Assembly: GCF_001586255.1 (NCBI RefSeq)
Contig: NZ_CP014544.1
Span: 1,023,501-1,087,500, forward strand
Length of the DNA stretch: 64,000 bases
Direction: 5' to 3'
Origin: Zhongshania aliphaticivorans
GTDB lineage: Bacteria > Pseudomonadota > Gammaproteobacteria > Pseudomonadales > Spongiibacteraceae
Below, in pieces: positions 1-64,000 of this stretch (position 1 is its first letter; each line of letters opens with the position of its first letter). Under the pieces are notes generated by a model. The model saw only the letters and a list, made by a program, of their open reading frames with translations. It had not been told where the DNA came from and searched no databases. Position numbers and translations under genes: made by a program.

Positions 1-119
1 CCGTTTATAATGATTTGCGTAATACCTATTTCAGTGGCGATCGCCTAAATGCTGCTTATATCCGGGCTAACCAAGAACGCTTGGTTGACGCATGGCAGCG
101 CTACGGTGAGAGCAAATAA
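1..119 (+). CDS. 3' end of an unidentified gene upstream of bioD (partial)
   Basis: An open frame enters from the left edge (first full codon at base 3) and stops with TAA at 117-119. The 38 visible residues end in AWQRYGESK. They are rich in Asn, Arg and Tyr and show no motif I recognise. The stop lies 27 bases before the probable bioD start, so the two are probably co-transcribed. In many gammaproteobacteria bioC precedes bioD, but this tail does not look like a BioC C-terminus to me, so no product is assigned. Confidence 0.6.
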   Translation, partial: VYNDLRNTYFSGDRLNAAYIRANQERLVDAWQRYGESK

Positions 120-146
120 TGACTTACCTTGTTAAGGGTGCTGAGT

Positions 147-830
147 TTGAAATCTAAGCACTACTTTATTGCTGGCACTGACACGGATGTGGGCAAAACG
201 CTAATAGCCTGCGGCATTTTAGGTGCCGCAGCTAAGCTGGGTTTAAAAACGCTAGCCATAAAGCCGGTTGCCGCAGGTGCTGAGCAAAGCGCCGACGGCT
301 TGCGTAATAGCGATGCGCTCATGTTGATGGCGGCAATGACCGAGTCATTGCCCTATGCGCAGGTGAATCCGGTATTGCTAGCGCCGCCAATTGCACCGCA
401 TATTGCCGCTGAGCAAGCTGGTCGGCGCCTTAGTGTGTCGCAATTGGCTGGGTTTTGTCGCGGCGTGATGATGCGCAAGGCCGATTTGGTATTGATCGAG
501 GGTGCAGGCGGTTGGCGCGTTCCCTTAAATCAGCGAGAAATGCTGTCTGGTCTAGCGATCGAATTGCAAACACCGGTGATCTTGGTAGTTGGCATGAAGC
601 TGGGCTGTATTAATCATGCTGTACTTACCGCTGAAGCAATCCAAGCTGACGGTCTGCTTATTGCTGGTTGGGTTGCAAATAAACTTGACGCTGAAATGGC
701 GTGTTTTGATGAAAACTTGGCGACACTTCGCCAGCTGTTACCCGCCCCCTGTCTGGGTGTGGTGCCTAATTTAGCTCGGCCAGACCCCGCGCTGGTAGCT
801 GAATGTCTCGATATCTCTCTTCTCGCCTAG
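147..830 (+). CDS. bioD: ATP-dependent dethiobiotin synthetase BioD
   Basis: BioD closes the ureido ring of 7,8-diaminopelargonate with CO2 and ATP, the penultimate step of biotin synthesis, in the cytoplasm. The P-loop GTDTDVGKT lies near residues 10-18, the substrate-binding KPVAAGAE segment near 38, and EGAGGWRVPL near 120, all hallmarks of the family. The open frame extends upstream to TTG 129, but I chose TTG 147. An AAGGG Shine-Dalgarno (134-138) sits 8 bases before it, and the resulting start (KSKHYFIAGTDT) matches the usual BioD N-terminus. At 227 residues the length is normal. It directly follows the truncated gene at the left edge. The 300-bp gap downstream separates it from the acyl-CoA dehydrogenases. 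Confidence 0.93.
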   Translation: MKSKHYFIAGTDTDVGKTLIACGILGAAAKLGLKTLAIKPVAAGAEQSADGLRNSDALMLMAAMTESLPYAQVNPVLLAPPIAPHIAAEQAGRRLSVSQLAGFCRGVMMRKADLVLIEGAGGWRVPLNQREMLSGLAIELQTPVILVVGMKLGCINHAVLTAEAIQADGLLIAGWVANKLDAEMACFDENLATLRQLLPAPCLGVVPNLARPDPALVAECLDISLLA

Positions 831-1134
831 CGACCGGCCCTGACGGCCTGTTATAAGCGCTACACAATTTTCGTCTTCTCCCTGTGTCATGATGAAATGT
901 CAGCTATGCTGATGCCTATGCTTAACGATTTGCGCTGGAAATACTTCTGGGGTGTTCATTAAACGTACCGTGAAAATTCTGCATTAATCGACCTAATATT
1001 CAATGTCATTGACCTAAATGACTTTTCTGTACATCCAAAAACACTTGCAAGACGTAATAAAAGCGCTATAGTTGTCACTGTCAACATTGCCCGGCAGGCA
1101 CTGCCGCGGCCACCATGCACATGAGGTCATTACC
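831..1134. other. Intergenic region between bioD and the first acyl-CoA dehydrogenase
   Basis: This 304-bp gap holds no convincing gene. A weak GGCC-CTGAC-GGCC hairpin just after bioD (about 837-850) is too short for a confident terminator. The right-hand part carries the promoter described separately and a GAGGT ribosome-binding site before ATG 1135. Confidence 0.5.
1045..1072 (+). promoter_or_regulatory. Candidate sigma-70 promoter of the tandem acyl-CoA dehydrogenases
   Basis: TTGCAA (1045-1050) and TATAGT (1067-1072) are separated by 16 bases and lie about 60 bases upstream of ATG 1135. Both boxes are one or two mismatches from consensus. This is a visual match only. Confidence 0.45.
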
Positions 1135-2922
1135 ATGCCGCAATACACAGCTCCGCTCCGCGATATTAATTTCGTGTTAAAAGATGTACTTAAGAGCGAT
1201 AAACATTTCGCCAGTCTCGCTACTCGTGAAGAGGTCAGTGAAGACTTAATGGACGCCATTATTAGTGAAGGCGCCAAGTTTTCTGAAAATGTTCTTTCTC
1301 CGCTGAACCAGCCTGGTGATCAAGAAGGTTGTACTTGGTCTGAAGACGGTGTCAAAACCCCTAAGGGTTTTAAAGAAGCCTATCAGCAATATGCTGAAGG
1401 TGGTTGGCCGTCAATGACTGCGAACCCTGAGTTTGGCGGTCAAGGCTTGCCGAATTCTTTGGGCTTAGTTGTCACCGAAATGGTCAGCTCTGCTTGCTGG
1501 TCTTGGGGAATGTACACGGGCTTGTCGCAGTCTGCCGCGCGTTTGCTTGAAGTCTACGCCAGCGACGAATTGCAGCAGACGTATTTAGGTAAAATGACTG
1601 AAGGTACTTGGGGCGGCACTATGTGTTTAACCGAGTCCCACTGCGGTTCAGACCTTGGTCTGTTGCGCACTAAAGCCGAGGCCAATGCCGACGGTAGTTA
1701 CAATGTTACCGGCACCAAGATTTTCATCTCGGGTGGCGAGCACGACATGATGGAGAATATTATCCATTTGGTGCTGGCCCGGGTTGAAGGCGCGCCAGAA
1801 GGCACTAAGGGTATTTCACTGTTTGTTGTGCCTAAGTTCCTGCCTGATGAAAATGGTGAAGTTGGTGAGCGCAATGGCGTGCACTGTGGCAGCATCGAAC
1901 ACAAAATGGGTATTAAAGCGTCTGCTACCTGTGTAATGAATTTCGACAGCGCTAAAGGCTTTTTGGTTGGCGAAGAAAATCGCGGCTTGAATGCCATGTT
2001 CCATATGATGAACTCAGCGCGGTTGGGTACAGCTTTGCAAGGTTTGTCAGCGGGTGAAGCGTCATTCCAAGGTGCACTGGCGTACGCTAAAGACCGCCTG
2101 CAAATGCGCTCATTGAGCGGCCCGAAAAATCCCAATGGCCCAGCTGATCCATTGATCGTGCACGCCGATGTGCGCCGTATGCTGTTAACGCAAAAGGCCT
2201 TTGCTGAAGGCAGCCGCGCCTTTATCTATTGGGTTGCGCAATTGGTTGATACCTTCTACTTCTCTGGCGATGAACAGGCGCGCAAAGATGCAGAAGAACT
2301 GTCTGAATTGCTGACGCCAATCGCCAAGGCCTTTGTAACCGAAACCGGCCTAGAATCTGCTAACTACGGTATGCAGGTTTTTGGTGGTCACGGCTTTATT
2401 TCTGAGTGGGGCATGGAGCAGATTGTTCGCGATTTGCGCATCTCTACTTTGTATGAAGGCACTACTGGTATCCAAGCCCTCGATTTGTTGGGTCGTAAAG
2501 TGATGGGCAGCGGCGGCAAGCAGTTAATGGTGTTCACCAAAATCATTCACAGCTTCTGCAAAGAGCAGCAAGACAAGCCGGGCATGGCACCCTTTGTCAC
2601 CAAGCTTGCTGAATTGAATAAAGAGTGGGGTGAAATCACCGGTAAACTGGGTGAAAAAGCCATGGCTAATGCCGATGAAGTTGGCGCCGCCTCTGTCGAT
2701 TACTTGATGTATGCTGGCTATGTGTCGCTGGCTTATATGTGGGCGCGTATGGCGTCGGTTGCCCTCGACGGTGATGCTGACGATGCGTTCCTTAAAGCCA
2801 AGGTGCAAACTGCTAATTTCTATTATCAGCGCATATTGCCACGTACCGAGGCCCATAAGATCGCGATGTTGAACGGCGCAGATAGCTTGATGGACATGCC
2901 AGAAGATGCCTTTGCATTTTAA
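1135..2922 (+). CDS. Long-form acyl-CoA dehydrogenase (DmdC/AidB-like architecture), paralog 1
   Basis: This 595-residue flavoprotein belongs to the long acyl-CoA dehydrogenase group with an extra C-terminal domain, which includes DmdC (methylmercaptopropionyl-CoA dehydrogenase). It should form a 2,3-double bond in an acyl-CoA using FAD, passing electrons to ETF. CLTESHCGSDLG (about 165-176) is the FAD/substrate segment, and GSIEHKMGIKAS and FGGHGFISEWGMEQIVRD are typical. E441 in LYEGTTGIQALD is the expected catalytic base. The frame is open from 1072, but MPQYTAPLRD at ATG 1135 aligns with the start of the next gene and follows GAGGT. The actual acyl chain cannot be read from sequence. The next gene is a paralog 64 bases downstream, probably in the same operon. 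Confidence 0.88.
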   Translation: MPQYTAPLRDINFVLKDVLKSDKHFASLATREEVSEDLMDAIISEGAKFSENVLSPLNQPGDQEGCTWSEDGVKTPKGFKEAYQQYAEGGWPSMTANPEFGGQGLPNSLGLVVTEMVSSACWSWGMYTGLSQSAARLLEVYASDELQQTYLGKMTEGTWGGTMCLTESHCGSDLGLLRTKAEANADGSYNVTGTKIFISGGEHDMMENIIHLVLARVEGAPEGTKGISLFVVPKFLPDENGEVGERNGVHCGSIEHKMGIKASATCVMNFDSAKGFLVGEENRGLNAMFHMMNSARLGTALQGLSAGEASFQGALAYAKDRLQMRSLSGPKNPNGPADPLIVHADVRRMLLTQKAFAEGSRAFIYWVAQLVDTFYFSGDEQARKDAEELSELLTPIAKAFVTETGLESANYGMQVFGGHGFISEWGMEQIVRDLRISTLYEGTTGIQALDLLGRKVMGSGGKQLMVFTKIIHSFCKEQQDKPGMAPFVTKLAELNKEWGEITGKLGEKAMANADEVGAASVDYLMYAGYVSLAYMWARMASVALDGDADDAFLKAKVQTANFYYQRILPRTEAHKIAMLNGADSLMDMPEDAFAF

Positions 2923-2986
2923 TTGGCACTAAAACCCATTTTGATTGCGGCGACCTTGTGTCGCCGCTTGTCTAGAGGATCTCTAA

Positions 2987-4777
2987 ATGCCTGAATATAA
3001 AGCCCCCCTGCGCGATATGCAGTTTGTGTTACACGATGTTTTTCACGCCGAGCAGCTCTGGGAAACCATGCCTGCAATGGAAGACGTAAACCGGGAATTG
3101 GCCGACGCAATTTTGGAAGAAAGTGCCAAAATTAACGAGAGCCTGATTGCGCCTTTGAGCCAGCCTGGTCACGAAGAAGGTGTGACCTGGGCAGATGGCG
3201 TAGTGACTACGCCCAAAGGTTACCCCGAAGCCTTTAAACAATTGGCTGACGGTGGTTGGGGCGGTCTGTCTGGTGCGCCAGAATACGGCGGCCAAACAAT
3301 GCCTAAAATGTTGGTGCTATTGTTTGAAGAGATGCTTTACTCCTCCAATATCGCCATGGGGCTCTATTTAACGCTGACCTCGGGCGCAGCACTGGCGATT
3401 GCCAGCCATGCATCTGAAGAGCTCAAAACCAAATTCCTGCCAAATATGTACTCTGCCAAATGGGCTGGCGCCATGTGCTTGACCGAAAGCCATGCCGGTA
3501 CAGACCTGGGTATGATTCGCACCAAGGCTGTGCCTCAGGCTGATGGTAGCTACAGCGTTAGTGGCACCAAGATATTCATCACCGGCGGCGATCACGACCT
3601 GACCGAGAATGTTATTCATTTGGTGTTGGCGAAACTGCCAGACGCTCCAGCTGGATCTAAGGGTATTTCTCTCTTCTTGGTGCCAAAGTTTAAAGTTAAC
3701 GACGATGGTAGCTTGGGCGAGGCCAACGGCGTGAGCTGCGGCAGCATTGAACACAAAATGGGTATTAATGCGTCAGCGACCTGCGTGATGAATTTCGACG
3801 GCGCTGAAGGCTATTTGGTTGGTGAAATCAATCGCGGCCTGCAAGGCATGTTCACCATGATGAACTACGAGCGTTTGTCTGTGGGTATACAAGGCTTGAG
3901 CGCGGCCGAGGCGGCGTATCAGTGGTCTTCTCTTTACGCCCGCGAGCGCACTCAAAGCCGCGCACCATCAGGTCCGGTGAATAAAGATGGCGCCGCCGAT
4001 CCGATCATTGTGCACCCAGATGTACGCCGCATGCTGCTCACCCAAAAAGCCTATGTAGAAGCAGGGCGGGCTTTTGCGGTATACGTTGGCAAGCAATTGG
4101 ATTTATCTAAATTTGCCAGTGGCGAGGCCCAAGAGCGTGGCGCGGCTATGGTTGAATTGCTAACCCCAGTAGCCAAAGCTTTCCTTACCGATAAAGGCCT
4201 TGAAGGCACTGTGCACGGCCAGCAGATTTTTGGTGGCCACGGCTATGTGCGCGAATGGGGTATGGAACAGTTGGTGCGTGATGTGCGCATTAGCCAGATT
4301 TATGAAGGCACCAACGGTATTCAAGCGCTGGACTTAATGGGTCGTAAGATTGCTGCTAACGGCGGTCAAACCTTGGCGTTGTTAGTTGCTGAAATGCGCG
4401 AGTTTAGCGCTTCAGCTACGGCGGTGCAGGGTATGGATGAGTTTCTAAGCCCGCTGAATGAGGCGGTAGATAACCTCGAGTCACTATCTGCTTACGTGCT
4501 TGAACAGACTAAAAATGGCGATGCAAACGCGATTGGCGCGGCTTCGGTCGAATTCCTCCACGTTATGGGCTTCACGCTGTACACCTATATGTGGGCGATG
4601 ATGTGCAAAGCGGTATTGAGTGGTGACTGTGCGCAGGGTGATGCCTTCGCGCAAGCCAAGCTGCACACCGCACGCTTCTTTGTGCAGCGCCTATTGCCAC
4701 AGGCCAAAGGCTTGAGCGAGTCTATTCGCAACGGCAGTGCGAGTTTGATGGATATTCCAGAAGAAGCGTTTATCTAA
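2987..4777 (+). CDS. Long-form acyl-CoA dehydrogenase (DmdC-like), paralog 2
   Basis: This 596-residue protein is collinear with the preceding gene over its whole length (start MPEYKAPLRDMQFVLHDV, end SLMDIPEEAFI), so the pair arose by tandem duplication. The same signature blocks are present: CLTESHAGTDLG, GSIEHKMGINAS and FGGHGYVREWGMEQLVRD. The catalytic Glu is E440 in IYEGTNGIQALD. GAGGA precedes ATG 2987. Divergence is greatest in the helical C-terminal third, which could mean different chain-length or branching preferences. A strong terminator follows at 4809-4842, which ends the two-gene operon. Expected role: FAD- and ETF-dependent acyl-CoA dehydrogenation; physiological substrate unknown. 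Confidence 0.88.
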   Translation: MPEYKAPLRDMQFVLHDVFHAEQLWETMPAMEDVNRELADAILEESAKINESLIAPLSQPGHEEGVTWADGVVTTPKGYPEAFKQLADGGWGGLSGAPEYGGQTMPKMLVLLFEEMLYSSNIAMGLYLTLTSGAALAIASHASEELKTKFLPNMYSAKWAGAMCLTESHAGTDLGMIRTKAVPQADGSYSVSGTKIFITGGDHDLTENVIHLVLAKLPDAPAGSKGISLFLVPKFKVNDDGSLGEANGVSCGSIEHKMGINASATCVMNFDGAEGYLVGEINRGLQGMFTMMNYERLSVGIQGLSAAEAAYQWSSLYARERTQSRAPSGPVNKDGAADPIIVHPDVRRMLLTQKAYVEAGRAFAVYVGKQLDLSKFASGEAQERGAAMVELLTPVAKAFLTDKGLEGTVHGQQIFGGHGYVREWGMEQLVRDVRISQIYEGTNGIQALDLMGRKIAANGGQTLALLVAEMREFSASATAVQGMDEFLSPLNEAVDNLESLSAYVLEQTKNGDANAIGAASVEFLHVMGFTLYTYMWAMMCKAVLSGDCAQGDAFAQAKLHTARFFVQRLLPQAKGLSESIRNGSASLMDIPEEAFI

Positions 4778-4808
4778 ATTTTGGGTAAACGGTAAAGCTG
4801 GAGAAGAA

Positions 4809-4843
4809 GGCGGCATCTTGCGATAATGATGCCGCCTTTTTTA
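4809..4843 (+). terminator. Rho-independent terminator after the acyl-CoA dehydrogenase pair
   Basis: GGCGGCATC (4809-4817) pairs perfectly with GATGCCGCC (4828-4836) around a 10-base loop and is followed by a run of six T. It is a classical intrinsic terminator. Confidence 0.9.
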
Positions 4844-4900
4844 TTGCCTGTGCTTTTGTTAATAACAGAAGGGTGGTGATGCCTAACCCGTGGTGACGTA

Positions 4901-5089
4901 ATGGAAAACGAACACAATAAGCTTAACCCTGAAGATCAAGCTAAAGTCGACGCCTTCTTAAAACAAGGTTACAACGAGACTGATCGCAAGCCTTATCGAC
5001 CGCTTAAATTATTGGGCATCTTACTTGTAATTGTGTCTTTGATCACCGTTGGCAGCCTAATGCTTGCCCGCATGAGCGGGATTCATTAA
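4901..5089 (+). CDS. Small single-pass membrane protein, DUF3094-like
   Basis: This 62-residue protein has a charged N-terminal half (LNPEDQAKVDAFLKQGYNETDRKPYRPLK when read in two pieces around residues 8-36) followed by one hydrophobic segment at about residues 37-57 (LLGILLVIVSLITVGSLML). The N-terminal L-N-P-E-D-Q start and the R-K-P-[FY]-R-P motif just before the membrane span resemble the DUF3094 family of short Pseudomonas-type proteins, as I recall it. No function is known. It stands alone between a terminator and a convergent hydroxylase gene. Confidence 0.7.
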   Translation: MENEHNKLNPEDQAKVDAFLKQGYNETDRKPYRPLKLLGILLVIVSLITVGSLMLARMSGIH

Positions 5090-5102
5090 GCCCTCACCCA
5101 GC

Positions 5103-5963
5103 CTAGCCCAACTTCTTTAGATCGATTGCAAAGTAGCGGTACCAAATACTGTGCTCTTCTTTGGGTGACTGCTTCCACCCATACTGGCTCGGCTTCTCCG
5201 TTTCTATTGCGAGGGTGCCGAAAAGCAGCCAGTCATACAATGCCAATAAATTGCACATATTCTTTGCGGAGTTTTTGCCCCGCGCATGATGGTGGTGGTG
5301 CTGTGTAGGGAAAGTAATAATATGGCAGAGGCCGCGCATGGTTTTGCGCACCCACGGCCAAGGGTGATTCAAGAAATATAAATCGTAATTCCAATTAACG
5401 TGGTTATGGGCCGCCCACAGGCCTTTGAACACCGTGCCAATTAAAAACACCTCAGTTAATCCTAAATAAAGGCACAAAAACTGAAACCAGAAGTTGGGCA
5501 TAATGAACCAGAACAGCCAGTGTTCAACAAAGGTTTGGGTCACGCTTAACTCGCCTCGGCCGTCGTTGCCCCCCGAAAAATGGTGAGGGCGGTGGCCCAT
5601 TTTGAACAGTTGCTGAACGACAAGCAGGGGCTTCCAGCGGGGTCGCCGTGCATGGGAAAAGAAATGGGCACCGCTATGTAATAACTCCTCGATAAAAATA
5701 TAGGCAATGAGCACCGGCCAAAAATAAGCCTCCTGCAACCAGCCGAGGCTACCTTGATAATGCGGTGCCAGCTGGGTGCCGAGCCATGCAATGCTAAATA
5801 TTAGGGCTGGCCGCTGCACCGCGCTCAGACCAAATGCAGCGATGACTGCCATGCCCCAATCTTCACGGGACTTTTTACCATTGCTGTTACGCCCAGCCTG
5901 CCATTCCCATATGGAGGCCAAAATAATAAACAAAATAACGGAGAGGCTGACGATATTGTCCAT
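5103..5963 (-). CDS. Membrane di-iron fatty acid hydroxylase / sterol desaturase family protein
   Basis: This 286-residue integral membrane protein carries the histidine clusters that bind a non-heme di-iron centre in this superfamily: HSGAHFFSH (H96, H100, H104), GHRPHH (H124, H127, H128), HNH (H186, H188) and a run of five His at 222-226. Hydrophobic segments lie around residues 5-20, 38-65, 78-95 and 145-180. Family members hydroxylate or desaturate lipids, sterols or carotenoids using O2, and the substrate here is unknown. It is transcribed away from the adjacent LysR gene across a 114-bp AT-rich gap, the usual arrangement of a LysR regulator and its target. The start ATG 5963 is the first in frame. 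Confidence 0.82.
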   Translation of the reverse strand: MDNIVSLSVILFIILASIWEWQAGRNSNGKKSREDWGMAVIAAFGLSAVQRPALIFSIAWLGTQLAPHYQGSLGWLQEAYFWPVLIAYIFIEELLHSGAHFFSHARRPRWKPLLVVQQLFKMGHRPHHFSGGNDGRGELSVTQTFVEHWLFWFIMPNFWFQFLCLYLGLTEVFLIGTVFKGLWAAHNHVNWNYDLYFLNHPWPWVRKTMRGLCHIITFPTQHHHHHARGKNSAKNMCNLLALYDWLLFGTLAIETEKPSQYGWKQSPKEEHSIWYRYFAIDLKKLG

Positions 5964-6077
5964 GGCTGTATTCCTAATATGCTTTATTGTCTTTACAGCA
6001 TACGGCGCTATTATTATTTGTAAATTTGATGTTATATATAAATATTATCCAAATTAAATATAATGTAGGCGCACTCT

Positions 6078-6992
6078 ATGTTTAATCTGCGCGGCGTAGA
6101 TCTTAATTTACTGTCGATCTTTGATGCCTTGATGCTTGAAGAGAATATGACTCGCGCCGCGGACCGGCTAGGGATGAGTCAGCCAGCCATGAGCGCGGCC
6201 TTGCAGCGCCTGCGTCTGACATTTAACGACGAGCTGTTTGTCCGTAGCCGCTTGGGGATGACGCCCACACCCCGGGCTCAGCTGATATACCCGCAAATCC
6301 GCGAGGCGCTGGCATTAGTGCGCGGTGCGCTAGCCAAAGAGCAGCATTTTGAACCGAGTCGCGATCAGCGTTGTTTTCGTCTGCTTGGCGACAACTATTT
6401 TGAAGCCGTGGCGCTTGGCCCGCTCATGGCTCTGTTGCAACTGGCCGGCTCAGAACTTACGGTAGAGACTTTAGCATTTGCTGGTCAGGACCAAGATTTG
6501 GCCCTTAGTTTACGGCGCTTAGATGTCGATGTATTAATAGACTATGTGCCCCTGACGCAGGACTATATTTGTACTGAGCAGCTTGCCCAAGAGCGCTTGG
6601 TTGTCATTGCCAGAGCCGATCACCCTCGGATTAACGGCGGGCTATCTCTTGAACAATACCTTGCCGAAGAGCATGTCTTTTTACCGCCGCGCAGCCGCGA
6701 GCGCAGCCAGCTAGAGCAGGCCTTAGGTGGCAAATCACTGTTGCGTAAAAAAGCGGCGCAAGTACAGAATTTCTCGAGTATGTTGCCGGTGGTCGCGGCT
6801 ACCGATTATCTCGCGGTGATGCCCTCGCGAATGCAGAAAGTTTTCGCTGGCGCGTTTGATATACAGTGTTTTGATTTTCCTTTGCCGATTGATCCAATCC
6901 CGATTTGGATGATGTGGCCTAAGGCCTTAGATGGTGACGCTGCTCAACAGTGGTTTCGGGCGCAATTGCGTCATTTAGTCGACACGCTGTAA
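6078..6992 (+). CDS. LysR-family transcriptional regulator
   Basis: This 304-residue regulator has an N-terminal winged helix-turn-helix (DLNLLSIFDALMLEEN at 8-23, then TRAADRLGMSQPAMSAALQR across 25-44). A periplasmic-binding-protein-like effector domain occupies about 90-300. The N-terminus resembles the NahR/NodD/LeuO branch. It is divergent from the membrane fatty acid hydroxylase gene, so that gene is its most likely target. The intergenic region (5964-6077) is very AT-rich and can hold T-N11-A boxes, but I cannot single one out. Confidence 0.9.
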   Translation: MFNLRGVDLNLLSIFDALMLEENMTRAADRLGMSQPAMSAALQRLRLTFNDELFVRSRLGMTPTPRAQLIYPQIREALALVRGALAKEQHFEPSRDQRCFRLLGDNYFEAVALGPLMALLQLAGSELTVETLAFAGQDQDLALSLRRLDVDVLIDYVPLTQDYICTEQLAQERLVVIARADHPRINGGLSLEQYLAEEHVFLPPRSRERSQLEQALGGKSLLRKKAAQVQNFSSMLPVVAATDYLAVMPSRMQKVFAGAFDIQCFDFPLPIDPIPIWMMWPKALDGDAAQQWFRAQLRHLVDTL

Positions 6993-7083
6993 GGGCTTGG
7001 CTTGGTGGCTAAGTGCTTAGACTTTAGGCCGGGTCATTTGCTAGTCTGTTTGCACACAAGCTTCGCTTAGTAGGGGACTTACA

Positions 7084-7497
7084 ATGTCTGCGGTTTTGAC
7101 TCATTTGGCACTTCATGTTCGTGACATTGAAGCTTGCATAGCTTTTTACCAAGATTATGCGGGTTTGAAATTAATTCATCAGCGCGATAATAAGGCTGGA
7201 GGTGAGGTTGTTTGGCTGGCGGAAGCGGGGCGCGAGCAGGAGTTTATTTTAGTGTTGCTGCCGGGTGGTCCCGGTCGTAATCAGCTCGATAGCGATTTTT
7301 CGCATCTGGGTTTTGCGCTGCCCAGCCGCGCGGCGGTAGATGTTATTGCGGCGCGGGGTAAACAAGATGGCATACTCGCTTGGGCGACACGCGAAGAACC
7401 CTATCCCGTTGGTTATTACTGCGGGCTACGTGACCCCGATGGCAATTTTGTTGAATTTAGTCATGGCCAGCCGCTGGGGCCCGGCGCCAATGGATAA
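7084..7497 (+). CDS. VOC-superfamily (glyoxalase/dioxygenase fold) protein
   Basis: This 137-residue protein shows the beta-alpha-beta-beta-beta modules of the VOC fold. LTHLALHVRDIEACIAFYQDYAGLKLI opens the first module (residues 5-31 in two motifs), the second holds FSHLGFAL (His near residue 65), and GLRDPDGNFVEFSHG closes it with the terminal metal-ligand Glu. This matches lactoylglutathione-lyase-like enzymes, but substrate and metal cannot be assigned. GGGG lies shortly upstream of ATG 7084. The next gene (GNAT) overlaps its stop by 8 bases, implying translational coupling. Confidence 0.8.
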   Translation: MSAVLTHLALHVRDIEACIAFYQDYAGLKLIHQRDNKAGGEVVWLAEAGREQEFILVLLPGGPGRNQLDSDFSHLGFALPSRAAVDVIAARGKQDGILAWATREEPYPVGYYCGLRDPDGNFVEFSHGQPLGPGANG

Positions 7498-7984
7498 TGC
7501 AAGCTTGAAAATTGCAATCGCTGATTATCACAACGTCGCTCACCGGGCCGGAATTATCACCTTAATGTCAGCTTATGCCTTAGACCCTATGGGTGGCGGC
7601 GAGGCATTGCCGCAGGAGGTGTTAATGAATTTGTGTGATGCCTTAGCCGGTGAAGCGGGCGCCATTACCTTATTGGCCTTTGATGGTGAAAATGCGGTGG
7701 CGCTGCTTACCGCCCTGCGCGGATTTTCTACCTTTAAATGTAGGCCACTGCTGAATATCCACGATGTGATGGTTTTACCGCAATACCGGGGGCAGGGCTT
7801 GAGTGATCGCATGATTGCTGAGCTTGAAGAGTTTGCTCGCTGTCATGACTACTGCAAACTGACCTTAGAGGTGCTAGCGAACAACCTCAGCGCACAGCGG
7901 GTGTATCAGCGTTGCGGTTTTGCGCCCTACGAACTCGACCCTGAACAAGGCGCAGCTACCTTTTGGCAAAAGCAGCTAATTTAG
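7490..7984 (+). CDS. GNAT-family N-acetyltransferase
   Basis: This 164-residue acetyltransferase has the acetyl-CoA pyrophosphate loop V-L-P-Q-Y-R-G-Q-G-L-S near residues 89-99. It also has the C-terminal KLTLEVLANNLSAQRVYQRCGF block (split around residues 122-143) characteristic of the fold. I chose ATG 7490, which overlaps the VOC stop codon; the upstream in-frame sequence would be translated from inside the VOC gene. The acetyl acceptor is unknown. Overlap with the VOC gene suggests the two act on related small molecules or in a detoxification step. Confidence 0.82.
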   Translation: MDNASLKIAIADYHNVAHRAGIITLMSAYALDPMGGGEALPQEVLMNLCDALAGEAGAITLLAFDGENAVALLTALRGFSTFKCRPLLNIHDVMVLPQYRGQGLSDRMIAELEEFARCHDYCKLTLEVLANNLSAQRVYQRCGFAPYELDPEQGAATFWQKQLI

Positions 7985-8047
7985 TCTGTGCGTAGAACGA
8001 GCTAATTGCACTAATGATATGAAACTACCGAGAAAGGGCATTGATCA

Positions 8048-8491
8048 ATGAAAGGCAAAATACTCGATTTCAAAGCCGACACTGGCGCCGGTGTGATTAG
8101 CGCCGAAGACGGTCAGCGTTATTCGTTCACCGCCGCGCAGTGGCAAGCCGACACTGATATCCGGGCCGGTGTTGCCGTGGATTTCGTGGCAGCGGGTGCG
8201 CAGGCCGAAGCCATTTATGTAGATACCGCGTTGGTTTCTGGCTCGTCTAAAAAAGTGGCTGCGGCACTGTTCGCATTTTTCTTTGGGGTGTTTGGCGTAC
8301 ATAAATTTTACTTGGGCTATACCAAGCAGGGCGTGATCATGGTGCTGGCCTTTGTGTTTGGTTTTATTCTTCTGGGCCTGCCCTCCCTTGTCGTTGCGAT
8401 TATTGCCTTTATTGAGTTTATTATTTACATCACTAAATCCGACGCGGAATTTGAGCAGAGCTATGTGCTTAATCAGCGGCCGTGGTTTTAA
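8048..8491 (+). CDS. TM2-domain membrane protein with an N-terminal OB/cold-shock-like region
   Basis: The 147-residue protein has two parts. Residues 1-60 ([21 protein letters not shown] and onward) look like the small OB/cold-shock-type barrel often fused to short membrane domains. Residues 70-147 form a TM2 domain with the signature [17 protein letters not shown] near 84-100 and two membrane helices. TM2 proteins have no settled biochemical role. The start ATG 8048 lies 10 bases after AAAGGG. The sirtuin gene starts a few bases past the stop, so the two are probably one transcript. Confidence 0.8.
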
Positions 8492-8499
8492 GAGTGAGT

Positions 8500-9216
8500 A
8501 TGGCGTATCAGCGGGTAGTGGTATTGACTGGCGCGGGGATCTCCGCAGAGTCTGGCATTAAGACGTTTCGTGCGGCAGACGGCCTTTGGGAGGAACACCG
8601 GGTTGAAGACGTGGCGACCCCTGAGGGTTTTGCGGCGAATCCCACGCTAGTGCAGCGCTTCTACAACGAGCGCCGTCGCCAATTATTAAGTGCAGCGGTA
8701 AGCGTAAATCCGGCTCATTTAGCGCTTGCTGAATTTGAGAAAAAATTTAGCGGTGAGCTTTTACTCGTCACCCAAAATATTGACGATCTTCATGAGCGCG
8801 CGGGCTCGCAAAAACTTATTCATATGCATGGCGAATTACTCAAAATGCAGTGCAGCTATAGTGGGGTGGTTTATCCAATCGCCACCGATATCAGCGCGGA
8901 CGCTCGCTGCGCCTGTTGCGGCCTGCGTGGCGGTCTGCGCCCGCACATCGTATGGTTTGGCGAGATGCCCTTGGGAATGGATGAGATTTACACCGCCCTG
9001 GAGCAGTGTGATTTGTTTATTGCGGTGGGTACCTCGGGCAATGTCTATCCGGCGGCGGGTTTTGTGCAAGCGGCGGCAAGTGTCGGGGCCCATACCATCG
9101 AAGTAAATTTAGAGCCATCGGCAGTGCAGTCCGCGTTTTCGGAAACCCGCTACGGGCTGGCCAGCGTTGAAGTGCCACGTTTGCTCAATGAGTTGTTGGC
9201 CGCTGCAACTCGTTAA
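8500..9216 (+). CDS. cobB: NAD-dependent protein deacylase, sirtuin CobB (class III type)
   Basis: This sirtuin removes acyl groups from lysines using NAD. Motifs: [14 protein letters not shown] (11-24) for [15 protein letters not shown] (91-102), and HMHGEL with catalytic H110. C118 and a C-x-C-C group near 140-145 form the zinc site as in E. coli CobB. The F-Y-N-E-R motif (Y55, R58) matches the Tyr/Arg pair that lets class III sirtuins accept succinyl and malonyl lysine. The frame is open from GTG 8482, but I chose ATG 8500, which follows an AAGAG and gives [15 protein letters not shown]. Its 3' end overlaps the convergent MocR gene by 4 bases. Confidence 0.92.
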
Positions 9217-10631
9217 ATACACTGCGCATTCGCCAAGATACCCAGCGTGGCTAAACCCTCTTCGAGTTGAGTATTCCAGGGGCAGGCGCAGGAAATTCGC
9301 AGGCAATGCCGGTATTTTTCGCTGGCGGTAAACAGCGGTCCAGCGGCAATGCTAATGTTTTGCGCTAGGGCTTGCTCAGCTAATAACAGGGTGTCGACCT
9401 GTTTGGGCAGTTCTAACCACAGGGCATAGCCACCTCGAGGTTGGGTGATTTGGGTGCCGCTAGGCATATGCCGCGCTAAGGCTTCTCTGATGCGCGCTGT
9501 TGAGGTGGCCAGTGCCGCCCGCATGCGATGTAGGTGGCGGTCGTATTCGCCGCTGCGCAGCAGGCGTTCGGCGGCCAATTGCGGAATGGTGGCGCTAGCG
9601 GCGTTTAAGGTGAATTTTTGATAATTCAATTCCTCGCTGTATTTGCCTCCAGCAATCCAGCCTATGCGCAGCGCTGGTGATAGGGACTTCGACAGTGAGG
9701 AGCAGTACAGCACGTCACTGTCTGTGTCGTAGCGCTTGGCGATGCTTGGCCGCAGTTGCTCAAAACTTAATTCACCGTAAATATCATCTTCAATTAATGG
9801 GATGCGCGCCGCGCTGAGCATGGCGACCAAATCTCGCTTTCGGGTATCGTTTAACGTGGCGCCAATGGGGTTGCTGAAATTGCTGACCACAATACATGCT
9901 TTGACGGGCCATTTCTCGATCGCTAACTGCAAGGCTTCCAAGGAAATGCCGTGCTGAGGATCTGTGGGTATTTCTAGGGCTTGTAGGCCTAGTGAATCAA
10001 TTATTTGCAGCAAGCCATAAAAAAGTGGCGACTCTAAGGCGACAATATCGCCTGCTCGGCAGCTTACTTTAAGGGCCAGATATAGGGCTTCTTGGCAGCC
10101 CTGTGTAATCGTGATGTCGTCGGCATGAAGTTGGCAACCAAGCTTGTTCATGCGTTTGGCGAGCTGTTGGCGCAGACCCAGATAGCCCGGAGGGAATTCG
10201 TAGCCATTGCTGCGCGCGTGGGGGTGCCGGGCGGCGCTCGCTAGGGCCCGCTCTAGCGCCGCTACCGGTAAAAAGCTGGCATCGGGAACAGTCGCCCCCA
10301 ATCGCAGTATGCCGGGCCGGTTGGCAGCAGAGATGACCTGCATGACCCGTTGCTGGCTATTAATGAGGGTGGGCTTGGTATCGGGTCGGGACTCGCTAGG
10401 AGGACACACCGCGTTTTCAAAACGGGCTTTAATATAAAAGCCGGAGCGCGGTCGCGCCTCGATATATTGCTCTTGCTCTAAATAGCGGTAGGCAGCCAGT
10501 GCGGTAGATAGGCTGACATGGTGGGCTTCACTGGCTTGGCGCACGCCGGGGAGTTTGTCGCCGATATTGAGCTGACCTTGCTCGATATGCTCGGCAATCT
10601 GACTAGCGATTTGACGGTAGCGGGGCGGCAT
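9213..10631 (-). CDS. MocR-family (GntR-type HTH plus aminotransferase-like) transcriptional regulator
   Basis: This 472-residue regulator combines an N-terminal GntR winged helix (residues 1-70; [20 protein letters not shown]) with a fold-type I aminotransferase domain (100-470). The PLP-binding lysine is K315 in [15 protein letters not shown], and [10 protein letters not shown] (251-260) contacts the cofactor. MocR proteins sense PLP or amino-acid-derived ligands and usually control a neighbouring divergent gene. Here the divergent unit is the 55-residue membrane protein plus the PhzF-family gene. Repeats in the 158-bp intergenic region could be its sites. It ends 4 bases inside cobB on the opposite strand. 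Confidence 0.9.
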
Positions 10632-10649
10632 TGTGGCTTCCTGGTGCTG

Positions 10650-10722
10650 AACTGTTATGCAGCACAGTTGTTAAAAATGCTAATCTGTACTGGGTCAATG
10701 AAATAATAGTGTATCTGTTATG
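10650..10722. promoter_or_regulatory. Candidate MocR operator: direct and inverted repeats
   Basis: CTGTTATG occurs as a direct repeat at 10652-10659 and 10715-10722, 63 bp apart, about six helical turns. The left copy overlaps an inverted repeat AACTGT-N8-ACAGTT (10650-10655 and 10664-10669). MocR regulators such as GabR and PdxR are known to bind separated direct repeats in front of divergent genes. That function is inferred here. Confidence 0.4.
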
Positions 10723-10789
10723 GTTTTTCTTGTCGCGTTAATCTGAGTATGTCTCGGTTATAGCTCAGCAGGGCGGAAAGGAGTCTGTA

Positions 10790-10957
10790 GTGAATACATT
10801 GAAACTACTTTTTTATCGGTTAAAAAAATTACCGCTATTATTGTATTTTGCAAATACACTTTTTATCAGTGGCGTACTTGCGGTGATCATAATATTACTC
10901 GCGGGCGGGGGTGGCGCAAGTATTCAGGAGCGGGAGTGGTGGTGGAATATTCATTAG
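10790..10957 (+). CDS. Unlisted 55-residue single-pass membrane protein
   Basis: A GTG-initiated frame of 55 codons begins 6 bases after a near-perfect Shine-Dalgarno AAAGGAG (10777-10783) and ends at TAG 10955-10957, 10 bases before the PhzF-family start. It has a basic N-terminus (LFYRLKKL near 6-14), then one strongly hydrophobic helix (about residues 15-45). After that comes GGGGAS and a tail with three consecutive Trp (about 50-52). I recognise no family. The strong ribosome-binding site and its position as the first gene of the divergent unit support it being real. Confidence 0.65.
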   Translation: MNTLKLLFYRLKKLPLLLYFANTLFISGVLAVIIILLAGGGGASIQEREWWWNIH

Positions 10958-10967
10958 GAATAAATGT

Positions 10968-11756
10968 ATGAAATATTTTGTAGTAGATGCCTTTAGTCGG
11001 CAGAAATATCGCGGTAATCCTGCGGCCGTGTGTTTGCAAGAAGGAGATATGTCCGATGTGGAAATGCAGCTATTAGCGGCTGAGTTTAATTTGTCTGAGA
11101 CTACGTATTTACAATTTCTTGCCGATGGTCACTACCGCTTGCGCTGGTTTACGCCATTGACCGAGGTGAATCTCTGCGGTCATGCGACTTTGGCAGCCGC
11201 TCATGTGCTGTGGAATCAGTGCGGTATTAGTGCGACGCAGCTGCGTTTTGCAAGCCGCAGTGGTGAATTGTCTGCCCGTTTACATGACGATGGCATCGCG
11301 CTGGAATTTCCACTGGTTGAAACCGCGCCGCTCGCGGATAGCCTGCCGGTGCGCGGCTTGGCAAATAGTGTTGTGGCGGCCTTTAGTGCGGGCGAAGATT
11401 TATTGATTGAACTGGCAGATAGCGCGGCGGTGCAAAATTTTGTGCCCGATCTCGCGGCAATTGCCGCTTTGCCGGCGCGGGGTTTGATTGTCACTGCCAG
11501 TGCAGCTGTTGGCGATCATAGTGATGTGGATTTTGTCTCGCGCTTTTTTGCGCCTGCTGCAGGTATTGATGAAGACCCCGTAACCGGCTCTGCGCATTGT
11601 GCGCTGGCGCATTATTGGTCTCAAAAGCTTGGCTGCAATGCACTGCGAGGGCGGCAGATATCTGCTCGTAGCGGCGAAGTAGAGGTCGCAATTAGTGGCG
11701 ACAGGGTTACTTTGTCTGGGCAGGCGGTAACGGTTATGGAGGGTAAGATTTTCTAG
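10968..11756 (+). CDS. PhzF-family isomerase/epimerase-like protein
   Basis: This 262-residue protein has the double hot-dog-like PhzF architecture: GNPAAVCL near residue 17, LSETTYL near 43, and LRWFTPLTEVNLCGHATLAAA across 57-77 in two halves of the motif. The second half holds DEDPVTGSAHCAL. E44 within LSET aligns with the catalytic Glu of PhzF. Family members isomerise small amino-acid-like or phenazine-precursor molecules, but no phenazine genes are nearby, so the substrate is unknown. I chose ATG 10968 (MKYFVVDAFS). It lies downstream of the 55-residue membrane protein and divergent from the MocR regulator. It faces the AraC gene with a 5-base gap. Confidence 0.82.
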   Translation: MKYFVVDAFSRQKYRGNPAAVCLQEGDMSDVEMQLLAAEFNLSETTYLQFLADGHYRLRWFTPLTEVNLCGHATLAAAHVLWNQCGISATQLRFASRSGELSARLHDDGIALEFPLVETAPLADSLPVRGLANSVVAAFSAGEDLLIELADSAAVQNFVPDLAAIAALPARGLIVTASAAVGDHSDVDFVSRFFAPAAGIDEDPVTGSAHCALAHYWSQKLGCNALRGRQISARSGEVEVAISGDRVTLSGQAVTVMEGKIF

Positions 11757-11761
11757 GTGGC

Positions 11762-12637
11762 TTAGCTGCGACGGTGCTGGCGGTAGTCACTCGGCGCTAG
11801 GCCAATGGTTTTTTTAAACAGCCGGGAAAAATAATAGGCGTCATCGTAGCCGACGGCGGCGGCCACCTGTTTTACTGATTGGCTGGTGCTGTCGAGTAAA
11901 TAGCAGGCCCGCTGAATTTTCATATTAATAAAATACTGAATCGGCGATTGGCCGGTATGGGCTTTAAATTTTTTGGTGAAGTGATATTTCGATAATTTTA
12001 CTTCCGCGGCCAATTCGTCGAGATTGAGTTGGCCGTGAATATGTTCCTGCATGGTGGCGCGCAGCCGTTCCCAGTTCAGTGCCTTACCACTCTGCGGGCG
12101 TTGTTGACGAACCAGAAGTGCAATATAGCTGAGCAGGGCTTGCAACTGATGCCCGCCCTGCATAAATTCGGCGAATTGATAGGCACTGCGGCGCAATTCT
12201 GAAAGGCCGTCAAATATTCGCACCACCCGGGGTTGCACGCCAATATTCACGCAGGGGCTGCTGAGTTGAATATGCTGGTAAAAGTCGTCGGCTAAATTCC
12301 CGTCAAAATGCAGCCAGTAAATGGTCCACGGGTCTTTGCCATCGGCTTTGTATGCGTGGGGGTGGTCTGGTGGCAGCAGAATAATATCGCCGCTATTGAT
12401 GCGGTAGTGTTTGTCGTCGCACATTAAAGTGCCTTTGCCGGCAATGCAGTAAATAAGCAGATGACTGTCGTGTTGCTGGCGTTGCATGCGGTGGCCAAAA
12501 GCGGCGGGGTAGTAGCCCATGGCGAGGGGATACAAGCCCTGTGTTAGGGGGTGTGCGGCCAATTGTGTTTGTACAAATTGGGGTGTTAGAAAGCGAATAC
12601 CTTGGGGGGGGAGCGGCCAGTCTGAGGTGATGGGCAT
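11762..12637 (-). CDS. AraC-family regulator, probably of the valine/isobutyrate operon (MmsR-like)
   Basis: This 291-residue regulator has an N-terminal cupin-like sensing domain (SGDIILLPPDHPHAYKADG near 86-104) and a C-terminal double helix-turn-helix (about 190-290). The latter includes LDELAAEVKLSKYHFTKKF and VAAAVGYDDAYYFSRLFKK. It is divergent from the aldehyde dehydrogenase and valine-type beta-oxidation genes. In Pseudomonas the AraC protein MmsR activates mmsAB by 3-hydroxyisobutyrate, so the same role is inferred here. The 205-bp intergenic region would hold the operator, but I cannot identify a clear repeat. Confidence 0.85.
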   Translation of the reverse strand: MPITSDWPLPPQGIRFLTPQFVQTQLAAHPLTQGLYPLAMGYYPAAFGHRMQRQQHDSHLLIYCIAGKGTLMCDDKHYRINSGDIILLPPDHPHAYKADGKDPWTIYWLHFDGNLADDFYQHIQLSSPCVNIGVQPRVVRIFDGLSELRRSAYQFAEFMQGGHQLQALLSYIALLVRQQRPQSGKALNWERLRATMQEHIHGQLNLDELAAEVKLSKYHFTKKFKAHTGQSPIQYFINMKIQRACYLLDSTSQSVKQVAAAVGYDDAYYFSRLFKKTIGLAPSDYRQHRRS

Positions 12638-12842
12638 GGTAAACCTTTGGATTTAGGTGGTTTTTTCTTTTTTTAAAAAATTGTTTAGACCAAAGTCTAT
12701 GCGCAATATAGTCCATCAAGTCGGCAATATAATCAATCCTACCGGATTCCTAACTGTGTTTATATGGTTGCCCTATTTCTGCGTGGCTGGCTGCGACCCA
12801 GCTACGCTGTTGTAAACCACAAAAATAACCCGGAGAGATATC

Positions 12843-14261
12843 ATGGCCGCTGAAACCGCTGTTGCTACTACAGAAGAGGCACTACTTGTGCAGTCTCTGA
12901 TTGCCCGCTCGCGCGCCGCGCAAGCTCAGATCGCCGATTATAGCCAAGAGCAAGTCGACGAACTGATCACCGCGATGGTGTGGTCTGTTGCGCGCCAGGA
13001 TGTTGCCGAAAAAATCGCCAAATTCACCGTAGAAGAGACCCAGCTCGGTAATTATGACGGCAAGTTCCTCAAAATATTTAAAAAAACCCGCGCTGCATTG
13101 TTCGATATTATCAATGATAAGTCGGTCGGTATTCTGGAAGAAGATAAAGAACGCAATATCGTTAAAATCGCCAAGCCAGTAGGGGTGATCGGTGCCCTAA
13201 CACCTTGCACCAACCCAGAGGCCACGCCAGTCATTAAAGCGATATCTGCGATTAAAGGCCGTAACTCTATTATTGTTGCACCGCACCCGCGCTCAAAATT
13301 GACCAACAAAATGATCTGCGATTTGATGCGCGGCGCCCTTAAAGCTTGTGGCGCACCAGAGGATTTGGTTATTTCCATGGACAGCCCGTCGATGGAAGGT
13401 ACCGCTGAACTGATGAAGCAATGCGACCGTATTCTGGCTACCGGCGGCGCGCCGATGGTGAAATCGGCATACTCAAGCGGCACCCCTGCACTGGGTGTGG
13501 GCGCAGGTAATGCGGTTATCACTGTTGATGACACCGCAGACCTAGATGAAGCTGCTGAAAAAATCCGTATTTCTAAAACTTTAGATCTGGCGGCATCCTG
13601 CTCTTCAGACAACGCGGTTATCGCCTTTGAATCAAACGTCGACGCGCTGCTTGAAAAGCTGCAAGCCCAGGGCGGTTATATCTGCAACGCTGAAGAGAAA
13701 GCTAAGTTGCAGAGTATTATTTGGGAAGACGGCCACATTGCCCCGCGTATTGTTGCCCAGCCTGCGAGCGTACTGGCTGAAATGTCGGGCATTGACCTAC
13801 CCGAAGGCAAGACCTTCTTCATTGTGCCTGAAACGGGTGCAGGCCCAGATCACCCCTTCTCTGGGGAGAAAATGTCGGTTGTGATGGCTTTCTACACCGT
13901 GAAAGATATTGACGGCGCCATTGCCATGACTAACGCCATTCAGGCCTATCAGGGGCAGGGCCACTCCTGCGGTATTTATTCTTATAGTGATGAGAACATC
14001 ATGAAGTTTGCCTACGCGACCAAAACCTCTCGGGTGATGGTTAACCAGCCACAGGCGCCGTCTAACAGCGGTAACTTATGGAATGGTATGCGTCAAACCT
14101 TCTCACTCGGTTGTGGTTCTTGGGGTAATAACAGCACCAATAACAATATCACTTGGCGCGACCTGATCAACGAAACCTGGGTGTCTAAGCCGCTGGCGGT
14201 GACTAAAGTGATTCCATCTGACGAAGAGCTCTTCGGCAAAGTAATGGATAAGTTCAAGTAA
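12843..14261 (+). CDS. CoA-acylating aldehyde dehydrogenase (EutE/AdhE-N/SauS-like)
   Basis: This 472-residue enzyme should oxidise an aldehyde to an acyl-CoA with NAD(P)+ and CoA. The sequence fits the CoA-acylating branch: GALTPCTNPEATPVIKA (about 113-129), LATGGAPMVKSAY, LGVGAGNAVI, and the catalytic cysteine C253 in LAASCSSDN. The AdhE counterpart is a CAS-containing loop. It resembles EutE, the AdhE N-terminal half and sulfoacetaldehyde dehydrogenase SauS rather than MmsA (ALDH6), whose position it occupies in this operon. Possible reactions are isobutyraldehyde to isobutyryl-CoA or methylmalonate semialdehyde to propionyl-CoA. The sequence does not decide. A strong terminator separates it from the next gene. 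Confidence 0.82.
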   Translation: MAAETAVATTEEALLVQSLIARSRAAQAQIADYSQEQVDELITAMVWSVARQDVAEKIAKFTVEETQLGNYDGKFLKIFKKTRAALFDIINDKSVGILEEDKERNIVKIAKPVGVIGALTPCTNPEATPVIKAISAIKGRNSIIVAPHPRSKLTNKMICDLMRGALKACGAPEDLVISMDSPSMEGTAELMKQCDRILATGGAPMVKSAYSSGTPALGVGAGNAVITVDDTADLDEAAEKIRISKTLDLAASCSSDNAVIAFESNVDALLEKLQAQGGYICNAEEKAKLQSIIWEDGHIAPRIVAQPASVLAEMSGIDLPEGKTFFIVPETGAGPDHPFSGEKMSVVMAFYTVKDIDGAIAMTNAIQAYQGQGHSCGIYSYSDENIMKFAYATKTSRVMVNQPQAPSNSGNLWNGMRQTFSLGCGSWGNNSTNNNITWRDLINETWVSKPLAVTKVIPSDEELFGKVMDKFK

Positions 14262-14272
14262 GCTTTGCTTCT

Positions 14273-14299
14273 AAACGCCGCGCTTTCCGCGGCGTTTTT
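14273..14299 (+). terminator. Intrinsic terminator between the aldehyde dehydrogenase and acyl-CoA dehydrogenase genes
   Basis: AAACGCCGCG (14273-14282) pairs with CGCGGCGTTT (14288-14297) around a 5-base loop and runs into five T. It sits 12 bases past the stop of the aldehyde dehydrogenase gene and 30 bases before the next start. It should end or attenuate transcription inside the operon. Confidence 0.85.
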
Positions 14300-14328
14300 A
14301 TTGATGATTAAATAACAAAGAGAACCCT

Positions 14329-15489
14329 ATGGACTTTAACCTTTCCGACGATCAAAAAGCGTTCGCCGAAAGTGCGCGGTCATTTGCCGACGGCATATTT
14401 AAGCCGAATGCGGCCCAGTGGGACGCTGAACACATTTTCCCCAAAGATGCGCTAAAGCAGGCCGGTGAATTAGGCTTTATGGGTATGTATACCCCTGAAG
14501 ACGCGGGTGGTTTGGGTATGAGCCGCTTGGATACCAGCGTCATTGTTGAAGAATTGGCGCGGGGCTGCACTTCTACCGCGGCGTTTTTGACCATTCACAA
14601 TATGGCGACCAGTATGGTCGGCACCTACGGCAAACCGGCTTTAATAGAGCAGTGGTGTGGCGATTTGGTGATGGGTGAAAAGCTCGCGTCTTATTGCTTA
14701 ACAGAGCCCAGCGCCGGTTCCGATGCAGGTAGCTTGCGTAGCACCGCCCGCGCCGATGGCGATAACTATATTGTTAACGGCAGCAAAATGTTTATCTCTG
14801 GCGCGGGCTCAACCGACTTGCTGGTGGTGATGTTGCGCACCGGCGCCGACGGCCCTAAAGGTATTAGTGCCTTTGCGATTCCGGCGGATGCTCCGGGTAT
14901 AAGCTACGGCAAGAAAGAAGAGAAAATGGGCTGGAATAGCCAGCCGACTCGCACCGTGAGCTTCGAAGACGTGGTGGTTCCGGCGGCGAATATGCTGGGC
15001 AGCGAAGGCCAAGGTTTTAAAATTGCCATGAAAGGCTTGGATGGCGGCCGTATCAACATCGCCACCTGCTCAATTGGCACCGCTCAGGCCGCGCTGGAAG
15101 CGACCATTGAATACGTAAAAGAGCGTAAACAGTTTGGTCAGGCGATTGCCGACTTTCAGAACACCCAGTTTAAATTGGCTGATATGACCACCGATCTGGT
15201 GGCTGCGCGGCAGATGGTGCGCTTGGCGGCGTTTAAACTCGATAGCGGCGACCCGGAAGCCAGTACCTATTGCGCCATGGCAAAACGCTTTGCGACAGAT
15301 GTATGCTTCACAATTTGCAATGACGCCCTGCAATTGCATGGTGGTTACGGTTACATTAAGGAGTACCCACTAGAACGCCATGTTCGCGACAGTCGCGTGC
15401 ATCAGATTCTGGAAGGGACCAATGAAATTATGCGGGTCATTATTGGCCGACGTTTATTAATAGATGGCGCCTTGGAGGTGATTAAGTGA
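14329..15489 (+). CDS. Acyl-CoA dehydrogenase, isobutyryl-CoA dehydrogenase-like (ACAD8 type)
   Basis: This 386-residue short-chain/branched acyl-CoA dehydrogenase carries CLTEPSAGSDAGSLRSTA near 124-141, the FAD segment KEEKMGWNSQPTR, LHGGYGYIKEYPLERHVRD near the end, and catalytic Glu E362 in ILEGTNEIMR. The TAAFLTIHNMA segment is typical of isobutyryl-CoA dehydrogenases. With the neighbouring hydratase, 3-hydroxyisobutyryl-CoA hydrolase and 3-hydroxyisobutyrate dehydrogenase it should catalyse isobutyryl-CoA to methacrylyl-CoA in valine breakdown. Its stop overlaps the next start by 4 bases. Confidence 0.88.
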   Translation: MDFNLSDDQKAFAESARSFADGIFKPNAAQWDAEHIFPKDALKQAGELGFMGMYTPEDAGGLGMSRLDTSVIVEELARGCTSTAAFLTIHNMATSMVGTYGKPALIEQWCGDLVMGEKLASYCLTEPSAGSDAGSLRSTARADGDNYIVNGSKMFISGAGSTDLLVVMLRTGADGPKGISAFAIPADAPGISYGKKEEKMGWNSQPTRTVSFEDVVVPAANMLGSEGQGFKIAMKGLDGGRINIATCSIGTAQAALEATIEYVKERKQFGQAIADFQNTQFKLADMTTDLVAARQMVRLAAFKLDSGDPEASTYCAMAKRFATDVCFTICNDALQLHGGYGYIKEYPLERHVRDSRVHQILEGTNEIMRVIIGRRLLIDGALEVIK

Positions 15490-16277
15490 GCAACTACAGT
15501 CCCACAGAAAAACTAAAAGTAGAGATCATTGACCATACAGCTTTGATTACCATCGACAACCCAGGTGCAAATACTTGGGATGCTGAATCTTTAAGTGGTA
15601 TGCGCGAGCTGATCGCCAATTTAAATGCCGACAAAAATATTTACAGCCTAGTGATTACTGGCGCTGGCGAGAAATTCTTCTCAGCGGGCGCCGATTTAAA
15701 AATGTTTGCCAGCGGCGACAAAGCGGTTGCCCAAGACATTGGTTTAAAATTTGGCCAAGCCTTTGAGGCACTTGCTGATTTCCGCGGTGTTTCAATTGCG
15801 GCGATCAATGGCTTTGCCATGGGTGGCGGTTTGGAATGTGCTTTAGCCTGCGATATTCGTATTGCAGAAGCTCATGCCCAAATGGCGCTGCCAGAAGCGA
15901 AAGTGGGTTTGCTGCCCTGCGCCGGCGGTACTCAGCGTTTGACCGCCTTGGTTGGCCCAGGTTGGGCTAAGCGCATTATTTTGTGCGGGGAGCGTATTAA
16001 AGCAGATAAAGCGCTGAGTCTTGGTTTGGTTGAGGAAGTTGTTGAATCCGGTACGGCTAAAGCAGCGGCACTGGCCTTGGCGGCGCAGGTTGCCCAGCAA
16101 AGCCCAGTTTCCGTGACCTTCTGCAAAGAACTGATTCACAAGCCTCGCGAAGCGGTTATGCCTCAGGGTTTGCTGCTTGAGCGCGAGCGCTTTATTCAGT
16201 TATTCGACACTTTAGATCAAAAGGAAGGTGTGAATGCCTTTCTTGAAAAGCGCAGCCCAGCGTGGAAGAACGCGTAA
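15486..16277 (+). CDS. Enoyl-CoA hydratase (methacrylyl-CoA hydratase role)
   Basis: This 263-residue crotonase starts with GTG overlapping the upstream stop (GTGA), so it is translationally coupled. It has AINGFAMGGGLECALACD (about 103-120) with the first catalytic Glu in LECALA, then LPEAKVGLLPCAGGTQRL with the second Glu. Both acid residues are kept, so a true hydratase is likely. Position between an isobutyryl-CoA dehydrogenase-like gene and the 3-hydroxyisobutyryl-CoA hydrolase gene implies hydration of methacrylyl-CoA. It ends with a 1-base overlap with the hydrolase gene. Confidence 0.87.
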   Translation: MSNYSPTEKLKVEIIDHTALITIDNPGANTWDAESLSGMRELIANLNADKNIYSLVITGAGEKFFSAGADLKMFASGDKAVAQDIGLKFGQAFEALADFRGVSIAAINGFAMGGGLECALACDIRIAEAHAQMALPEAKVGLLPCAGGTQRLTALVGPGWAKRIILCGERIKADKALSLGLVEEVVESGTAKAAALALAAQVAQQSPVSVTFCKELIHKPREAVMPQGLLLERERFIQLFDTLDQKEGVNAFLEKRSPAWKNA

Positions 16278-17398
16278 TGGTGGCGCATATTGAAGAAGTT
16301 CTATTTGAAGAGCGTCGCTCGGCGAGTGGTCCTGCGGTGGGTGTTATTACCCTGAATGTCGAAAAGACCTTGAATTCACTCACGCTGAATATGGTTGAGC
16401 TGATGTTGGTCAAGCTCCGGGAATGGCGCGAGCGCAGTGATATTGCCTGTGTGTTTATTCATGGCGCTGGGCAAAAAGCCCTGTGTGCCGGTGGCGATGT
16501 TCAGGCTTTATATAAGTCATCCGTCGAGCAGCCCGGTGGCCCCTGTGAATACGCAGAAGCGTTTTTTGAACAGGAATACCGCGTTGACTATTTGCTGCAC
16601 CAATTCGACAAGCCGGTCATTGTTTGGGGCCACGGTATTGTTATGGGCGGTGGTATGGGCGTGTTTGCGGCGGGTAGCTATCGGGTTGTTACCGAAAAAA
16701 CCCGTTTGGCCATGCCTGAGATCACCATTGGCTTATACCCCGATGTTGGCGGTAGTTATTTTTTGAACCGCATGCCGGGTAAAGCTGGTTTGTTCTTGGC
16801 CTTAACTGGCGCCTCGTTTAATGCGGCGGATGCGCTGTATCTCGGTTTGGCTGAGGGCTTTATTGAACACGAGTACGCTGGAGAGGTATTGAACGCCTTA
16901 ACCGACGTGGCGTGGTCTACCGGTGTTGCCGATAACCAAGAGCGTGTTTTTGATTTGATGGCTGGCTTCGTTGCTCGCTCGAAAGCCGCGCTACCTGCAG
17001 GAAACGTTGAGGCCGCAGCGCTAGAGATTGAGCAGATCTGCGCTGGTGACGACGATCTTGCGGTGATCAATAGCATTATTGCTGCACAGTCTGAAAATCC
17101 CTGGGTTCAGAAAGCTGCCGCGACCTTGGCGTCAGGCTCGCCGCTGAGTGCGCGCTTGATTGCCGAGCAAATTCGCCGCTGTAAGGGCTTGAGTTTGAAA
17201 GCGGCCTTTCAGGCCGAGGCATTGCTATCAACCACGATTATTCGTCAGCCCGAGTTTGCTGAAGGTGTGCGCGCGCTGTTAATAGACAAAGACAAAAACC
17301 CCGCCTGGCAGCATGCATCGCCAGCCGAGGTGCCGCAGTCTTTAATCGATCATCATTTTACCGCGCCCTGGGCAGAGAACCCACTGGCTGATTTATAG
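16277..17398 (+). CDS. 3-hydroxyisobutyryl-CoA hydrolase (HIBCH family)
   Basis: This 373-residue crotonase-fold thioesterase has the HIBCH signatures ALCAGGDVQALY (about 70-81), a VIVWGHGIVMGGGMGV loop near 116-131 and AMPEITIGLYPDVGGSYFL near 149-167, including the Glu and Asp used for hydrolysis. It releases free 3-hydroxyisobutyrate, which the next gene oxidises. The frame is open from GTG 16262, but ATG 16277 shares one base with the upstream TAA stop and gives a normal N-terminus. A terminator-like hairpin follows. Confidence 0.88.
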   Translation: MVAHIEEVLFEERRSASGPAVGVITLNVEKTLNSLTLNMVELMLVKLREWRERSDIACVFIHGAGQKALCAGGDVQALYKSSVEQPGGPCEYAEAFFEQEYRVDYLLHQFDKPVIVWGHGIVMGGGMGVFAAGSYRVVTEKTRLAMPEITIGLYPDVGGSYFLNRMPGKAGLFLALTGASFNAADALYLGLAEGFIEHEYAGEVLNALTDVAWSTGVADNQERVFDLMAGFVARSKAALPAGNVEAAALEIEQICAGDDDLAVINSIIAAQSENPWVQKAAATLASGSPLSARLIAEQIRRCKGLSLKAAFQAEALLSTTIIRQPEFAEGVRALLIDKDKNPAWQHASPAEVPQSLIDHHFTAPWAENPLADL

Positions 17399-17443
17399 GT
17401 GAATCCATGGTCAGTAGCAAAATGAATAACTAGGCAATGGTTT

Positions 17444-17471
17444 TGGGGCGGCCTAGGCCGTTCCATTTTTT
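17444..17471 (+). terminator. Terminator-like hairpin between hydrolase and mmsB
   Basis: A 9-bp stem (17444-17452 with 17457-17465, two G-U pairs) is built on the palindrome CGGCCTAGGCCG and ends in six T (17466-17471). It looks like an intrinsic terminator or attenuator 50 bases before the mmsB start. Confidence 0.7.
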
Positions 17472-17523
17472 AATCTTGAGGTGGCCACTGGGCCGTCAGC
17501 AATCTAATAAATAGGTAAGTGTC

Positions 17524-18411
17524 ATGGCGAATATAGCGTTTATTGGTTTAGGGAATATGGGCGGGCCAATGGCTGCCAATCTGGTTAAAGCTGGCCATCA
17601 GGTCACGGTTTTTGACTTGGTGGACGCCGCGATGGATGCGGTTGTTGCCCAGGGAGCCAGCAAAGCGGCCACGGCATTGGACGCGCTCGCTGGCGCTGAT
17701 ACCGTGATAACCATGTTACCTGCGGGCAAGCATGTGGCTGGCCTATACCTTGGTGACGAAGGTTTGATCGCGAAGGCGAGCACCGGTACTTTGTTTATGG
17801 ATTGCAGCACTATCGATGCTGAAACCGCCCGCAAGGTTGGCGAGGCAGCAACGGCGCAGGGTTTGCAAATGCTGGATGCCCCGGTATCTGGTGGCGTTAA
17901 GGCCGCGCAGGCTGGCACGCTGGCCTTTATGTGTGGTGGCGATACAGCGGCTTTTGAACGGGGCAAAAAAGTCCTTGAGGGCATGGGGAAAAATATTTTT
18001 CTTGCTGGGGATCACGGCGCCGGTCAGATCGCTAAAATCTGCAATAATATGCTCCTTGCAGTACACATGATAGGCACCGCAGAAGCACTGCAATTGGGTG
18101 CAAACAATGGCCTAGATCCTAAGGTATTGTCAGAGATCATGCTCAACAGCTCTGGTAAGAACTGGTCGCTAGAAAACTACAATCCCTACCCGGACGTTAT
18201 GCCTACCGCGCCAGCGTCAAATGACTATAAGCCCGGCTTTATGGTGCAGCTCATGCTTAAGGATTTGGGACTAGCCATGGAAAATAGCTTGGTTACGCAA
18301 AGCGCGGTGCCAATGGGGTCACTGGCGCGCAGTCTGTACTCCTCGTTCTCTCAAAAAGGTAATGCCCAGCGCGATTTCTCCGCTATTTTGGAAATGTTTC
18401 AGTCTGAATAG
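17524..18411 (+). CDS. mmsB: 3-hydroxyisobutyrate dehydrogenase MmsB
   Basis: This 295-residue beta-hydroxyacid dehydrogenase begins with the NAD-binding motif FIGLGNMGGPMAANLVKAGH (residues 5-24). DAPVSGGVKAAQAGTLAFM (about 119-137) is the substrate loop, and the catalytic lysine lies in GAGQIAKICNNMLLA. It should oxidise 3-hydroxyisobutyrate to methylmalonate semialdehyde, the last listed step of this valine block. It lies 125 bases downstream of the hydrolase with a hairpin in between, and a strong terminator follows. Confidence 0.92.
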   Translation: MANIAFIGLGNMGGPMAANLVKAGHQVTVFDLVDAAMDAVVAQGASKAATALDALAGADTVITMLPAGKHVAGLYLGDEGLIAKASTGTLFMDCSTIDAETARKVGEAATAQGLQMLDAPVSGGVKAAQAGTLAFMCGGDTAAFERGKKVLEGMGKNIFLAGDHGAGQIAKICNNMLLAVHMIGTAEALQLGANNGLDPKVLSEIMLNSSGKNWSLENYNPYPDVMPTAPASNDYKPGFMVQLMLKDLGLAMENSLVTQSAVPMGSLARSLYSSFSQKGNAQRDFSAILEMFQSE

Positions 18412-18435
18412 TGCGCTACACGCGCTTTGCTAAAT

Positions 18436-18475
18436 AAAAAAGGCAGCTAGCGCTCAGGCGTTAGCTGCCTTTTTT
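18436..18475. terminator. Strong bidirectional terminator after mmsB
   Basis: A 13-bp stem (18441-18453 with 18458-18470) with a TCAG loop is flanked by A and T runs, so it can work on both strands. It closes the valine/isobutyrate block. Confidence 0.93.
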
Positions 18476-18546
18476 ATTTGCGTGTGGCGCCATTGCCCGG
18501 ACTTTGTGGCAAGGTAGGCTAGTGTTTATGTTGAGTAGCGTGAATT

Positions 18547-19062
18547 ATGGCTTTTGATGCTGGAACGGCAATTATTCTTATCGGTATGCCCGGGGCGGGT
18601 AAATCGACCATTGGTGTTCGCCTTGCAAGCCAACGCAGCATGCCTTTGATTGATACCGATCGCCTTATTGAGCAGCGTGAAGGCTTAACATTGCAGGCGA
18701 TACTTGATCAGCGCGGCTATTTAGCGCTGCGTGAGATCGAAGCGCAGGTCTTGATCAATCACTGCTTCACCGGCCAGATTGTCGCCACCGGTGGTAGCGC
18801 TGTATACAGCGCCGAGGCCATGGCCCATTTGAAGCGCTTTGGCCCCTGTGTATTTTTGGATATTCCCCTAGACGAGATTCTTCGTCGGGTGCAGAACCTT
18901 GATAGTCGCGGTATTGCCGGGCCGTCAGGCTCAAGTTTGGCTGAGGTCTACGCCGAGCGCCTGCCGCTCTATAGACAGTATGCCGATATTGTCATTGATG
19001 GCGCTAACCTGGATGAATTGACCCTACTGGCAGAGGTTGAGACGGCGTTAAAGACCTTCTAA
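18547..19062 (+). CDS. Shikimate-kinase-family small-molecule kinase
   Basis: This 171-residue protein has the P-loop GMPGAGKST near 13-21, LIDTDRLIE near 35-43, and an ALREIE segment that matches the shikimate-binding Arg region. The usual GGG substrate motif reads GGS (ATGGSAVY near 79-86). The enzyme family phosphorylates shikimate or related diols. It is not beside aroB or other aromatic pathway genes, so it may be a second paralog with another substrate. Independent terminators precede it and its downstream genes are spaced, so it may be monocistronic. Confidence 0.75.
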   Translation: MAFDAGTAIILIGMPGAGKSTIGVRLASQRSMPLIDTDRLIEQREGLTLQAILDQRGYLALREIEAQVLINHCFTGQIVATGGSAVYSAEAMAHLKRFGPCVFLDIPLDEILRRVQNLDSRGIAGPSGSSLAEVYAERLPLYRQYADIVIDGANLDELTLLAEVETALKTF

Positions 19063-19170
19063 GAATATGCAGGCCACTGAGAGTGCAAAGAGCGCGGTGA
19101 GTACGTTAAGCTAGGGAAATAGATTTAAGGCACAGAACTGCCAAAATAACGAGAAGGACCCCCACCCCTA

Positions 19171-19668
19171 ATGCCTGTAAAAGCCTATACCTGTATTGAA
19201 ATCAGCAAAGAAGACTTGAAGTTTTCCGGTGCGCATTTCACCATTTTTTCCGCCACCGAGCGGGAGCGTCTGCACGGCCATAATTTCAAGGTCAGTTTAT
19301 TGTTAACCGCCGATGTGGGTGACAATGGCATGTGTTTTAGTTATGTGGAGATTAAAACCCGCTTGCGTAAGCTCTGTGCCCAGCTCGATGAGTACACCTT
19401 GCTGCCCGCAGCGTCACCGTTTATGCAGATTCGCACTGAGGGTGCGCAATACATTGCTGAGTTCAATGGCGAGGAAATTCCCTTTCTAATCTCAGATACC
19501 TTGGTCCTGCCAGTGCGCAATACCACTGTTGAGGAATTCGCCCGCTATCTATTAGAGCTCTTACTGCGTGACGCGCCGTTTATTGAGGGCAATGAAATTC
19601 GTGAGTTAATCATGAAAGTCTCTTCAGGTCCCGGTCAATGGGGCTCGGCGAGCTGGAGTCGGGATTAG
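19171..19668 (+). CDS. 6-pyruvoyl-tetrahydropterin synthase / QueD-family protein
   Basis: This 165-residue protein has the T-fold signature with the three zinc histidines H22 (SGAHF), H35 and H37 (RLHGHNF). The Cys usually found just before the HGH in QueD is absent: the stretch reads SATERERLHGH. Later motifs are NTTVEEFARYL and a C-terminal SSGPGQWGSASW instead of the common ET tail. It therefore belongs to a divergent PTPS branch and is probably not QueD. An SDR gene follows 91 bases downstream, which suggests pterin chemistry (a PTPS plus sepiapterin-reductase-like pair). Confidence 0.72.
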   Translation: MPVKAYTCIEISKEDLKFSGAHFTIFSATERERLHGHNFKVSLLLTADVGDNGMCFSYVEIKTRLRKLCAQLDEYTLLPAASPFMQIRTEGAQYIAEFNGEEIPFLISDTLVLPVRNTTVEEFARYLLELLLRDAPFIEGNEIRELIMKVSSGPGQWGSASWSRD

Positions 19669-19759
19669 CAGCGACGATGCTGCAGTGGCATAGCTGCATT
19701 AGACCAAGCTCAGGTCAAGGGCAGTTCAGAACACTAAGTTTGGCAACTGGGAATGAAAA

Positions 19760-20464
19760 ATGAAGAAAGTATTGATTGTCAGTGGCGGCAGCCAAGGTAT
19801 TGGCTACGCTACGGCGCAGCGATTCCAGGCTGAGGGCTACCGAATTGTTAACCTATCGCGCAGAGGTATCGCTTTAGAAGGTGCGGAACAGATCTGTGTC
19901 GATATGCAGCAAGCAGATTGGTTGCAAAGTTGTGGCGCAGAGCTGGCAGCCATTGCCGAGGATGCCGATCAGGTGGTGTTGCTGCACAATGCCGCCCGCC
20001 ATGACGGCGATAGCGTCGGTAATTTGGCCGCTGAAAACTTTCGGCAGGTATTGCAGGTCAACCTAGTGGCGCCGCAGCAGTTAAACGCGCTACTGATACC
20101 GCTAATGAAGCCGGGTTCCGCAATTCTTTATATGGGCTCAACCTTGAGTGAGAAGGCTGTGGCGGGCTGTGCTTCCTATATTGCCAGCAAGCACGGGGTT
20201 ATTGGTTTAATGCGGGCAACGACTCAGGATTTGATCGGCTCCGGAATTCATAGCGCGTGTATTTGCCCAGGTTTCACTGATACCGGCATGTTAAGAGGCA
20301 TGCTCGGTGATGATCCGGCGGTGTTGGCGGGCATCACTGGCATGGTCAGTTTTGGGCGTTTGATTGACCCTGCTGAAATTGCCGCAACAATTTGGTTCTG
20401 TGCAAGCAGTCCGGTTATTAACGGTAGTGTTATTCACGCTAACCTCGGGCAAATTGAACGCTAA
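19760..20464 (+). CDS. Short-chain dehydrogenase/reductase, possibly pterin-directed
   Basis: This 234-residue SDR has the Rossmann motif SGGSQGIGYA (residues 8-17), NAARHDG near 76 as the NAG-like motif, GSTLSEKA with the catalytic Ser, and SYIASKHG with the Tyr-x-x-x-Lys pair. ICPGFTDTGM follows. It is close to the PTPS-fold gene, so it may act as a sepiapterin or dihydropterin reductase. That is inference from context; the sequence alone only proves an NAD(P)-dependent SDR. Substrate unknown. Confidence 0.8.
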   Translation: MKKVLIVSGGSQGIGYATAQRFQAEGYRIVNLSRRGIALEGAEQICVDMQQADWLQSCGAELAAIAEDADQVVLLHNAARHDGDSVGNLAAENFRQVLQVNLVAPQQLNALLIPLMKPGSAILYMGSTLSEKAVAGCASYIASKHGVIGLMRATTQDLIGSGIHSACICPGFTDTGMLRGMLGDDPAVLAGITGMVSFGRLIDPAEIAATIWFCASSPVINGSVIHANLGQIER

Positions 20465-21055
20465 TCGGCTTTTTCGCCATTTTTTTGGCTCCTTATTTTC
20501 TGCATTATAATGGGGCGATATTGCTGATTTCAGTGTCGCACCCTTTCGATTTATTCCCCTCACTGGGCAATTTCAAATCCGCTCCTAAACACGGTCAGTC
20601 CGCTTGAATAGCGACTGTCGCTCACCCGTGCCGCGATTATTAACGCACCGCCACGCGGGGGCATGCTCGCTAATGTTTCTCTTATGATCCGCAATATTTT
20701 GTGATGGCCGCAATCTTGCTTAATCTTTAGTGAGCGATTTACTTTAAGTTTATGTATTTGTCTGCATAAATATTGTTGAAGCGCTTTAGGCATAAACCCT
20801 CGGCAGATAGGTAGTATCCAAGATGGTGGTGTGCGCTAATTCGCACCATGATTTTGCTGTCACTAGAATGTTTAAAAGTTTCGTGTACGAGCAAATATTT
20901 TTTTAGATTTATTCCGTAAATTATTGATAATCCAACTGGATGGTCATCTCGTAACGGAGTACAGTAAAGATGCTTGCACACATAAAGGGCGTTTAAAATA
21001 TCCTTGTCGTGGAGTTTTTTGGCGCCGCAGCACAGCACAGAAGGAGATTGCAAAG
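20465..21055. other. Long leader and promoter region upstream of yeaG
   Basis: This 591-bp gap holds no convincing gene. It contains a candidate sigma-54 promoter at 20705-20721. A transcript from there would carry a long untranslated leader of about 325 bases to ATG 21056. The leader contains no riboswitch that I can recognise. AAGGAG at 21041-21046 is the ribosome-binding site. Confidence 0.55.
20705..20721 (+). promoter_or_regulatory. Candidate sigma-54 promoter of yeaG-yeaH-ycgB
   Basis: TGGCCG-CAATC-TTGCTT has the invariant GG (20706-20707) and GC (20718-20719) with correct 12-base spacing, matching the -24/-12 consensus. In Escherichia coli the yeaGH operon is known to be induced through NtrC and sigma-54 under nitrogen starvation, which fits. 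The match is visual. Confidence 0.5.
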
Positions 21056-22978
21056 ATGGGCATATTAGACAATGTTCGTGAGCAATACCTGAAGGGGCGT
21101 GAAGAAGAAATGTCCCTTGAGGCCTATTTAGACCTCTGTCGTCAGGACCCACTTGCTTACGCAACCCCTGCGGAGCGTATGTTGGCCGCCATCGGCGAGC
21201 CAGAGCTTATTGACACCCGCAAAGACCCGCGTTTATCCCGTATTTTTTCTAATCGTCTTATTCCCCGCTACCCAGCCTTTGAGGAGTTTTATGGCCTCGA
21301 AGATGTTATTGCGCAGATTGTGGCGTTCTTTAAACACGCAGCTCAAGGTTTGGAGGAGCGCAAGCAGGTTCTGTATTTGCTGGGCCCCGTTGGCGGCGGT
21401 AAATCCTCCATCGCAGAAAGATTAAAAAAGTTAATGGAAGCGGCGCCAATTTATGCGCTGAAAGGCTCGCCAATTAATGAGTCGCCGCTGGGTTTGTTTG
21501 ACCCGCTGCGCGATGGCGAACAACTGGAAAAAGAATACGGTATTCCCACGCGCTATCTCACCGGCCTGTCTTCGCCGTGGGCAATTAAACGCCTAGATGA
21601 ATACGAAGGTGATTTAACAAAATTCCGCGTGGTACGAATTCAACCTTCGGTCTTGAAACAGGTTGCGGTTACAAAAACCGAACCCGGTGACGAGAACAAC
21701 CAAGATATATCCACCTTGGTCGGTAAGGTAGATATTCGTAAACTTGAAGCTTATGCCCAAGACGATCCCGATGCCTACTCTTATTCCGGTGGTCTGTGTT
21801 TAGCCAACCAAGGTCTGCTTGAATTTGTGGAGATGTTCAAAGCGCCCATCAAAATGCTGCACCCGCTGTTAACCGCTACCCAAGAGGGCAATTACAAGGG
21901 CACTGAAGGTTTCTCGGCGATCCCTTTCCAAGGGATTATTTTGGCTCACTCTAATGAGTCGGAGTGGCTGACTTTTAGAAACGACAAACACAACGAGGCG
22001 TTCCTTGATCGGGTGTATATCGTTAAGGTTCCCTATTGTTTGCAGGTGTCCGAAGAGGTCAAAATTTACGAGAAATTGATGCGCCACAGTTCCTTGTCTA
22101 AGGCGCCATGCGCACCCGGAACGCTGGAAATGTTGGCCCAGTTTACGGTTTTGTCTCGGCTCAAGGAGCCAGAGAATTCCAGTATTTACTCTAAAATGCG
22201 GGTCTATGATGGCGAATCCTTAAAAGACACCGATCCAGCTGCTAAATCCTTCCAAGAGTATCGCGATTACGCGGGCATCGACGAGGGCATGACCGGCATG
22301 TCGACCCGCTTTGCCTTTAAGGTATTGTCGGCGGTATTTAACTACGATAACGCCGAGATTGCCGCCAACCCCGTGCACTTAATGTATGTGCTGGAGCAGC
22401 GTATTCTTCGCGAGCAATTGCCGGAAGACACCCAGCGAACTTACCTAGAATTTATCAAGGGCTGGCTCGCAGTGCGCTACGCCGAGTATGTGGGTAAGGA
22501 AATTCAAACCGCTTATTTGGAATCGTACTCAGAGTACGGTCAAAATATTTTTGATCGCTACGTGACCTTTGCCGATTATTGGATTCAAGACGAAGATTAT
22601 CGCGACCCAGAAACCGGTGCAATTTTTGATCGCGGCACCTTAAATAGCGAATTGGAAAAAATTGAAAAACCCGCGGGCATTGCCAACCCTAAAGATTTCC
22701 GCAACGAAATAGTCAATTTTGTATTGCGGGCGCGGGCGCAAAACGAGGGTCGCAATCCCAGCTGGACTAGCTACGAGAAATTGCGTGAGGTCATTGAGAA
22801 AAAAATGTTCTCAAGTACCGAAGAGCTGTTGCCCGTTATTTCCTTCAATGCCAAAGCCTCAGTTGAAGACAAGCAGAAGCACGAGAACTTTGTGACGCGT
22901 ATGGTTGAGAAGGGGTATACCCCGAAACAGGTCAGACTGTTGTCCGAGTGGTATTTGCGGGTTAGAAAATCGGGTTAA
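21056..22978 (+). CDS. yeaG: PrkA-type serine protein kinase YeaG
   Basis: This 640-residue AAA+-like kinase belongs to the PrkA/YeaG family and is nearly collinear with E. coli YeaG. Start MGILDNVREQYL, RLSRIFSNRLIPRYPAFEEFYG, Walker A GPVGGGKS at 110-117, NNQDISTLVGKVDIRKLE, and the C-terminal RLLSEWYLRVRKS are conserved. The family phosphorylates proteins during nitrogen starvation and stationary phase, mechanism incompletely known. I chose ATG 21056 because AAGGAG lies 9 bases upstream; the upstream extension from 20924 lacks family similarity. It opens the operon with yeaH and ycgB. Confidence 0.95.
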   Translation: MGILDNVREQYLKGREEEMSLEAYLDLCRQDPLAYATPAERMLAAIGEPELIDTRKDPRLSRIFSNRLIPRYPAFEEFYGLEDVIAQIVAFFKHAAQGLEERKQVLYLLGPVGGGKSSIAERLKKLMEAAPIYALKGSPINESPLGLFDPLRDGEQLEKEYGIPTRYLTGLSSPWAIKRLDEYEGDLTKFRVVRIQPSVLKQVAVTKTEPGDENNQDISTLVGKVDIRKLEAYAQDDPDAYSYSGGLCLANQGLLEFVEMFKAPIKMLHPLLTATQEGNYKGTEGFSAIPFQGIILAHSNESEWLTFRNDKHNEAFLDRVYIVKVPYCLQVSEEVKIYEKLMRHSSLSKAPCAPGTLEMLAQFTVLSRLKEPENSSIYSKMRVYDGESLKDTDPAAKSFQEYRDYAGIDEGMTGMSTRFAFKVLSAVFNYDNAEIAANPVHLMYVLEQRILREQLPEDTQRTYLEFIKGWLAVRYAEYVGKEIQTAYLESYSEYGQNIFDRYVTFADYWIQDEDYRDPETGAIFDRGTLNSELEKIEKPAGIANPKDFRNEIVNFVLRARAQNEGRNPSWTSYEKLREVIEKKMFSSTEELLPVISFNAKASVEDKQKHENFVTRMVEKGYTPKQVRLLSEWYLRVRKSG

Positions 22979-23004
22979 TACTCAGTCAATGAAAGGGGCG
23001 TAAT

Positions 23005-24231
23005 ATGTCAATGATCATTGACCGCCGCCTGAATGATCGCAATAAAAACGCCAGCAATCGCCAGCGTTTTATCAGGCGTTACAAGGCGCAGCTGCGCAGA
23101 TCGGTCGCCGATATTGTCGCCGACCGCTCGATTACCGACATGTCGCGGGGCGGCGAAGTTGGTATTCCGGTTAAAGATATTTCCGAACCAAAGTTTCGCG
23201 TTGGCCGCGGTGGCGACCGCGAAATGGTACATCCCGGCAATAGGGAGTTCACTACCGGTGACCGTATCGCCAAGCCGCCTTCTGGTGGCGGTGGTGGTGG
23301 CGGCTCTGGCAGTGGCGAAGGTCAGGGCGAGGAAGGTCAAGACAACTTTATGTTCACACTCTCTAAAGAAGAGTTTATGAACTTGTTTTTTGACGATCTT
23401 GAACTGCCCCGCTTGGCGCGTAATGTGCTCGGTGATTCAAAGCAGTTTACCTATCGTCGTGCGGGTTACACGCCAAGTGGGGTGCCCGCAAATTTGTCGG
23501 TGCCGCGCTCCCTGCAAAACGCCATGGCCAGACGCATCGCCCTGCGCGCACCGTTGAATCGTGAATTAGCCGAATTAAAAGCGGGAGCTGGCACTGCTGA
23601 AGATATTGAGGCACTGGAAAAGCGGATTGAGCGAATTCCATTTTTAGACGAATACGATCTGCGTTTTCGTCATCGCGTAAAAGAACCCAAGCCAATTAGC
23701 CGTGCAGTGATGTTTTGCTTAATGGACGTGTCGGCGTCGATGTCGGAACAGAAGAAGGACCTGGCCAAGCGCTTTTTCACCTTGCTTTATCTTTTTCTTA
23801 GCCGTAAATACGAACACGTCGAGCTGGTCTTTATTCGTCACACCTCCAATGCAGAGGAGGTCGATGAGCAGGCGTTTTTTCACGACCCCCAAACTGGCGG
23901 TACCGTGGTGATGTCTGCGCTCAATTTAATGATCGAAATCCTCGAAGATCGCTACTCGCCGAGTCAGTGGAATATCTACGGCGCGCAAGTTTCCGACGGC
24001 GATGCCTTTGGCAGTGACCCTCAGCGTAGCGCGATGCGCCTCAGCAAAGATATTCTGCCCCTGTGCAGGTATTTCGCCTACGTCGAAATTCCCGACAGCC
24101 CTAGCAGTATTACTCCGCTGGCGGCGGCGTATAGCCAAATTCGCGACGCCACCTTTGCCATGAGTACGGTGATGGATCGCGGGGATGTTTACCCAGTGTT
24201 GCGGGAGCTGTTTCAGAGGGAGACTGCATGA
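23005..24231 (+). CDS. yeaH: YeaH, DUF444/UPF0229 VWA-like protein
   Basis: This 408-residue protein has a basic N-terminal half, a Gly-rich linker (residues 93-105, mostly Gly and Ser) and a C-terminal von Willebrand A-like domain. Its metal site D241-x-S243-x-S245 lies in LMDVSASMSEQKKD, and HTSNAEEV and GGTVVMSAL follow. It is the middle gene of the conserved yeaG-yeaH-ycgB operon, starts 27 bases after yeaG, and overlaps ycgB by 4 bases. YeaH is thought to cooperate with YeaG, but its activity is not known. Confidence 0.93.
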   Translation: MSMIIDRRLNDRNKNASNRQRFIRRYKAQLRRSVADIVADRSITDMSRGGEVGIPVKDISEPKFRVGRGGDREMVHPGNREFTTGDRIAKPPSGGGGGGGSGSGEGQGEEGQDNFMFTLSKEEFMNLFFDDLELPRLARNVLGDSKQFTYRRAGYTPSGVPANLSVPRSLQNAMARRIALRAPLNRELAELKAGAGTAEDIEALEKRIERIPFLDEYDLRFRHRVKEPKPISRAVMFCLMDVSASMSEQKKDLAKRFFTLLYLFLSRKYEHVELVFIRHTSNAEEVDEQAFFHDPQTGGTVVMSALNLMIEILEDRYSPSQWNIYGAQVSDGDAFGSDPQRSAMRLSKDILPLCRYFAYVEIPDSPSSITPLAAAYSQIRDATFAMSTVMDRGDVYPVLRELFQRETA

Positions 24232-25739
24232 GGCCATTGAAAGACAGCGTGTTATCGCGGGGTGGCGACTGGGACTTTGAGCTGTTGCAGCGCTACGATA
24301 AAGAAATTGGCATTATCGCCAAAGAGTTTGGCCTAGATACCTACCCCAATCAGATCGAGGTGATTGCCTCGGAACAAATGCTCGACGCCTACGCGTCTGT
24401 GGGTTTGCCAATAAGCTACGCGCACTGGAGTTACGGCAAGGAGTTTATTCAAAACGAGGAAGCCTACCGGCGCGGCCAGCGTGGCTTAGCCTATGAGCTG
24501 GTGATTAACTCCGACCCCTGTATTGCCTATTTAATGGAAGATAACAGCATGCCCATGCAGGCGCTGGTAATTGCCCACGCTTGCTACGGACACAATTCCT
24601 TTTTTAAAGGTAATTACTTGTTTAAGCAGTGGACCAGCGCCGACGCCATTGTCGATTACATGGTATTTGCTCGAAAGTATATTTTTGAGTGCGAGCAGCG
24701 TTACGGCGAAGATCGCGTAGAAGAGACCTTGGACGCCTGCCACGCCTTGATGGATCACGGCGTAGACCGCTTTCATCGGCCCTCGCCACTGTCGGCTGAG
24801 GATGAGCTCCAGCGCCAGCATGAGCGTGAAGAGCATGCCTGGAAACAGTACGACGATATTTGGCGCACTGTGCCACAAAAGCCCGATGACGGCGCAAGTG
24901 CAAAAAAGAAAAAGCGAGTATTCCCTCCTGAGCCTCAGGAAAACCTGCTGTATTTTATTGAAAAATACTCGCCGACACTTGAACCCTGGCAACGTGAGAT
25001 TGTGCGCATTGTGCGTAAGCTGGCCCAATATTTTTACCCCCAGGGTTTAACTAAAGTGATGAATGAGGGCTGGGCGACCTTTTGGCACTATACCTTGTTA
25101 AATAGCATGTACGACCGTGGTCTGGTGGATGACGGCTTTATGTTCGAAATTTTGCAGTCTCACACCAATGTGGTGATGCAGCCTGGTTTTGATCACCCCG
25201 GCTATTCAGGCATAAATCCCTATGCATTGGGCTTTGCGATGATGCGCGATATTCGACGCATCTGTGAAGAGCCTGATGAGGAGGATCGAGAGTGGTTCCC
25301 AGATATTGTCGATAAAGACTGGCGCGAGGTGCTGGACTTTGCCATGCGCAATTACAAAGATGAGTCTTTTATTGCCCAGTATTTATCCCCCAAGTTGATC
25401 CGTGAATTTCATTTGTTCGCCATTGCCGACGAGCACAAGGCTGATCATTTGCGGGTGGAGGCTATTCACAATGAAGAAGGCTACCGCGAGGTGAGGCGCT
25501 TACTCTCCAAACAATATAATCGCGATGTCTTAGTGCCAGATATTCAAATTGTGCGCTACGAGCACATGGGCGACCGATCCTTGGTATTGCGTTATAACCG
25601 CTTGCGGGAGCGGCCGCTTACCGACGACGCCACGGAAGTCCTTAAGCATCTTAGTCGCCTGTGGGGTTTTAAGGTCACCATGGAAGTATTTGAAGAAGGC
25701 AAAGGCGTTGTTGATAAAACCGAGGTCTCGCCGGTTTAA
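24228..25739 (+). CDS. ycgB: SpoVR-family protein YcgB
   Basis: This 503-residue cytoplasmic protein belongs to the SpoVR/YcgB family, recognised from KEFIQNEEAYRRGQRGLAYE (about 67-86), HACYGHNSFFKGNYLF (about 109-124), HADHLRVEAIHNEEGY, and the typical YSPTLEPWQREIVRIVRKLAQYFYPQ segment read in parts. SpoVR helps form the spore cortex in Bacillus, and in gammaproteobacteria it travels with yeaG-yeaH in stationary-phase responses. Function is otherwise unknown. It overlaps yeaH by 4 bases (ATGA) and is followed by a hairpin. Confidence 0.94.
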   Translation: MRPLKDSVLSRGGDWDFELLQRYDKEIGIIAKEFGLDTYPNQIEVIASEQMLDAYASVGLPISYAHWSYGKEFIQNEEAYRRGQRGLAYELVINSDPCIAYLMEDNSMPMQALVIAHACYGHNSFFKGNYLFKQWTSADAIVDYMVFARKYIFECEQRYGEDRVEETLDACHALMDHGVDRFHRPSPLSAEDELQRQHEREEHAWKQYDDIWRTVPQKPDDGASAKKKKRVFPPEPQENLLYFIEKYSPTLEPWQREIVRIVRKLAQYFYPQGLTKVMNEGWATFWHYTLLNSMYDRGLVDDGFMFEILQSHTNVVMQPGFDHPGYSGINPYALGFAMMRDIRRICEEPDEEDREWFPDIVDKDWREVLDFAMRNYKDESFIAQYLSPKLIREFHLFAIADEHKADHLRVEAIHNEEGYREVRRLLSKQYNRDVLVPDIQIVRYEHMGDRSLVLRYNRLRERPLTDDATEVLKHLSRLWGFKVTMEVFEEGKGVVDKTEVSPV

Positions 25740-25762
25740 AGACTAGCCGCATGGCTAGTCTT
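25739..25762. terminator. Hairpin between convergent ycgB and enoyl-CoA hydratase genes
   Basis: AAGACTAGCC (25739-25748) pairs with GGCTAGTCTT (25753-25762) around a 4-base loop. The T tail is weak, but the position between convergent genes suits a shared terminator. Confidence 0.6.
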
Positions 25763-25770
25763 AGTTCGTA

Positions 25771-26598
25771 TTAGTTTCCTTCAAATTGTGCAGTCGTTTT
25801 ATTCACAAATGCGTCAACGGCGCGGTGATGGTCCTTGGTGTGGTGACATTGGGACTGAACATCGGCGCAGACGTCCAAAAAGTCACTTAACTCTTGGCGT
25901 TGTGCCAGCTTCATTAGGCGTTTGGTTTGTCGCAGTGCTAAAGGTGGCTTAGTCGCATAATCTCGGGCGTAAGCCTCTGCCGTGGCCATTAATTCCTCGC
26001 TAGCGACACATTCGAGTAATATCCCCATTTCTAAAGCTTCCTTGCTGTCAATGATCCGGCCGCTAAAGCTAAGTTCCGCCGCTCGTTGGTAGCCTACTAA
26101 GCGCTGCAAAAACCACGCGCCTCCGTCGCCGGGAATTATCCCTAGATTAATAAATGTCTCGCCAAAACGAGTGTGTTCACAACCTATGCGTAAATCGGCC
26201 ATACTGCATAAGTCAAAGCCCGCACCAACCGCGGCCCCGTTGACCGCGGCGATGGTTACTATTTCTGCACTGTGCATAGCCCGGGATATGCGCTGGATAC
26301 CGTTGCGGTAGCTGTCGCTGATTTCCGCTTGGCTGCCGCCAAACATACCCTGCTTGTCGCGCATTTCTTTCACATTGCCGCCCGAGCTGAAGGCTTTGCC
26401 TGCGCCCGTAATAATCAGGGTGGAAATCGCTTTGTTGGCATTGGCCCAGGCAATGGTGTTGCACAAATCGTTGATCAGGTTTGTGCCGGTGAGAGCGTTG
26501 CGGAGGTCGTCGCGTTCAAAGCGGAGAGTGGCATAACCAGCGTTGACGGAGAGTGATGCGTCTATGAGTGTAGGTGTTGGGTTCATATTTGTTTCCAC
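25771..26598 (-). CDS. Enoyl-CoA hydratase/isomerase family protein
   Basis: This 275-residue crotonase has GAGKAFSSGGNVKEM near 69-83 (oxyanion hole), VNGAAVGAGFDLCSMADLRI and FINLGIIPGDGGAWFL. The first catalytic Glu is replaced (FDLC), and the second position reads GDGG. This points to an isomerase-like or otherwise altered activity rather than a canonical hydratase. The start may be at ATG 26598 or, four codons in, at 26586. It is convergent with ycgB and has no close operon partner, so its pathway is unknown. Confidence 0.8.
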   Translation of the reverse strand: METNMNPTPTLIDASLSVNAGYATLRFERDDLRNALTGTNLINDLCNTIAWANANKAISTLIITGAGKAFSSGGNVKEMRDKQGMFGGSQAEISDSYRNGIQRISRAMHSAEIVTIAAVNGAAVGAGFDLCSMADLRIGCEHTRFGETFINLGIIPGDGGAWFLQRLVGYQRAAELSFSGRIIDSKEALEMGILLECVASEELMATAEAYARDYATKPPLALRQTKRLMKLAQRQELSDFLDVCADVQSQCHHTKDHHRAVDAFVNKTTAQFEGN

Positions 26599-26865
26599 AT
26601 TTGACGGTTTTTGGGAAATTAGGTCGCTTAATTCTGTCTGCCACGCAGTATATCAAAGCTGAAGTCGATCTTAGTGTCTGTATCGCAGCGTTTGTGGCTA
26701 GGGGTTGGCCTTGTTTTTGCTTTAACCCTTATGGCTAAGCGGTAAAACGTGATGTTGCATGCTTGGTGGCCACTTTTCGTGCATTGATTTATTTGGTTTT
26801 TACGTAGCATAACACCGGATGTTACGAAAAGTATCTTGTGTGCTATTAAGAATAAAAGGTGATTT

Positions 26866-27156
26866 ATGAGCAAAGTATTTACTGATCAGCTTGCTGCCTT
26901 GCCGTTGTCCCAGGTATTTATCCGTCTATTACCTAGTGGAGCTTATGTGGCAGCAATTGCGCTAGAAGGAAGGGTGTTAAATATCTATGAAAATGAAGAG
27001 ATGCCCCTGAAAAGGTGCTCTTTAGATGAAATTTTGCAATATTTAATGGCTTGCGGCTGCCCTCGCAAATCATTTGTCGGCGATGCTGGCGGTGAGATAG
27101 ATGCACTGGCTAGACTTGTGATGGCTGAGCCGCTACTTGTACATGCTGCAATGTGA
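26866..27156 (+). CDS. Small conserved-hypothetical-like protein, possibly DUF6482-like
   Basis: This 96-residue protein shows a GAYV-type strand near residues 25-29, a SLDEILQYL helix near 52-60 and no cysteine-pair or membrane segment. The layout resembles DUF6482 proteins of Pseudomonas, but this is weak. It has GTG and AGG-rich sequence close to ATG 26866 with AAAAGGTG as Shine-Dalgarno. It stands alone between divergent and convergent neighbours. Confidence 0.6.
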   Translation: MSKVFTDQLAALPLSQVFIRLLPSGAYVAAIALEGRVLNIYENEEMPLKRCSLDEILQYLMACGCPRKSFVGDAGGEIDALARLVMAEPLLVHAAM

Positions 27157-27299
27157 AAATTGGTGACATATTTGTGAAAATACTGAAATAGTTCTAATTT
27201 GGACTGCCCTGCGCCGTCCTGGCGCAAGCGAGTAGCACTGAACTTGGGGTGAAGCGCGTTAGAGACTAAACTATAACTGTGGGAAAAAGGCGCGCAGTA

Positions 27300-27656
27300 T
27301 CAATTTGGCTTGACGTCAAGCGTGCCTAACAATATACCGTGGGGTAACAGTTCCAATCTAAAGTGGCCGCTTTTTGATAGTGGAATGTTTAGTTCCTGGG
27401 GCGTATTAGACTTGAGTTGAAGTGTTTCATCATAACCTTGCAATTTCAGCTGTTCTGGCTGATTGCTGTGCACAACAAGAATAAGCCTCTGTCCTTGATC
27501 TAGCACGATTGCTTTAGGGCCGTCTATAAGTTGGCCGTCGACAAGTTGCCAGCTCACACGGTAGTCTGCCTTTTCTTGGAAGTCCGAACGTAAAAATCCT
27601 ATGGCATAAACTGCAATCGCAAGTGCGGCAAGTGAATAAATCATCTTGCTGTTCAT
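27300..27656 (-). CDS. Membrane-anchored or secreted cupredoxin-like domain protein
   Basis: This 118-residue protein starts at ATG 27656 with GAGGGG seven bases upstream. An N-terminal hydrophobic segment (residues 5-24) is a signal or anchor. The rest is a beta-rich domain with the pattern VLDQGQRLILVVHSNQPEQLKL (in parts), LQLKSNTPQELNIPL and GHFRLELL, which follows the layout of cupredoxin-like domains. It lacks the Cys, His and Met copper ligands, so copper binding is unlikely. It is divergent from the large hybrid kinase gene, so a functional link to that sensor is possible but unproven. Confidence 0.6.
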   Translation of the reverse strand: MNSKMIYSLAALAIAVYAIGFLRSDFQEKADYRVSWQLVDGQLIDGPKAIVLDQGQRLILVVHSNQPEQLKLQGYDETLQLKSNTPQELNIPLSKSGHFRLELLPHGILLGTLDVKPN

Positions 27657-27968
27657 GGGCGTCACCCCTCTCTGAACGTCGAGGATGTTAAAACATCCAC
27701 AATAATAGAAATCGCTGGCATTGAGAATGCTTCGTGCCATAAATCGTATATGCTATGATAAACCACTGATTTTGTTTTGTTTTGTTGAGTCTAAATGAGC
27801 GCTATTTGCCTGTGCGACTTCGCGTAACGGCATTTTCGGCAACTAAAACTGCCATGGCGAGTCATTATACCTACTGGCAAGGCTGGTTTCGTTCCGACAA
27901 CGAACGGTGTATAGGTATCGTGCGGCTATACTCTGCTTTGGTTCTATAAAGTGTAAAGAGGCAATTGA

Positions 27969-30900
27969 GTGATTGAAGCGCTGAAGATAATTATCACCAC
28001 GTTCAAGATGAGGTTCCTGTCTTTTGTCTTGTTGCTCTTTGTTGTTCTTACCGTATTAATGATCCCAGTGTCTGACCGTAACGTTCGCATAAAGGAAGAG
28101 CGCCAACTAGAAAATCATTTGCGCAATGCTGTCGACGAACGCAGCAAAGCGTTTATGGCAAGTATTGAACGTTTGAAAAGGGATACCTTATTCCTCGCAG
28201 GGACACCGCCGATACAAGGTATTATTAGGGCGAAAAACAATGGCGGAATTGATCCTCAGGTAAATAATGCTACGGAAGTCTGGGAACAGCGCTTGCAAGA
28301 AATTTTCTCCGCTTATTTGGAGATTCAGCCCGGCGTCCAGCAAGTTCGCTATATTGGTGTTGCCGATCAAGGGCGTGAATTGGTTCGTGTCGATAGAAAA
28401 GGGCAGAAGATAGCGGTGATTGGCGCTGCGCAATTACAACAAAAAGCTGACCGCGATTATTTCTTTGAATCACTTAACAGAGCGCTTGGCGAAGTTTACG
28501 TATCAAAAATTGATCTTAATCGTGAATTCGGTGAAATAGAAATTCCTCATATCCCAACCTTAAGACTTGCTACTCCTGTTTTCGACAAAGCCGGTAGTGC
28601 TTTTGGAGTGCTCGTCATAAATGTAAATTTGCTCGATATTTTTGCAACGATAGGTGCAGATTTTTCGTCAGACGAGAATGTGTATCTTGTTAACTCTGAC
28701 GGCGATTTCCTTATGCACCCGGAGGCTGGTCGCGCTTTTGGCTTTGAATTGGGTGCACCGTTTCGCTGGCAGGATGAGTTTGATAGAACGTTCAGTAGCA
28801 AAGAAAATAAATTATATCGAGTAAGTGATGGCGCGCTATTTTATATCGCGGCCCGTGAAAATTATTATGATGGCGATCACTCCTTGGGCGTGGCGGTTTT
28901 AGCACCCGAAAGTGTCGTAGATCAAACAGTGGCTGCGGCGCGAACATATAATCTTATTATATTGGTTAGCTTATTGTTTATTACCTTGGTGTTTTTGTAC
29001 CTCATGGCAATAAATATCAGGCGCCGAGAAGAACCTGCGCGACAGAACTCGTCAATGGCTGCCATTGTTGAGGGGTCTAATGACGCCATTGTGAGTGAGA
29101 CGGTTGACGGTGTTATTCATAGTTGGAACGATGCCGCTCAGCGGATGTTTGGCTACGCAACGGAACAAGTTGTCGGTAAGACGATGAACAGCTTGGTCGT
29201 ACCTGAAGACTTGGAAGACGAAGCGGTCATGCTTCGGAAAAGAGTTTTCAATGGTGAAACGATTCCCAATTTTGAGACTCGTCGTCGTGATCAGGATGGT
29301 GATGTTATTTATGTGTCGATAACCGTTTCTCCCGTTAAGGACGCTAACGGAAGAATATTTGCCGCCGCTAATATTATTCGGGATATTAGTGATATGAAGG
29401 CGGCGCAAGCACAATTAGTTGAAATGAATCATCGATTAGAAGAGCAAGTTGCCGCACGGACAAGTGAGCTCGAAGCGTCTGGCGTGTTACAGGATGCTAT
29501 TTTAGCAAACGCAGGCTACGCGATTTTTGCAAACAAACCTGATGGCACTATAACGCTTTTTAATCCAGCGGCAGAAGCGATGCTTGGTTATAGCGCCAGT
29601 GAAATGGTAAATAAGCGGACCATGCAGGTAATGTTTATTAAAGAAGAAATAGAAGCTGAATTAAAAAGATTGGCGCAGTTAGATCATAAAACGTTGGTAG
29701 ATAGTAATGGCAAGCTTATTACTCAAGATGTGAATTATGAAAAGGAATGGACGTTTATTCGCAAAGATGGAACGCGAATACCTGTATTGCTGAAAAGCAA
29801 CACTTTGTACGATAAGGAAAATAAGGTAAGCGGCTATATAGGTATTGCTCGAGACCTTACCTTGCAGAAGCAACAACAAGCTGAGCTGATGAAAGCAAAG
29901 GCAATGGCTGAAGAGGCGAGTAAGACCAAGGGTGAGTTTTTAGCGAATATGAGTCATGAAATTCGCACCCCAATGAATGCTGTGTTGGGAATGCTGAATT
30001 TATTAAAATATACCGACATGACCAATCGTCAGTTAGATTATGTCTCAAAGGCCAGCGGTGCTGCCGAAGCGCTATTGGGCATCATTAACGACATTCTTGA
30101 TTTTTCTAAAATAGAAGCTGGGAAACTATTACTTGAAAAAAGACCGTTTTCTATTGATGAAATATTAAAGGATATCGCTGTTATCCTGAGTATGAATATT
30201 AGCGATAAGAATGTTGAAATACTTTTCAATATCGACCCTGCGGTGCCCAAAACCGTGCTGGGTGATTCATTGCGCATAAAGCAAATTCTAATTAACTTGG
30301 CGGGAAATGCCGTTAAATTTACCGAGCAAGGTGAGGTAATGCTGTCGGTTTTTGTACAGCATGAACGCAGTAATAGCATGGTGCTGGGGTTTAAAGTCAG
30401 CGACACCGGAATCGGTATGTCGGCCGATCAGCAAAAACGGGTTTTTGAATCTTTTACTCAGGCCGAAGCGGCTACGACACGACGGTTTGGCGGAACCGGG
30501 CTTGGCCTGGTGATATGTCAGCGATTAATTCGGCTGATGGGGGGCGAATTAGAAGTCGAAAGTGAAGAGGGCAAAGGCAGTACTTTTTCGTTTTCACTTA
30601 TTATTGAGCCAGTAGAAGATGGTGCGCTGCGCGAGCCGGCGCGGCGGGCACTGCCGGTTGAGTACGAAAATCTGCGTTTACTTGTTCTGGACGATAATGC
30701 GCATGCCCGAGAGATTATTGCTGGTATTTGTCAAAATCTTGGTTGGGAAGTCGAAGAGGCGGAAAGCGGCAATATTGGTTTGGAGCTGATTAAGCGGAGT
30801 CTCCTTGAAGCTAAGCCCTATGATATTGTTTTTATCGATTGGATGATGCCGGGTTTAGATGGCTGGCAGACCGCAAGTGCTATTCAAGCGCTTTGTGCCG

Positions 30901-32129
30901 ACACCCTAACTCCACGGCTTGTGATGGTAACGGGGCACGCTAAAGAGGTTTTTGAGCAGCAGGAAGACGCCATCAGCACAGCGCTTGATGGTTTCTTGAT
31001 GAAACCGGTCACCGCCTCGGATATATACAATACAATTATAGAGGCATTAGCAGATAAATCGGCTGAGTATAAAACGGGTATACAGCAATCGAAAGCGACT
31101 AATGATGGCCTTGTTGGTATGCGTATACTCTTGGTGGAAGATAATATTACTAATCAGCAGGTCGCGCGAGAGCTGCTCGCAATTGAGGGTGCTGAGATAG
31201 TCGTGGCTGATAATGGTCAAATTGCCTTGGACAGTATTCGGCATGCGAAGCTGCCATTTGATGCGGTATTAATGGATATTCAGATGCCGGTGATGGACGG
31301 CTATACGGCGACACGGGAGATTCGCGAAACCTTAAAATTGAACTATTTACCCATAGTCGCAATGACCGCTAATGCGATGCCTGCGGATCGCGCCGCCTGC
31401 TTAGCGGCGGGAATGAATGATCATATTGGTAAACCCTTTGATTTGGCTGAGCTAGTCACGGTATTGCAAACCGTCTGCGGTCGCGCTAAGTCAAATCCGC
31501 AGGTTGACGCAGTAAGTAAAAGTGAAGGCCGGGGAGACCTTCCGGAAGCCCCCGTTGGTTTTGCATTTAAAGAGGCCTTGTTGCGTTTAGGTAATAATCG
31601 GGAGTTGTATGCAAGTCAGGCGCGGATGTTTGCGAGTCGACACCGTGATGATCTTGGCAAAGTTCTTTTATTAATTCAAAAGGGTAATAGACCTGGCGCT
31701 GTTCGAGAGCTACACACTTTGCGCGGTGTGGCGGGAACATTGGGTGCGCAGGCGTTAGCGAGCCGACTCTCCGAGCTTGAAATGGCAGCGAAAGGCCTCG
31801 TTGAAGTTCCGGTTATTGAGACCCTGCTAAACGCTACCGAAGTGCATCTCGAAGAAGCTTGTGAGGTCATGCTTAAACTTGCGGACTCGTTGGCGGCGCC
31901 GTCACGGGATGTGACGCCTCCACCTTTAATCGATGAGGAAATAAACGCCAAGCTTGATGAGTTTGGGCGCCTTCTTAAAGACAGTAATATGAGTGCTTTA
32001 GACAGTTTTGAAAGTTTACGTGCTATATTTGCAGTCGATAGCGAACCAGCGATTAAGGTGCGGGAAGCCATGGCGAGTCTTGATTTTGCCGCAGCGCTAG
32101 AGGCTTTAAATATGATGAGGGATAACTGA
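27969..32129 (+). CDS. Large hybrid sensor histidine kinase: Cache, two PAS, HisKA, HATPase, two REC, HPt
   Basis: The 1386-residue protein starts at GTG 27969 (AAAGAGG seven bases upstream). Order: membrane helix about 14-33, extracytoplasmic Cache-like sensor about 35-320 (QQVRYIGVADQGRELVRVD), helix about 325-347, PAS about 360-480, PAS about 495-640. Next come HisKA with phospho-His H663 (ANMSHEIRTPMN) and the ATPase domain (GTGLGLVICQRL). The tail has REC1 with D957 (FIDWMMPG), REC2 with D1103 (LMDIQMPVMDG), and HPt with H1249 (ELHTLRGVAG). All phosphorelay residues are present, so an intact chain is predicted. The next gene is a REC-GGDEF cyclase, its likely output. Confidence 0.92.
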   Translation: MIEALKIIITTFKMRFLSFVLLLFVVLTVLMIPVSDRNVRIKEERQLENHLRNAVDERSKAFMASIERLKRDTLFLAGTPPIQGIIRAKNNGGIDPQVNNATEVWEQRLQEIFSAYLEIQPGVQQVRYIGVADQGRELVRVDRKGQKIAVIGAAQLQQKADRDYFFESLNRALGEVYVSKIDLNREFGEIEIPHIPTLRLATPVFDKAGSAFGVLVINVNLLDIFATIGADFSSDENVYLVNSDGDFLMHPEAGRAFGFELGAPFRWQDEFDRTFSSKENKLYRVSDGALFYIAARENYYDGDHSLGVAVLAPESVVDQTVAAARTYNLIILVSLLFITLVFLYLMAINIRRREEPARQNSSMAAIVEGSNDAIVSETVDGVIHSWNDAAQRMFGYATEQVVGKTMNSLVVPEDLEDEAVMLRKRVFNGETIPNFETRRRDQDGDVIYVSITVSPVKDANGRIFAAANIIRDISDMKAAQAQLVEMNHRLEEQVAARTSELEASGVLQDAILANAGYAIFANKPDGTITLFNPAAEAMLGYSASEMVNKRTMQVMFIKEEIEAELKRLAQLDHKTLVDSNGKLITQDVNYEKEWTFIRKDGTRIPVLLKSNTLYDKENKVSGYIGIARDLTLQKQQQAELMKAKAMAEEASKTKGEFLANMSHEIRTPMNAVLGMLNLLKYTDMTNRQLDYVSKASGAAEALLGIINDILDFSKIEAGKLLLEKRPFSIDEILKDIAVILSMNISDKNVEILFNIDPAVPKTVLGDSLRIKQILINLAGNAVKFTEQGEVMLSVFVQHERSNSMVLGFKVSDTGIGMSADQQKRVFESFTQAEAATTRRFGGTGLGLVICQRLIRLMGGELEVESEEGKGSTFSFSLIIEPVEDGALREPARRALPVEYENLRLLVLDDNAHAREIIAGICQNLGWEVEEAESGNIGLELIKRSLLEAKPYDIVFIDWMMPGLDGWQTASAIQALCADTLTPRLVMVTGHAKEVFEQQEDAISTALDGFLMKPVTASDIYNTIIEALADKSAEYKTGIQQSKATNDGLVGMRILLVEDNITNQQVARELLAIEGAEIVVADNGQIALDSIRHAKLPFDAVLMDIQMPVMDGYTATREIRETLKLNYLPIVAMTANAMPADRAACLAAGMNDHIGKPFDLAELVTVLQTVCGRAKSNPQVDAVSKSEGRGDLPEAPVGFAFKEALLRLGNNRELYASQARMFASRHRDDLGKVLLLIQKGNRPGAVRELHTLRGVAGTLGAQALASRLSELEMAAKGLVEVPVIETLLNATEVHLEEACEVMLKLADSLAAPSRDVTPPPLIDEEINAKLDEFGRLLKDSNMSALDSFESLRAIFAVDSEPAIKVREAMASLDFAAALEALNMMRDN

Positions 32130-32177
32130 TTTTTACGGTAATGTATTTGATCACAACGCTATGCACAATATCAGGTT

Positions 32178-33143
32178 ATGGTTATGAGTGAACTTAAGCC
32201 CGCGCTGACATCTGGGTTGATCTCCGGCACGTTGGTATCAGAGCGCCCTCGGCTATTGGTGGTTGATGATCAGCCCGTCAATATTCAGGCGCTCTATCAG
32301 GTCTTTGCTAAAGATAGCGAAGTGTTTATGGCCACGAGTGGTCAACAAGCAATTGACGTGTGTCGGCAAAAGCGGCCGGATTTAATTCTGCTTGATGTGC
32401 TGATGCCGGATATGGACGGAATAGAAGTTTGCAAAATACTTAAAGCAGACGCCGAGACTCAGAATATACCCATAATCTTCGTCACCTCTCAAGACAGTCC
32501 TGAAGAGGAGACGCGTGGCTTGGAAGTGGGCGCGGTTGATTTTATTACCAAGCCAGTGAACCCTGCTGTAGTGCGTGCTCGGGTAAAAACACATTTAACG
32601 CTAAAAATGCAATCAGATGCATTGCGGGCATTGGCTTCGATTGATGGCCTGACTCGTATCCCTAATCGGCGTTTCTTTGACGAGCGCTTAGATGCGGAGT
32701 GGCGCGCGTGCCGTCGAGGCGGAAATTCGCTTTCCGTCATTATGATCGATGTCGACCATTTCAAAAAATATAACGACCATTACGGTCATTTGGAAGGGGA
32801 TAATTGCCTGAAGCGCGTGGCGAGCGCGCTTGCGGAGAGCAATTGGCGAGGCCGAGATTTAGCGGCGCGGTATGGTGGGGAAGAGTTCGTTTGTCTAATG
32901 CCTGAAACCGATCTTGCCGGTGCGATGAACAAGGCAGAAAGCCTGCGTTTGCAAATAGAAAATTTAGCGATGCCGCATTCGGAGTCTGCTAATGCTGATA
33001 TGGTCACCATTAGTGTCGGTGTAGCGACTACTGTGCCGAGTGAGCGTGAGTCCGAAGAAGTTTTGCTGGGCGCTGCGGACGAGCAATTGTACAAGGCAAA
33101 GCAAACCGGCCGTAATCGGGTGGTAGGTATCGCGCTTAGCTAA
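32178..33143 (+). CDS. Response regulator diguanylate cyclase (REC-GGDEF)
   Basis: This 321-residue cytoplasmic protein joins a receiver domain (about 25-145; LILLDVLMPDMDG with the phospho-Asp) to a GGDEF domain (about 165-320) with the active motif GGEEF. Its RGRD lies five residues before GGEEF, as in the product-inhibition I-site (RxxD). It should make c-di-GMP when phosphorylated. Start ATG 32178 or ATG 32184. It follows the hybrid kinase by 48 bases in the same direction, so the kinase probably drives it through its HPt domain. Confidence 0.92.
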   Translation: MVMSELKPALTSGLISGTLVSERPRLLVVDDQPVNIQALYQVFAKDSEVFMATSGQQAIDVCRQKRPDLILLDVLMPDMDGIEVCKILKADAETQNIPIIFVTSQDSPEEETRGLEVGAVDFITKPVNPAVVRARVKTHLTLKMQSDALRALASIDGLTRIPNRRFFDERLDAEWRACRRGGNSLSVIMIDVDHFKKYNDHYGHLEGDNCLKRVASALAESNWRGRDLAARYGGEEFVCLMPETDLAGAMNKAESLRLQIENLAMPHSESANADMVTISVGVATTVPSERESEEVLLGAADEQLYKAKQTGRNRVVGIALS

Positions 33144-33166
33144 ACGATGCGGTGTATAGCGGTAAC

Positions 33167-34252
33167 TTAAGATCTTATTTCAGTTGGTCGGCCAAAGTAG
33201 TAGCCTTGAAAATAGTCGATGCCCATTCCGGCGCAGGCATCGGCAACGGCCTGATTCTCGACACCTTCCGCTAGGGTGGATATACCCATATCCTGCACCA
33301 TCGCATTAAGAGACGAAAGTAGCTTGTGATGTACAGAATGCTGATCGCCAGCGCCTCTTACTAAGCTGATGTCGAATTTGAGGATGTCCGGAGGCGCTTC
33401 GGCTAGCTCTAATAGGCGGGCTTGGCCAGCGCCAAAGTCATCGTAGGCCAAGTTGATGTCCAAATCCCTTAAACCAGCACGAATACGCCGCATAATGTTT
33501 AGGTCGGTTATTGCGGCTTCGTGAACTTCGAAAATTAAACGTAGGTCTGGGTATTGGCGCCGCAGCCGGTGTAAGCCAGCAAGTAGTTTGTCTGGCTCTC
33601 GACACTCCAGTGGGTGGCAGTTGAAAAACAGCGGTGTACGGATATTGGCACTTTTGGCTTGAGCAAAACTGCGCTGACGAAAAAGCTCGCTGAGTTCAAT
33701 TTCTTTGCCCATTTGCGCTGCGATTAAAAACAGCTCATAGGGGTTTTCGTTTAGGGCGGGATGTCGTCCCCGGCCCAGTAGCTCGTGGCCAAAGATATTT
33801 CCTTGATTGTCCATTATCGCTTGTTGGTAGCTTGTTACTTGGGCTTTGGTTAATAGCGTTAAGAGCTCGCTGCCAAGAACGGGAAAATTGCTGGGCAGTG
33901 TGCGATGGGAAATTCTGGTGTGGTCATCGCAATCTGTGTTTGCCGCTAAATTCCGCTGTTTCAGGCAATATTCAACGCCGGCAAAGTGCACTACATCGCC
34001 AGGTTTTAGCGGCGTGGTTTGGCTAATGCGTTGGCGATTGACAAAACTGCCGTTGGTACTGCCGAGGTCGGTGAGTGCTGGTTTGTCATTGACTAACTCG
34101 AGGCGGGCATGACGGCGAGAGAGCGCTGCATTGTGAATGACAATATCATTGTCGGCACCGCGACCGATAGAAGTAGCTTGTGCGGCAAAGGGTATTTGCT
34201 GGGGTAAATCCGAGCTTCTACTAAAGCTTTCTAAATAATAACAACTATCCAT
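33167..34252 (-). CDS. FHA-EAL protein, predicted c-di-GMP phosphodiesterase
   Basis: This 361-residue protein (ATG 34252, MDSCYYLESF) has an N-terminal FHA domain with GRGADNDIVI, SRRHARLE and DLGSTNGSFVN, which binds phosphothreonine. A C-terminal EAL domain follows. The EAL motif reads ELL (GHELLGRG) but the metal and substrate residues are kept: FFNCHP, FEVHEA, AYDDFGAG, LKFDISL, AEGVEN and FQGYYFGRP. So it should hydrolyse c-di-GMP. It is convergent with the diguanylate cyclase gene. An FHA domain would let a Ser/Thr kinase signal gate it. Confidence 0.88.
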   Translation of the reverse strand: MDSCYYLESFSRSSDLPQQIPFAAQATSIGRGADNDIVIHNAALSRRHARLELVNDKPALTDLGSTNGSFVNRQRISQTTPLKPGDVVHFAGVEYCLKQRNLAANTDCDDHTRISHRTLPSNFPVLGSELLTLLTKAQVTSYQQAIMDNQGNIFGHELLGRGRHPALNENPYELFLIAAQMGKEIELSELFRQRSFAQAKSANIRTPLFFNCHPLECREPDKLLAGLHRLRRQYPDLRLIFEVHEAAITDLNIMRRIRAGLRDLDINLAYDDFGAGQARLLELAEAPPDILKFDISLVRGAGDQHSVHHKLLSSLNAMVQDMGISTLAEGVENQAVADACAGMGIDYFQGYYFGRPTEIRS

Positions 34253-34369
34253 ATTAGGACTTATCCGCTTTGCATGGGTCCGCCGCTGTGGGCGCGCCAA
34301 AAGTAGCAATCGCAATAAATATAACCGAAGCGACGGTCTAGGTCATGCCCAGCGGGACTACCGGGGCCG

Positions 34370-35053
34370 TTAAAATGGGCAGGGGCAGTGTACGTTAATT
34401 GGCTCAGTACTTATTGGGTGGCGAAACACAATATTGTCTGCATGGAGCAGTAAGCGCGCGGCCATGGCCTGGGTCTGAGGTGTGCCATAAAGGTCGCAGC
34501 CTAAAATGGGGTGGCCTAGTGCCTGGCTGTGGATGCGAAGCTGGTGGGTTCGGCCGGTTTGCGGGGTAAACTTAATGCGGCTGCGAGGTGGGTTATCCAG
34601 ACGTTCTAAAACCTGATAATGACTTTGCGCCTGCTTGCCGGTGGCAAAGCAAATCTTTTGCAGAGGGAAGTTTGCCAGATCTTTGGCAATAGGCGCTTCT
34701 ATATAGCCCGTGTCACGTTGTACGTGACCGGCTACTACGCTGATATAGGTTTTTCCAATGCTACGCTGCTGAAATTGCGTGGTCAGCTTGGCGTTTGCGA
34801 GCTTATTCAGGGCAATAATCATAAGGCCTGAGGTGCCTAAATCGAGGCGGTGGGCCAGTGTGGCAGTCGGAAATTGTTGAACTAGGCGATAGTGAACCGA
34901 ATCCTTATTGAGCGGATTTTTGCCCGACAGGCTAAGTAGGCCGCTGGGTTTATTTATCAGCAAGATGTGCTCATCTTGCATCAGAATACTGATCTTTTCA
35001 GCGCAAGGCGGGGCTACGAAGTTATCTGCTAAAGTGGGAGTTGAGGTAAGCAT
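34370..35053 (-). CDS. RluA-family pseudouridine synthase
   Basis: This 227-residue enzyme has the RluA family motif HRLDLGTSGLMIIALNK (about 67-83), with the catalytic Asp in HRLD, plus TGRTHQLRIH and GHPILGCDLYG. It isomerises specific uridines in rRNA or tRNA to pseudouridine. There is no N-terminal S4 domain, which fits the short RluA/TruC type. Target RNA unknown. The upstream 54 bases separate it from the FHA-EAL gene; the region toward the porin gene is about 276 bp with a small hairpin near 35280. Confidence 0.88.
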   Translation of the reverse strand: MLTSTPTLADNFVAPPCAEKISILMQDEHILLINKPSGLLSLSGKNPLNKDSVHYRLVQQFPTATLAHRLDLGTSGLMIIALNKLANAKLTTQFQQRSIGKTYISVVAGHVQRDTGYIEAPIAKDLANFPLQKICFATGKQAQSHYQVLERLDNPPRSRIKFTPQTGRTHQLRIHSQALGHPILGCDLYGTPQTQAMAARLLLHADNIVFRHPISTEPINVHCPCPF

Positions 35054-35329
35054 AAACCCGTGGCGAATTGGCGGAATGGTTGGCCATCACTGGCCAAATT
35101 AATTTGACAGTATACGGGATTCACTCGGCGAATACTTAGCGGCTTGAGGCTGCCAGTTACCTAGCGCTTTTACATGACAGCATCTAGCGGAAGTAGAGGC
35201 GCTCTTGCTATGATCGACGCGGCGCACGGGTATGTATTGGGGGGTGTCATAAATCACTCAGGCTAGTCTGCGCGTTGAAGTACCAGTATTTTTGCTGGTC
35301 TTTACTATTATTTATGCGGGGAAAGCGTT

Positions 35330-35881
35330 ATGAATAAGAACTTGGGTTTGGCAGCGGTATTGATGGCTGCAGTATTACCTGTGTCTGCATTGGCTCAGAC
35401 GGCGACAATGTATGTTACTGGTCAGTTTGGTAAAACCAGTTACGATTTGGACAGCGGTTCTAATGTTGATGACGAAGACAATGGTTATACCATGGGCATT
35501 GGTGTGCGTATGGGGCCGAATGTCGCGATTGAGGGGGGCTATGTTGATCTAGGCGAGGTTTCTGGGCGCAGTGGTACGGATTCTATTTCGGCGGAAACAA
35601 CTGGTGCATTCGCTGGCTTAGGTTTATTTATTCCTCTGCAGCCTGGCTTTGAACTAACCGGACGCGCGGGCCTAATTGCATGGGATACTGATGCTACTAT
35701 TACTGTGGGTGGATTGAAGTCTACTGAAAGTGACGATGGCACTGATATCTATTTTGGCATTGGCGCGGCCTTTCAGGTGAGTCGCGAACTTCATCTTACC
35801 GTTGGCTTTGACCGTTACGATATCGACGACACTGATGTCGACATGCTGTCTTTGGGAGCGAAGTTTTACTTCGCAATGTAA
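35330..35881 (+). CDS. Outer membrane beta-barrel protein, OmpA/porin-like
   Basis: This 183-residue secreted protein has a signal peptide (residues 1-22 with ALA-Gln cleavage). It then shows alternating beta strands typical of a small eight-stranded barrel (MYVTGQFGKTSYDL near 26-39, ending with FYFAM). Acidic loops contain Asp-rich stretches. The family is the porin-family outer membrane beta-barrel group; I cannot assign a specific role. It is followed by a long hairpin. Confidence 0.78.
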   Translation: MNKNLGLAAVLMAAVLPVSALAQTATMYVTGQFGKTSYDLDSGSNVDDEDNGYTMGIGVRMGPNVAIEGGYVDLGEVSGRSGTDSISAETTGAFAGLGLFIPLQPGFELTGRAGLIAWDTDATITVGGLKSTESDDGTDIYFGIGAAFQVSRELHLTVGFDRYDIDDTDVDMLSLGAKFYFAM

Positions 35882-35893
35882 GACTGAGCTTAA

Positions 35894-35927
35894 ACCTAAT
35901 ACAGGCACTTTGCTGCCTGTATTAGGT
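35894..35927. terminator. Perfect hairpin between convergent OMP and P450 genes
   Basis: A 14-bp perfect stem (35894-35907 with 35914-35927) with a 6-base loop lies between the two convergent stop codons. It lacks a T tract, so it may act as an mRNA-end stabiliser or bidirectional terminator. Confidence 0.6.
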
Positions 35928-35944
35928 GCTCAGATAGTGAATGC

Positions 35945-37189
35945 TTAGTTGCAGTTGGTGTTGAGTATTAATGTCTTAAACACCACGGAATTATGATCTT
36001 CTAAGCTTTTTTCTGGCTCCTCAGCAAGGCTGAGTTTAGGAAAACGCTTAAATAGTTCACTTAGTGTTAAGTACAATTGGCGTTTAGCCAGTGCTGCGCC
36101 AATGCAAAAGCGTGGCCCGTAGCCAAAGAGCACATCGGGTTCGAATACGCGGCGAACATCCAGCTTCTCTGGCTCGTCATAATACTCGGGGTTGTGATCC
36201 TTGAGGTGGGGCATCATTAAAATCATCTGCCCCTTTTTCACTTCTTGGCCAAGAAGCGCCATATCTGCTGGGGCATAGCGAGCAAAGCCCATTTTAGAGT
36301 TGCCTGACCAGCGCATTATTTCGCTAAAGGCATTCGAGAAGGCATCGGCCGACTCTAGTGCTAAGGGGATTTGATCGGGATTTTTTAGCAAGGTATAAAC
36401 CGACCACTGCTGGGCTACCAGCGTGGTGTCTGCGCCAGCGCCAATTAGCGCCAAAATTAACGTAATAATATCCCACTCATTAAATTTCTCATTCTCAGCT
36501 TCAATTTTAAGTAGGGTGCTGAGAAAGTCACCGTCTACAGGGTCCTTGCGGCGCTCGGCTATTACCTCTTGCAGAATATCGATGGCTTTATTGCTGTCGT
36601 CTTGCGCGCGTAGCCTGCGCTCTTCAGAAATGGTTGGGTTCCATGTTTCGGTAAACGTCATGGTTACCCGCTTCATCGCGGGCCAATATTTTTCTGGTAC
36701 GCCGATCATGGCGGTTATCGAGATAAAGGGAATGTGTCTCGCGACTTCCTCGATATAGTCAAAACTCTCAGGCTCGCCAATCTCATCAAATAGCTTTTTA
36801 ACATGAGGCTCAAGGCGGCGCTGAATATTCTCAACGACGTTGCGCGAAAATGCTGGTGCGGTGATGCGACGAACCAAACGATGATGGCCTTGATCGGCTA
36901 GCAGGCTGTGGCCAACCAGGGCTTTTTCAAAATTATTCCAGTTTTCTTCGGTGGGACGCGGTGGTGCAAATTCCCAGTCGTAGAAATCTGAGGAGAGGTA
37001 TTCCCGTTTCCAGCAGTCCATGATGTCGGGCATTTGGGTCATAATCCACGCCTGCCACGGGGCATACCATACGAGGGGGCCGCGTTCGGCTATTGCGAGG
37101 CATTGCGGCCCGGGATTCTCGCTGTATGCCTTTGATGTCGGGTCGAATAAGGTTTCGATCGGGGCTAATTCTGGCAGCGATTGGGGCAT
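35945..37189 (-). CDS. Cytochrome P450
   Basis: This 414-residue soluble P450 has the I-helix AGADTT (251-256), E290-I-M-R293 as the K-helix ExxR, and the heme-binding FGYGPRFCIGAALAKRQL with cysteine thiolate C362. It needs a redox partner. A putidaredoxin-type ferredoxin and matching FAD reductase lie at 42.7-44.3 kb and are likely candidates. Substrate cannot be assigned; terpenoid, fatty acid or steroid hydroxylation are all possible. It is divergent from the heme-PAS phosphorelay operon. GAGGAT lies 7 bases before the start ATG 37189. Confidence 0.92.
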   Translation of the reverse strand: MPQSLPELAPIETLFDPTSKAYSENPGPQCLAIAERGPLVWYAPWQAWIMTQMPDIMDCWKREYLSSDFYDWEFAPPRPTEENWNNFEKALVGHSLLADQGHHRLVRRITAPAFSRNVVENIQRRLEPHVKKLFDEIGEPESFDYIEEVARHIPFISITAMIGVPEKYWPAMKRVTMTFTETWNPTISEERRLRAQDDSNKAIDILQEVIAERRKDPVDGDFLSTLLKIEAENEKFNEWDIITLILALIGAGADTTLVAQQWSVYTLLKNPDQIPLALESADAFSNAFSEIMRWSGNSKMGFARYAPADMALLGQEVKKGQMILMMPHLKDHNPEYYDEPEKLDVRRVFEPDVLFGYGPRFCIGAALAKRQLYLTLSELFKRFPKLSLAEEPEKSLEDHNSVVFKTLILNTNCN

Positions 37190-37505
37190 ACTGGCTATCC
37201 TCGTATTATATTTGTTGGAACTGACGAGCTTATACGCGAACGGAAGTCGCGATGTTTTTGTCCTAAAAAATATACTACAGTGTAATTATGCTCACAAGTT
37301 AATTTTTTATCATGGGGCTTGGCCGGTATACGCTAATGTGTAAAAAATATAATTTAGTGCTATTTATCAATTGCTTACGCGTGTCCTAGGGCGCGTTATT
37401 GGCAGGCTCCGGGTTTCGTAAGTATATTTCCCAGTTACTGAGATAGTTCACATAGCTACACTCTTTGTAGTAGTGGGCTGTTTGTTAAAAAATTCAGGGG
37501 AATGC
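37190..37505. other. Divergent promoter region between P450 and heme-PAS kinase
   Basis: This 316-bp gap contains the start regions of two divergent units and no gene. I see AT-rich stretches near 37260-37375 and a ribosome-binding site on each side, but no clear operator repeat. Confidence 0.4.
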
Positions 37506-39032
37506 ATGAAGGGGCAGGACGCGGTCAATGATTTACTGTCACGTACAAAGGCGATTGTAGAGACAATCGTAGATGGCGTGATTACGATTAGTGATCGCGG
37601 CTTAATTGAAACCGTTAATCCTGCGGTAGAAAAAATATTTGGCTACCGTCTAGATGAGCTCAGTGGTCAAAATGTCTCAATGTTGATGCCAAACCCCTAC
37701 CAACGTGAGCACGACAGCTACCTTAGTAATTATCTTAGTACCGGCGAAAAGAAAATTATTGGTATTGGTCGCGAGGTCACTGGCCGACGCAAAGACGGCA
37801 GTACCTTCCCTCTAGAGTTGGCTATTAGTGAAATGGAGGTGAATGGCCAGCGTATGTTTACTGGCATCGTCCGGGATATATCGCTGCGCAAGGCCACTGA
37901 AGAGAAGCTCCGTGAATTGTTGACGCGCACCAAGGCAATTCTCGACACCATTGTGGATGGTGTTATCACCATTAGTGATCGCGGTTGTATTGAGACGGTT
38001 AACCCCGCGGCCGAAAAAATATTTGGTTACCGTTTAGATGAGCTTAGCGGTAAGAATGTTTCGATGCTGATGCCCGACCCGTATCGGCATGAACACGACC
38101 AATACTTAAAAAATTACCTTCATACCGGCGAAAAGAAAATTATTGGCATTGGTCGAGAGGTTACTGGTCTTCGGAAAGACGGCACCACGTTTCCATTGGA
38201 ATTGGCCATTAGCGAGATGGAAGTCAACGGTCAGCGCATGTTTACCGGTATTGTTCGGGATATTTCAGAACGTAAAGAAACTGAAGAAAAGCTCCGAGAG
38301 GCGATGCGCAGAGTGCATGAGCAGCGTATTAAAGATGAATTTATTGCCACGGTAAGTCATGAACTGCGAACGCCGTTAACGTCAATCAAGGCATCGTTAG
38401 AGCTGATTATAGGTAAGGCTGTGGCCAAGGGGTCCGATCAGGAGAAAATGCTCATTACCATCGCTCACAAGAACAGTGATCGTTTATTGTTATTGATTAA
38501 TGATATTTTAGATATTTCTAAAATTGAATCTGAAAAAATGAAGTTAAATTTTAGACGAGTACGATTGCATTCGTTTTTAGAAACTGCGATTTCTGACAAT
38601 CAGGCTTATGCGGAAAAGCATCACGTCAAATTTGTGTTAATAGATTGTCCGGGAAATCTCCATATTTATGTGGACCCAGATCGCCTTATGCAGGTGATGA
38701 GTAATTTAATGTCGAACGCGGCAAAGTTTTCTCATCAGAACTCACAAATAGAGATTGAAGCTAGGCGCAGGGATGATGGCATCCGGATTACGGTGCGCGA
38801 TTATGGCCCTGGCATTCCCCTCGATTTTCAGAACAGAGTATTTGAAAAGTTCACTCAGGCGGATACCTCAGATAAACGCGAAATGAGCGGCACCGGCTTG
38901 GGCTTACATATTTCCAAAGCCATTATTGAGCGACATCATGGTGAGCTTTCTTTTGACACGGTGGTTGGCAAAGGCACAGAATTTCATGTTGATTTAAAAC
39001 AACAATTACAGAGGCAGGGTAGCCCTCAATGA
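37506..39032 (+). CDS. Soluble histidine kinase with two tandem FixL-type (putative heme) PAS domains
   Basis: This 508-residue protein (start ATG 37506, AGGGGAA upstream) has two nearly identical PAS domains at residues 13-126 and 141-254. HisKA follows with phospho-His H285 (ATVSHELRTP) and an ATPase domain (GTGLGLHISKAI). Each PAS matches the FixL oxygen-sensing type: NVSMLMP, YLxxYLxTGEKKIIGIGR, DGTTFPLELAISEMEVNG. The FixL proximal heme ligand His is present in both copies (H69 and H197) and the distal Arg too (R89 and R217). There is no membrane segment. The protein lacks its own REC and is followed, with a 4-base overlap, by a stand-alone REC gene. Confidence 0.93.
   Translation: MKGQDAVNDLLSRTKAIVETIVDGVITISDRGLIETVNPAVEKIFGYRLDELSGQNVSMLMPNPYQREHDSYLSNYLSTGEKKIIGIGREVTGRRKDGSTFPLELAISEMEVNGQRMFTGIVRDISLRKATEEKLRELLTRTKAILDTIVDGVITISDRGCIETVNPAAEKIFGYRLDELSGKNVSMLMPDPYRHEHDQYLKNYLHTGEKKIIGIGREVTGLRKDGTTFPLELAISEMEVNGQRMFTGIVRDISERKETEEKLREAMRRVHEQRIKDEFIATVSHELRTPLTSIKASLELIIGKAVAKGSDQEKMLITIAHKNSDRLLLLINDILDISKIESEKMKLNFRRVRLHSFLETAISDNQAYAEKHHVKFVLIDCPGNLHIYVDPDRLMQVMSNLMSNAAKFSHQNSQIEIEARRRDDGIRITVRDYGPGIPLDFQNRVFEKFTQADTSDKREMSGTGLGLHISKAIIERHHGELSFDTVVGKGTEFHVDLKQQLQRQGSPQ
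37542..38267 (+). repeat. 384-bp-period internal duplication encoding the two PAS domains
   Basis: Two copies, 37542-37883 and 37926-38267, lie one 384-bp period apart within the kinase gene. The encoded domains differ at only 13 of 114 aligned residues, while the DNA differs mostly at third positions. This indicates duplication followed by purifying selection rather than a very recent copy. Confidence 0.85.
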
Positions 39033-39424
39033 CGACATGCCCAGAGCTTGAACGAGTTTTGTATATTGAAGATGAGCCAGATATTCGCTTGGTGGCGGAG
39101 ATTGCTCTGCGTCAAGTTGGTGCCTTAAATGTCATCACTTGTGCCGGTGGCGAAGAAGGTTTGAGTTTAATTCATGACTTTATGCCGCAGTTAATTATTC
39201 TTGATGTGATGATGCCCGGCATGGATGGTCCGCAAATACTTTGTAAACTTAGAGATATGCCGGAGTTCAAAACGACGCCGGTGGTGTTTATTACTGCAAA
39301 AGTTCAAGCCGATGAAGTGGAGCAATTTAAACGCCTTGGCGCAGCAGACGTGATAAGCAAGCCCTTTAACCCGATGACCCTGGCCGACGATGTGCGGGCA
39401 ATATGGGCGGCGTGTTATGAGTGA
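39029..39424 (+). CDS. Stand-alone receiver-domain response regulator
   Basis: This 131-residue protein is a lone REC domain with acidic pocket EDEPD near 14-18, phospho-Asp D59 in LIILDVMMPGMDG, Thr/Ser switch (VVFITAK) and Lys in ISKPFNP. It starts 4 bases inside the upstream kinase gene (ATGA) and its stop lies 8 bases past the start of the HPt gene, so all three are translated as a unit. It is expected to take phosphate from the heme-PAS kinase. It has no output domain, so it must pass phosphate on or bind a partner. Confidence 0.93.
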   Translation: MTTCPELERVLYIEDEPDIRLVAEIALRQVGALNVITCAGGEEGLSLIHDFMPQLIILDVMMPGMDGPQILCKLRDMPEFKTTPVVFITAKVQADEVEQFKRLGAADVISKPFNPMTLADDVRAIWAACYE

Positions 39425-39797
39425 ACGCGAGTTAAACGAAAAGCCAAGTGTCGACGCTCAGCTGGCGACGCTGCAGGCGGAGTATATTGCTAATCTATAC
39501 GAACGGGTGTTACCCGTTTTAAGCCTGTGGCAGGATTATATTGCTAGCGATTATTCGCCGGAATTGTTGCGCGATGTTTACCGGAAAGTGCATGCAATCG
39601 CGGGAACCTCAAGTATTTTGAATGTTAAACCGATAGATCGCTTAAGTAATCAAGTACAGATAAAAATTCAAACTGTATTACAGGCCGCTGACATTGAAAC
39701 GACGCTAATCGCAGAGATTGGTCTGACCTTAAATGAGATCCTAGATGTGGCGAAGTCGGGCGATATTAATGCCCCACCAATTAATTTAAATACTTGA
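39417..39797 (+). CDS. Stand-alone HPt (histidine phosphotransfer) protein
   Basis: This 126-residue protein has an all-helical pattern and the HPt core RDVYRKVHAIAGTSSILNV, with phospho-acceptor H59 in KVHAIAG. It starts at ATG 39417 inside the receiver gene. Together with the two upstream genes it completes a His-Asp-His relay split across three proteins. The final target is probably a REC-output protein encoded elsewhere or nearby. The TetR gene downstream starts about 120 bases away and has no REC. Confidence 0.82.
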   Translation: MSERELNEKPSVDAQLATLQAEYIANLYERVLPVLSLWQDYIASDYSPELLRDVYRKVHAIAGTSSILNVKPIDRLSNQVQIKIQTVLQAADIETTLIAEIGLTLNEILDVAKSGDINAPPINLNT

Positions 39798-39917
39798 TCT
39801 TACTGTATTGAGCTGCACAAATAAGGCGGGCCTCAAGTCGCAAGTTGATGGCGATCTTGGCCTAAGCGCTGTGCATACGTTACTATCTCTGCTTTGACGA
39901 AATATTGGGGTGGATAA

Positions 39918-40526
39918 TTGCCAGTGACACAGCTTGGACGCCGTGAGCGTAAGAAGAAGGCCGTTCGGGAGAATATCTCGGAACAGACCCTGCGCCTTAT
40001 CGCGCGTTACGGCGTAGAAGGCATCACTATTGATGCTATTTGCGACTGTGTCGATATTGCCAAAAAGACGTTTTACAATTATTACGCATCCAAACACGAT
40101 TTAATGGTTGATATATGCCAGTCTGAGTTGTTGCAGCGTACCGATGACTTGGTGAGTGAGGCGATTGCTACATCCGGTGATTTAGCGGAACAACTCGATT
40201 ATATTCTTGGAATTTTGGCAACACGCAATAGTACCGCTAGTAAGTTAGAGCGCGAGTTAATTGCTTATTTAGTGGGTTCCTTGTCGACTAATTTAAGTCA
40301 GGGGGCGGGCCAATTGGCATTTATGAATAGCTATTTTTATCGGCTATACAGCAATAGCCAATCTCAGTTAAAGCCTGGGATCACCCCCGAGTTCTGTGCA
40401 GAAATGACGGTGGGAATGGCGAATGCCATTACTCTCAATTGGCTACACGATGATAATTACAACACCCAAGAGCGCTTCTCCCAGTTGCGAGATTTTATTG
40501 TAAGTAGCATGCTCGCCGGGTCTTAA
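39918..40526 (+). CDS. TetR-family transcriptional regulator
   Basis: This 202-residue regulator starts at TTG 39918 or GTG 39924, both downstream of GGGGTGG. Its HTH spans about 20-62 (ARYGVEGITIDAICDCVDIAKKTFYNYYASKHDLM read as two motifs). The ligand-binding domain follows with no similarity to a specific family. It stands directly upstream of the Rieske oxygenase operon in the same direction, so it is the natural candidate regulator of that operon. A near-palindrome at 40744-40777 overlaps the downstream promoter and could be its operator. Confidence 0.85.
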   Translation: MPVTQLGRRERKKKAVRENISEQTLRLIARYGVEGITIDAICDCVDIAKKTFYNYYASKHDLMVDICQSELLQRTDDLVSEAIATSGDLAEQLDYILGILATRNSTASKLERELIAYLVGSLSTNLSQGAGQLAFMNSYFYRLYSNSQSQLKPGITPEFCAEMTVGMANAITLNWLHDDNYNTQERFSQLRDFIVSSMLAGS

Positions 40527-40826
40527 GGCGCGGTATTCGGCCATGGCGTCAAGTGTGCTGTGGTTTGGTCAGCATGGCGCTAAGGCTTGGCGGTATGCCC
40601 ATTTTTTCCGCGCGACTGAAACTCTTCCTAAATAGCCGCGAGCCCAGTGTTTTAGGCTATCTCCGTCTCTGCGAGGCGCATTGCTCCGCCTCGGATTAAT
40701 GATCCGTAATTCAATTTTTACAAACCTTGCTTGACCTGCAAATGGAAACCGTATACTTTTTTTACACCACGGTTACCTTTTTGGCTTATCCTTATTGGAA
40801 AGTTCATGTTTCGCAGGAGAGATAGT
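40527..40826. other. Regulatory region upstream of the Rieske oxygenase
   Basis: This 300-bp gap holds the sites given separately (promoter 40731-40757 and inverted repeat 40744-40777) and the AGGAG ribosome-binding site at 40815-40819 for ATG 40827. No gene was found. Confidence 0.5.
40731..40777 (+). promoter_or_regulatory. Promoter and near-palindromic operator before the Rieske gene
   Basis: TTGACC (40731-40736) and TATACT (40752-40757) form a promoter-like pair with 15-base spacing. GGAAACCGT (40744-40752) and ACGGTTACC (40769-40777) form an inverted repeat with 8 of 9 pairs that overlaps the -10 box. TetR-type operators often sit this way. Confidence 0.45.
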
Positions 40827-41801
40827 ATGAGTAAGCGGTATGACAAGCCTATTCCACTGGGTTGGTTTGCCATTGGATATTCTGCAGAGCTCGCGGTGGG
40901 CGATGTGAAGCCATTGCGCTATTTTGGCCGGGACTTAGTGTTATTTCGCACAGAATCAGGTGAGGCCACGCTGTTAAATGCGCATTGCCCGCATTTGGGC
41001 GCTCACTTGGGCCATGGCGGCGTTGTTAAGGGCGAGAGCATCAGCTGCCCATTTCATGCATGGGAGTTTAATGGCGAGGGTTATTGTACCAAGGTGCCCT
41101 ACGCCAAAAATATGCCGCCAAAGGTCGACGGTAAACAAGCTATTGGCCGCTACCCCGTTACTGAACGCAATCAAATGATCTGGGCTTGGTATCACCCAGA
41201 AGGCGCCGAGCCGAGTTTTGAGGTGCACACCATTGCCGAGTTGCACTCACCGGAGTGGACGGACGTCGACACCTTCGAGTGGGAAATTAATTCGATTATT
41301 CAGGAAACCGGTGAAAACGCCGCAGATATCGCGCACTTTGTTACCGTACACAACTCACCAGAAATGCCTCAGGGTGTGGTGACGATGAATGGTCACACTC
41401 GCTGTACGCTAATGGACAGCAAGCAAGAGGCGATGGACGAATTTGGCAATATTGATCGCAGTGGCCAGAGCTATGATGAGGGCCGCTTAGAAGCTTGGTC
41501 CTATGGTCCTGGGCTCACCTATCAAAAATTCTCGCGGCTGTTTGATGTCGTGATGATGGGCACAATCACCCCAATTGACGACCAAAATATCCATATGCGC
41601 TTTTGTTTCACTCTGCCTAAGCAGCAGAGCGATGAGCACACACTTTATGCCAATGCCTTCCGCGATGAGATCGTGCATCAGGTGAATCAGGATATTCCTA
41701 TTTGGGAAAATAAGGTCTATCTCGAAGAGCCGACACTTTGCGATGGTGATGGTCCAATTGCCAAATACCGCAAGTGGTTCAAACAGTTTTATGTTGCTTA
41801 A
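40827..41801 (+). CDS. Rieske non-heme iron oxygenase (KshA-like)
   Basis: This 324-residue oxygenase has a Rieske domain with C54-P-H56 (AHCPHLGAHLGHG) and C74-P-F-H77 (SCPFHAWEFNG). The mononuclear iron segment ENAADIAHFVTVHN gives the two His and one Asp of the facial triad. The N-terminus KRYDKPIPLGWF and Rieske region resemble ketosteroid 9-alpha-hydroxylase KshA and related oxygenases. It needs a ferredoxin and reductase; both are encoded on the opposite strand 1-2.5 kb downstream. The substrate is probably a polycyclic or terpenoid compound, but this is inference. ATG 40827 follows AGGAG by 7 bases. Confidence 0.88.
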   Translation: MSKRYDKPIPLGWFAIGYSAELAVGDVKPLRYFGRDLVLFRTESGEATLLNAHCPHLGAHLGHGGVVKGESISCPFHAWEFNGEGYCTKVPYAKNMPPKVDGKQAIGRYPVTERNQMIWAWYHPEGAEPSFEVHTIAELHSPEWTDVDTFEWEINSIIQETGENAADIAHFVTVHNSPEMPQGVVTMNGHTRCTLMDSKQEAMDEFGNIDRSGQSYDEGRLEAWSYGPGLTYQKFSRLFDVVMMGTITPIDDQNIHMRFCFTLPKQQSDEHTLYANAFRDEIVHQVNQDIPIWENKVYLEEPTLCDGDGPIAKYRKWFKQFYVA

Positions 41802-41840
41802 GCTCGGTCAAACCCTAATCAATAATAACGAGGAAGTACT

Positions 41841-42611
41841 ATGACTACGCCTGTTTCGCCCGTAACGGTTCCCGGAGAAATCCTCAACTGGCCAATGTTG
41901 AAAATCAGTTATTTAACGGATCCAGCCAATATCGCGGCTTTGTTACCGCCCGGAATTTCACCGGGAAAAAGTCCAAAAGTCACTATAACCATCTACAATT
42001 TTCCGGTGTTGAACGAGCCCGAATACGGCTGCGTGGTCAATGTTGATGCGATATACAATGGCATAGAGGGTGAATACACCCTCGGCATTGGCATTGACCA
42101 GGAAGCCGCAATTTTTGGTAGCCATGAGCGCTGGGGGCAGCCGAAATTTTACGCTGAAACCAAATATTTCCGCCTTATGGATACGATTTCTGCCAGCGTC
42201 ACCCACCGCGGTTACACGTTCTTGGAATACCACGGAAAGGTCAGCGGCGTGGGTGAAATCCCCCCTGAGTTTGAAACCAATGAGTGGTGGATAAAATGTT
42301 TGCGCGGTGTTGATATGACCAAGACCGACTATGATTTCCCGCCCCATGTTGTTCGTGTTTACAGTAAATATGGCACGGCCTTTGTCGAAAAACTCGAGGG
42401 TAATTTGCGCTTGAACGACAGCCCTTGGGACCCCGTGGCGAGTCGTTTGCCACCGCGTAGCGAGCCGCAAGCTCATTTGTGGACACCGGTGTTTTTAGAC
42501 CGTCAAATTACCTTGGAAGGCCCGCTGGATGAGGAAGGTTTTCACCCCTTTGCTGACACTATAGGTGGTTCTCGGTGGCCGGGTGAAAATGGTGGGCCGA
42601 TAAGAAGTTAA
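41841..42611 (+). CDS. Acetoacetate-decarboxylase-fold protein
   Basis: This 256-residue protein matches the acetoacetate decarboxylase (ADC) fold: the signature HERWGQPKFYAET (residues 95-107) with E96 and K102 corresponds to the E...GYPKK motif. Only one lysine is kept: the second lysine that tunes the catalytic lysine's pKa in the clostridial enzyme is Phe. It follows the Rieske gene by 39 bases and should be in the same operon. Its activity could be a decarboxylase, an aldolase-dehydratase or a lactonase; the sequence does not decide. Confidence 0.78.
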   Translation: MTTPVSPVTVPGEILNWPMLKISYLTDPANIAALLPPGISPGKSPKVTITIYNFPVLNEPEYGCVVNVDAIYNGIEGEYTLGIGIDQEAAIFGSHERWGQPKFYAETKYFRLMDTISASVTHRGYTFLEYHGKVSGVGEIPPEFETNEWWIKCLRGVDMTKTDYDFPPHVVRVYSKYGTAFVEKLEGNLRLNDSPWDPVASRLPPRSEPQAHLWTPVFLDRQITLEGPLDEEGFHPFADTIGGSRWPGENGGPIRS

Positions 42612-42636
42612 GCGCTTTAGCTGGAGCGAGCGGTTT

Positions 42637-42683
42637 CTGAACGCTGTTTGATTACCACATAGTGTGGAGCAAACAGCGTTCAG
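42637..42683. terminator. Long hairpin between convergent ADC-like and ferredoxin genes
   Basis: CTGAACGCTGTTTG (42637-42650) is perfectly complementary to CAAACAGCGTTCAG (42670-42683). The 19-base loop holds a second 5-bp stem (CCACA 42655-42659 with TGTGG 42663-42667). The outer stem is flanked by GAGCG and CGCTC. No T tract follows on either strand. Confidence 0.55.
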
Positions 42684-42702
42684 CGCTCAATACCGAAGGG
42701 GT

Positions 42703-43023
42703 TTAGTACTGAGACTCAGGCATATCGATGATAATGCCATCCATTTCGTCGGTGAGGATTACCTGGCAGCTTAGGCGGCTCGTTTCCTTGGGCTCAAGGA
42801 CGCAATCGAGCATATCGACTTCTGTGCTGTCTGCTGGGCTGACTTTAGCCACCCAAGCTGGGTCAATGTAGCAGTGGCAGGTGGCGCAGCTGCAACAGCC
42901 GCCGCATTCGCCAAGAATACCATCGATACCGTTATCAACCGCAGCCTGCATAACGCTGGTGCCAGCTTCGGCGTGAACTTCTTTGGTTTCACCGTCGTGA
43001 GATTTGAAAATAATTAAAGGCAT
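42703..43023 (-). CDS. Putidaredoxin/adrenodoxin-type [2Fe-2S] ferredoxin
   Basis: This 106-residue ferredoxin has the cluster ligands C40, C46 and C49 (GECGGCCSCATC) and C86 (RLSCQVIL). Two extra cysteines at 43 and 44 sit in the cluster loop. The class transfers electrons from an FAD reductase to P450s and to Rieske oxygenases. The reductase gene lies just upstream (21 bases) on the same strand and the P450 and Rieske genes are 5-1 kb away, making one electron chain probable. Confidence 0.93.
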   Translation of the reverse strand: MPLIIFKSHDGETKEVHAEAGTSVMQAAVDNGIDGILGECGGCCSCATCHCYIDPAWVAKVSPADSTEVDMLDCVLEPKETSRLSCQVILTDEMDGIIIDMPESQY

Positions 43024-43044
43024 GTCTTTCTCTCTTACTTGATA

Positions 43045-44268
43045 TTAATTGGTAAAGGCGTCTTTGATGTCGATTGAATCGTCAGCAAGTTTTATAGGGT
43101 CGGCAGTTTGCCCAGTGCTCAAGGCACGCTTAGTGGTCATAAACTCCTTGGGACGGTTGATTGCATCTACCGCAATTAAGCGTCCTTCACAGAGGTAAAA
43201 GGCGGCAAAGCTGCGGCTGTTTTCACTGTCGCCGCGAATAATGACTTGGTCAAAGCCTTGCGACAAGCCCGCAATTTGCAGTTTTAAATCATATTGATCA
43301 GACCAGAACCAGGGCAGTGCATTATAGGCTTCAAGCTTACCGCAGATGGCTTTAGCGGCAATCTTTGCTTGGTCTGTGGCATTTTGCACTGACTCAAGGC
43401 GCAGTTTACGCTGGTAAATGGGATTGTAGTGATTAGTGCAATCACCTGCGGCAAGAATATCGTGGTCATTGGTGCGTGCATGTTCATCAACCACAATGCC
43501 ATTATCGATTGTTAGGCCCGCTGCCTCAGCGATTTCAATATTGGGTATTACGCCAACGCCAATAATGACGAGGTCAGCGGGTATGGTAGTGCCGTCACTG
43601 AGACGGACGCCGTCCACATGCTGCTCACCCGTAATGGCGTCTACGCCAGCATCGGTGCGAATATCGACACCTTCTTCGGTGTGGATGCGGGTATAGAACG
43701 CGGAGACTTCCGGTGCGGTAACACGCTGTAGAACGCGGCTCATGGCCTCAATAACCGTGACCGACATACCAATTTTGCGCAGCGATGCCGCTGTTTCTAA
43801 GCCAATATAGCCGCCGCCAATAATGACCGCCGATTTACCTTTGCCGGTAAATTTGTGGGTTTGTTTAACGTCGTTAAGGTCGCGCATATAAAATACGCCA
43901 GCCAACTCGCTGCCCTTAAAGGGAATTTTTCGTACTCGTGCACCGGTGGTAATCGCCAGTTTGGTGTAGGCAATCTCAGCATCGTCCTGCAGGATGATCT
44001 TCTTGGCGTCGCGATCTATACGGCTCACTCTGCAGCCGAGTAGGAGGTCGATGTTGTTTTTTTCGTAAAAATTGGCGGCGCGAATTAAAAGCTCGTCTTC
44101 TGATTTCTCGCCAACAAAGAAGGCTTTTGATAGTGGCGGGCGGTGGTAAGGCATGTATGGCTCGTCACCGACGATAGAGATTTTTCCTTCCCAACCCTCT
44201 TGGCGCAGGCTAGAGGCTAGTTGGGCTGCTGCGTGGCTTGCGCCAATGATTATACAATGTTCACTCAT
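43045..44268 (-). CDS. FAD-dependent ferredoxin reductase, putidaredoxin-reductase type
   Basis: This 407-residue flavoprotein (ATG 44268, MSEHCIIIGASHAA; ATG 44274 is two codons longer) has the N-terminal FAD motif GASHAAAQLASSLR, a central NAD motif VIIGGGYIGLETAASLRKIG, and PYHRPPLSKAFF and ILAAGDCTNHYN. It passes electrons from NAD(P)H to the adjacent [2Fe-2S] ferredoxin. Ferredoxin and crotonase genes are on the same strand and probably in one operon running downstream from the crotonase. Confidence 0.93.
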   Translation of the reverse strand: MSEHCIIIGASHAAAQLASSLRQEGWEGKISIVGDEPYMPYHRPPLSKAFFVGEKSEDELLIRAANFYEKNNIDLLLGCRVSRIDRDAKKIILQDDAEIAYTKLAITTGARVRKIPFKGSELAGVFYMRDLNDVKQTHKFTGKGKSAVIIGGGYIGLETAASLRKIGMSVTVIEAMSRVLQRVTAPEVSAFYTRIHTEEGVDIRTDAGVDAITGEQHVDGVRLSDGTTIPADLVIIGVGVIPNIEIAEAAGLTIDNGIVVDEHARTNDHDILAAGDCTNHYNPIYQRKLRLESVQNATDQAKIAAKAICGKLEAYNALPWFWSDQYDLKLQIAGLSQGFDQVIIRGDSENSRSFAAFYLCEGRLIAVDAINRPKEFMTTKRALSTGQTADPIKLADDSIDIKDAFTN

Positions 44269-44342
44269 AAACATATTCTCACTTGGTTTTGTTCAATTTT
44301 GGTGTGGCATTGCCGCACTACTGGTATTGCGGTAAATCCTTG

Positions 44343-45140
44343 TTATAGACCGCTGAACGCCGCAGGGCGCTTTTCGGTGAACGCCGCGAGGCCTTCGTCA
44401 AAATCTTTGCTGCGGCCAGCTATTTTTTGCTGTTCGCGCTCACTGTCTAAGGTCAGTTCCCAGCTCTCGTCGGTGGCCGCCCATATTGCTTTGCGGGTCA
44501 TGCCCAGTGCTTGGCTGGGGCCATTGGCCAAGGTGGTCGCTAATGCAAAAGCCTGCTCTTCAAGCTGCTGGTCTTCAACCACGCGATTAACTAGCCCCCA
44601 GCTCAGGGCGTTTTCAGCGCTAAGGCGGTTGCCTAGGAGCATTAACTCCATTGTGCGCACGCGGCCAATGGTTCGGCTGAGGAGGTGGGTAGCACCGCCG
44701 TCTGGAACAAGGCCGATTTTGGAAAAAATTTGGGCGAAATAAGCGGTCTCACTGGCCACAACCATGTCGGCAGCTAAGGCTAGCGACGCGCCAAACCCTG
44801 CCGCTGCGCCACGCACGGCGCTAATCCACGGAATGTCTAAATTTTTGAGCTTGAGCATTATAGGGTTGAGCTGTTGTTCGAGTACTAAACCGAGGTCTCT
44901 TGCGCTGGGGTCTTGGTCAACAGGGCTTAGTGGATTTTTGGGGTTTAAAGACGCGCCTGCGCAAAAGGCCCGTCCAGCACCGGTAATGATCATGACTCGG
45001 CACTGTTGTGCGATATGGTCAATGGCAGTGCTGATCTCGTTTACCATTAAGGGCGTCAGTGCATTCAGTTTGTCGGGGGCGTTTAAGCTTAGTATGCCCA
45101 CTGCCCCGCGTATTTCGACCTGTATTTGCTGAAAATCCAT
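44343..45140 (-). CDS. Enoyl-CoA hydratase/isomerase, PaaG-like
   Basis: This 265-residue crotonase has the oxyanion-hole sequence GAGRAFCAGASLN near 54-66, RGAAAGFGASLALAADMV, and SKIGLVPDGGATHLL. The Asp in LVPDGG and the lack of a Glu at the first acid position resemble PaaG-type isomerases (1,2-epoxyphenylacetyl-CoA isomerase) rather than hydratases. It heads the unit crotonase, ferredoxin reductase, ferredoxin. A role in processing an oxygenated acyl-CoA produced by the nearby oxygenases is plausible. Confidence 0.85.
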   Translation of the reverse strand: MDFQQIQVEIRGAVGILSLNAPDKLNALTPLMVNEISTAIDHIAQQCRVMIITGAGRAFCAGASLNPKNPLSPVDQDPSARDLGLVLEQQLNPIMLKLKNLDIPWISAVRGAAAGFGASLALAADMVVASETAYFAQIFSKIGLVPDGGATHLLSRTIGRVRTMELMLLGNRLSAENALSWGLVNRVVEDQQLEEQAFALATTLANGPSQALGMTRKAIWAATDESWELTLDSEREQQKIAGRSKDFDEGLAAFTEKRPAAFSGL

Positions 45141-45181
45141 TAACCGTGCCTTGCGTTATTGCTGGGTCTGTTGGTGATCAC

Positions 45182-45208
45182 TCACTGTTGAGATGTGGTC
45201 ACTGTTGA
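45182..45208. repeat. Direct repeat TCACTGTTGA upstream of the crotonase unit
   Basis: TCACTGTTGA occurs at 45182-45191 and 45199-45208, 17 bp apart, within the 239-bp gap between the crotonase start and the TetR gene. It could be a regulator site. Confidence 0.4.
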
Positions 45209-45379
45209 CATTTGCCGTAAAATAACAGGCCACGTATTTTGCATGGCTTGGCTGCGATGTTCCATTGCAATCGCAATATAATCGCCAATTTTTCTGCTGT
45301 ATTAGCAAATCGTAATGTTTTTATGATGAGTTAAAAGATTTTGCACTTTCTCGGGGCGGCATATATTGGCAGGGCTTGT

Positions 45380-46024
45380 TCAAAAGGCGTTTAGAAAAGC
45401 CTTTAAGGTGGCGACAAATATGGCTGTTTCGTCCAGTTCATTGGCGGCGGTAGCCGCGTGTAAGTGCGGGAATTGCTCAGGTGAAAAAGACGGCATCGGT
45501 TCTTTGCCGCCAGCGCGGCTCATTGCGCCGAGCATAGCCGACCCAAAGGTCAATTTTTCCACGCCTTCAATGACCAGCAAGCGCTTCTCGATGGGGAGGT
45601 CGAATTTGCCTACCCAGTAATCATAGCTTTTTAGCATGAGATGCCGGGGGAAGAACTCTAGAAGCAATGGCGCGGCTTTAGGGTGTTGTAAAATTGACTT
45701 CCGGGTGGCTAGGGCTAGGGTGCTTATCGCCTCCCGCCAATCCTCAAAATGCTGCTTTTCTGAAATACGGGCTTCGGTTAGCAGGGATCTAGCGACTTCG
45801 GTGAGTAATTCAGCCTTGTTTTTAAAGTGATAATAAAGCGATGGCGCCTTTACCCCTAAATTTTGCGCAACTAGCTGTAAGCTCATGCCCCCGATACCTT
45901 GGCTATCGATCACTGCGAGGGCCGCTTTGGCGGCCAGCTCTTTCGTTATAATTGGTTTTGAGGGTCTGCCCACTGCGGTGTCCTTAAGCTTGTTCCACAT
46001 TACGCACTTATTTATACAAGTCAT
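45380..46024 (-). CDS. TetR-family transcriptional regulator
   Basis: This 214-residue protein has an N-terminal HTH (ALAVIDSQGIGGMSLQLVAQ with VKAPSLYYHFKNKAELL close behind, about 33-74) and a helical ligand domain. The start is uncertain: ATG 46024 or ATG 46000 (MWNKLKDTAV), neither with a good ribosome-binding site. It is upstream of the crotonase-reductase-ferredoxin unit on the same strand and is a likely regulator of it. Confidence 0.82.
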   Translation of the reverse strand: MTCINKCVMWNKLKDTAVGRPSKPIITKELAAKAALAVIDSQGIGGMSLQLVAQNLGVKAPSLYYHFKNKAELLTEVARSLLTEARISEKQHFEDWREAISTLALATRKSILQHPKAAPLLLEFFPRHLMLKSYDYWVGKFDLPIEKRLLVIEGVEKLTFGSAMLGAMSRAGGKEPMPSFSPEQFPHLHAATAANELDETAIFVATLKAFLNAF

Positions 46025-46186
46025 TTCAGTGCTATTCGGGTGAGTTAAATTGTAGCAGAGAGTACCTGCATACCGAAGGCTGTTAGCCCACTTGGCATGG
46101 CCTGGCCGTTATCAATCAAAATGGGGAGTGAAGCACAGTGCCAAGCTTGCTATCCTGCAAGACCTTTTTTGTGTCTCGCGTTTTCT

Positions 46187-48613
46187 ATGCTTACCGAAGA
46201 GCAGCAATGTATTACTCGTCATCGTGGCGGCCACGCGCGTGTTATGGCGGTGGCGGGTGCAGGTAAAACCAGCACCATGGTGGCCTACGTTTTGGCGCGC
46301 TTACGCGAGGGTATGGACCCGCGTTTAATTCGAGTGGTGATGTTCAATAAAGCGGCGCAAGAGGATTTTAGTCATAAGCTCCGCATTGCGGCGGGTGCAA
46401 GTGCTCAGCTGCCGCCGGTGCGCACCTTCCATGCCATGGGACGTAATTTGGCGATGTCGCTGGCCAAAGAGGGGCATTTAGCGGCCTTTGATCCCACCCC
46501 CCTCGGTGATGTGCAAGCTGGTTTAGAAATGCTCAAGGCCTTGCAAGCGGCAGCGGGCACATCGGCGCTACGTGCGGCGATTCGCGATGAGCAACAGCAG
46601 TGGCTGGATACTTTTGCTGGATTCGTTGACCTCGCCAAATCAACCTTAGCGGCACCGGAAGTTAGCTTTGCGCTTGGCGGCTACCCTGAGCAGTATCAGC
46701 TATTCATTGAAGCTTTTGCACGCTTTGAGCAGTGGCGCAAGGCGGCGGCAAGGGTGAGCTTTGCCGATTTTCTTTACGACCCCTGTCGGCTGATTGCCAA
46801 TGATCCGGCATTGGCTGACTTTTTGGCTAACCGCGTAGAGTTGTTTGTTGTTGATGAATTTCAGGATATTAATGACATCCAGTTTTTTATGCTCAAGACC
46901 CTGGCTGGAGCGCGCGCGAAATTGCAGGTGGTGGGCGACGCGGATCAGTGTATTTATGAGTTTCGCGGCGCCAAACCCGAATATATGCTCAGTTACTTTG
47001 GCGATACATACCCCCATCAGTCTTATCAACTGTCGCGAACCTTCCGCTACGGTCACCAGCTGGCATTAGCGGCTGCCCAGTTGATTAGCCATAATCAGCG
47101 TCGCGATCCACTGCTCTGTATCAGTGCAGACTCCGCCGCGCCTAGCCATGTTGAACTCTGCTTGCAAAACCCCGATGGTGCGGTTTTCGCTCAGGCCTGC
47201 GAAGCCCAGCGGGCGGAAGGGCGGGCTTATAGTGAAATGGCATTTTTATGCCGGACTTGGGCTCAAGCTGCCCCGGTCGAATTGGCTTTGCTGAAACGGG
47301 GTATTCCCAATCGGGTCATGGGTGGCAGCCGGGTGCTTGAGCGCAGCGAAATTAAGGTGTTAATGAGCTTGCTGGGTTTAATGGCGGGGGAATTTACCAG
47401 CCAGGACCCCGCTGAACAGCATCAGCAACTATTTGATATATTAAAATTCTGCGAGCTAAAGATTCGTCACGAGGTGTTGCGGGGCTATGCCGAGCGCATA
47501 GTGCTAAGCGACTTTAGCGCCTTACACCGCTCTGAAGACAGCTTGTCCTTTTATCAAGAAAAACGCCTGCAAAGCCTTGCTACGGTGCTGGAGCAGTTAG
47601 GTGGGGAGCGCGAAGCGGGGCGGGGTCTAAGACGCTTTGTGAATGATCTCGATCTATTGAACTTAATGCGAGATAACGCGCTAAATCGAGAAGACGGTGA
47701 AAATCGTGCTGCCACGGTGAGTGCCTTTATTGAGTTTGTCGCACTGCAGGGGGACCAAGCGCCGAGCGCCATTTTAGCCATGCTGGCCGAATTGAGTGAT
47801 CAGAGTGGCAGCGCGGTTACGACCGCTGGGGCGGTAACCATCACCACCATGCACCGCAGCAAGGGCCTAGAATGGCCTGTTGTCCTACTTCCTAATTTGA
47901 GCGCCCACTACATGCCTTACCAAGCGGGTAATAGGCGCCGACAAGAGCTTGACCATTTGGAGGCTGAGCGCCGCCTAATGTACGTTGCAATGACACGGGC
48001 GATAAAAGCCTTGTATTTATTTGCGCCGGGGCTGGATGCGACAAATGGCTGGGCGACTGACCAGCGCCCGGAGTTGCATCAGCTTCCGAGCCCGTTTTTG
48101 GCGGAGATGGATCTGGATTTGGCGCAGCGCCTTAGTTCGCAGATCGAGACAGGTGCACGTCAATTTGATCTGCCACCGCGCGGTAGCCCTACTGCCAGCG
48201 TGGCGCAGCGGTATTTAGATGCGGTTGTGCCCGACTGGCAGGCAAATACCGCAGTAAGCTCGGTCGGATACCCTGAGCTGGGCGCCTACCTGCAGCATAA
48301 ACGCTATGGCCTTGGGCGCGTAAGCGATGTTGATGCAGTTGGTTTGGTCGTGAGCTTTGCCAGTACAAAACGCTTTTTCCCCCGCTTATTAGTGTCGAGG
48401 GTATTGCAGCCCGCGCCGGAGTCCGCGGTGAATGCTGCACTAGAAGGTGCCGACGCCAGTGCTAAAGATTTTTGCGTTGGCGATATACTGGCGCACGACA
48501 AATTTGGCCGAGGTGCAGTACTCGCCATTGATAAGCATACCATTGCGGTTAATTTTAGTGCCGGGCGCAAGACCTTTCGTCTCGATTTGTTTCAGGCAAA
48601 AAAAATCGCTTGA
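46187..48613 (+). CDS. UvrD/Rep-like superfamily 1 DNA helicase with tandem Tudor-like C-terminus
   Basis: This 808-residue ATP-dependent 3'-5' helicase has Walker A AVAGAGKTSTM (near 20-30), motif II VDEFQDINDIQ, GDADQCIYEFRGA, LSRTFRYGHQ, ITTMHRSKGLEWPVVLLP and YVAMTRAIKAL. The C-terminal 120 residues contain two similar short barrels (YGLGRVSDVDAVGLVVSFA and FGRGAVLAIDKHTIAVNFS) like the Tudor-like end of UvrD/PcrA. The frame is open from 46097, but ATG 46187 gives the usual MLTEEQQ start. No strong ribosome-binding site was seen. Role: DNA repair, replication restart or stress. Confidence 0.88.
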   Translation: MLTEEQQCITRHRGGHARVMAVAGAGKTSTMVAYVLARLREGMDPRLIRVVMFNKAAQEDFSHKLRIAAGASAQLPPVRTFHAMGRNLAMSLAKEGHLAAFDPTPLGDVQAGLEMLKALQAAAGTSALRAAIRDEQQQWLDTFAGFVDLAKSTLAAPEVSFALGGYPEQYQLFIEAFARFEQWRKAAARVSFADFLYDPCRLIANDPALADFLANRVELFVVDEFQDINDIQFFMLKTLAGARAKLQVVGDADQCIYEFRGAKPEYMLSYFGDTYPHQSYQLSRTFRYGHQLALAAAQLISHNQRRDPLLCISADSAAPSHVELCLQNPDGAVFAQACEAQRAEGRAYSEMAFLCRTWAQAAPVELALLKRGIPNRVMGGSRVLERSEIKVLMSLLGLMAGEFTSQDPAEQHQQLFDILKFCELKIRHEVLRGYAERIVLSDFSALHRSEDSLSFYQEKRLQSLATVLEQLGGEREAGRGLRRFVNDLDLLNLMRDNALNREDGENRAATVSAFIEFVALQGDQAPSAILAMLAELSDQSGSAVTTAGAVTITTMHRSKGLEWPVVLLPNLSAHYMPYQAGNRRRQELDHLEAERRLMYVAMTRAIKALYLFAPGLDATNGWATDQRPELHQLPSPFLAEMDLDLAQRLSSQIETGARQFDLPPRGSPTASVAQRYLDAVVPDWQANTAVSSVGYPELGAYLQHKRYGLGRVSDVDAVGLVVSFASTKRFFPRLLVSRVLQPAPESAVNAALEGADASAKDFCVGDILAHDKFGRGAVLAIDKHTIAVNFSAGRKTFRLDLFQAKKIA

Positions 48614-48662
48614 GCTGGCATATTGGCTGTATCGAACCTCGACGCCTTGGTGCGGTCTGACT

Positions 48663-48686
48663 AATGTACATAGACTTGTGTACATT
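48663..48686. promoter_or_regulatory. Palindromic operator-like site before the lipoprotein gene
   Basis: AATGTACA-N8-TGTACATT (48663-48670 and 48679-48686) is a perfect 8-bp inverted repeat that ends about 8 bases before the Shine-Dalgarno GGAGGCG of the next gene. It could bind a dimeric repressor or form a leader hairpin. Confidence 0.5.
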
Positions 48687-48703
48687 CATTCCCGGAGGCG
48701 GAT

Positions 48704-49093
48704 ATGAACTTACAATATATAAAAATAGGGCTTGCTCAAATTTTAGCGGTGTCGCTTATCGGCTGCGCCCTAGTCAAAGACGAACCGGCGCTGGACGAAC
48801 GCTTGGCGGAATACGGTTACCGCCCCGGCGAGAGTGTGGAAGCCGTTGACGACTATCAGGTTACCGATTGGCAGTATCTAGACGACCGCCACCTAATTTT
48901 TAGCAACAACAATGCTGAACACTATTTGCTGAGTTTAAGAAAAAACTGCACTGCGCTGCGCAGTGCAGAACAGCTTGCCTTTAAACCGATTAGCGACGCA
49001 TTAACGCGAATAGATGACGTAATTGCCAGTAACTCTGAGGCGCTAAGTCGCTGCGCGATCGAGACAATCTCTATGGTGTATCCCAGCGAGTAA
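48704..49093 (+). CDS. Lipoprotein, DUF6491-like
   Basis: This 129-residue protein has a lipobox (LIGC) with acylated C21. The mature part contains YLLSLRKNCTAL near 82-94 and CAIETISMVYP near the C-terminus. The W-Q-Y-L-D-D-R-H-L-I-F core followed by YLLSLRKNC resembles DUF6491, whose function is unknown. Two Cys (near residues 90 and 120) may form a disulfide. It follows the operator-like palindrome with a strong ribosome-binding site. Confidence 0.75.
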   Translation: MNLQYIKIGLAQILAVSLIGCALVKDEPALDERLAEYGYRPGESVEAVDDYQVTDWQYLDDRHLIFSNNNAEHYLLSLRKNCTALRSAEQLAFKPISDALTRIDDVIASNSEALSRCAIETISMVYPSE

Positions 49094-49502
49094 GTTCTAT
49101 TGCTTCACCCACAGGGTGGCCAAGCATGTAAGGCATGTGTTGGCCCAAAAGGCTCGAATATCGGCCCGGTAATTCATTTTAGGCGAGAGCCGTAGTCATA
49201 ATTGGTCATCCGCCACCCGGTAATCCCCCCCAATAAATAATTATTTTACGGAAAAGCGCCGTTAAGCAAAGTTTGGTACAGGCGCATTGCCGATTCGCAA
49301 TTCTGGTGAAGGGTATAATTTGTAATGTCGCGGTATGATCCCGCTATTACACGTTGGAGTATGGGCGTTTTTACGATTTTTTTTGTTAAAGCTGATGTCT
49401 TTGCCGCTGGGCATTGATAAATGCCATAGCGTCTAGGGTTTGCATATTGGCCACTATGCCCCTCATTATAGTTTCATTGGGTGCCAATTGAAGGGAGTGC
49501 AT
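49094..49502. other. Intergenic region between the lipoprotein and CPXCG genes
   Basis: In this 409-bp gap I see an imperfect hairpin (GGCCAA-g-CATG, 49118-49128, with CATG-tg-TTGGCC, 49134-49145) without a T run, and AAGGGAG for the next gene. No gene or known RNA was found. Confidence 0.45.
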
Positions 49503-49700
49503 ATGAACGCATTAGAATCGGTCAGTCAGCGGTGTCCCTATTGTGGCGAGCGAATAGAGCTGCTGATCGATACATCAGAGGGCGCGCAGACCTATGTTGA
49601 GGATTGTCAGGTCTGCTGCCAGCCAATGGTTATTAGCGCTTGGCTTACCGAAGTGGACGATTTAAACGTGACGGTGTTTACTGAGAACGATGCGTATTAG
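49503..49700 (+). CDS. CPXCG-motif cysteine-rich small protein
   Basis: This 65-residue protein (ATG 49503 after AAGGGAG) has the paired motifs C-P-Y-C-G (residues 11-15) and C-Q-V-C-C-Q-P-M (near 34-41), which form a zinc-ribbon-like site. This matches the small CPXCG family found in many gammaproteobacteria, of unknown function. It is convergent with the luciferase-like monooxygenase with a 4-base gap. Confidence 0.85.
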   Translation: MNALESVSQRCPYCGERIELLIDTSEGAQTYVEDCQVCCQPMVISAWLTEVDDLNVTVFTENDAY

Positions 49701-49704
49701 GCTC

Positions 49705-50706
49705 TCAAGCTTCGCCATTTAGCTGTTTCTGCATTGCCCCCACAATTTCATATGACCGCAAACGCGCGGTGTGATCGTAAATCTGTGATGTAATCATTAA
49801 TTCATCGGCGCCGGTTTTGGCGATGAATTGCCGGGTTTTTTCAAGCACGGTGTCAGGGCTGCCAATGGCCGAGCAAGACATTATGTTCTGCAGCAGACTC
49901 TGCTCACTTAACGACAATTCTTGAAGGTAATTATCGACTGGCGGCTGAAGTTTGCCGGGGTTGCCTCGGCGTAAATTCACAAAGGCGCGCTGCATTGAGC
50001 TGGCTAGATAATTGGCTTGGGCGTCGGTGTCGGCGGCAAAGATATTAAAGCCGAGCATCACATAGGGCTTGCTGAGCTGGGCGGAGGGCCGGAAGCGCTC
50101 GCGATAAATTTTGATCGCCGCGAGCATTTGATCCGGCGCAAAGTGCGAGGCAAAGGCGTAGGGCAGGCCAAGTGATGCCGCTAATTGGGCGCCGAATAAG
50201 CTGGAACCTAATATCCAAATTGGGACATTCAATCCTCTGCCGGGAAAGGCGTGAATTTGCTGTCCGGGTTTTGCCTCACCGAAATAACTCATTAGCTCGA
50301 CAACATCGTTGGGGAACTGGTCGACATCGGCGTGCAGATTGCGGCGCAGCGCGTAGGCGGTGGCTTGGTCGCTGCCGGGGGCGCGGCCTAGACCGAGGTC
50401 GATTCGCCCAGGGAATAAGGCCTCTAAGGTGCCAAATTGCTCGGCAATAACTAAGGGGGAGTGGTTGGGCAGCATAACGCCGCCAGCGCCTACGCGAATG
50501 GTTTTGGTTCCGGCGGCAACATGGCCGATTACCACCGCCGTTGCCGCGCTGGCGATGCCCGCCATATTGTGGTGTTCCGCCAGCCAGTAGCGCTGATAAC
50601 CCCACTGTTCTGCATGTTGGGCTAAGTCTAAGGTGTTGCGTAGGGAGTCGCCAGCACAGCCATCTGCGGTGATAGGTGAAAGGTCGAGCACAGAGAGCTG
50701 AGTCAT
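49705..50706 (-). CDS. Luciferase-like (LLM-class) flavin-dependent monooxygenase
   Basis: This 333-residue TIM-barrel protein starts [12 protein letters not shown] and has [21 protein letters not shown] near 38-58, [11 protein letters not shown] and [14 protein letters not shown]. This is the MsnO8-type LLM family often annotated as alkanal monooxygenase-like. Substrate unknown; FMNH2 and O2 would be used. It has no obvious operon partner. Confidence 0.85.
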
Positions 50707-50933
50707 AGCGAGTTCCTAAGTTTCGGTGTTTAACAATGTTTGGGGCAAACCGGCGAATTTCAATAGGGTTTGTTGGCCGCAGCGGGGGATAAGCACACTG
50801 CACACCCCGGTATTGGCTAAACCGGCCTTTGTGGGCTATACCAAGTGGTCTCGGTGAACTTGCGCTTGCTCCTGTTTAGGTGACGGGCCGCGGTGTGTCG
50901 GGTGGCGGCTATTGGGCGGCATGGGAGGGTGTG

Positions 50934-51890
50934 ATGAGGCGGTTAATGTGCTTGGCACTCACACTGTGTTTAGGCGCCACGGCATCTAAAGCCCTTGCCA
51001 CTGACGCCGCTTTATCGCTTTTGCCGATTGAGGCGGAGCTGCAAGCCCTGTTGGGTCTTGGTGATGAGCTATTAGGGGGTGCGTCGAGTCTATTAGCGGG
51101 CAATCCAGGCTCATTGCTAACGCAAACGGTCGACAATACGTTTGCGCTGGTGTTGGATACTAGCTTGGAGCAACTGAACTTGGTGTTTGATGAGGTTGGC
51201 GATATTCCCAATCTTTTTGGCCTTAGTTTTACCGTTGGTGAGTTTGAAACCAACGGGGTAAAGATCAGCTATGTTACTTTGCCCTTAACGTATACCTTTC
51301 GCTCGCAACGCATTTTGGGTCGGCAATGGATTTTGAGCATGCCGCTTACCCAGGGCGAGGTAAATGACGCTAAAACCTATTCAATACAGCCGGGCTTGGC
51401 GTTGCGTTTACCCGTAAGCGCAAACTGGGCCATTACGCCGGGTATGAGCGTGGGCTATGTTAAATCCAGTGATTTAGATCAAGAGGCTGAGCAGGCGGGC
51501 GTGTCGGTGTCTAGCGCTTACCGTATTCCCTTGGGATCTACACCGAACTCAATATATATCGGTAATCTTGTAGGTTATTACAAAACCTTGAAAGTGACCT
51601 TGGCCGGTAAAGAGTTTGACCCGAATATGGCGAATACAGTATTTAGAAATGGTCTTTTGTATTCAATGCCTATGGCTTTCGCCCACGAATTACTCAGTGT
51701 TGAATTGAGTTTAGTGAACACGCTTTTTAAGGGCACAGACACTTATACGCGCAGCCAAAATGAGCTGGCGGTGAGCGTGGGCAGTACCCGCCGCCATATG
51801 GCCCAGCTGAGCTTTTTACGCGTAGGCTTGGCGGTGATTCAGGCCGAAGATATTCGCGGCTTTCGTCTAAATTTTGGTTACTATTTTTAG
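50934..51890 (+). CDS. Secreted outer-membrane beta-barrel-like protein
   Basis: The 318-residue protein (ATG 50934 after GGAGGGTG) has a signal peptide (about 1-22, ending ASKALA). The mature part is rich in alternating beta strands (LPLTYTFRS, SIQPGLALRLPVS, NSIYIGNLVGYY) and ends with the aromatic FGYYF, the sign of an outer membrane protein. I recognise no specific family. It is convergent with the YdjM-type hydrolase gene. Confidence 0.65.
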   Translation: MRRLMCLALTLCLGATASKALATDAALSLLPIEAELQALLGLGDELLGGASSLLAGNPGSLLTQTVDNTFALVLDTSLEQLNLVFDEVGDIPNLFGLSFTVGEFETNGVKISYVTLPLTYTFRSQRILGRQWILSMPLTQGEVNDAKTYSIQPGLALRLPVSANWAITPGMSVGYVKSSDLDQEAEQAGVSVSSAYRIPLGSTPNSIYIGNLVGYYKTLKVTLAGKEFDPNMANTVFRNGLLYSMPMAFAHELLSVELSLVNTLFKGTDTYTRSQNELAVSVGSTRRHMAQLSFLRVGLAVIQAEDIRGFRLNFGYYF

Positions 51891-51898
51891 CGTGCAGG

Positions 51899-52897
51899 TC
51901 AGTGAAATAGCATATTCCACAGTTCTACGGACTTCGCTCGGCTGTCGCCGCGTTGGGTAATATAACGCACGTGTTGTTCGCCATTGCTTGGTGATAGCTC
52001 GATCCCCCAAAGTGCTTCAATTTCATTGGGGAGTAATGAGTAGCGCAAATCAATAACCCGCATCGGGTTATTTGCCGCTAGGGCAATATAATCTTGGGAA
52101 AACCAGCGGAAGCGCTCAAGGTCTAAGGCCTGCTGTGACCCGGCTTGCAGCCACGGTAAATCGCGTTGAATATCCAGGGGCGCAATGGCTGTGCCTTCAA
52201 TGACTTTTGGCTTAATGCCCATGCGCACGGCGTCAACGTAAAAATAATCGGGTGTCCGGTAAATGACTTTCCAGAGCAATAAATTGGCAAAGGAGGGCTT
52301 GGCGCTCAAGCTAAGTACTTGGTGTTGGCGACTCGCGGCGAGCTGGTAAACAACACTTTCTGCTCGCTCGCGCTGCCACCATCCCACAGCTGGGTAGGCA
52401 AACACCCAGAATAAAGCGATGCGTGCCAGCCAGTGGCGTTGAGGGCTTAAGCTAAGGGCGAGTAAGGCCGCAATGGGCACGGTGTAGAGCGGGTCAATAA
52501 TCGACATAATATTCCACGCGACCCGCTCATTGCTAAAGGGCCAATACAATTGCGTGCCATAGGTTGTGCAGGCGTCGAGCAGTGCGTGGGTGGCGTAGCC
52601 TAGGGTGCAAAACAGAATGCTTTGCCAGCGGCTAAAACCTTTGCGTTTGGCAAACAGGGCGTGCAATACCAGTCCGCAAAGCAAGCCGCCAAAGGGAATG
52701 AACACAAGGGAGTGGGTGAACTGGCGATGAAACTCTAAAAACAGCAGAGGGTCGCTAGTGGAGCGGATCAAAACATCGAGGTCTGCGGCCATGCCACCCA
52801 GAAACCCGAGGCCCAGCGCCACGGCGCGCGGCGCCTTAGCCAGTCGGGAGTTGGCGGCAGCGGTGGCGCCGAGTAAGCCCTGAGTCAATGGATCCAT
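51899..52897 (-). CDS. YdjM-type membrane-bound metal-dependent hydrolase
   Basis: This 332-residue membrane protein starts at ATG 52897 (MDPLTQGLLGATAA). It carries the family sequences GGMAADLDVL, FHRQFTHSLVFIPFGG and GYATHALLDACTTYGTQLYWPF with metal-binding Asp and His, and several hydrophobic helices. The C-terminal half is soluble-like. Substrate and physiological role are unknown. Confidence 0.85.
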   Translation of the reverse strand: MDPLTQGLLGATAAANSRLAKAPRAVALGLGFLGGMAADLDVLIRSTSDPLLFLEFHRQFTHSLVFIPFGGLLCGLVLHALFAKRKGFSRWQSILFCTLGYATHALLDACTTYGTQLYWPFSNERVAWNIMSIIDPLYTVPIAALLALSLSPQRHWLARIALFWVFAYPAVGWWQRERAESVVYQLAASRQHQVLSLSAKPSFANLLLWKVIYRTPDYFYVDAVRMGIKPKVIEGTAIAPLDIQRDLPWLQAGSQQALDLERFRWFSQDYIALAANNPMRVIDLRYSLLPNEIEALWGIELSPSNGEQHVRYITQRGDSRAKSVELWNMLFH

Positions 52898-53281
52898 AAA
52901 TATTATTCCAATATAAAGTGCTATCGCGCAGTGTGGCGCACAGCTTATCAAACTGCGGTGGCCTTAGGTCGCGCTATTTGCGTCAAGGCCATTTAAGCGC
53001 TGAGCTGTGACGAGCATCCCACCCAGCCATATTTTTATTGATTCGCCTTGTTTGTATGTGTTAAAAATATGTAATGTTGTCATCGATAACTTGGATGATT
53101 TCACACAGGACGTGTCGGCAACTGTTTAGTGCAAAGATGGCTTAAAAAAAATAATAGCAAGCCTGATGTTAGCTCTAAAAGCTGTTCGCGTTTCCGCAGT
53201 AGGCCGTTACGGCTTTGGTTTCTCGGCTTTTATGCTAAGGCTTCCGCGTAGTTTAAAAAAATAATACCGGAGAATAACTCT
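52898..53281. other. Upstream region of the lipase gene
   Basis: This 384-bp gap contains a weak 4-bp hairpin (GCCG-TTA-CGGC near 53203-53213) and the CCGGAGA ribosome-binding site. No gene, and no clear operator, was seen. Confidence 0.4.
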
Positions 53282-54397
53282 ATGAAGCTTAGCCAATTAC
53301 TGAGTATTGGATTTTTAATACTTGTGAGTACAACGATGTCGCCTGCATTTGCGCGCGACGCCAATAAAACCCAATACCCGATTGTATTTGCCCACGGCAT
53401 GGCCGGATTCGATGATATTTTAGGTTATGACTACTGGGGCGATGATTATGGCGTTTACGTTTTAGATACCTGTCAGTGGGGTGAGTACTACTGTAATCCC
53501 GACATTCATTCTGGGCAGGAGTCTTTTGTGGCTTCGGTGACGCCCTTTGCGGGTTCGGAGCAGCGCGGTTACGAGTTATACCAAGACATTGAAGGCTATT
53601 TGGCCAGCTCGGGTCACAGCTATGTCAATATTATTGGTCACTCTCAAGGTGGTTTAGACCTGCGTAAAGCGGCTAAATTACTGCAGGATAATCGCGGGTA
53701 TCGGGTGGTTAAATACGGCATTAGTATTTCGTCGCCCCACCGTGGCTCGCCTATAGCGCAATATGTTTTAAATTTGCAGCCTGGGGTGCAGTCTGTTTTG
53801 GCGACCTTGGCCGACTACTTTGGCAACACCATATACAGCGGCGGTAACGACGCGATCGCGGCGCTGAAGCAGCTGGTGAATCATGACTTTGACCCCAACG
53901 ATGGAGTGACAACGGGCACCTACGCGTTTAATCAGAACTACCCTGCCGGAACCGCGAATATCGAGCGCTCGCGGAGCTTTTTAACAGGTCAAGACAACGG
54001 CAATATGAACCCCGCCTTGTATTTGCTTAAGGAGCTTTGGACTGAGATTGATGGTGACGGCTACGCCAGCTATGACGCCAATGGCGACGGTGCCCTCGGT
54101 ACTGGTGATGGCGATGCGAGTGACAATGACGACGACGGTTTAGTCGGTATTAACTCTCAGCAAATGGGTTATCGTCTTGAGTACTGGGAATGTTATGGCT
54201 GCCTAGATTACGTTTGGGCGCAGAGCAATACTGGCTATGTGGGTGACCTGAACGCACCCAACCAAACCCAAATGACGTCTCACGCATGGAAGATAAACCA
54301 AGATCATTTGGACGTGATTGGCGTGCCACCCGATACCTTTGACGAAATGGAATTTTACGCCGCGATTACCGATTTTATCGCCGACAATGGCTTTTAA
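53282..54397 (+). CDS. Secreted triacylglycerol lipase, class I.1/I.2
   Basis: This 371-residue lipase has a signal peptide (residues 1-24, PAFA cleavage) and the core QYPIVFAHGMAGF. The nucleophile is S121 in GHSQGG. The catalytic Asp is in DDGLVG (D285) and the His is H342 in DHLDVIGV. It is secreted and folded by the foldase encoded next. Between residues 257 and 285 is an unusual Asp/Gly-rich stretch (including DANGDGALGTGDGD) that resembles EF-hand/dockerin-like calcium loops. Cys pairs C64-C71 and C304-C307 are present. Confidence 0.9.
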   Translation: MKLSQLLSIGFLILVSTTMSPAFARDANKTQYPIVFAHGMAGFDDILGYDYWGDDYGVYVLDTCQWGEYYCNPDIHSGQESFVASVTPFAGSEQRGYELYQDIEGYLASSGHSYVNIIGHSQGGLDLRKAAKLLQDNRGYRVVKYGISISSPHRGSPIAQYVLNLQPGVQSVLATLADYFGNTIYSGGNDAIAALKQLVNHDFDPNDGVTTGTYAFNQNYPAGTANIERSRSFLTGQDNGNMNPALYLLKELWTEIDGDGYASYDANGDGALGTGDGDASDNDDDGLVGINSQQMGYRLEYWECYGCLDYVWAQSNTGYVGDLNAPNQTQMTSHAWKINQDHLDVIGVPPDTFDEMEFYAAITDFIADNGF

Positions 54398-54418
54398 TAA
54401 AACGGGTGAGTAGGTGTT

Positions 54419-55459
54419 ATGAGCGAGAAAACGATAAGCAAACCATGGGTAGTGATTTTGTTGGTGGCGATTGTCGTTAGTGCTTGCTTTAGCCTGTTCT
54501 GGCAAACGCCAGAACAGGCTGTTAGCAATGAAGTACATGCGCCAATGTTAACTGCCACGGCGGTTGGGAATGTCGAGCCGACTGAGAATGATCGAGTAAG
54601 ACCCCAATTAAACGAAGTTGATGAAGCGCAATTTATTGCGAATTTGACTCAAAAATTTGCCAGCGTGATCGAGGTGAAGCACGCGCAAATTCGCTTACTA
54701 GAACAGCTGATTTCCTATCTAAAATCGCGCTACCCAGAGGATTGGGAGAGTCGTGTTGAAGCACTGCTGGCGCAAATGTACCCCGACTTGGCTGCAGAAT
54801 TACTGGCCAAATATCAATCGTGGTCGAATTACAATGCATGGCTGCTGACCGAGCGCGATGTACTGCGCGCGATGTCGCCGCTGGAGCGTCGCGACGCCCT
54901 TTGGGCTAAACGCTTTGATGCTTTTGGCGCTGACGCGGAACAGATTTGGGCGGCAGAGCTACGCAATCGCAAAATTGAAGAGGCCTTAATTGCGGTAGAC
55001 GAAATGGCCACAGGCCTACCGGAAGAAAAATTAACGCAATTTGTGGCGTCGGTGCGCGATGCCTTGGGCGATAAGGCTGAGCCCTTGCTTGCTACGCGGC
55101 GGACGGAATTGATGGATCGCTTTCTAAGTTTAGACTCAGTGCAGCAGGAGCTGCGAAACCTTCCTGACTCGACGCGTTTGGCGTCACTTAGGGGAATTCG
55201 CAGCGGTTTGGGTATGGATGCCCAAGCGCTTGATCGCTGGGCCGCCTTAGATAAGCGTCGCGATGAGGTGTGGACTACTGGCAGTAACTATATGGAACAG
55301 CGCCAAATCATTTTGGCCGAGTACACTGGTGGCGAGCAACGTCGGCGATTGCAGGCATTGCAAACAGCCTTGTTCGCCGAGCAGAGCGAGCTTATTCAGC
55401 GCGAGGAGCAATCTGGATTTTTTCGGTTTGCCGGTGAACGTCGAATCGGCCGCGAGTGA
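54419..55459 (+). CDS. lifO: Lipase-specific foldase/chaperone (LifO family)
   Basis: This 346-residue inner-membrane-anchored protein has an N-terminal hydrophobic anchor (about 9-27) followed by an all-helical periplasmic part, consistent with a lipase foldase. RRDALWAKRFDAFGADAEQ, YNAWLLTERDVL and LRNLPDSTRLASLRGIRSG segments match the helical foldase core. The R-x-x-F-D-Y-x-L-S-A motif common in N-terminal mini-domain 1 is not visible. The gene follows the lipase by 21 bases and begins a hairpin within codons 25-34. Confidence 0.78.
   Translation: MSEKTISKPWVVILLVAIVVSACFSLFWQTPEQAVSNEVHAPMLTATAVGNVEPTENDRVRPQLNEVDEAQFIANLTQKFASVIEVKHAQIRLLEQLISYLKSRYPEDWESRVEALLAQMYPDLAAELLAKYQSWSNYNAWLLTERDVLRAMSPLERRDALWAKRFDAFGADAEQIWAAELRNRKIEEALIAVDEMATGLPEEKLTQFVASVRDALGDKAEPLLATRRTELMDRFLSLDSVQQELRNLPDSTRLASLRGIRSGLGMDAQALDRWAALDKRRDEVWTTGSNYMEQRQIILAEYTGGEQRRRLQALQTALFAEQSELIQREEQSGFFRFAGERRIGRE
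54491..54520 (+). repeat. Perfect 13-bp hairpin inside the foldase 5' coding region
   Basis: AGCCTGTTCTGGC (54491-54503) and GCCAGAACAGGCT (54508-54520) are complementary with an AAAC loop. The element is in the coding sequence of the foldase signal-anchor region, just after the lipase gene, with no T run. Confidence 0.8.
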
Positions 55460-55513
55460 TTGCGGTTAGTTGCCATAATGTGCGGAAGGCTTTGGCCTCC
55501 CGCATGTTTGGAT

Positions 55514-55765
55514 CTAGGCTAATTCTTTGTCTTTGCAGTTCAAAACCGTCATTAGGCTATCGAGGTGGCGAATGACTTCTAGGCCGCTATTGGTGAGATA
55601 GCCGCCATCAGCTTGAGTAATCAGTTCTTTGGCAAATAAACGCTCGGTCGCAGCGATGGTGGCGGGGTCGGCGGTGTGATGAACCTTAATGCCCTCAAGC
55701 GCAGAGGCTGGGTTGAATTGGGTTAATACGCGAATTTCGTCAAGAATGTCTTTCGATAGCGGCAT
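55514..55765 (-). CDS. TIGR02647-family small protein
   Basis: This 83-residue protein begins MPLSKDILDEIRVLTQFN and has GIKVHHTADPATIAATERLF and LITQADGGYLTNSGLEV. This matches the TIGR02647 family of short proteins known from Pseudomonas and relatives. No function is known; it looks like a helix-rich DNA-binding or regulatory protein. It is convergent with the foldase gene. Confidence 0.85.
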   Translation of the reverse strand: MPLSKDILDEIRVLTQFNPASALEGIKVHHTADPATIAATERLFAKELITQADGGYLTNSGLEVIRHLDSLMTVLNCKDKELA

Positions 55766-55957
55766 ATCTGCAACCTTATATTGTTATGAATTGAGGATGT
55801 TGCCAGCCAACAGTGTGTCAGCGTTTGTAAGCTACTGTAGCGCGTATTGTGTCGCGCTGCCAAAGGCAATTTAGTTAAAGGCTAATTCCCTTTGTTTCGC
55901 TCAGTTTAGGTAACAGAACTGTTACTATTTGCAGCAAATAAGATCGCGGAGACGGGA

Positions 55958-57421
55958 ATGTTTAAAGAATACGGTAAATACGATGCCCTTGGCCTAGCCG
56001 AGCTGGTTCGCACTGGGGCGGTAAGCCCTAAAGAGCTGCTTGACGCTGCGCTGGCGGTCGCCAACGAGCGTAACCCAAGTATAAATGCCATTATCCATCG
56101 CTTCGATGAGCGCGCCTATCGCCAAATAGAACAAGGCCTACCAGACGGCCCGTTTAAAGGCGTGCCCTTTGTTTTAAAAGACTTATTGGCCTGTTTTGCC
56201 GGTGAACCGCTGCGTATGGGCAGTCGGGGAATTGCTGTGGTACCAGATTACGACAGCGAACTGGTGCGACGCTACAAAGCCAGCGGGGTGAATATTTTTG
56301 CCAAAACCAATACCCCCGAGTTTGGCCTAATAATCACTACCGAGCCCAAATCCTTTGGCCCCACTCATAACCCTCATAAGCATGGTTATAGCACCGGAGG
56401 CTCCTCTGGTGGCAGTGCAGCAGCTGTGGCCGCGGGTATTGTGCCAATGGCCCACGGTGGCGATGGCGGCGGGTCTATTCGCTTTCCATCTTCCTGGTGC
56501 GGGGTATTTGGCTTAAAGCCCTCTCGCGGTCGCAATCCCCTTGGCCCCGACAATGGTGAAGATTGGCAGGGCGCTGTTGCTGAGCACGTGCTTACCCGCA
56601 GTGTTCGCGACAGCGCAGCGATGTTGGACTGCAGTAGCGGACATGAGATTGGGGCGCCCTATAATATCGCCCCGCCCAAGGGCAGCTTTTTGGCTGCTAC
56701 CCAGCGTGAAGCCCGACCGCTACGCATTGCCTTGAGCAGAAAACCCTTGGTGAATACCGTTGTTGATGCCGAGGTGCTAGCCGCGTTAGATACCACCGCC
56801 CAATCGCTAGAAAAGCTTGGGCACGTGGTGGTGGAGGCCGAGCCACAGATTGATGTTAAGCAATTTTGGCGAGATTTCTTTGTGGTCGTCTGCGCCGAAG
56901 TGGCAAGTATGGTTGACCGCTATCGCCGTGAGTATGGCGCCGCCTGTGTCGCCAAGTTTGAACCTGCCACCAAAAATATGGCGATGCTGGGTCGCTCGTT
57001 CAGCGGCGCCGACGTCATCACGGCTAAGCGCGGCTGGCATGATGTTCAGCTGGCGATGGGGCGCTTATTGACTGATTTTGATGTCATGCTTTGCCCGACC
57101 GTGCCTACCCCGGCAGAACCCCATGGCGTGCTGCCCAATTCCCGCCTTGAAGAGCTGCTGATGCTGGCGAGTCACCGGGTGAATATGGGTAAATTATTGT
57201 TTAATACCGGCTTGGTGGAGCAAATGGCGGGGCCGATTTTGGCGAAGATGGCATTTACCATTATGGGCAATGTTAGTGGCTTGCCCGGTATGTCGGTGCC
57301 GCTGCATATGAGCGAGAGCGGCTTGCCGATTGGCATGCAGTTTACCGGGCGGATGGGCGATGAAGAGACCCTGTTTAATTTGGCTGCCCAGTTAGAGCGG
57401 GAATTGGGCTTCACCTGCTAA
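55958..57421 (+). CDS. Amidase-signature family hydrolase
   Basis: This 487-residue enzyme has the amidase-signature triad: K74 (FVLKD), cis-Ser S149 in [10 protein letters not shown], and nucleophile Ser S173 in [13 protein letters not shown]. The G-rich amidase loop and [11 protein letters not shown] are typical. It hydrolyses an amide or, as in aryl acylamidases, an anilide; substrate not predictable. The start is at ATG 55958. A terminator follows. Confidence 0.92.
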
Positions 57422-57438
57422 ATTACCAAGCGCACAAT

Positions 57439-57469
57439 AAAAAGCCCCGCAGCTAAGGCGGGGCTTTTT
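57439..57469. terminator. Bidirectional intrinsic terminator after the amidase gene
   Basis: A stem of AAAAAGCCCCGC (57439-57450) with GCGGGGCTTTTT (57458-57469) around a 7-base loop lies between convergent genes. A and T runs allow it to terminate on both strands. Confidence 0.93.
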
Positions 57470-57493
57470 GGTTCTGGCTAAGTCACTGCAGGG

Positions 57494-58939
57494 CTATTCG
57501 GGATGCTCTTCCATTTCGTCATTGGGCCGTATCGACATAGCGGGTTCTTTGGCGCCCTCGGTTTCAGGCTCGCCACCGCTTTTTGTGCGTGGTGGTTCGT
57601 CTACCAATTGCGAGGTGTTTTTCGCATTGTCCTTGATCGCCTTGCGTACTGCGGCATCAACGGCCTTAGGATCATTACTGGTTTTAGCGGCTTTTTGCGC
57701 CGCCTCTCTGGCCACTTCCTTCATGTTCTCAGCAACCGGCTCGAGGGCCTCGGCGACAACACTGTCCGCGACTTTGTCAGCAGCTACCTTCTTCACATCG
57801 GCGGCAATGCCAACGTGATAGGCGGCAAAACCGGGCATAACCATTTGGTTAAGCGCAAGACCGATAATCTGACCGTCGACACTGGAGCGAATCACCGAAC
57901 TGCGGTTGGTAATGGGGTCGGTGACCGAGCCGAGAATATCGCCTTTTTTCACGTTTTGGCCGAGCTTGGCCTCGCTGAGAAAAACGCCGCTTTGGTCGGC
58001 GCGCAGCCACGTCGATTTATAAAAGACGTTTTGCTTAGGTGCGCGCTGGGGCTTGTCGTCAATCATATTGAGATGGTGCATAACGGCCTTGATGCCATTA
58101 ACACTCTGTTTAACTTCTTTTAGCTGGAGGCGCAAAGGTTCGCCTGCCTCTAAGATTACCGCCGGAATACCGGCGTCGACCGAGGCGCGGCGCAGCGTAC
58201 CTGGAGCACCAGCACCATCAATAACGGTTACGTCGTGAAACATGCGGCTGAATTGCGCCACGCTTTCTTTGCCTAAGTTACCGCGCAGCTGGGTGAGGTT
58301 GGTGCGATGGAAGGAGCCGGTGTGAATGTCGATGAGGCGGTCGCAATGGGAAATAACCTCATTAAAAAAACTGTAAGCAATGCGACCCGCCGAGCTGCCC
58401 TTAGGGTCGCCAGGGAAATAGCGGTTTAAGTCGCGGCGATCTGGCAGGTAGCGCGATGAGCGGCGAAACCCGTGCATGTTAACAATAGGTACGCCAATCA
58501 CCACACCATTGAGTTTGTCGCTTTCGAGGCTGAACATCACTCGGCGAATTGTTTCTACGCCGTTGAGCTCGTCACCGTGTACCGCTGCTGTAAGGCACAG
58601 GGTGGGGCCGGGGTTGGTGCCAGCCGCAACCAGTACCGGTGTGGGCATGGCTAAGCCAGCTACCGCTTGGCCCGCAGTCCAGTACAGGCGTTCGAAACTG
58701 CCGCGTAATATATCTTGGCCAAGCAGGGTGATCGCGACCTCGGTATTGCCCGCCGCGCTGCCATTTTTGTCAAAGTCGATATTCAGGCTTGGGTTTTTAC
58801 GGGGATTAGGGGTAAAAACCGGGTCTGCGGGAATGGTCGCGGAATCGCCAAGTGAGTTTGGGGTCTGCTCATTGGCGACGGCCGAGCTGATAAACCACTG
58901 GAGGCTGAGTGCTACGCAAAAAACTAAAGTGCTTCGCAT
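57494..58939 (-). CDS. Secreted succinylglutamate desuccinylase/aspartoacylase-family protein
   Basis: This 481-residue protein has a signal peptide (about 1-22) and the AstE/AspA family zinc motif AAVHGDELNGVET (H121, E124). RLIDIHTGSFHRT supplies the third His, and an AYHVGIAAD segment is near the C-terminus. The last 90 residues are low-complexity, rich in Ala, Glu and Lys, and are an unusual tail. Because it is exported, it probably acts on an acylated or amide substrate in the periplasm rather than in arginine metabolism. Confidence 0.8.
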   Translation of the reverse strand: MRSTLVFCVALSLQWFISSAVANEQTPNSLGDSATIPADPVFTPNPRKNPSLNIDFDKNGSAAGNTEVAITLLGQDILRGSFERLYWTAGQAVAGLAMPTPVLVAAGTNPGPTLCLTAAVHGDELNGVETIRRVMFSLESDKLNGVVIGVPIVNMHGFRRSSRYLPDRRDLNRYFPGDPKGSSAGRIAYSFFNEVISHCDRLIDIHTGSFHRTNLTQLRGNLGKESVAQFSRMFHDVTVIDGAGAPGTLRRASVDAGIPAVILEAGEPLRLQLKEVKQSVNGIKAVMHHLNMIDDKPQRAPKQNVFYKSTWLRADQSGVFLSEAKLGQNVKKGDILGSVTDPITNRSSVIRSSVDGQIIGLALNQMVMPGFAAYHVGIAADVKKVAADKVADSVVAEALEPVAENMKEVAREAAQKAAKTSNDPKAVDAAVRKAIKDNAKNTSQLVDEPPRTKSGGEPETEGAKEPAMSIRPNDEMEEHPE

Positions 58940-59303
58940 GATAAAGCGGCTTGCTCCCTTAAATACGGCTAAAAATCATTGGGCTACGGCCCAATGGTTG
59001 ACAAACTAAGGCAAAGAGGCAAATTGTATACAAATTCACCAATATAAACGCCCGAAACTTTGTGAAAGCGGTGATTTTCTTCTCACAGTGCTGGGGTCTT
59101 TGACGGAATACCGCAGTGAAGTTCAGTCTTTGGCCTTGGCATTTTTGCCAATGGCGGGGGCTGGTAAATGAATTTTCTTGTAAAAACAGCACCTTCGCCT
59201 GCAAAAGAGCCAAGAAGTCTGGGCCGTGTCCGACTATAATTGCGAGCAGAGTTTGCTAGGGCGCCATGATGCTGCCACAAATAATGATTGTTAGGAGTTA
59301 GAC
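58940..59303. other. Upstream region of leuA
   Basis: This 364-bp gap contains a 6-bp inverted repeat TTGGCA-TTTT-TGCCAA (59136-59151) and a TATAAT box at 59235-59240 without a good -35. I saw no leucine-rich leader peptide and no T-box. Confidence 0.45.
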
Positions 59304-60851
59304 ATGGCCAAAGACCGCCTGATTATATTTGACACTACCTTACGCGATGGCGAGCAGAGTCCCGGTGCGTCGATGACCCGCGACGAAAAAGTGCGAATTG
59401 CCAAAATGCTGGAAAAAATGGGCGTTGATGTCATTGAGGCGGGCTTTGCTATTGCCAGTGTCGGTGATTTTGAATCCGTGCGGGCGGTCGCCGAGACAGT
59501 GCAAAACAGCATAGTGTGCAGCTTGGCACGTACCGGCGCCGAAGATATCGACCGCGCCGCTGAAGCACTTAAGCCCGCCGCGGCTGGCCGTATACACACG
59601 TTTATTGCCACGTCGCCAATCCACATGGAATACAAACTGCGCATGGCGCCAGACAATGTGCTGGAGCGCGCCGTCGCTGCGGTTAAGCATGCCCGTAATT
59701 TAATTGGCGATGTTGAATTCTCTTGCGAAGACGCCTCGCGTTCCGAGTACGACTTTATGTGCCGGATCATTGAACAAGTGATTAATGCCGGTGCCCGCAC
59801 AATTAACCTGCCCGACACCGTAGGCTATGGCGAACCCGGTGAATACGGCGCCATGGTCGCAAGAATCATGAACGGCGTGCCCAATGCCGATAAGGCGATT
59901 TTCTCGGTGCACTGCCACAATGACCTTGGCCTCGCGGTAGCGAACTCCCTGTCGGCAGTAATGCATGGCGCTCGCCAAGTTGAGTGCACTATTAATGGTT
60001 TGGGCGAGCGGGCGGGTAATGCCTCGCTTGAAGAATTGGTTATGGCGATTCGCACCCGCAGCGACATATTTCCGGTAGAAGTCGGTGTTGATGCCACGCA
60101 AATTGTGCCGACCTCGCGTTTGGTGTCGTCGATCACTGGCTTTCCGGTGCAGCCGAATAAGGCAATTGTTGGCGCCAACGCCTTCGCGCATGAATCTGGC
60201 ATCCATCAAGACGGCGTGCTTAAGTATCGAGAAACCTACGAGATTATGCGCGCCGAAGACGTAGGCTGGAACGCCAATAAACTGGTGCTGGGCAAGCACT
60301 CAGGTCGCGCCGCATTTAAAGCGCGCCTCGCAGATTTGGGCATCACGCTAGATAATCAGGCCGCCTTGAATCTGGCGTTCACTCGTTTTAAAGAGCTGGC
60401 CGACAAAAAGCACGAAATATTCGACGAAGACCTACAGGCTCTGATGAACGATGTTCAGCCAGATGATCTTGAGCTGCGCTACAGCTATGTGGCGCTAGAA
60501 GCGGTGTCGCGCAGTGGCTTTAAGCCACGCGCCGATATTCAGCTGCTCATCGACGGCCAAGCCCAACAAGCGGCAGCGGAAGGCGATGGTCCTGTCGACG
60601 CCGCGTTTAAGGCGGTGGAGCTGCTGGTTAATAGTGGTGCCAATTTACTGCTGTACTCGGTGAATGCGATCACTGAAGGCACAGATTCCCAAGGGGAAGT
60701 GCAGGTGCGGCTCGAGAAAAATGGCAGCATTGTAAATGGCAATGGTGCCGACACCGATATTATCGTTGCCTCAGTTAAAGCCTACCTCGATGCCCTTAAT
60801 TTGTTAGACGCCGGGGTGCTTAAAGCCCACCCCCAGCACGAGGGCGTATAA
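59304..60851 (+). CDS. leuA: 2-isopropylmalate synthase LeuA
   Basis: This 515-residue enzyme condenses acetyl-CoA with 2-ketoisovalerate, the first committed step of leucine synthesis. It has [18 protein letters not shown] near 7-24, [15 protein letters not shown] near 200, [18 protein letters not shown] near 229, [12 protein letters not shown] and [10 protein letters not shown]. The C-terminal regulatory domain ends at about residue 510. Length and layout match the E. coli-type LeuA, and leucine feedback through that domain is expected. The next gene starts 2 bases after its stop. Confidence 0.94.
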
Positions 60852-60852
60852 A

Positions 60853-61647
60853 GTGAACGAGGCGCTGCGACTCGATTACTTGCAGGCGATGGGTGTCGAC
60901 ACCTATGTGCCGCGCTTTGTGCTTGACGGTGCAGCGCCGTCACCGATTTTTGAGCTGGACATCGCCGTAGAAGACGAATTTGCCGACGTCGAAACCGCCG
61001 AAGTGGCGAGCTTTGATGCCGATACTGAATACCAGCAAATGGCCGAGGCGCAGGAGCGCAATACACCGGCGCCGACCGGCGAGCCACAGCGCGCCGGATC
61101 GCGTATCGCCTCAGCCTTACAGGAACTGGGTTTTGAGAGCGCCGCGCCGCCTCCCGCGCAAGCGAGTAGCACCCCCGGCGCAGCTACTGATGTGGCCGTT
61201 AGCCCCGAGTTTAATGTTGAATTGGTGGCAACGGGCATCGGCCTGTTGATGATTGTTGAAACCACCACCGCGCCGCCGAGCCCCGCTGAAAAGCGCCTCA
61301 TGGCGAATATCGCGGTGGCGGTGAGTCGTCATCATAAGCTGGCCAAAGCTCCAGAATTCACGACGTCGCGCTTTCAGTGGCCGGTGCTAAAAACGCCCGG
61401 ATTAACCATGGGTGGCGACGCCGCCAAAGAGGCCCTGCAAGCCAATATCATGGCCCAGGCCGAGCGCCAGCAGGCCCATTGCGTGATTTTATTTGGCAGT
61501 GCTTTGCAGCCCTATATTGACGTGGCGACCCTGCAATCTGCCGGAATTCAATTGCTATACGCAGCGGAGCCCGCAGCCATGCTCGCCGATGGCAGTTTGA
61601 AAGCGCCCTTGTGGCAAAACTTACGCAAGGTTGTGTTCAGTCTATGA
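60853..61647 (+). CDS. HolD-like DNA polymerase III psi subunit candidate
   Basis: This 264-residue protein starts at GTG 60853 and has a short N-terminal block LDYLQAMGVDTYVPR that aligns with the HolD N-terminus (L-x-x-L-G-I-x-x-W-x-x-R). There is an Ala/Pro/Glu-rich linker (about 40-115), a conserved region at about 120-200 and an end KAPLWQNLRKV that resembles HolD's AALWQQI. It directly precedes rimI with ATGA overlap, the same order as holD-rimI in E. coli. In Pseudomonas a similarly long gene in front of rimI is the psi subunit. Psi binds chi and the clamp loader. Confidence 0.65.
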   Translation: MNEALRLDYLQAMGVDTYVPRFVLDGAAPSPIFELDIAVEDEFADVETAEVASFDADTEYQQMAEAQERNTPAPTGEPQRAGSRIASALQELGFESAAPPPAQASSTPGAATDVAVSPEFNVELVATGIGLLMIVETTTAPPSPAEKRLMANIAVAVSRHHKLAKAPEFTTSRFQWPVLKTPGLTMGGDAAKEALQANIMAQAERQQAHCVILFGSALQPYIDVATLQSAGIQLLYAAEPAAMLADGSLKAPLWQNLRKVVFSL

Positions 61648-62093
61648 CCCGTATCGCCATGTTGGCTATGCATCACCTTGAACGATGTCTTTTGCTCGAA
61701 GCCCGATCTGACCCTCATCCCTGGGGCAAAATGAACTGGTTGCGCAGCTTGCGCGACGATCATTGCCTCGGTCTCTGGGAAGGCGAGGAATTGCTGGGCA
61801 TCAGCTGCTATACCCTCGTGCTCGACGACGTGAGCTTATTGAATATCGTGGTCGATACCGACAGCCGTGGCCGAGGCGTGGGGCGACAGTTGCTGAGCGA
61901 AGGGCTGGAGTGGATGCAGCAATTTGGTGGCGCGCGCTGTTTACTTGAGGTTAGGGAATCTAATACAGTAGCGCGTTCTTTATATACCAAGCTCGGTTTC
62001 GCTGAAGACGGCATTAGAAAAAACTATTACCCCCTTGGTGACGGCTATGAACACGCTGTTTTAATGTCGGCAGATTTACCCTTGGGCGAGTAA
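61644..62093 (+). CDS. rimI: Ribosomal-protein-alanine N-acetyltransferase RimI
   Basis: This 149-residue GNAT acetylates the N-terminal alanine of ribosomal protein S18. The acetyl-CoA loop is DTDSRGRGVGRQLL near 74-87. The typical tail LEVRESNTVARSLYTKLGFAEDGIRKNYYP (read in parts) and the final stretch match RimI. The start ATG 61644 overlaps the HolD-like stop (ATGA). Confidence 0.9.
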   Translation: MTRIAMLAMHHLERCLLLEARSDPHPWGKMNWLRSLRDDHCLGLWEGEELLGISCYTLVLDDVSLLNIVVDTDSRGRGVGRQLLSEGLEWMQQFGGARCLLEVRESNTVARSLYTKLGFAEDGIRKNYYPLGDGYEHAVLMSADLPLGE

Positions 62094-62133
62094 GCGCAAA
62101 TCATGCTTCTAAAATTTACACAGGTAGCGGTCA

Positions 62134-62556
62134 ATGTCAGACACTGAAATGCAAGAAGTTGAATCTGATTGGTGGTTTATCGGCTTGCCTGAAGAGTGGC
62201 GTACCGAGCAAGACGACGACAGTATTCTGATTTTTGACCAGGACGAATTAGGCTGTATTAGCCTGAGTACTCTGCAAGCGCAACACGGTAAACCGGCTAC
62301 GGCGAATGACGTTCGCGAGCTTGTTTTGGAAGTTGGTATGCGCCTTGATGACGGTAAAGCCTGCAAAATTGGTGACGATTATCAGGGCTGGGAGTTTGAA
62401 ACTGTCGAAGAAGGCGATTATATTCGGGAATGGTTTTTACACGCTGGCGATCATTTGTTACTTATTAGCTACGCCTGCGCTGAAGATGACCGCGATATGG
62501 ACCGCGCAGCGGTAGATCAGATATTAGATAGCCTGCGCTTGAAAGTAAGCGAGTAG
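62134..62556 (+). CDS. Unidentified acidic cytoplasmic protein
   Basis: This 140-residue acidic protein has no signal or membrane segment. Its strands alternate with charged loops (WWFIGLPEEWRTEQDDDSI, LLLISYACAEDDRDMD). The pattern, with an amphipathic C-terminal helix (VDQILDSLRL), resembles DcrB/PsbP-like or immunity-type folds, but I cannot place it. It lies between rimI and the endopeptidase gene. Confidence 0.65.
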   Translation: MSDTEMQEVESDWWFIGLPEEWRTEQDDDSILIFDQDELGCISLSTLQAQHGKPATANDVRELVLEVGMRLDDGKACKIGDDYQGWEFETVEEGDYIREWFLHAGDHLLLISYACAEDDRDMDRAAVDQILDSLRLKVSE

Positions 62557-62681
62557 GCTAGCTAGTACGGGAAACACCGTATTTGTATAAAAATTGAACA
62601 GAGTCGACATTTTGGCTTTTTCGGCTGTGCTAATCTCAGCTTAATTATAGTGTTAGTTCACTTTTGCTAATTGGTATTGTA

Positions 62682-63596
62682 ATGATAAAAATAATGCTCT
62701 CTTTGGCCTTGGCCTTATTCATCTCGCCGGCTATGGCGACGGATAAAGGTGGACGCAACCCCGCCAACTTACAACTAGCCTCGGTTAGCGCCGTGGTTAT
62801 TGACGCCGATAGCGGCGAGGTACTGTATAAAAAATACGCGAATATGGTAAAGCCAATTGCCTCGCTAACCAAGGTAATGACGGCCATGGTAGTGTTAGAC
62901 GCAAAGCTGCCACTGAATGAAACCATTCGCTTTAGCAATGATGACCGCAAGGCCATTAACTACTACCACTCCCGTATTCGGGTAGACTCCGAACTGCCCC
63001 GAGGTGAAGTACTGCGCCTTGCCCTTATGTCATCAGAGAATTTGGCGGCAGCGGCCTTAGGCCGCAATTACCCGGGTGGTCTACCGGCCTTTGTTGCCAG
63101 AATGAACGCAAAAGCCCGCGCCCTAGGCATGAAAAACACACATTTTGTCGATAGCAGCGGCTTGTCTGGCAAAAACGTATCTACCGCCGAAGATTTGGCT
63201 AAGCTCGTTGCGGCGGCGGCTAAGTACCGAGAAATTGCCACGTACTCCACCACCTCAATCTATACCGCTAACTTTAGTCGCCCGCGCTATCGCTTGGATT
63301 ATGTGAACACCAATCCGCTAGTACGCTACCAGCGCTGGGACGTGGCCATGAGTAAAACCGGCTACCTAGACGAAGCCGGTCGCTGCTTGGTAATGAAAAC
63401 CAATGTCGACGGCAAAGAATTGCTCATCGTCATGTTAGACTCGTTTGGCAAAACCAGTCCCATGGGCGACGCTGGCCGCATTAAACGCTGGTTGGCTTCT
63501 GGCAACGGTGGCACGGTAGCCAGCGCAGCAAAAGATTATCAAAAGCGTAAAATAGCGAGCCATCTGGCGAGCCGTGCGACGGCCAGTATTCGTTAA
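62682..63596 (+). CDS. pbpG: D-alanyl-D-alanine endopeptidase, PBP7 type
   Basis: This 304-residue S11 peptidase has a signal peptide (about 1-19) and the three active-site motifs: S61-L-T-K64 (IASLTKVM), SEN in MSSENLAAAAL, and KTG in SKTGYLDEAG. It cuts D-alanyl-meso-diaminopimelate cross-links in peptidoglycan in the periplasm. I chose ATG 62682; the frame also opens at TTG 62664. A terminator follows at 63643. Confidence 0.92.
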   Translation: MIKIMLSLALALFISPAMATDKGGRNPANLQLASVSAVVIDADSGEVLYKKYANMVKPIASLTKVMTAMVVLDAKLPLNETIRFSNDDRKAINYYHSRIRVDSELPRGEVLRLALMSSENLAAAALGRNYPGGLPAFVARMNAKARALGMKNTHFVDSSGLSGKNVSTAEDLAKLVAAAAKYREIATYSTTSIYTANFSRPRYRLDYVNTNPLVRYQRWDVAMSKTGYLDEAGRCLVMKTNVDGKELLIVMLDSFGKTSPMGDAGRIKRWLASGNGGTVASAAKDYQKRKIASHLASRATASIR

Positions 63597-63642
63597 TCGC
63601 ATCATTTTGTAGCGCTAGCGCTACCAGTTAAACCCATTATTG

Positions 63643-63674
63643 GGGCTGCCTCGCATAGCGACGCAGCCCTTTTT
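63643..63674 (+). terminator. Intrinsic terminator after the endopeptidase gene
   Basis: GGGCTGC (63643-63649) pairs with GCAGCCC (63663-63669), an inner TCGC (63651-63654) pairs with GCGA (63658-63661), and five T follow. It separates the endopeptidase from the last gene. Confidence 0.88.
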
Positions 63675-63689
63675 ATTTAAAGAAGCACA

Positions 63690-64000
63690 GTGGCATATCA
63701 GCAAGACTTTAAAGACCAAGGCTTAGCGTGGGAAGAGACCGCCATAACAGAGCATGGTGCCGAATACGTGCTCCATAGCAGCGTTGTTACAAGCCCAGAT
63801 AATATGACCGTCGAGGCTATACTCGCAAACTGCGTAGAGCACGCGGTGGCGTTGTTGGCCGATAATATTAACGACGACTCCCTCTACCTCATGTTCGAGT
63901 GGGATAATACAGCATCAACACTCACCATCGTCGTTACCGACGACAGCAAAAGTCGCGACGCAAAACACCGCGTTTTATGCGATATGTCTGCTATGAACGC
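63690..64000 (+). CDS. Unidentified protein, truncated by the right edge
   Basis: A frame opens at GTG 63690, after an in-frame TAA at 63678-63680 and an AAGAAG ribosome-binding site. It stays open to the end of the window. The visible 103 residues begin MAYQQDFKDQGLAWEE and are acidic, with the strand-like LTIVVTDDS; I do not recognise it. Confidence 0.6.
   Translation, partial: MAYQQDFKDQGLAWEETAITEHGAEYVLHSSVVTSPDNMTVEAILANCVEHAVALLADNINDDSLYLMFEWDNTASTLTIVVTDDSKSRDAKHRVLCDMSAMN

Follow-up and report, generated by a model that had tools for sequence, protein, structure and literature searches.

The window analysed here, a 64,000-nucleotide stretch of the Zhongshania aliphaticivorans genome, carries three overlapping genes on one strand that encode a soluble sensor histidine kinase with two FixL-type PAS domains, a lone receiver (REC) protein and a lone histidine phosphotransfer (HPt) protein. 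The features on which the argument turns are as follows, numbered from the first letter of the window:

32178..33143, forward strand: REC-GGDEF response regulator, adjoining a hybrid kinase; candidate partner of the HPt in trans
37506..39032, forward strand: soluble sensor histidine kinase, 508 aa, ATG start, domain order PAS1-PAS2-HisKA-HATPase_c (Pfam)
37542..37910, forward strand: PAS1, FixL type, residues 13-135, with H69 at the heme-ligand position (37710-37712) and distal R89 (37770-37772)
37926..38294, forward strand: PAS2, FixL type, residues 141-263, with H197 (38094-38096) and R217 (38154-38156), adjoining the kinase core
38331..39002, forward strand: kinase core, HisKA with H285 in SHELRTPLT (38358-38360) plus HATPase_c
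39029..39424, forward strand: lone REC, 131 aa, phospho-acceptor D59 (39203-39205), Pfam Response_reg
39417..39797, forward strand: lone HPt, 126 aa, H59 (39591-39593) in HAIAGTS

The kinase and REC genes overlap by 4 nt and the REC and HPt genes by 8 nt. Pfam finds only the two PAS domains, HisKA and HATPase_c in the kinase and hence no REC, and the protein has no membrane helix (its highest 19-aa mean hydropathy is 1.19). The layout given in the original prediction, a REC-less kinase followed by a lone REC (D59) and a lone HPt (H59) with start-stop overlaps, agrees with both the open reading frames and the Pfam and profile matches. All the residues of a His-Asp-His phosphorelay (H285, D59 and H59) are encoded together in the trio, and the operon includes no output regulator: by Pfam, the REC neighbour is a REC only and the HPt carries no further domain.

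Alone, the window HPt falls short of a Pfam Hpt match (E 0.14); all 15 members of its alignment match that family at E ≤1 (best 2.5e-12), and nine columns of the 15-sequence alignment are invariant, including H59. Against solved chains, the profile of this alignment places two synthetic helical-bundle proteins at the top (best 9.7e-8) and CheA next (3.8e-6), with weak matches to YPD1 (E 0.14) and the BarA HPt (E 0.78). Judged by its sequence, the third protein of the trio is an HPt, and the claim stands.

By our reading of the sequence, the neighbours of the trio in the window are P450, TetR and Rieske genes. The window also holds 45 FNR-type matches at two mismatches, more than any of 100 shuffles, and the sole one between the P450 and kinase genes lies at 37357 (2 mismatches); we count neither as evidence. 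Promoter-like and terminator-like sites in the window were about as numerous as in the shuffles.

Within the kinase gene lies a direct repeat of 300 nt (spacing 384 nt, DNA identity 77%). PAS1 and PAS2 differ at 13/114 positions when counted from residues 13-126, at 14/114 from residues 14-127 and at 16/128 over the whole repeat; the predicted figure of two PAS domains 384 bp apart with 13 differences in 114 residues is exact for residues 13-126. The original prediction also proposed a comparison of each domain with FixL; at the level of sequence the identity is 45-49%, and the His and Arg line up. PAS1 agrees with the heme-PAS of Sinorhizobium meliloti FixL at 57/122 positions and PAS2 at 60/122, the corresponding counts for Bradyrhizobium japonicum FixL being 55/121 and 57/121, and PAS1 matches a FixL chain at E 2.7e-35, far above chance. 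H69/H197 and R89/R217 align with the same letters in both FixL heme-PAS domains, at positions that we take to be the heme ligand and the distal Arg (H200 and R220 in B. japonicum), so that both are kept here as had been claimed.

Two positions ahead of the Arg, the window PAS domains have Ile, as does B. japonicum FixL, whereas in DosP a Met at that position serves as the sixth ligand. Because the window domains carry Ile and not a DosP-type Met, a five-coordinate heme is the likelier prediction; by analogy with FixL, each PAS most likely binds such a heme through its His (H69 or H197) and has its Arg (R89 or R217) above the O2 site. Not all FixL-like PAS domains bind heme, and the pair could in principle bind none, or bind another ligand. 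We consider this very unlikely given identity of 45-49% to two solved heme-PAS domains, ligand and distal residues that fall in register, and a pocket that is conserved across the genus.

The genus was surveyed in 18 genomes, including that of the window, selected by kinship code. A kinase orthologue occurs in 16 of them, ten with two PAS domains and six with one; the best match in G004 is only 42% identical, and G010 has none at E 1e-20. (G010 does carry an HPt-like gene, beside a kinase merely 25% identical.) As six of the 16 orthologues carry a single PAS, the double PAS is optional: the twin heme-type domain is a real feature of the sequence, but an optional one in the genus. PAS number requires a minimum of four changes, and genomic neighbourhood three, on a one-gene tree in which several deep branches are unresolved. 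At the level of PAS domains, the ten PAS1 domains are not rejected as one clade (p 0.28). Loss of PAS1 in G005 and G006 fits one PAS tree, for which 58 of 140 PAS domains were taken, and the other tree rejects neither position for these two, whether beside PAS2 (p 0.14) or beside PAS1 (p 0.21). Since the PAS trees settle neither gain nor loss, we limit the claim to a varying copy number.

Where two copies are present they appear to be old. Among the 128 codons of the window repeat, 53 are the same, 59 differ at silent sites only and 16 encode another residue, and this excess of silent over residue-changing codons means that the duplication is not recent. Within genomes, dS between PAS1 and PAS2 is beyond measure in 4/10 and 1.6-3.0 in the remaining six. 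Between genomes, dN/dS is 0.043 for PAS1 and 0.035 for PAS2 (G016 vs G017) and 0.008 for each copy in a close pair (G000 vs G002). The His and Arg are kept in 26/26 PAS copies of the 16 genus orthologues, and 15 of the 16 pocket positions, listed after FixL structures, are invariant in each copy, compared with 79/123 positions overall in PAS1 and 84/123 in PAS2 (p 0.005 and 0.014). High dS, low dN/dS and conserved pockets therefore indicate that both PAS domains are old and have been kept together with their pockets.

This strong purifying selection on both pockets would be expected if O2 is sensed by both hemes and the duplication has a joint response, either cooperative or two-step, as its purpose, and tandem or triple FixL-type PAS domains do recur in other genera (we examined the best 80 of 496 relatives, picked by the tandem query, which biases the share of tandems). 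Such a purpose nevertheless seems rather unlikely to us: single-PAS orthologues make up 6/16 of the genus set, with at least those four changes of number, the second PAS has lost its His in L066, L067, L177 and L178, and the three heme-PAS domains of Vibrio vulnificus Aer2 have similar O2 affinity and different roles, according to a review (PMC13401364). PAS2 might instead be the O2 switch by itself, with PAS1 as a dimer and spacer domain whose heme serves stability only, much as PAS-A precedes the heme-bearing PAS-B in B. japonicum FixL. This is plausible, if short of probable: PAS2 adjoins the kinase and evolves more slowly (mean pN over the ten tandem genomes 0.093, vs 0.122 for PAS1), and the FixL heme sits in PAS-B (PMC8534201), but the PAS1 pocket is conserved equally and the omega of 0.008 in the closest pair is common to both copies.

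The partners of the kinase are more constant than its PAS domains. A lone REC lies beside the kinase in 16/16 genomes with an orthologue, and an HPt is found in 14/16, adjoining the REC in 13 and lying ~38 kb off in G017; no HPt was found in G011 and G014, which keep kinase and REC. Most of the genus keeps these three genes together, which makes a relay likely. Of the soluble double sensor and three-protein relay originally proposed, the solubility, the two FixL-type PAS domains and (as likely) the relay hold up; the six single-PAS orthologues speak against twin heme as the core design.

The genomic neighbourhood adds a link to respiration. In 7/16 genomes (G003, G005, G006, G008, G009, G016 and G017) the module comes directly after genes for CyoA, CyoB, CyoC, CyoD, SURF1, a membrane kinase and a REC-Fis regulator, all on the same strand as the module; these neighbours were assigned by similarity (by Pfam for G016), and we take them to be a quinol oxidase cluster with RegB (the membrane kinase) and RegA (the REC-Fis regulator). 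The module follows a gene of 1025-1128 aa in G014, G001, G007, G012 and G013 (DNA polymerase III alpha by Pfam in the two checked, G014 and G013), and in G000, G002 and G015 its neighbours are different genes, which read as catabolic. The cyo-RegBA cluster of the window genome is at 3.11 Mb, 2 Mb from the trio, and no module lies beside it. A terminal-oxidase neighbour in 7/16 genomes supports an O2 role, though not in the window itself. It also raises the idea that the HPt feeds the RegA-type regulator just upstream, so that the module tunes the quinol oxidase: the order cyoABCD-SURF1-RegB-RegA-kinase-REC runs on one strand in all seven, with the HPt next in six and ~38 kb off in G017. We find this improbable, in that G001 and G007 have the module with no RegB match and no close CyoB, and G004 and G010 have RegB with no orthologous kinase.

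Beyond the genus, the lone REC is the best guide to related systems. That of the window shares 52%, 51%, 46% and 45% identity with the lone RECs next to tandem-PAS kinases at loci L064, L069, L067 and L063, vs ≤34% with the other receivers compared (over at least 100 residues; up to 37% on shorter stretches). A lone-REC match at E 1e-32 or better occurs in at least 49/274 sampled genomes of Gammaproteobacteria, that of the window included, a lower bound with up to 15 candidates scored per genome; the tandem PAS query at E 1e-60 matches 5/274, again including the window's. Of the 49 matches that lie outside the window genome, we read 20 with their flanks. Counting one lone REC per locus, a kinase lies within 400 bp in 13 loci, an HPt-REC(-REC)-GGDEF gene in 6 and both in 5, leaving within that limit 7 loci with no kinase and 14 with no HPt-GGDEF; the latter include L216, with one gene between, and L222, with a second lone REC that has its own HPt-GGDEF.

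With L064, L067, L175, L177 and L178 added to the five that have both, ten of the loci read are ordered kinase, lone REC, HPt-REC(-REC)-GGDEF (L064, L067, L175, L177, L178, L209, L210, L211, L217 and L220). Seven of these module kinases (L064, L067, L175, L177, L178, L210 and L217) have a PAS with both the His and the Arg; the full heme signature is absent from the other three, L209 lacking the His, L220 lacking the Arg and L211 showing no such PAS. Domains in these wider loci were assigned with home-made HMMs built from few sequences, with Pfam checks of L064, L067 and L069; the Hpt, REC and GGDEF assignments of L064 and L067 are borne out by Pfam. Locus L175 has the kinase, the lone REC and an HPt-REC-REC-GGDEF gene on the same strand, and its kinase has two PAS domains with H, I and R and ends 6 residues past the core, hence with no REC.

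A tree of kinase cores, which took 6/16 genus kinases, places these six and 19/25 others in one clade (support 100/100). Among the 19 relatives in that clade, home-made models find two fused RECs in 14, one in 1 and none in 4. Outside it fall the cores of L211, of the Pseudoalteromonas loci L061 and L068, of the second hybrid of L069, of the hybrid kinase encoded in the window and of L174; the last has the closest PAS pair beyond the genus (69%). The position of L174 and these other cores outside the clade shows that PAS pairs and cores have been shuffled.

Similarity between the window HPt and the fused HPt domains of such loci is weak (E 3e-5 for L069, 2e-4 for L067 and 0.23 for L064), and at 126 aa, with no further domain, the window protein is not itself fused to REC and GGDEF. 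On these comparisons, the window trio is best read as the kinase/lone REC/HPt-REC-GGDEF module minus its cyclase, with its output detached. The operon without an output regulator could also be explained if REC and HPt do not relay forward but draw phosphate off the kinase, as a sink or feedback pair; lone REC proteins can act in this way in other systems, and the REC is kept without the HPt in G011 and G014. We hold this to be unlikely, since in the ten loci read the HPt that follows the lone REC is fused to REC-GGDEF, which speaks for a forward path.

On the reading of a detached output, a relay that ends in an HPt needs another receiver, which the relatives carry joined to the HPt in the form of REC-GGDEF. 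The likeliest output suggested by these fused REC(-REC)-GGDEF proteins is therefore c-di-GMP synthesis by a separate REC-GGDEF protein. A search of the window genome with the HPt-REC-GGDEF protein of L067 ranks two REC-GGDEF genes highest, one at 1107966-1108859 of the genome and one at 32178-33143 of the window. The second has an orthologue (65-100% identity) in 14/18 genus genomes, exactly those in which kinase, REC and HPt all occur; the copies in G004, G011 and G014 reach no more than 37-41%, and G010 gave none at E 1e-50. Since G011 and G014 carry kinase and REC and no HPt, the REC-GGDEF gene follows the HPt rather than the kinase, a co-occurrence that amounts to a minimum of three changes on a weakly resolved one-gene tree. 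The gene adjoins a hybrid kinase carrying RECs of its own, and we put it forward as a lead, a candidate partner of the HPt in trans.

In the relay that we propose, O2 bound to the kinase-proximal PAS2 would lower autophosphorylation at H285, by analogy with FixL, and PAS1, as a further O2 site, would modulate PAS2. The phosphate would move from H285 to D59 of the lone REC, to H59 of the HPt and on to a receiver encoded elsewhere, and the terminal output would be a separate REC-GGDEF protein making c-di-GMP. We put at about 0.5 the probability that the trio is the front half of an O2-controlled phosphorelay, probably one leading to c-di-GMP in trans; the heme, the O2 response, the phosphotransfer and the output are what we infer here. 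The basis for this reading is gene order, domains, conserved residues, conserved gene association and selection, and we keep these odds despite the counter-evidence because the main supports of the claim for the window are its own PAS domains and L175. A broader version is more speculative, and we offer it tentatively: that there is a gammaproteobacterial O2-to-c-di-GMP relay, running from a heme-PAS kinase through a dedicated lone receiver to HPt-REC-REC-GGDEF, of which the genus would have a stripped form whose HPt drives a REC-GGDEF protein in trans, and in which evolution might set the O2 threshold through the number of heme-PAS domains (one, two or, elsewhere, three).

If the second heme is functional, orthologues with one and with two heme-PAS domains in a single genus offer a test of the effect of copy number on the O2 response. 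If the relay ends in c-di-GMP, a heme O2 sensor would be tied, via a lone receiver, to the decision between an attached and a motile life, and this would be a first function for a receiver family in at least 49/274 sampled gammaproteobacterial genomes.

Among known systems, FixL is the closest described protein. PMC8534201 describes FixL as sensing O2 through the heme of PAS-B, and the B. japonicum protein as a soluble kinase with two PAS domains. The window kinase resembles the FixL-FixJ system in its heme-PAS signature (proximal His and distal Arg in both PAS domains), in being a soluble two-PAS kinase and in its 45-49% PAS identity; it differs in that both of its PAS domains are of the heme type and in the lone REC and HPt beside it. 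No FixJ-type regulator (REC plus DNA-binding domain) lies beside the window kinase, whose neighbour is a REC only, and at 336.1 bits the kinase falls below the 850-bit cut-off of NCBIfam sens_FixL. Receptors with several heme-PAS domains are already known from Aer2, described in the review PMC13401364 as a dual-PAS-heme sensor in Vibrio cholerae and a tri-PAS-heme sensor in V. vulnificus. These likewise string several heme-PAS domains together in a single O2 receptor, but they are chemoreceptors, whereas the window protein is a kinase with no chemoreceptor signalling domain by Pfam.

In the open-licence literature, which includes few subscription journals, we found neither a kinase with two FixL-type heme-PAS domains nor the kinase/lone REC/HPt-GGDEF module, nor any name for it. 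The gammaproteobacterial kinase/lone REC/HPt-REC(-REC)-GGDEF loci share a related core and the lone REC with the window trio, and L175 shares the REC-less twin-heme kinase as well; they differ in that the HPt of the window and the genus is free of REC and GGDEF. The Spo0 relay of Bacillus subtilis (KinA-Spo0F-Spo0B-Spo0A) likewise combines a soluble PAS kinase, a lone receiver and a separate phosphotransferase, although its kinases and phosphotransferase differ and the window trio is without a known terminal regulator. The conserved relay behind the twin PAS is more interesting than the twin domain itself.

Directly after the gene for a hybrid kinase in the window comes that of a REC-GGDEF regulator, which may be a partner in trans of the HPt protein, and the pair lies 4.4 kb upstream of the trio formed by the double-PAS kinase, the lone REC and the HPt:

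27969-32129 of the window, hybrid kinase of 1386 aa
32178-33143 of the window, REC-GGDEF regulator

An orthologue of this regulator is carried by 14 of the 18 genus genomes, and these are the same 14 that have the HPt gene in addition to those of the kinase and the REC. At five genus loci, each from a different genome (L143, L147, L148, L150 and L151), a gene encoding a product of 1025-1128 aa is located upstream of the module; Pfam identified it as DNA polymerase III alpha in both of the two tested.

Mobile elements were found at the operon in two genus genomes, G016 and G017:

L139:10908-12659, G016, IS66 transposase gene, downstream of the HPt gene
L137:8441-14001 and L138:1-12194, G017, pieces of a Mu-like phage with PHROGs matches

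The Mu-like phage separates the lone REC from the HPt, and the distance between them there is ~38 kb. All six phage proteins tested matched PHROGs families (repressor, transposase, transposition protein, tape measure and tail among them); the call is based on the two pieces read, which are 20 kb apart.

In four kinases with tandem FixL-type PAS domains (L066, L067, L177 and L178), the heme His of the second PAS is replaced by Tyr, and two Pseudoalteromonas kinases (L060 and L068) carry three such domains in series. At L061, a related two-PAS locus of Pseudoalteromonas, a REC-HD response regulator gene is located one gene further upstream.
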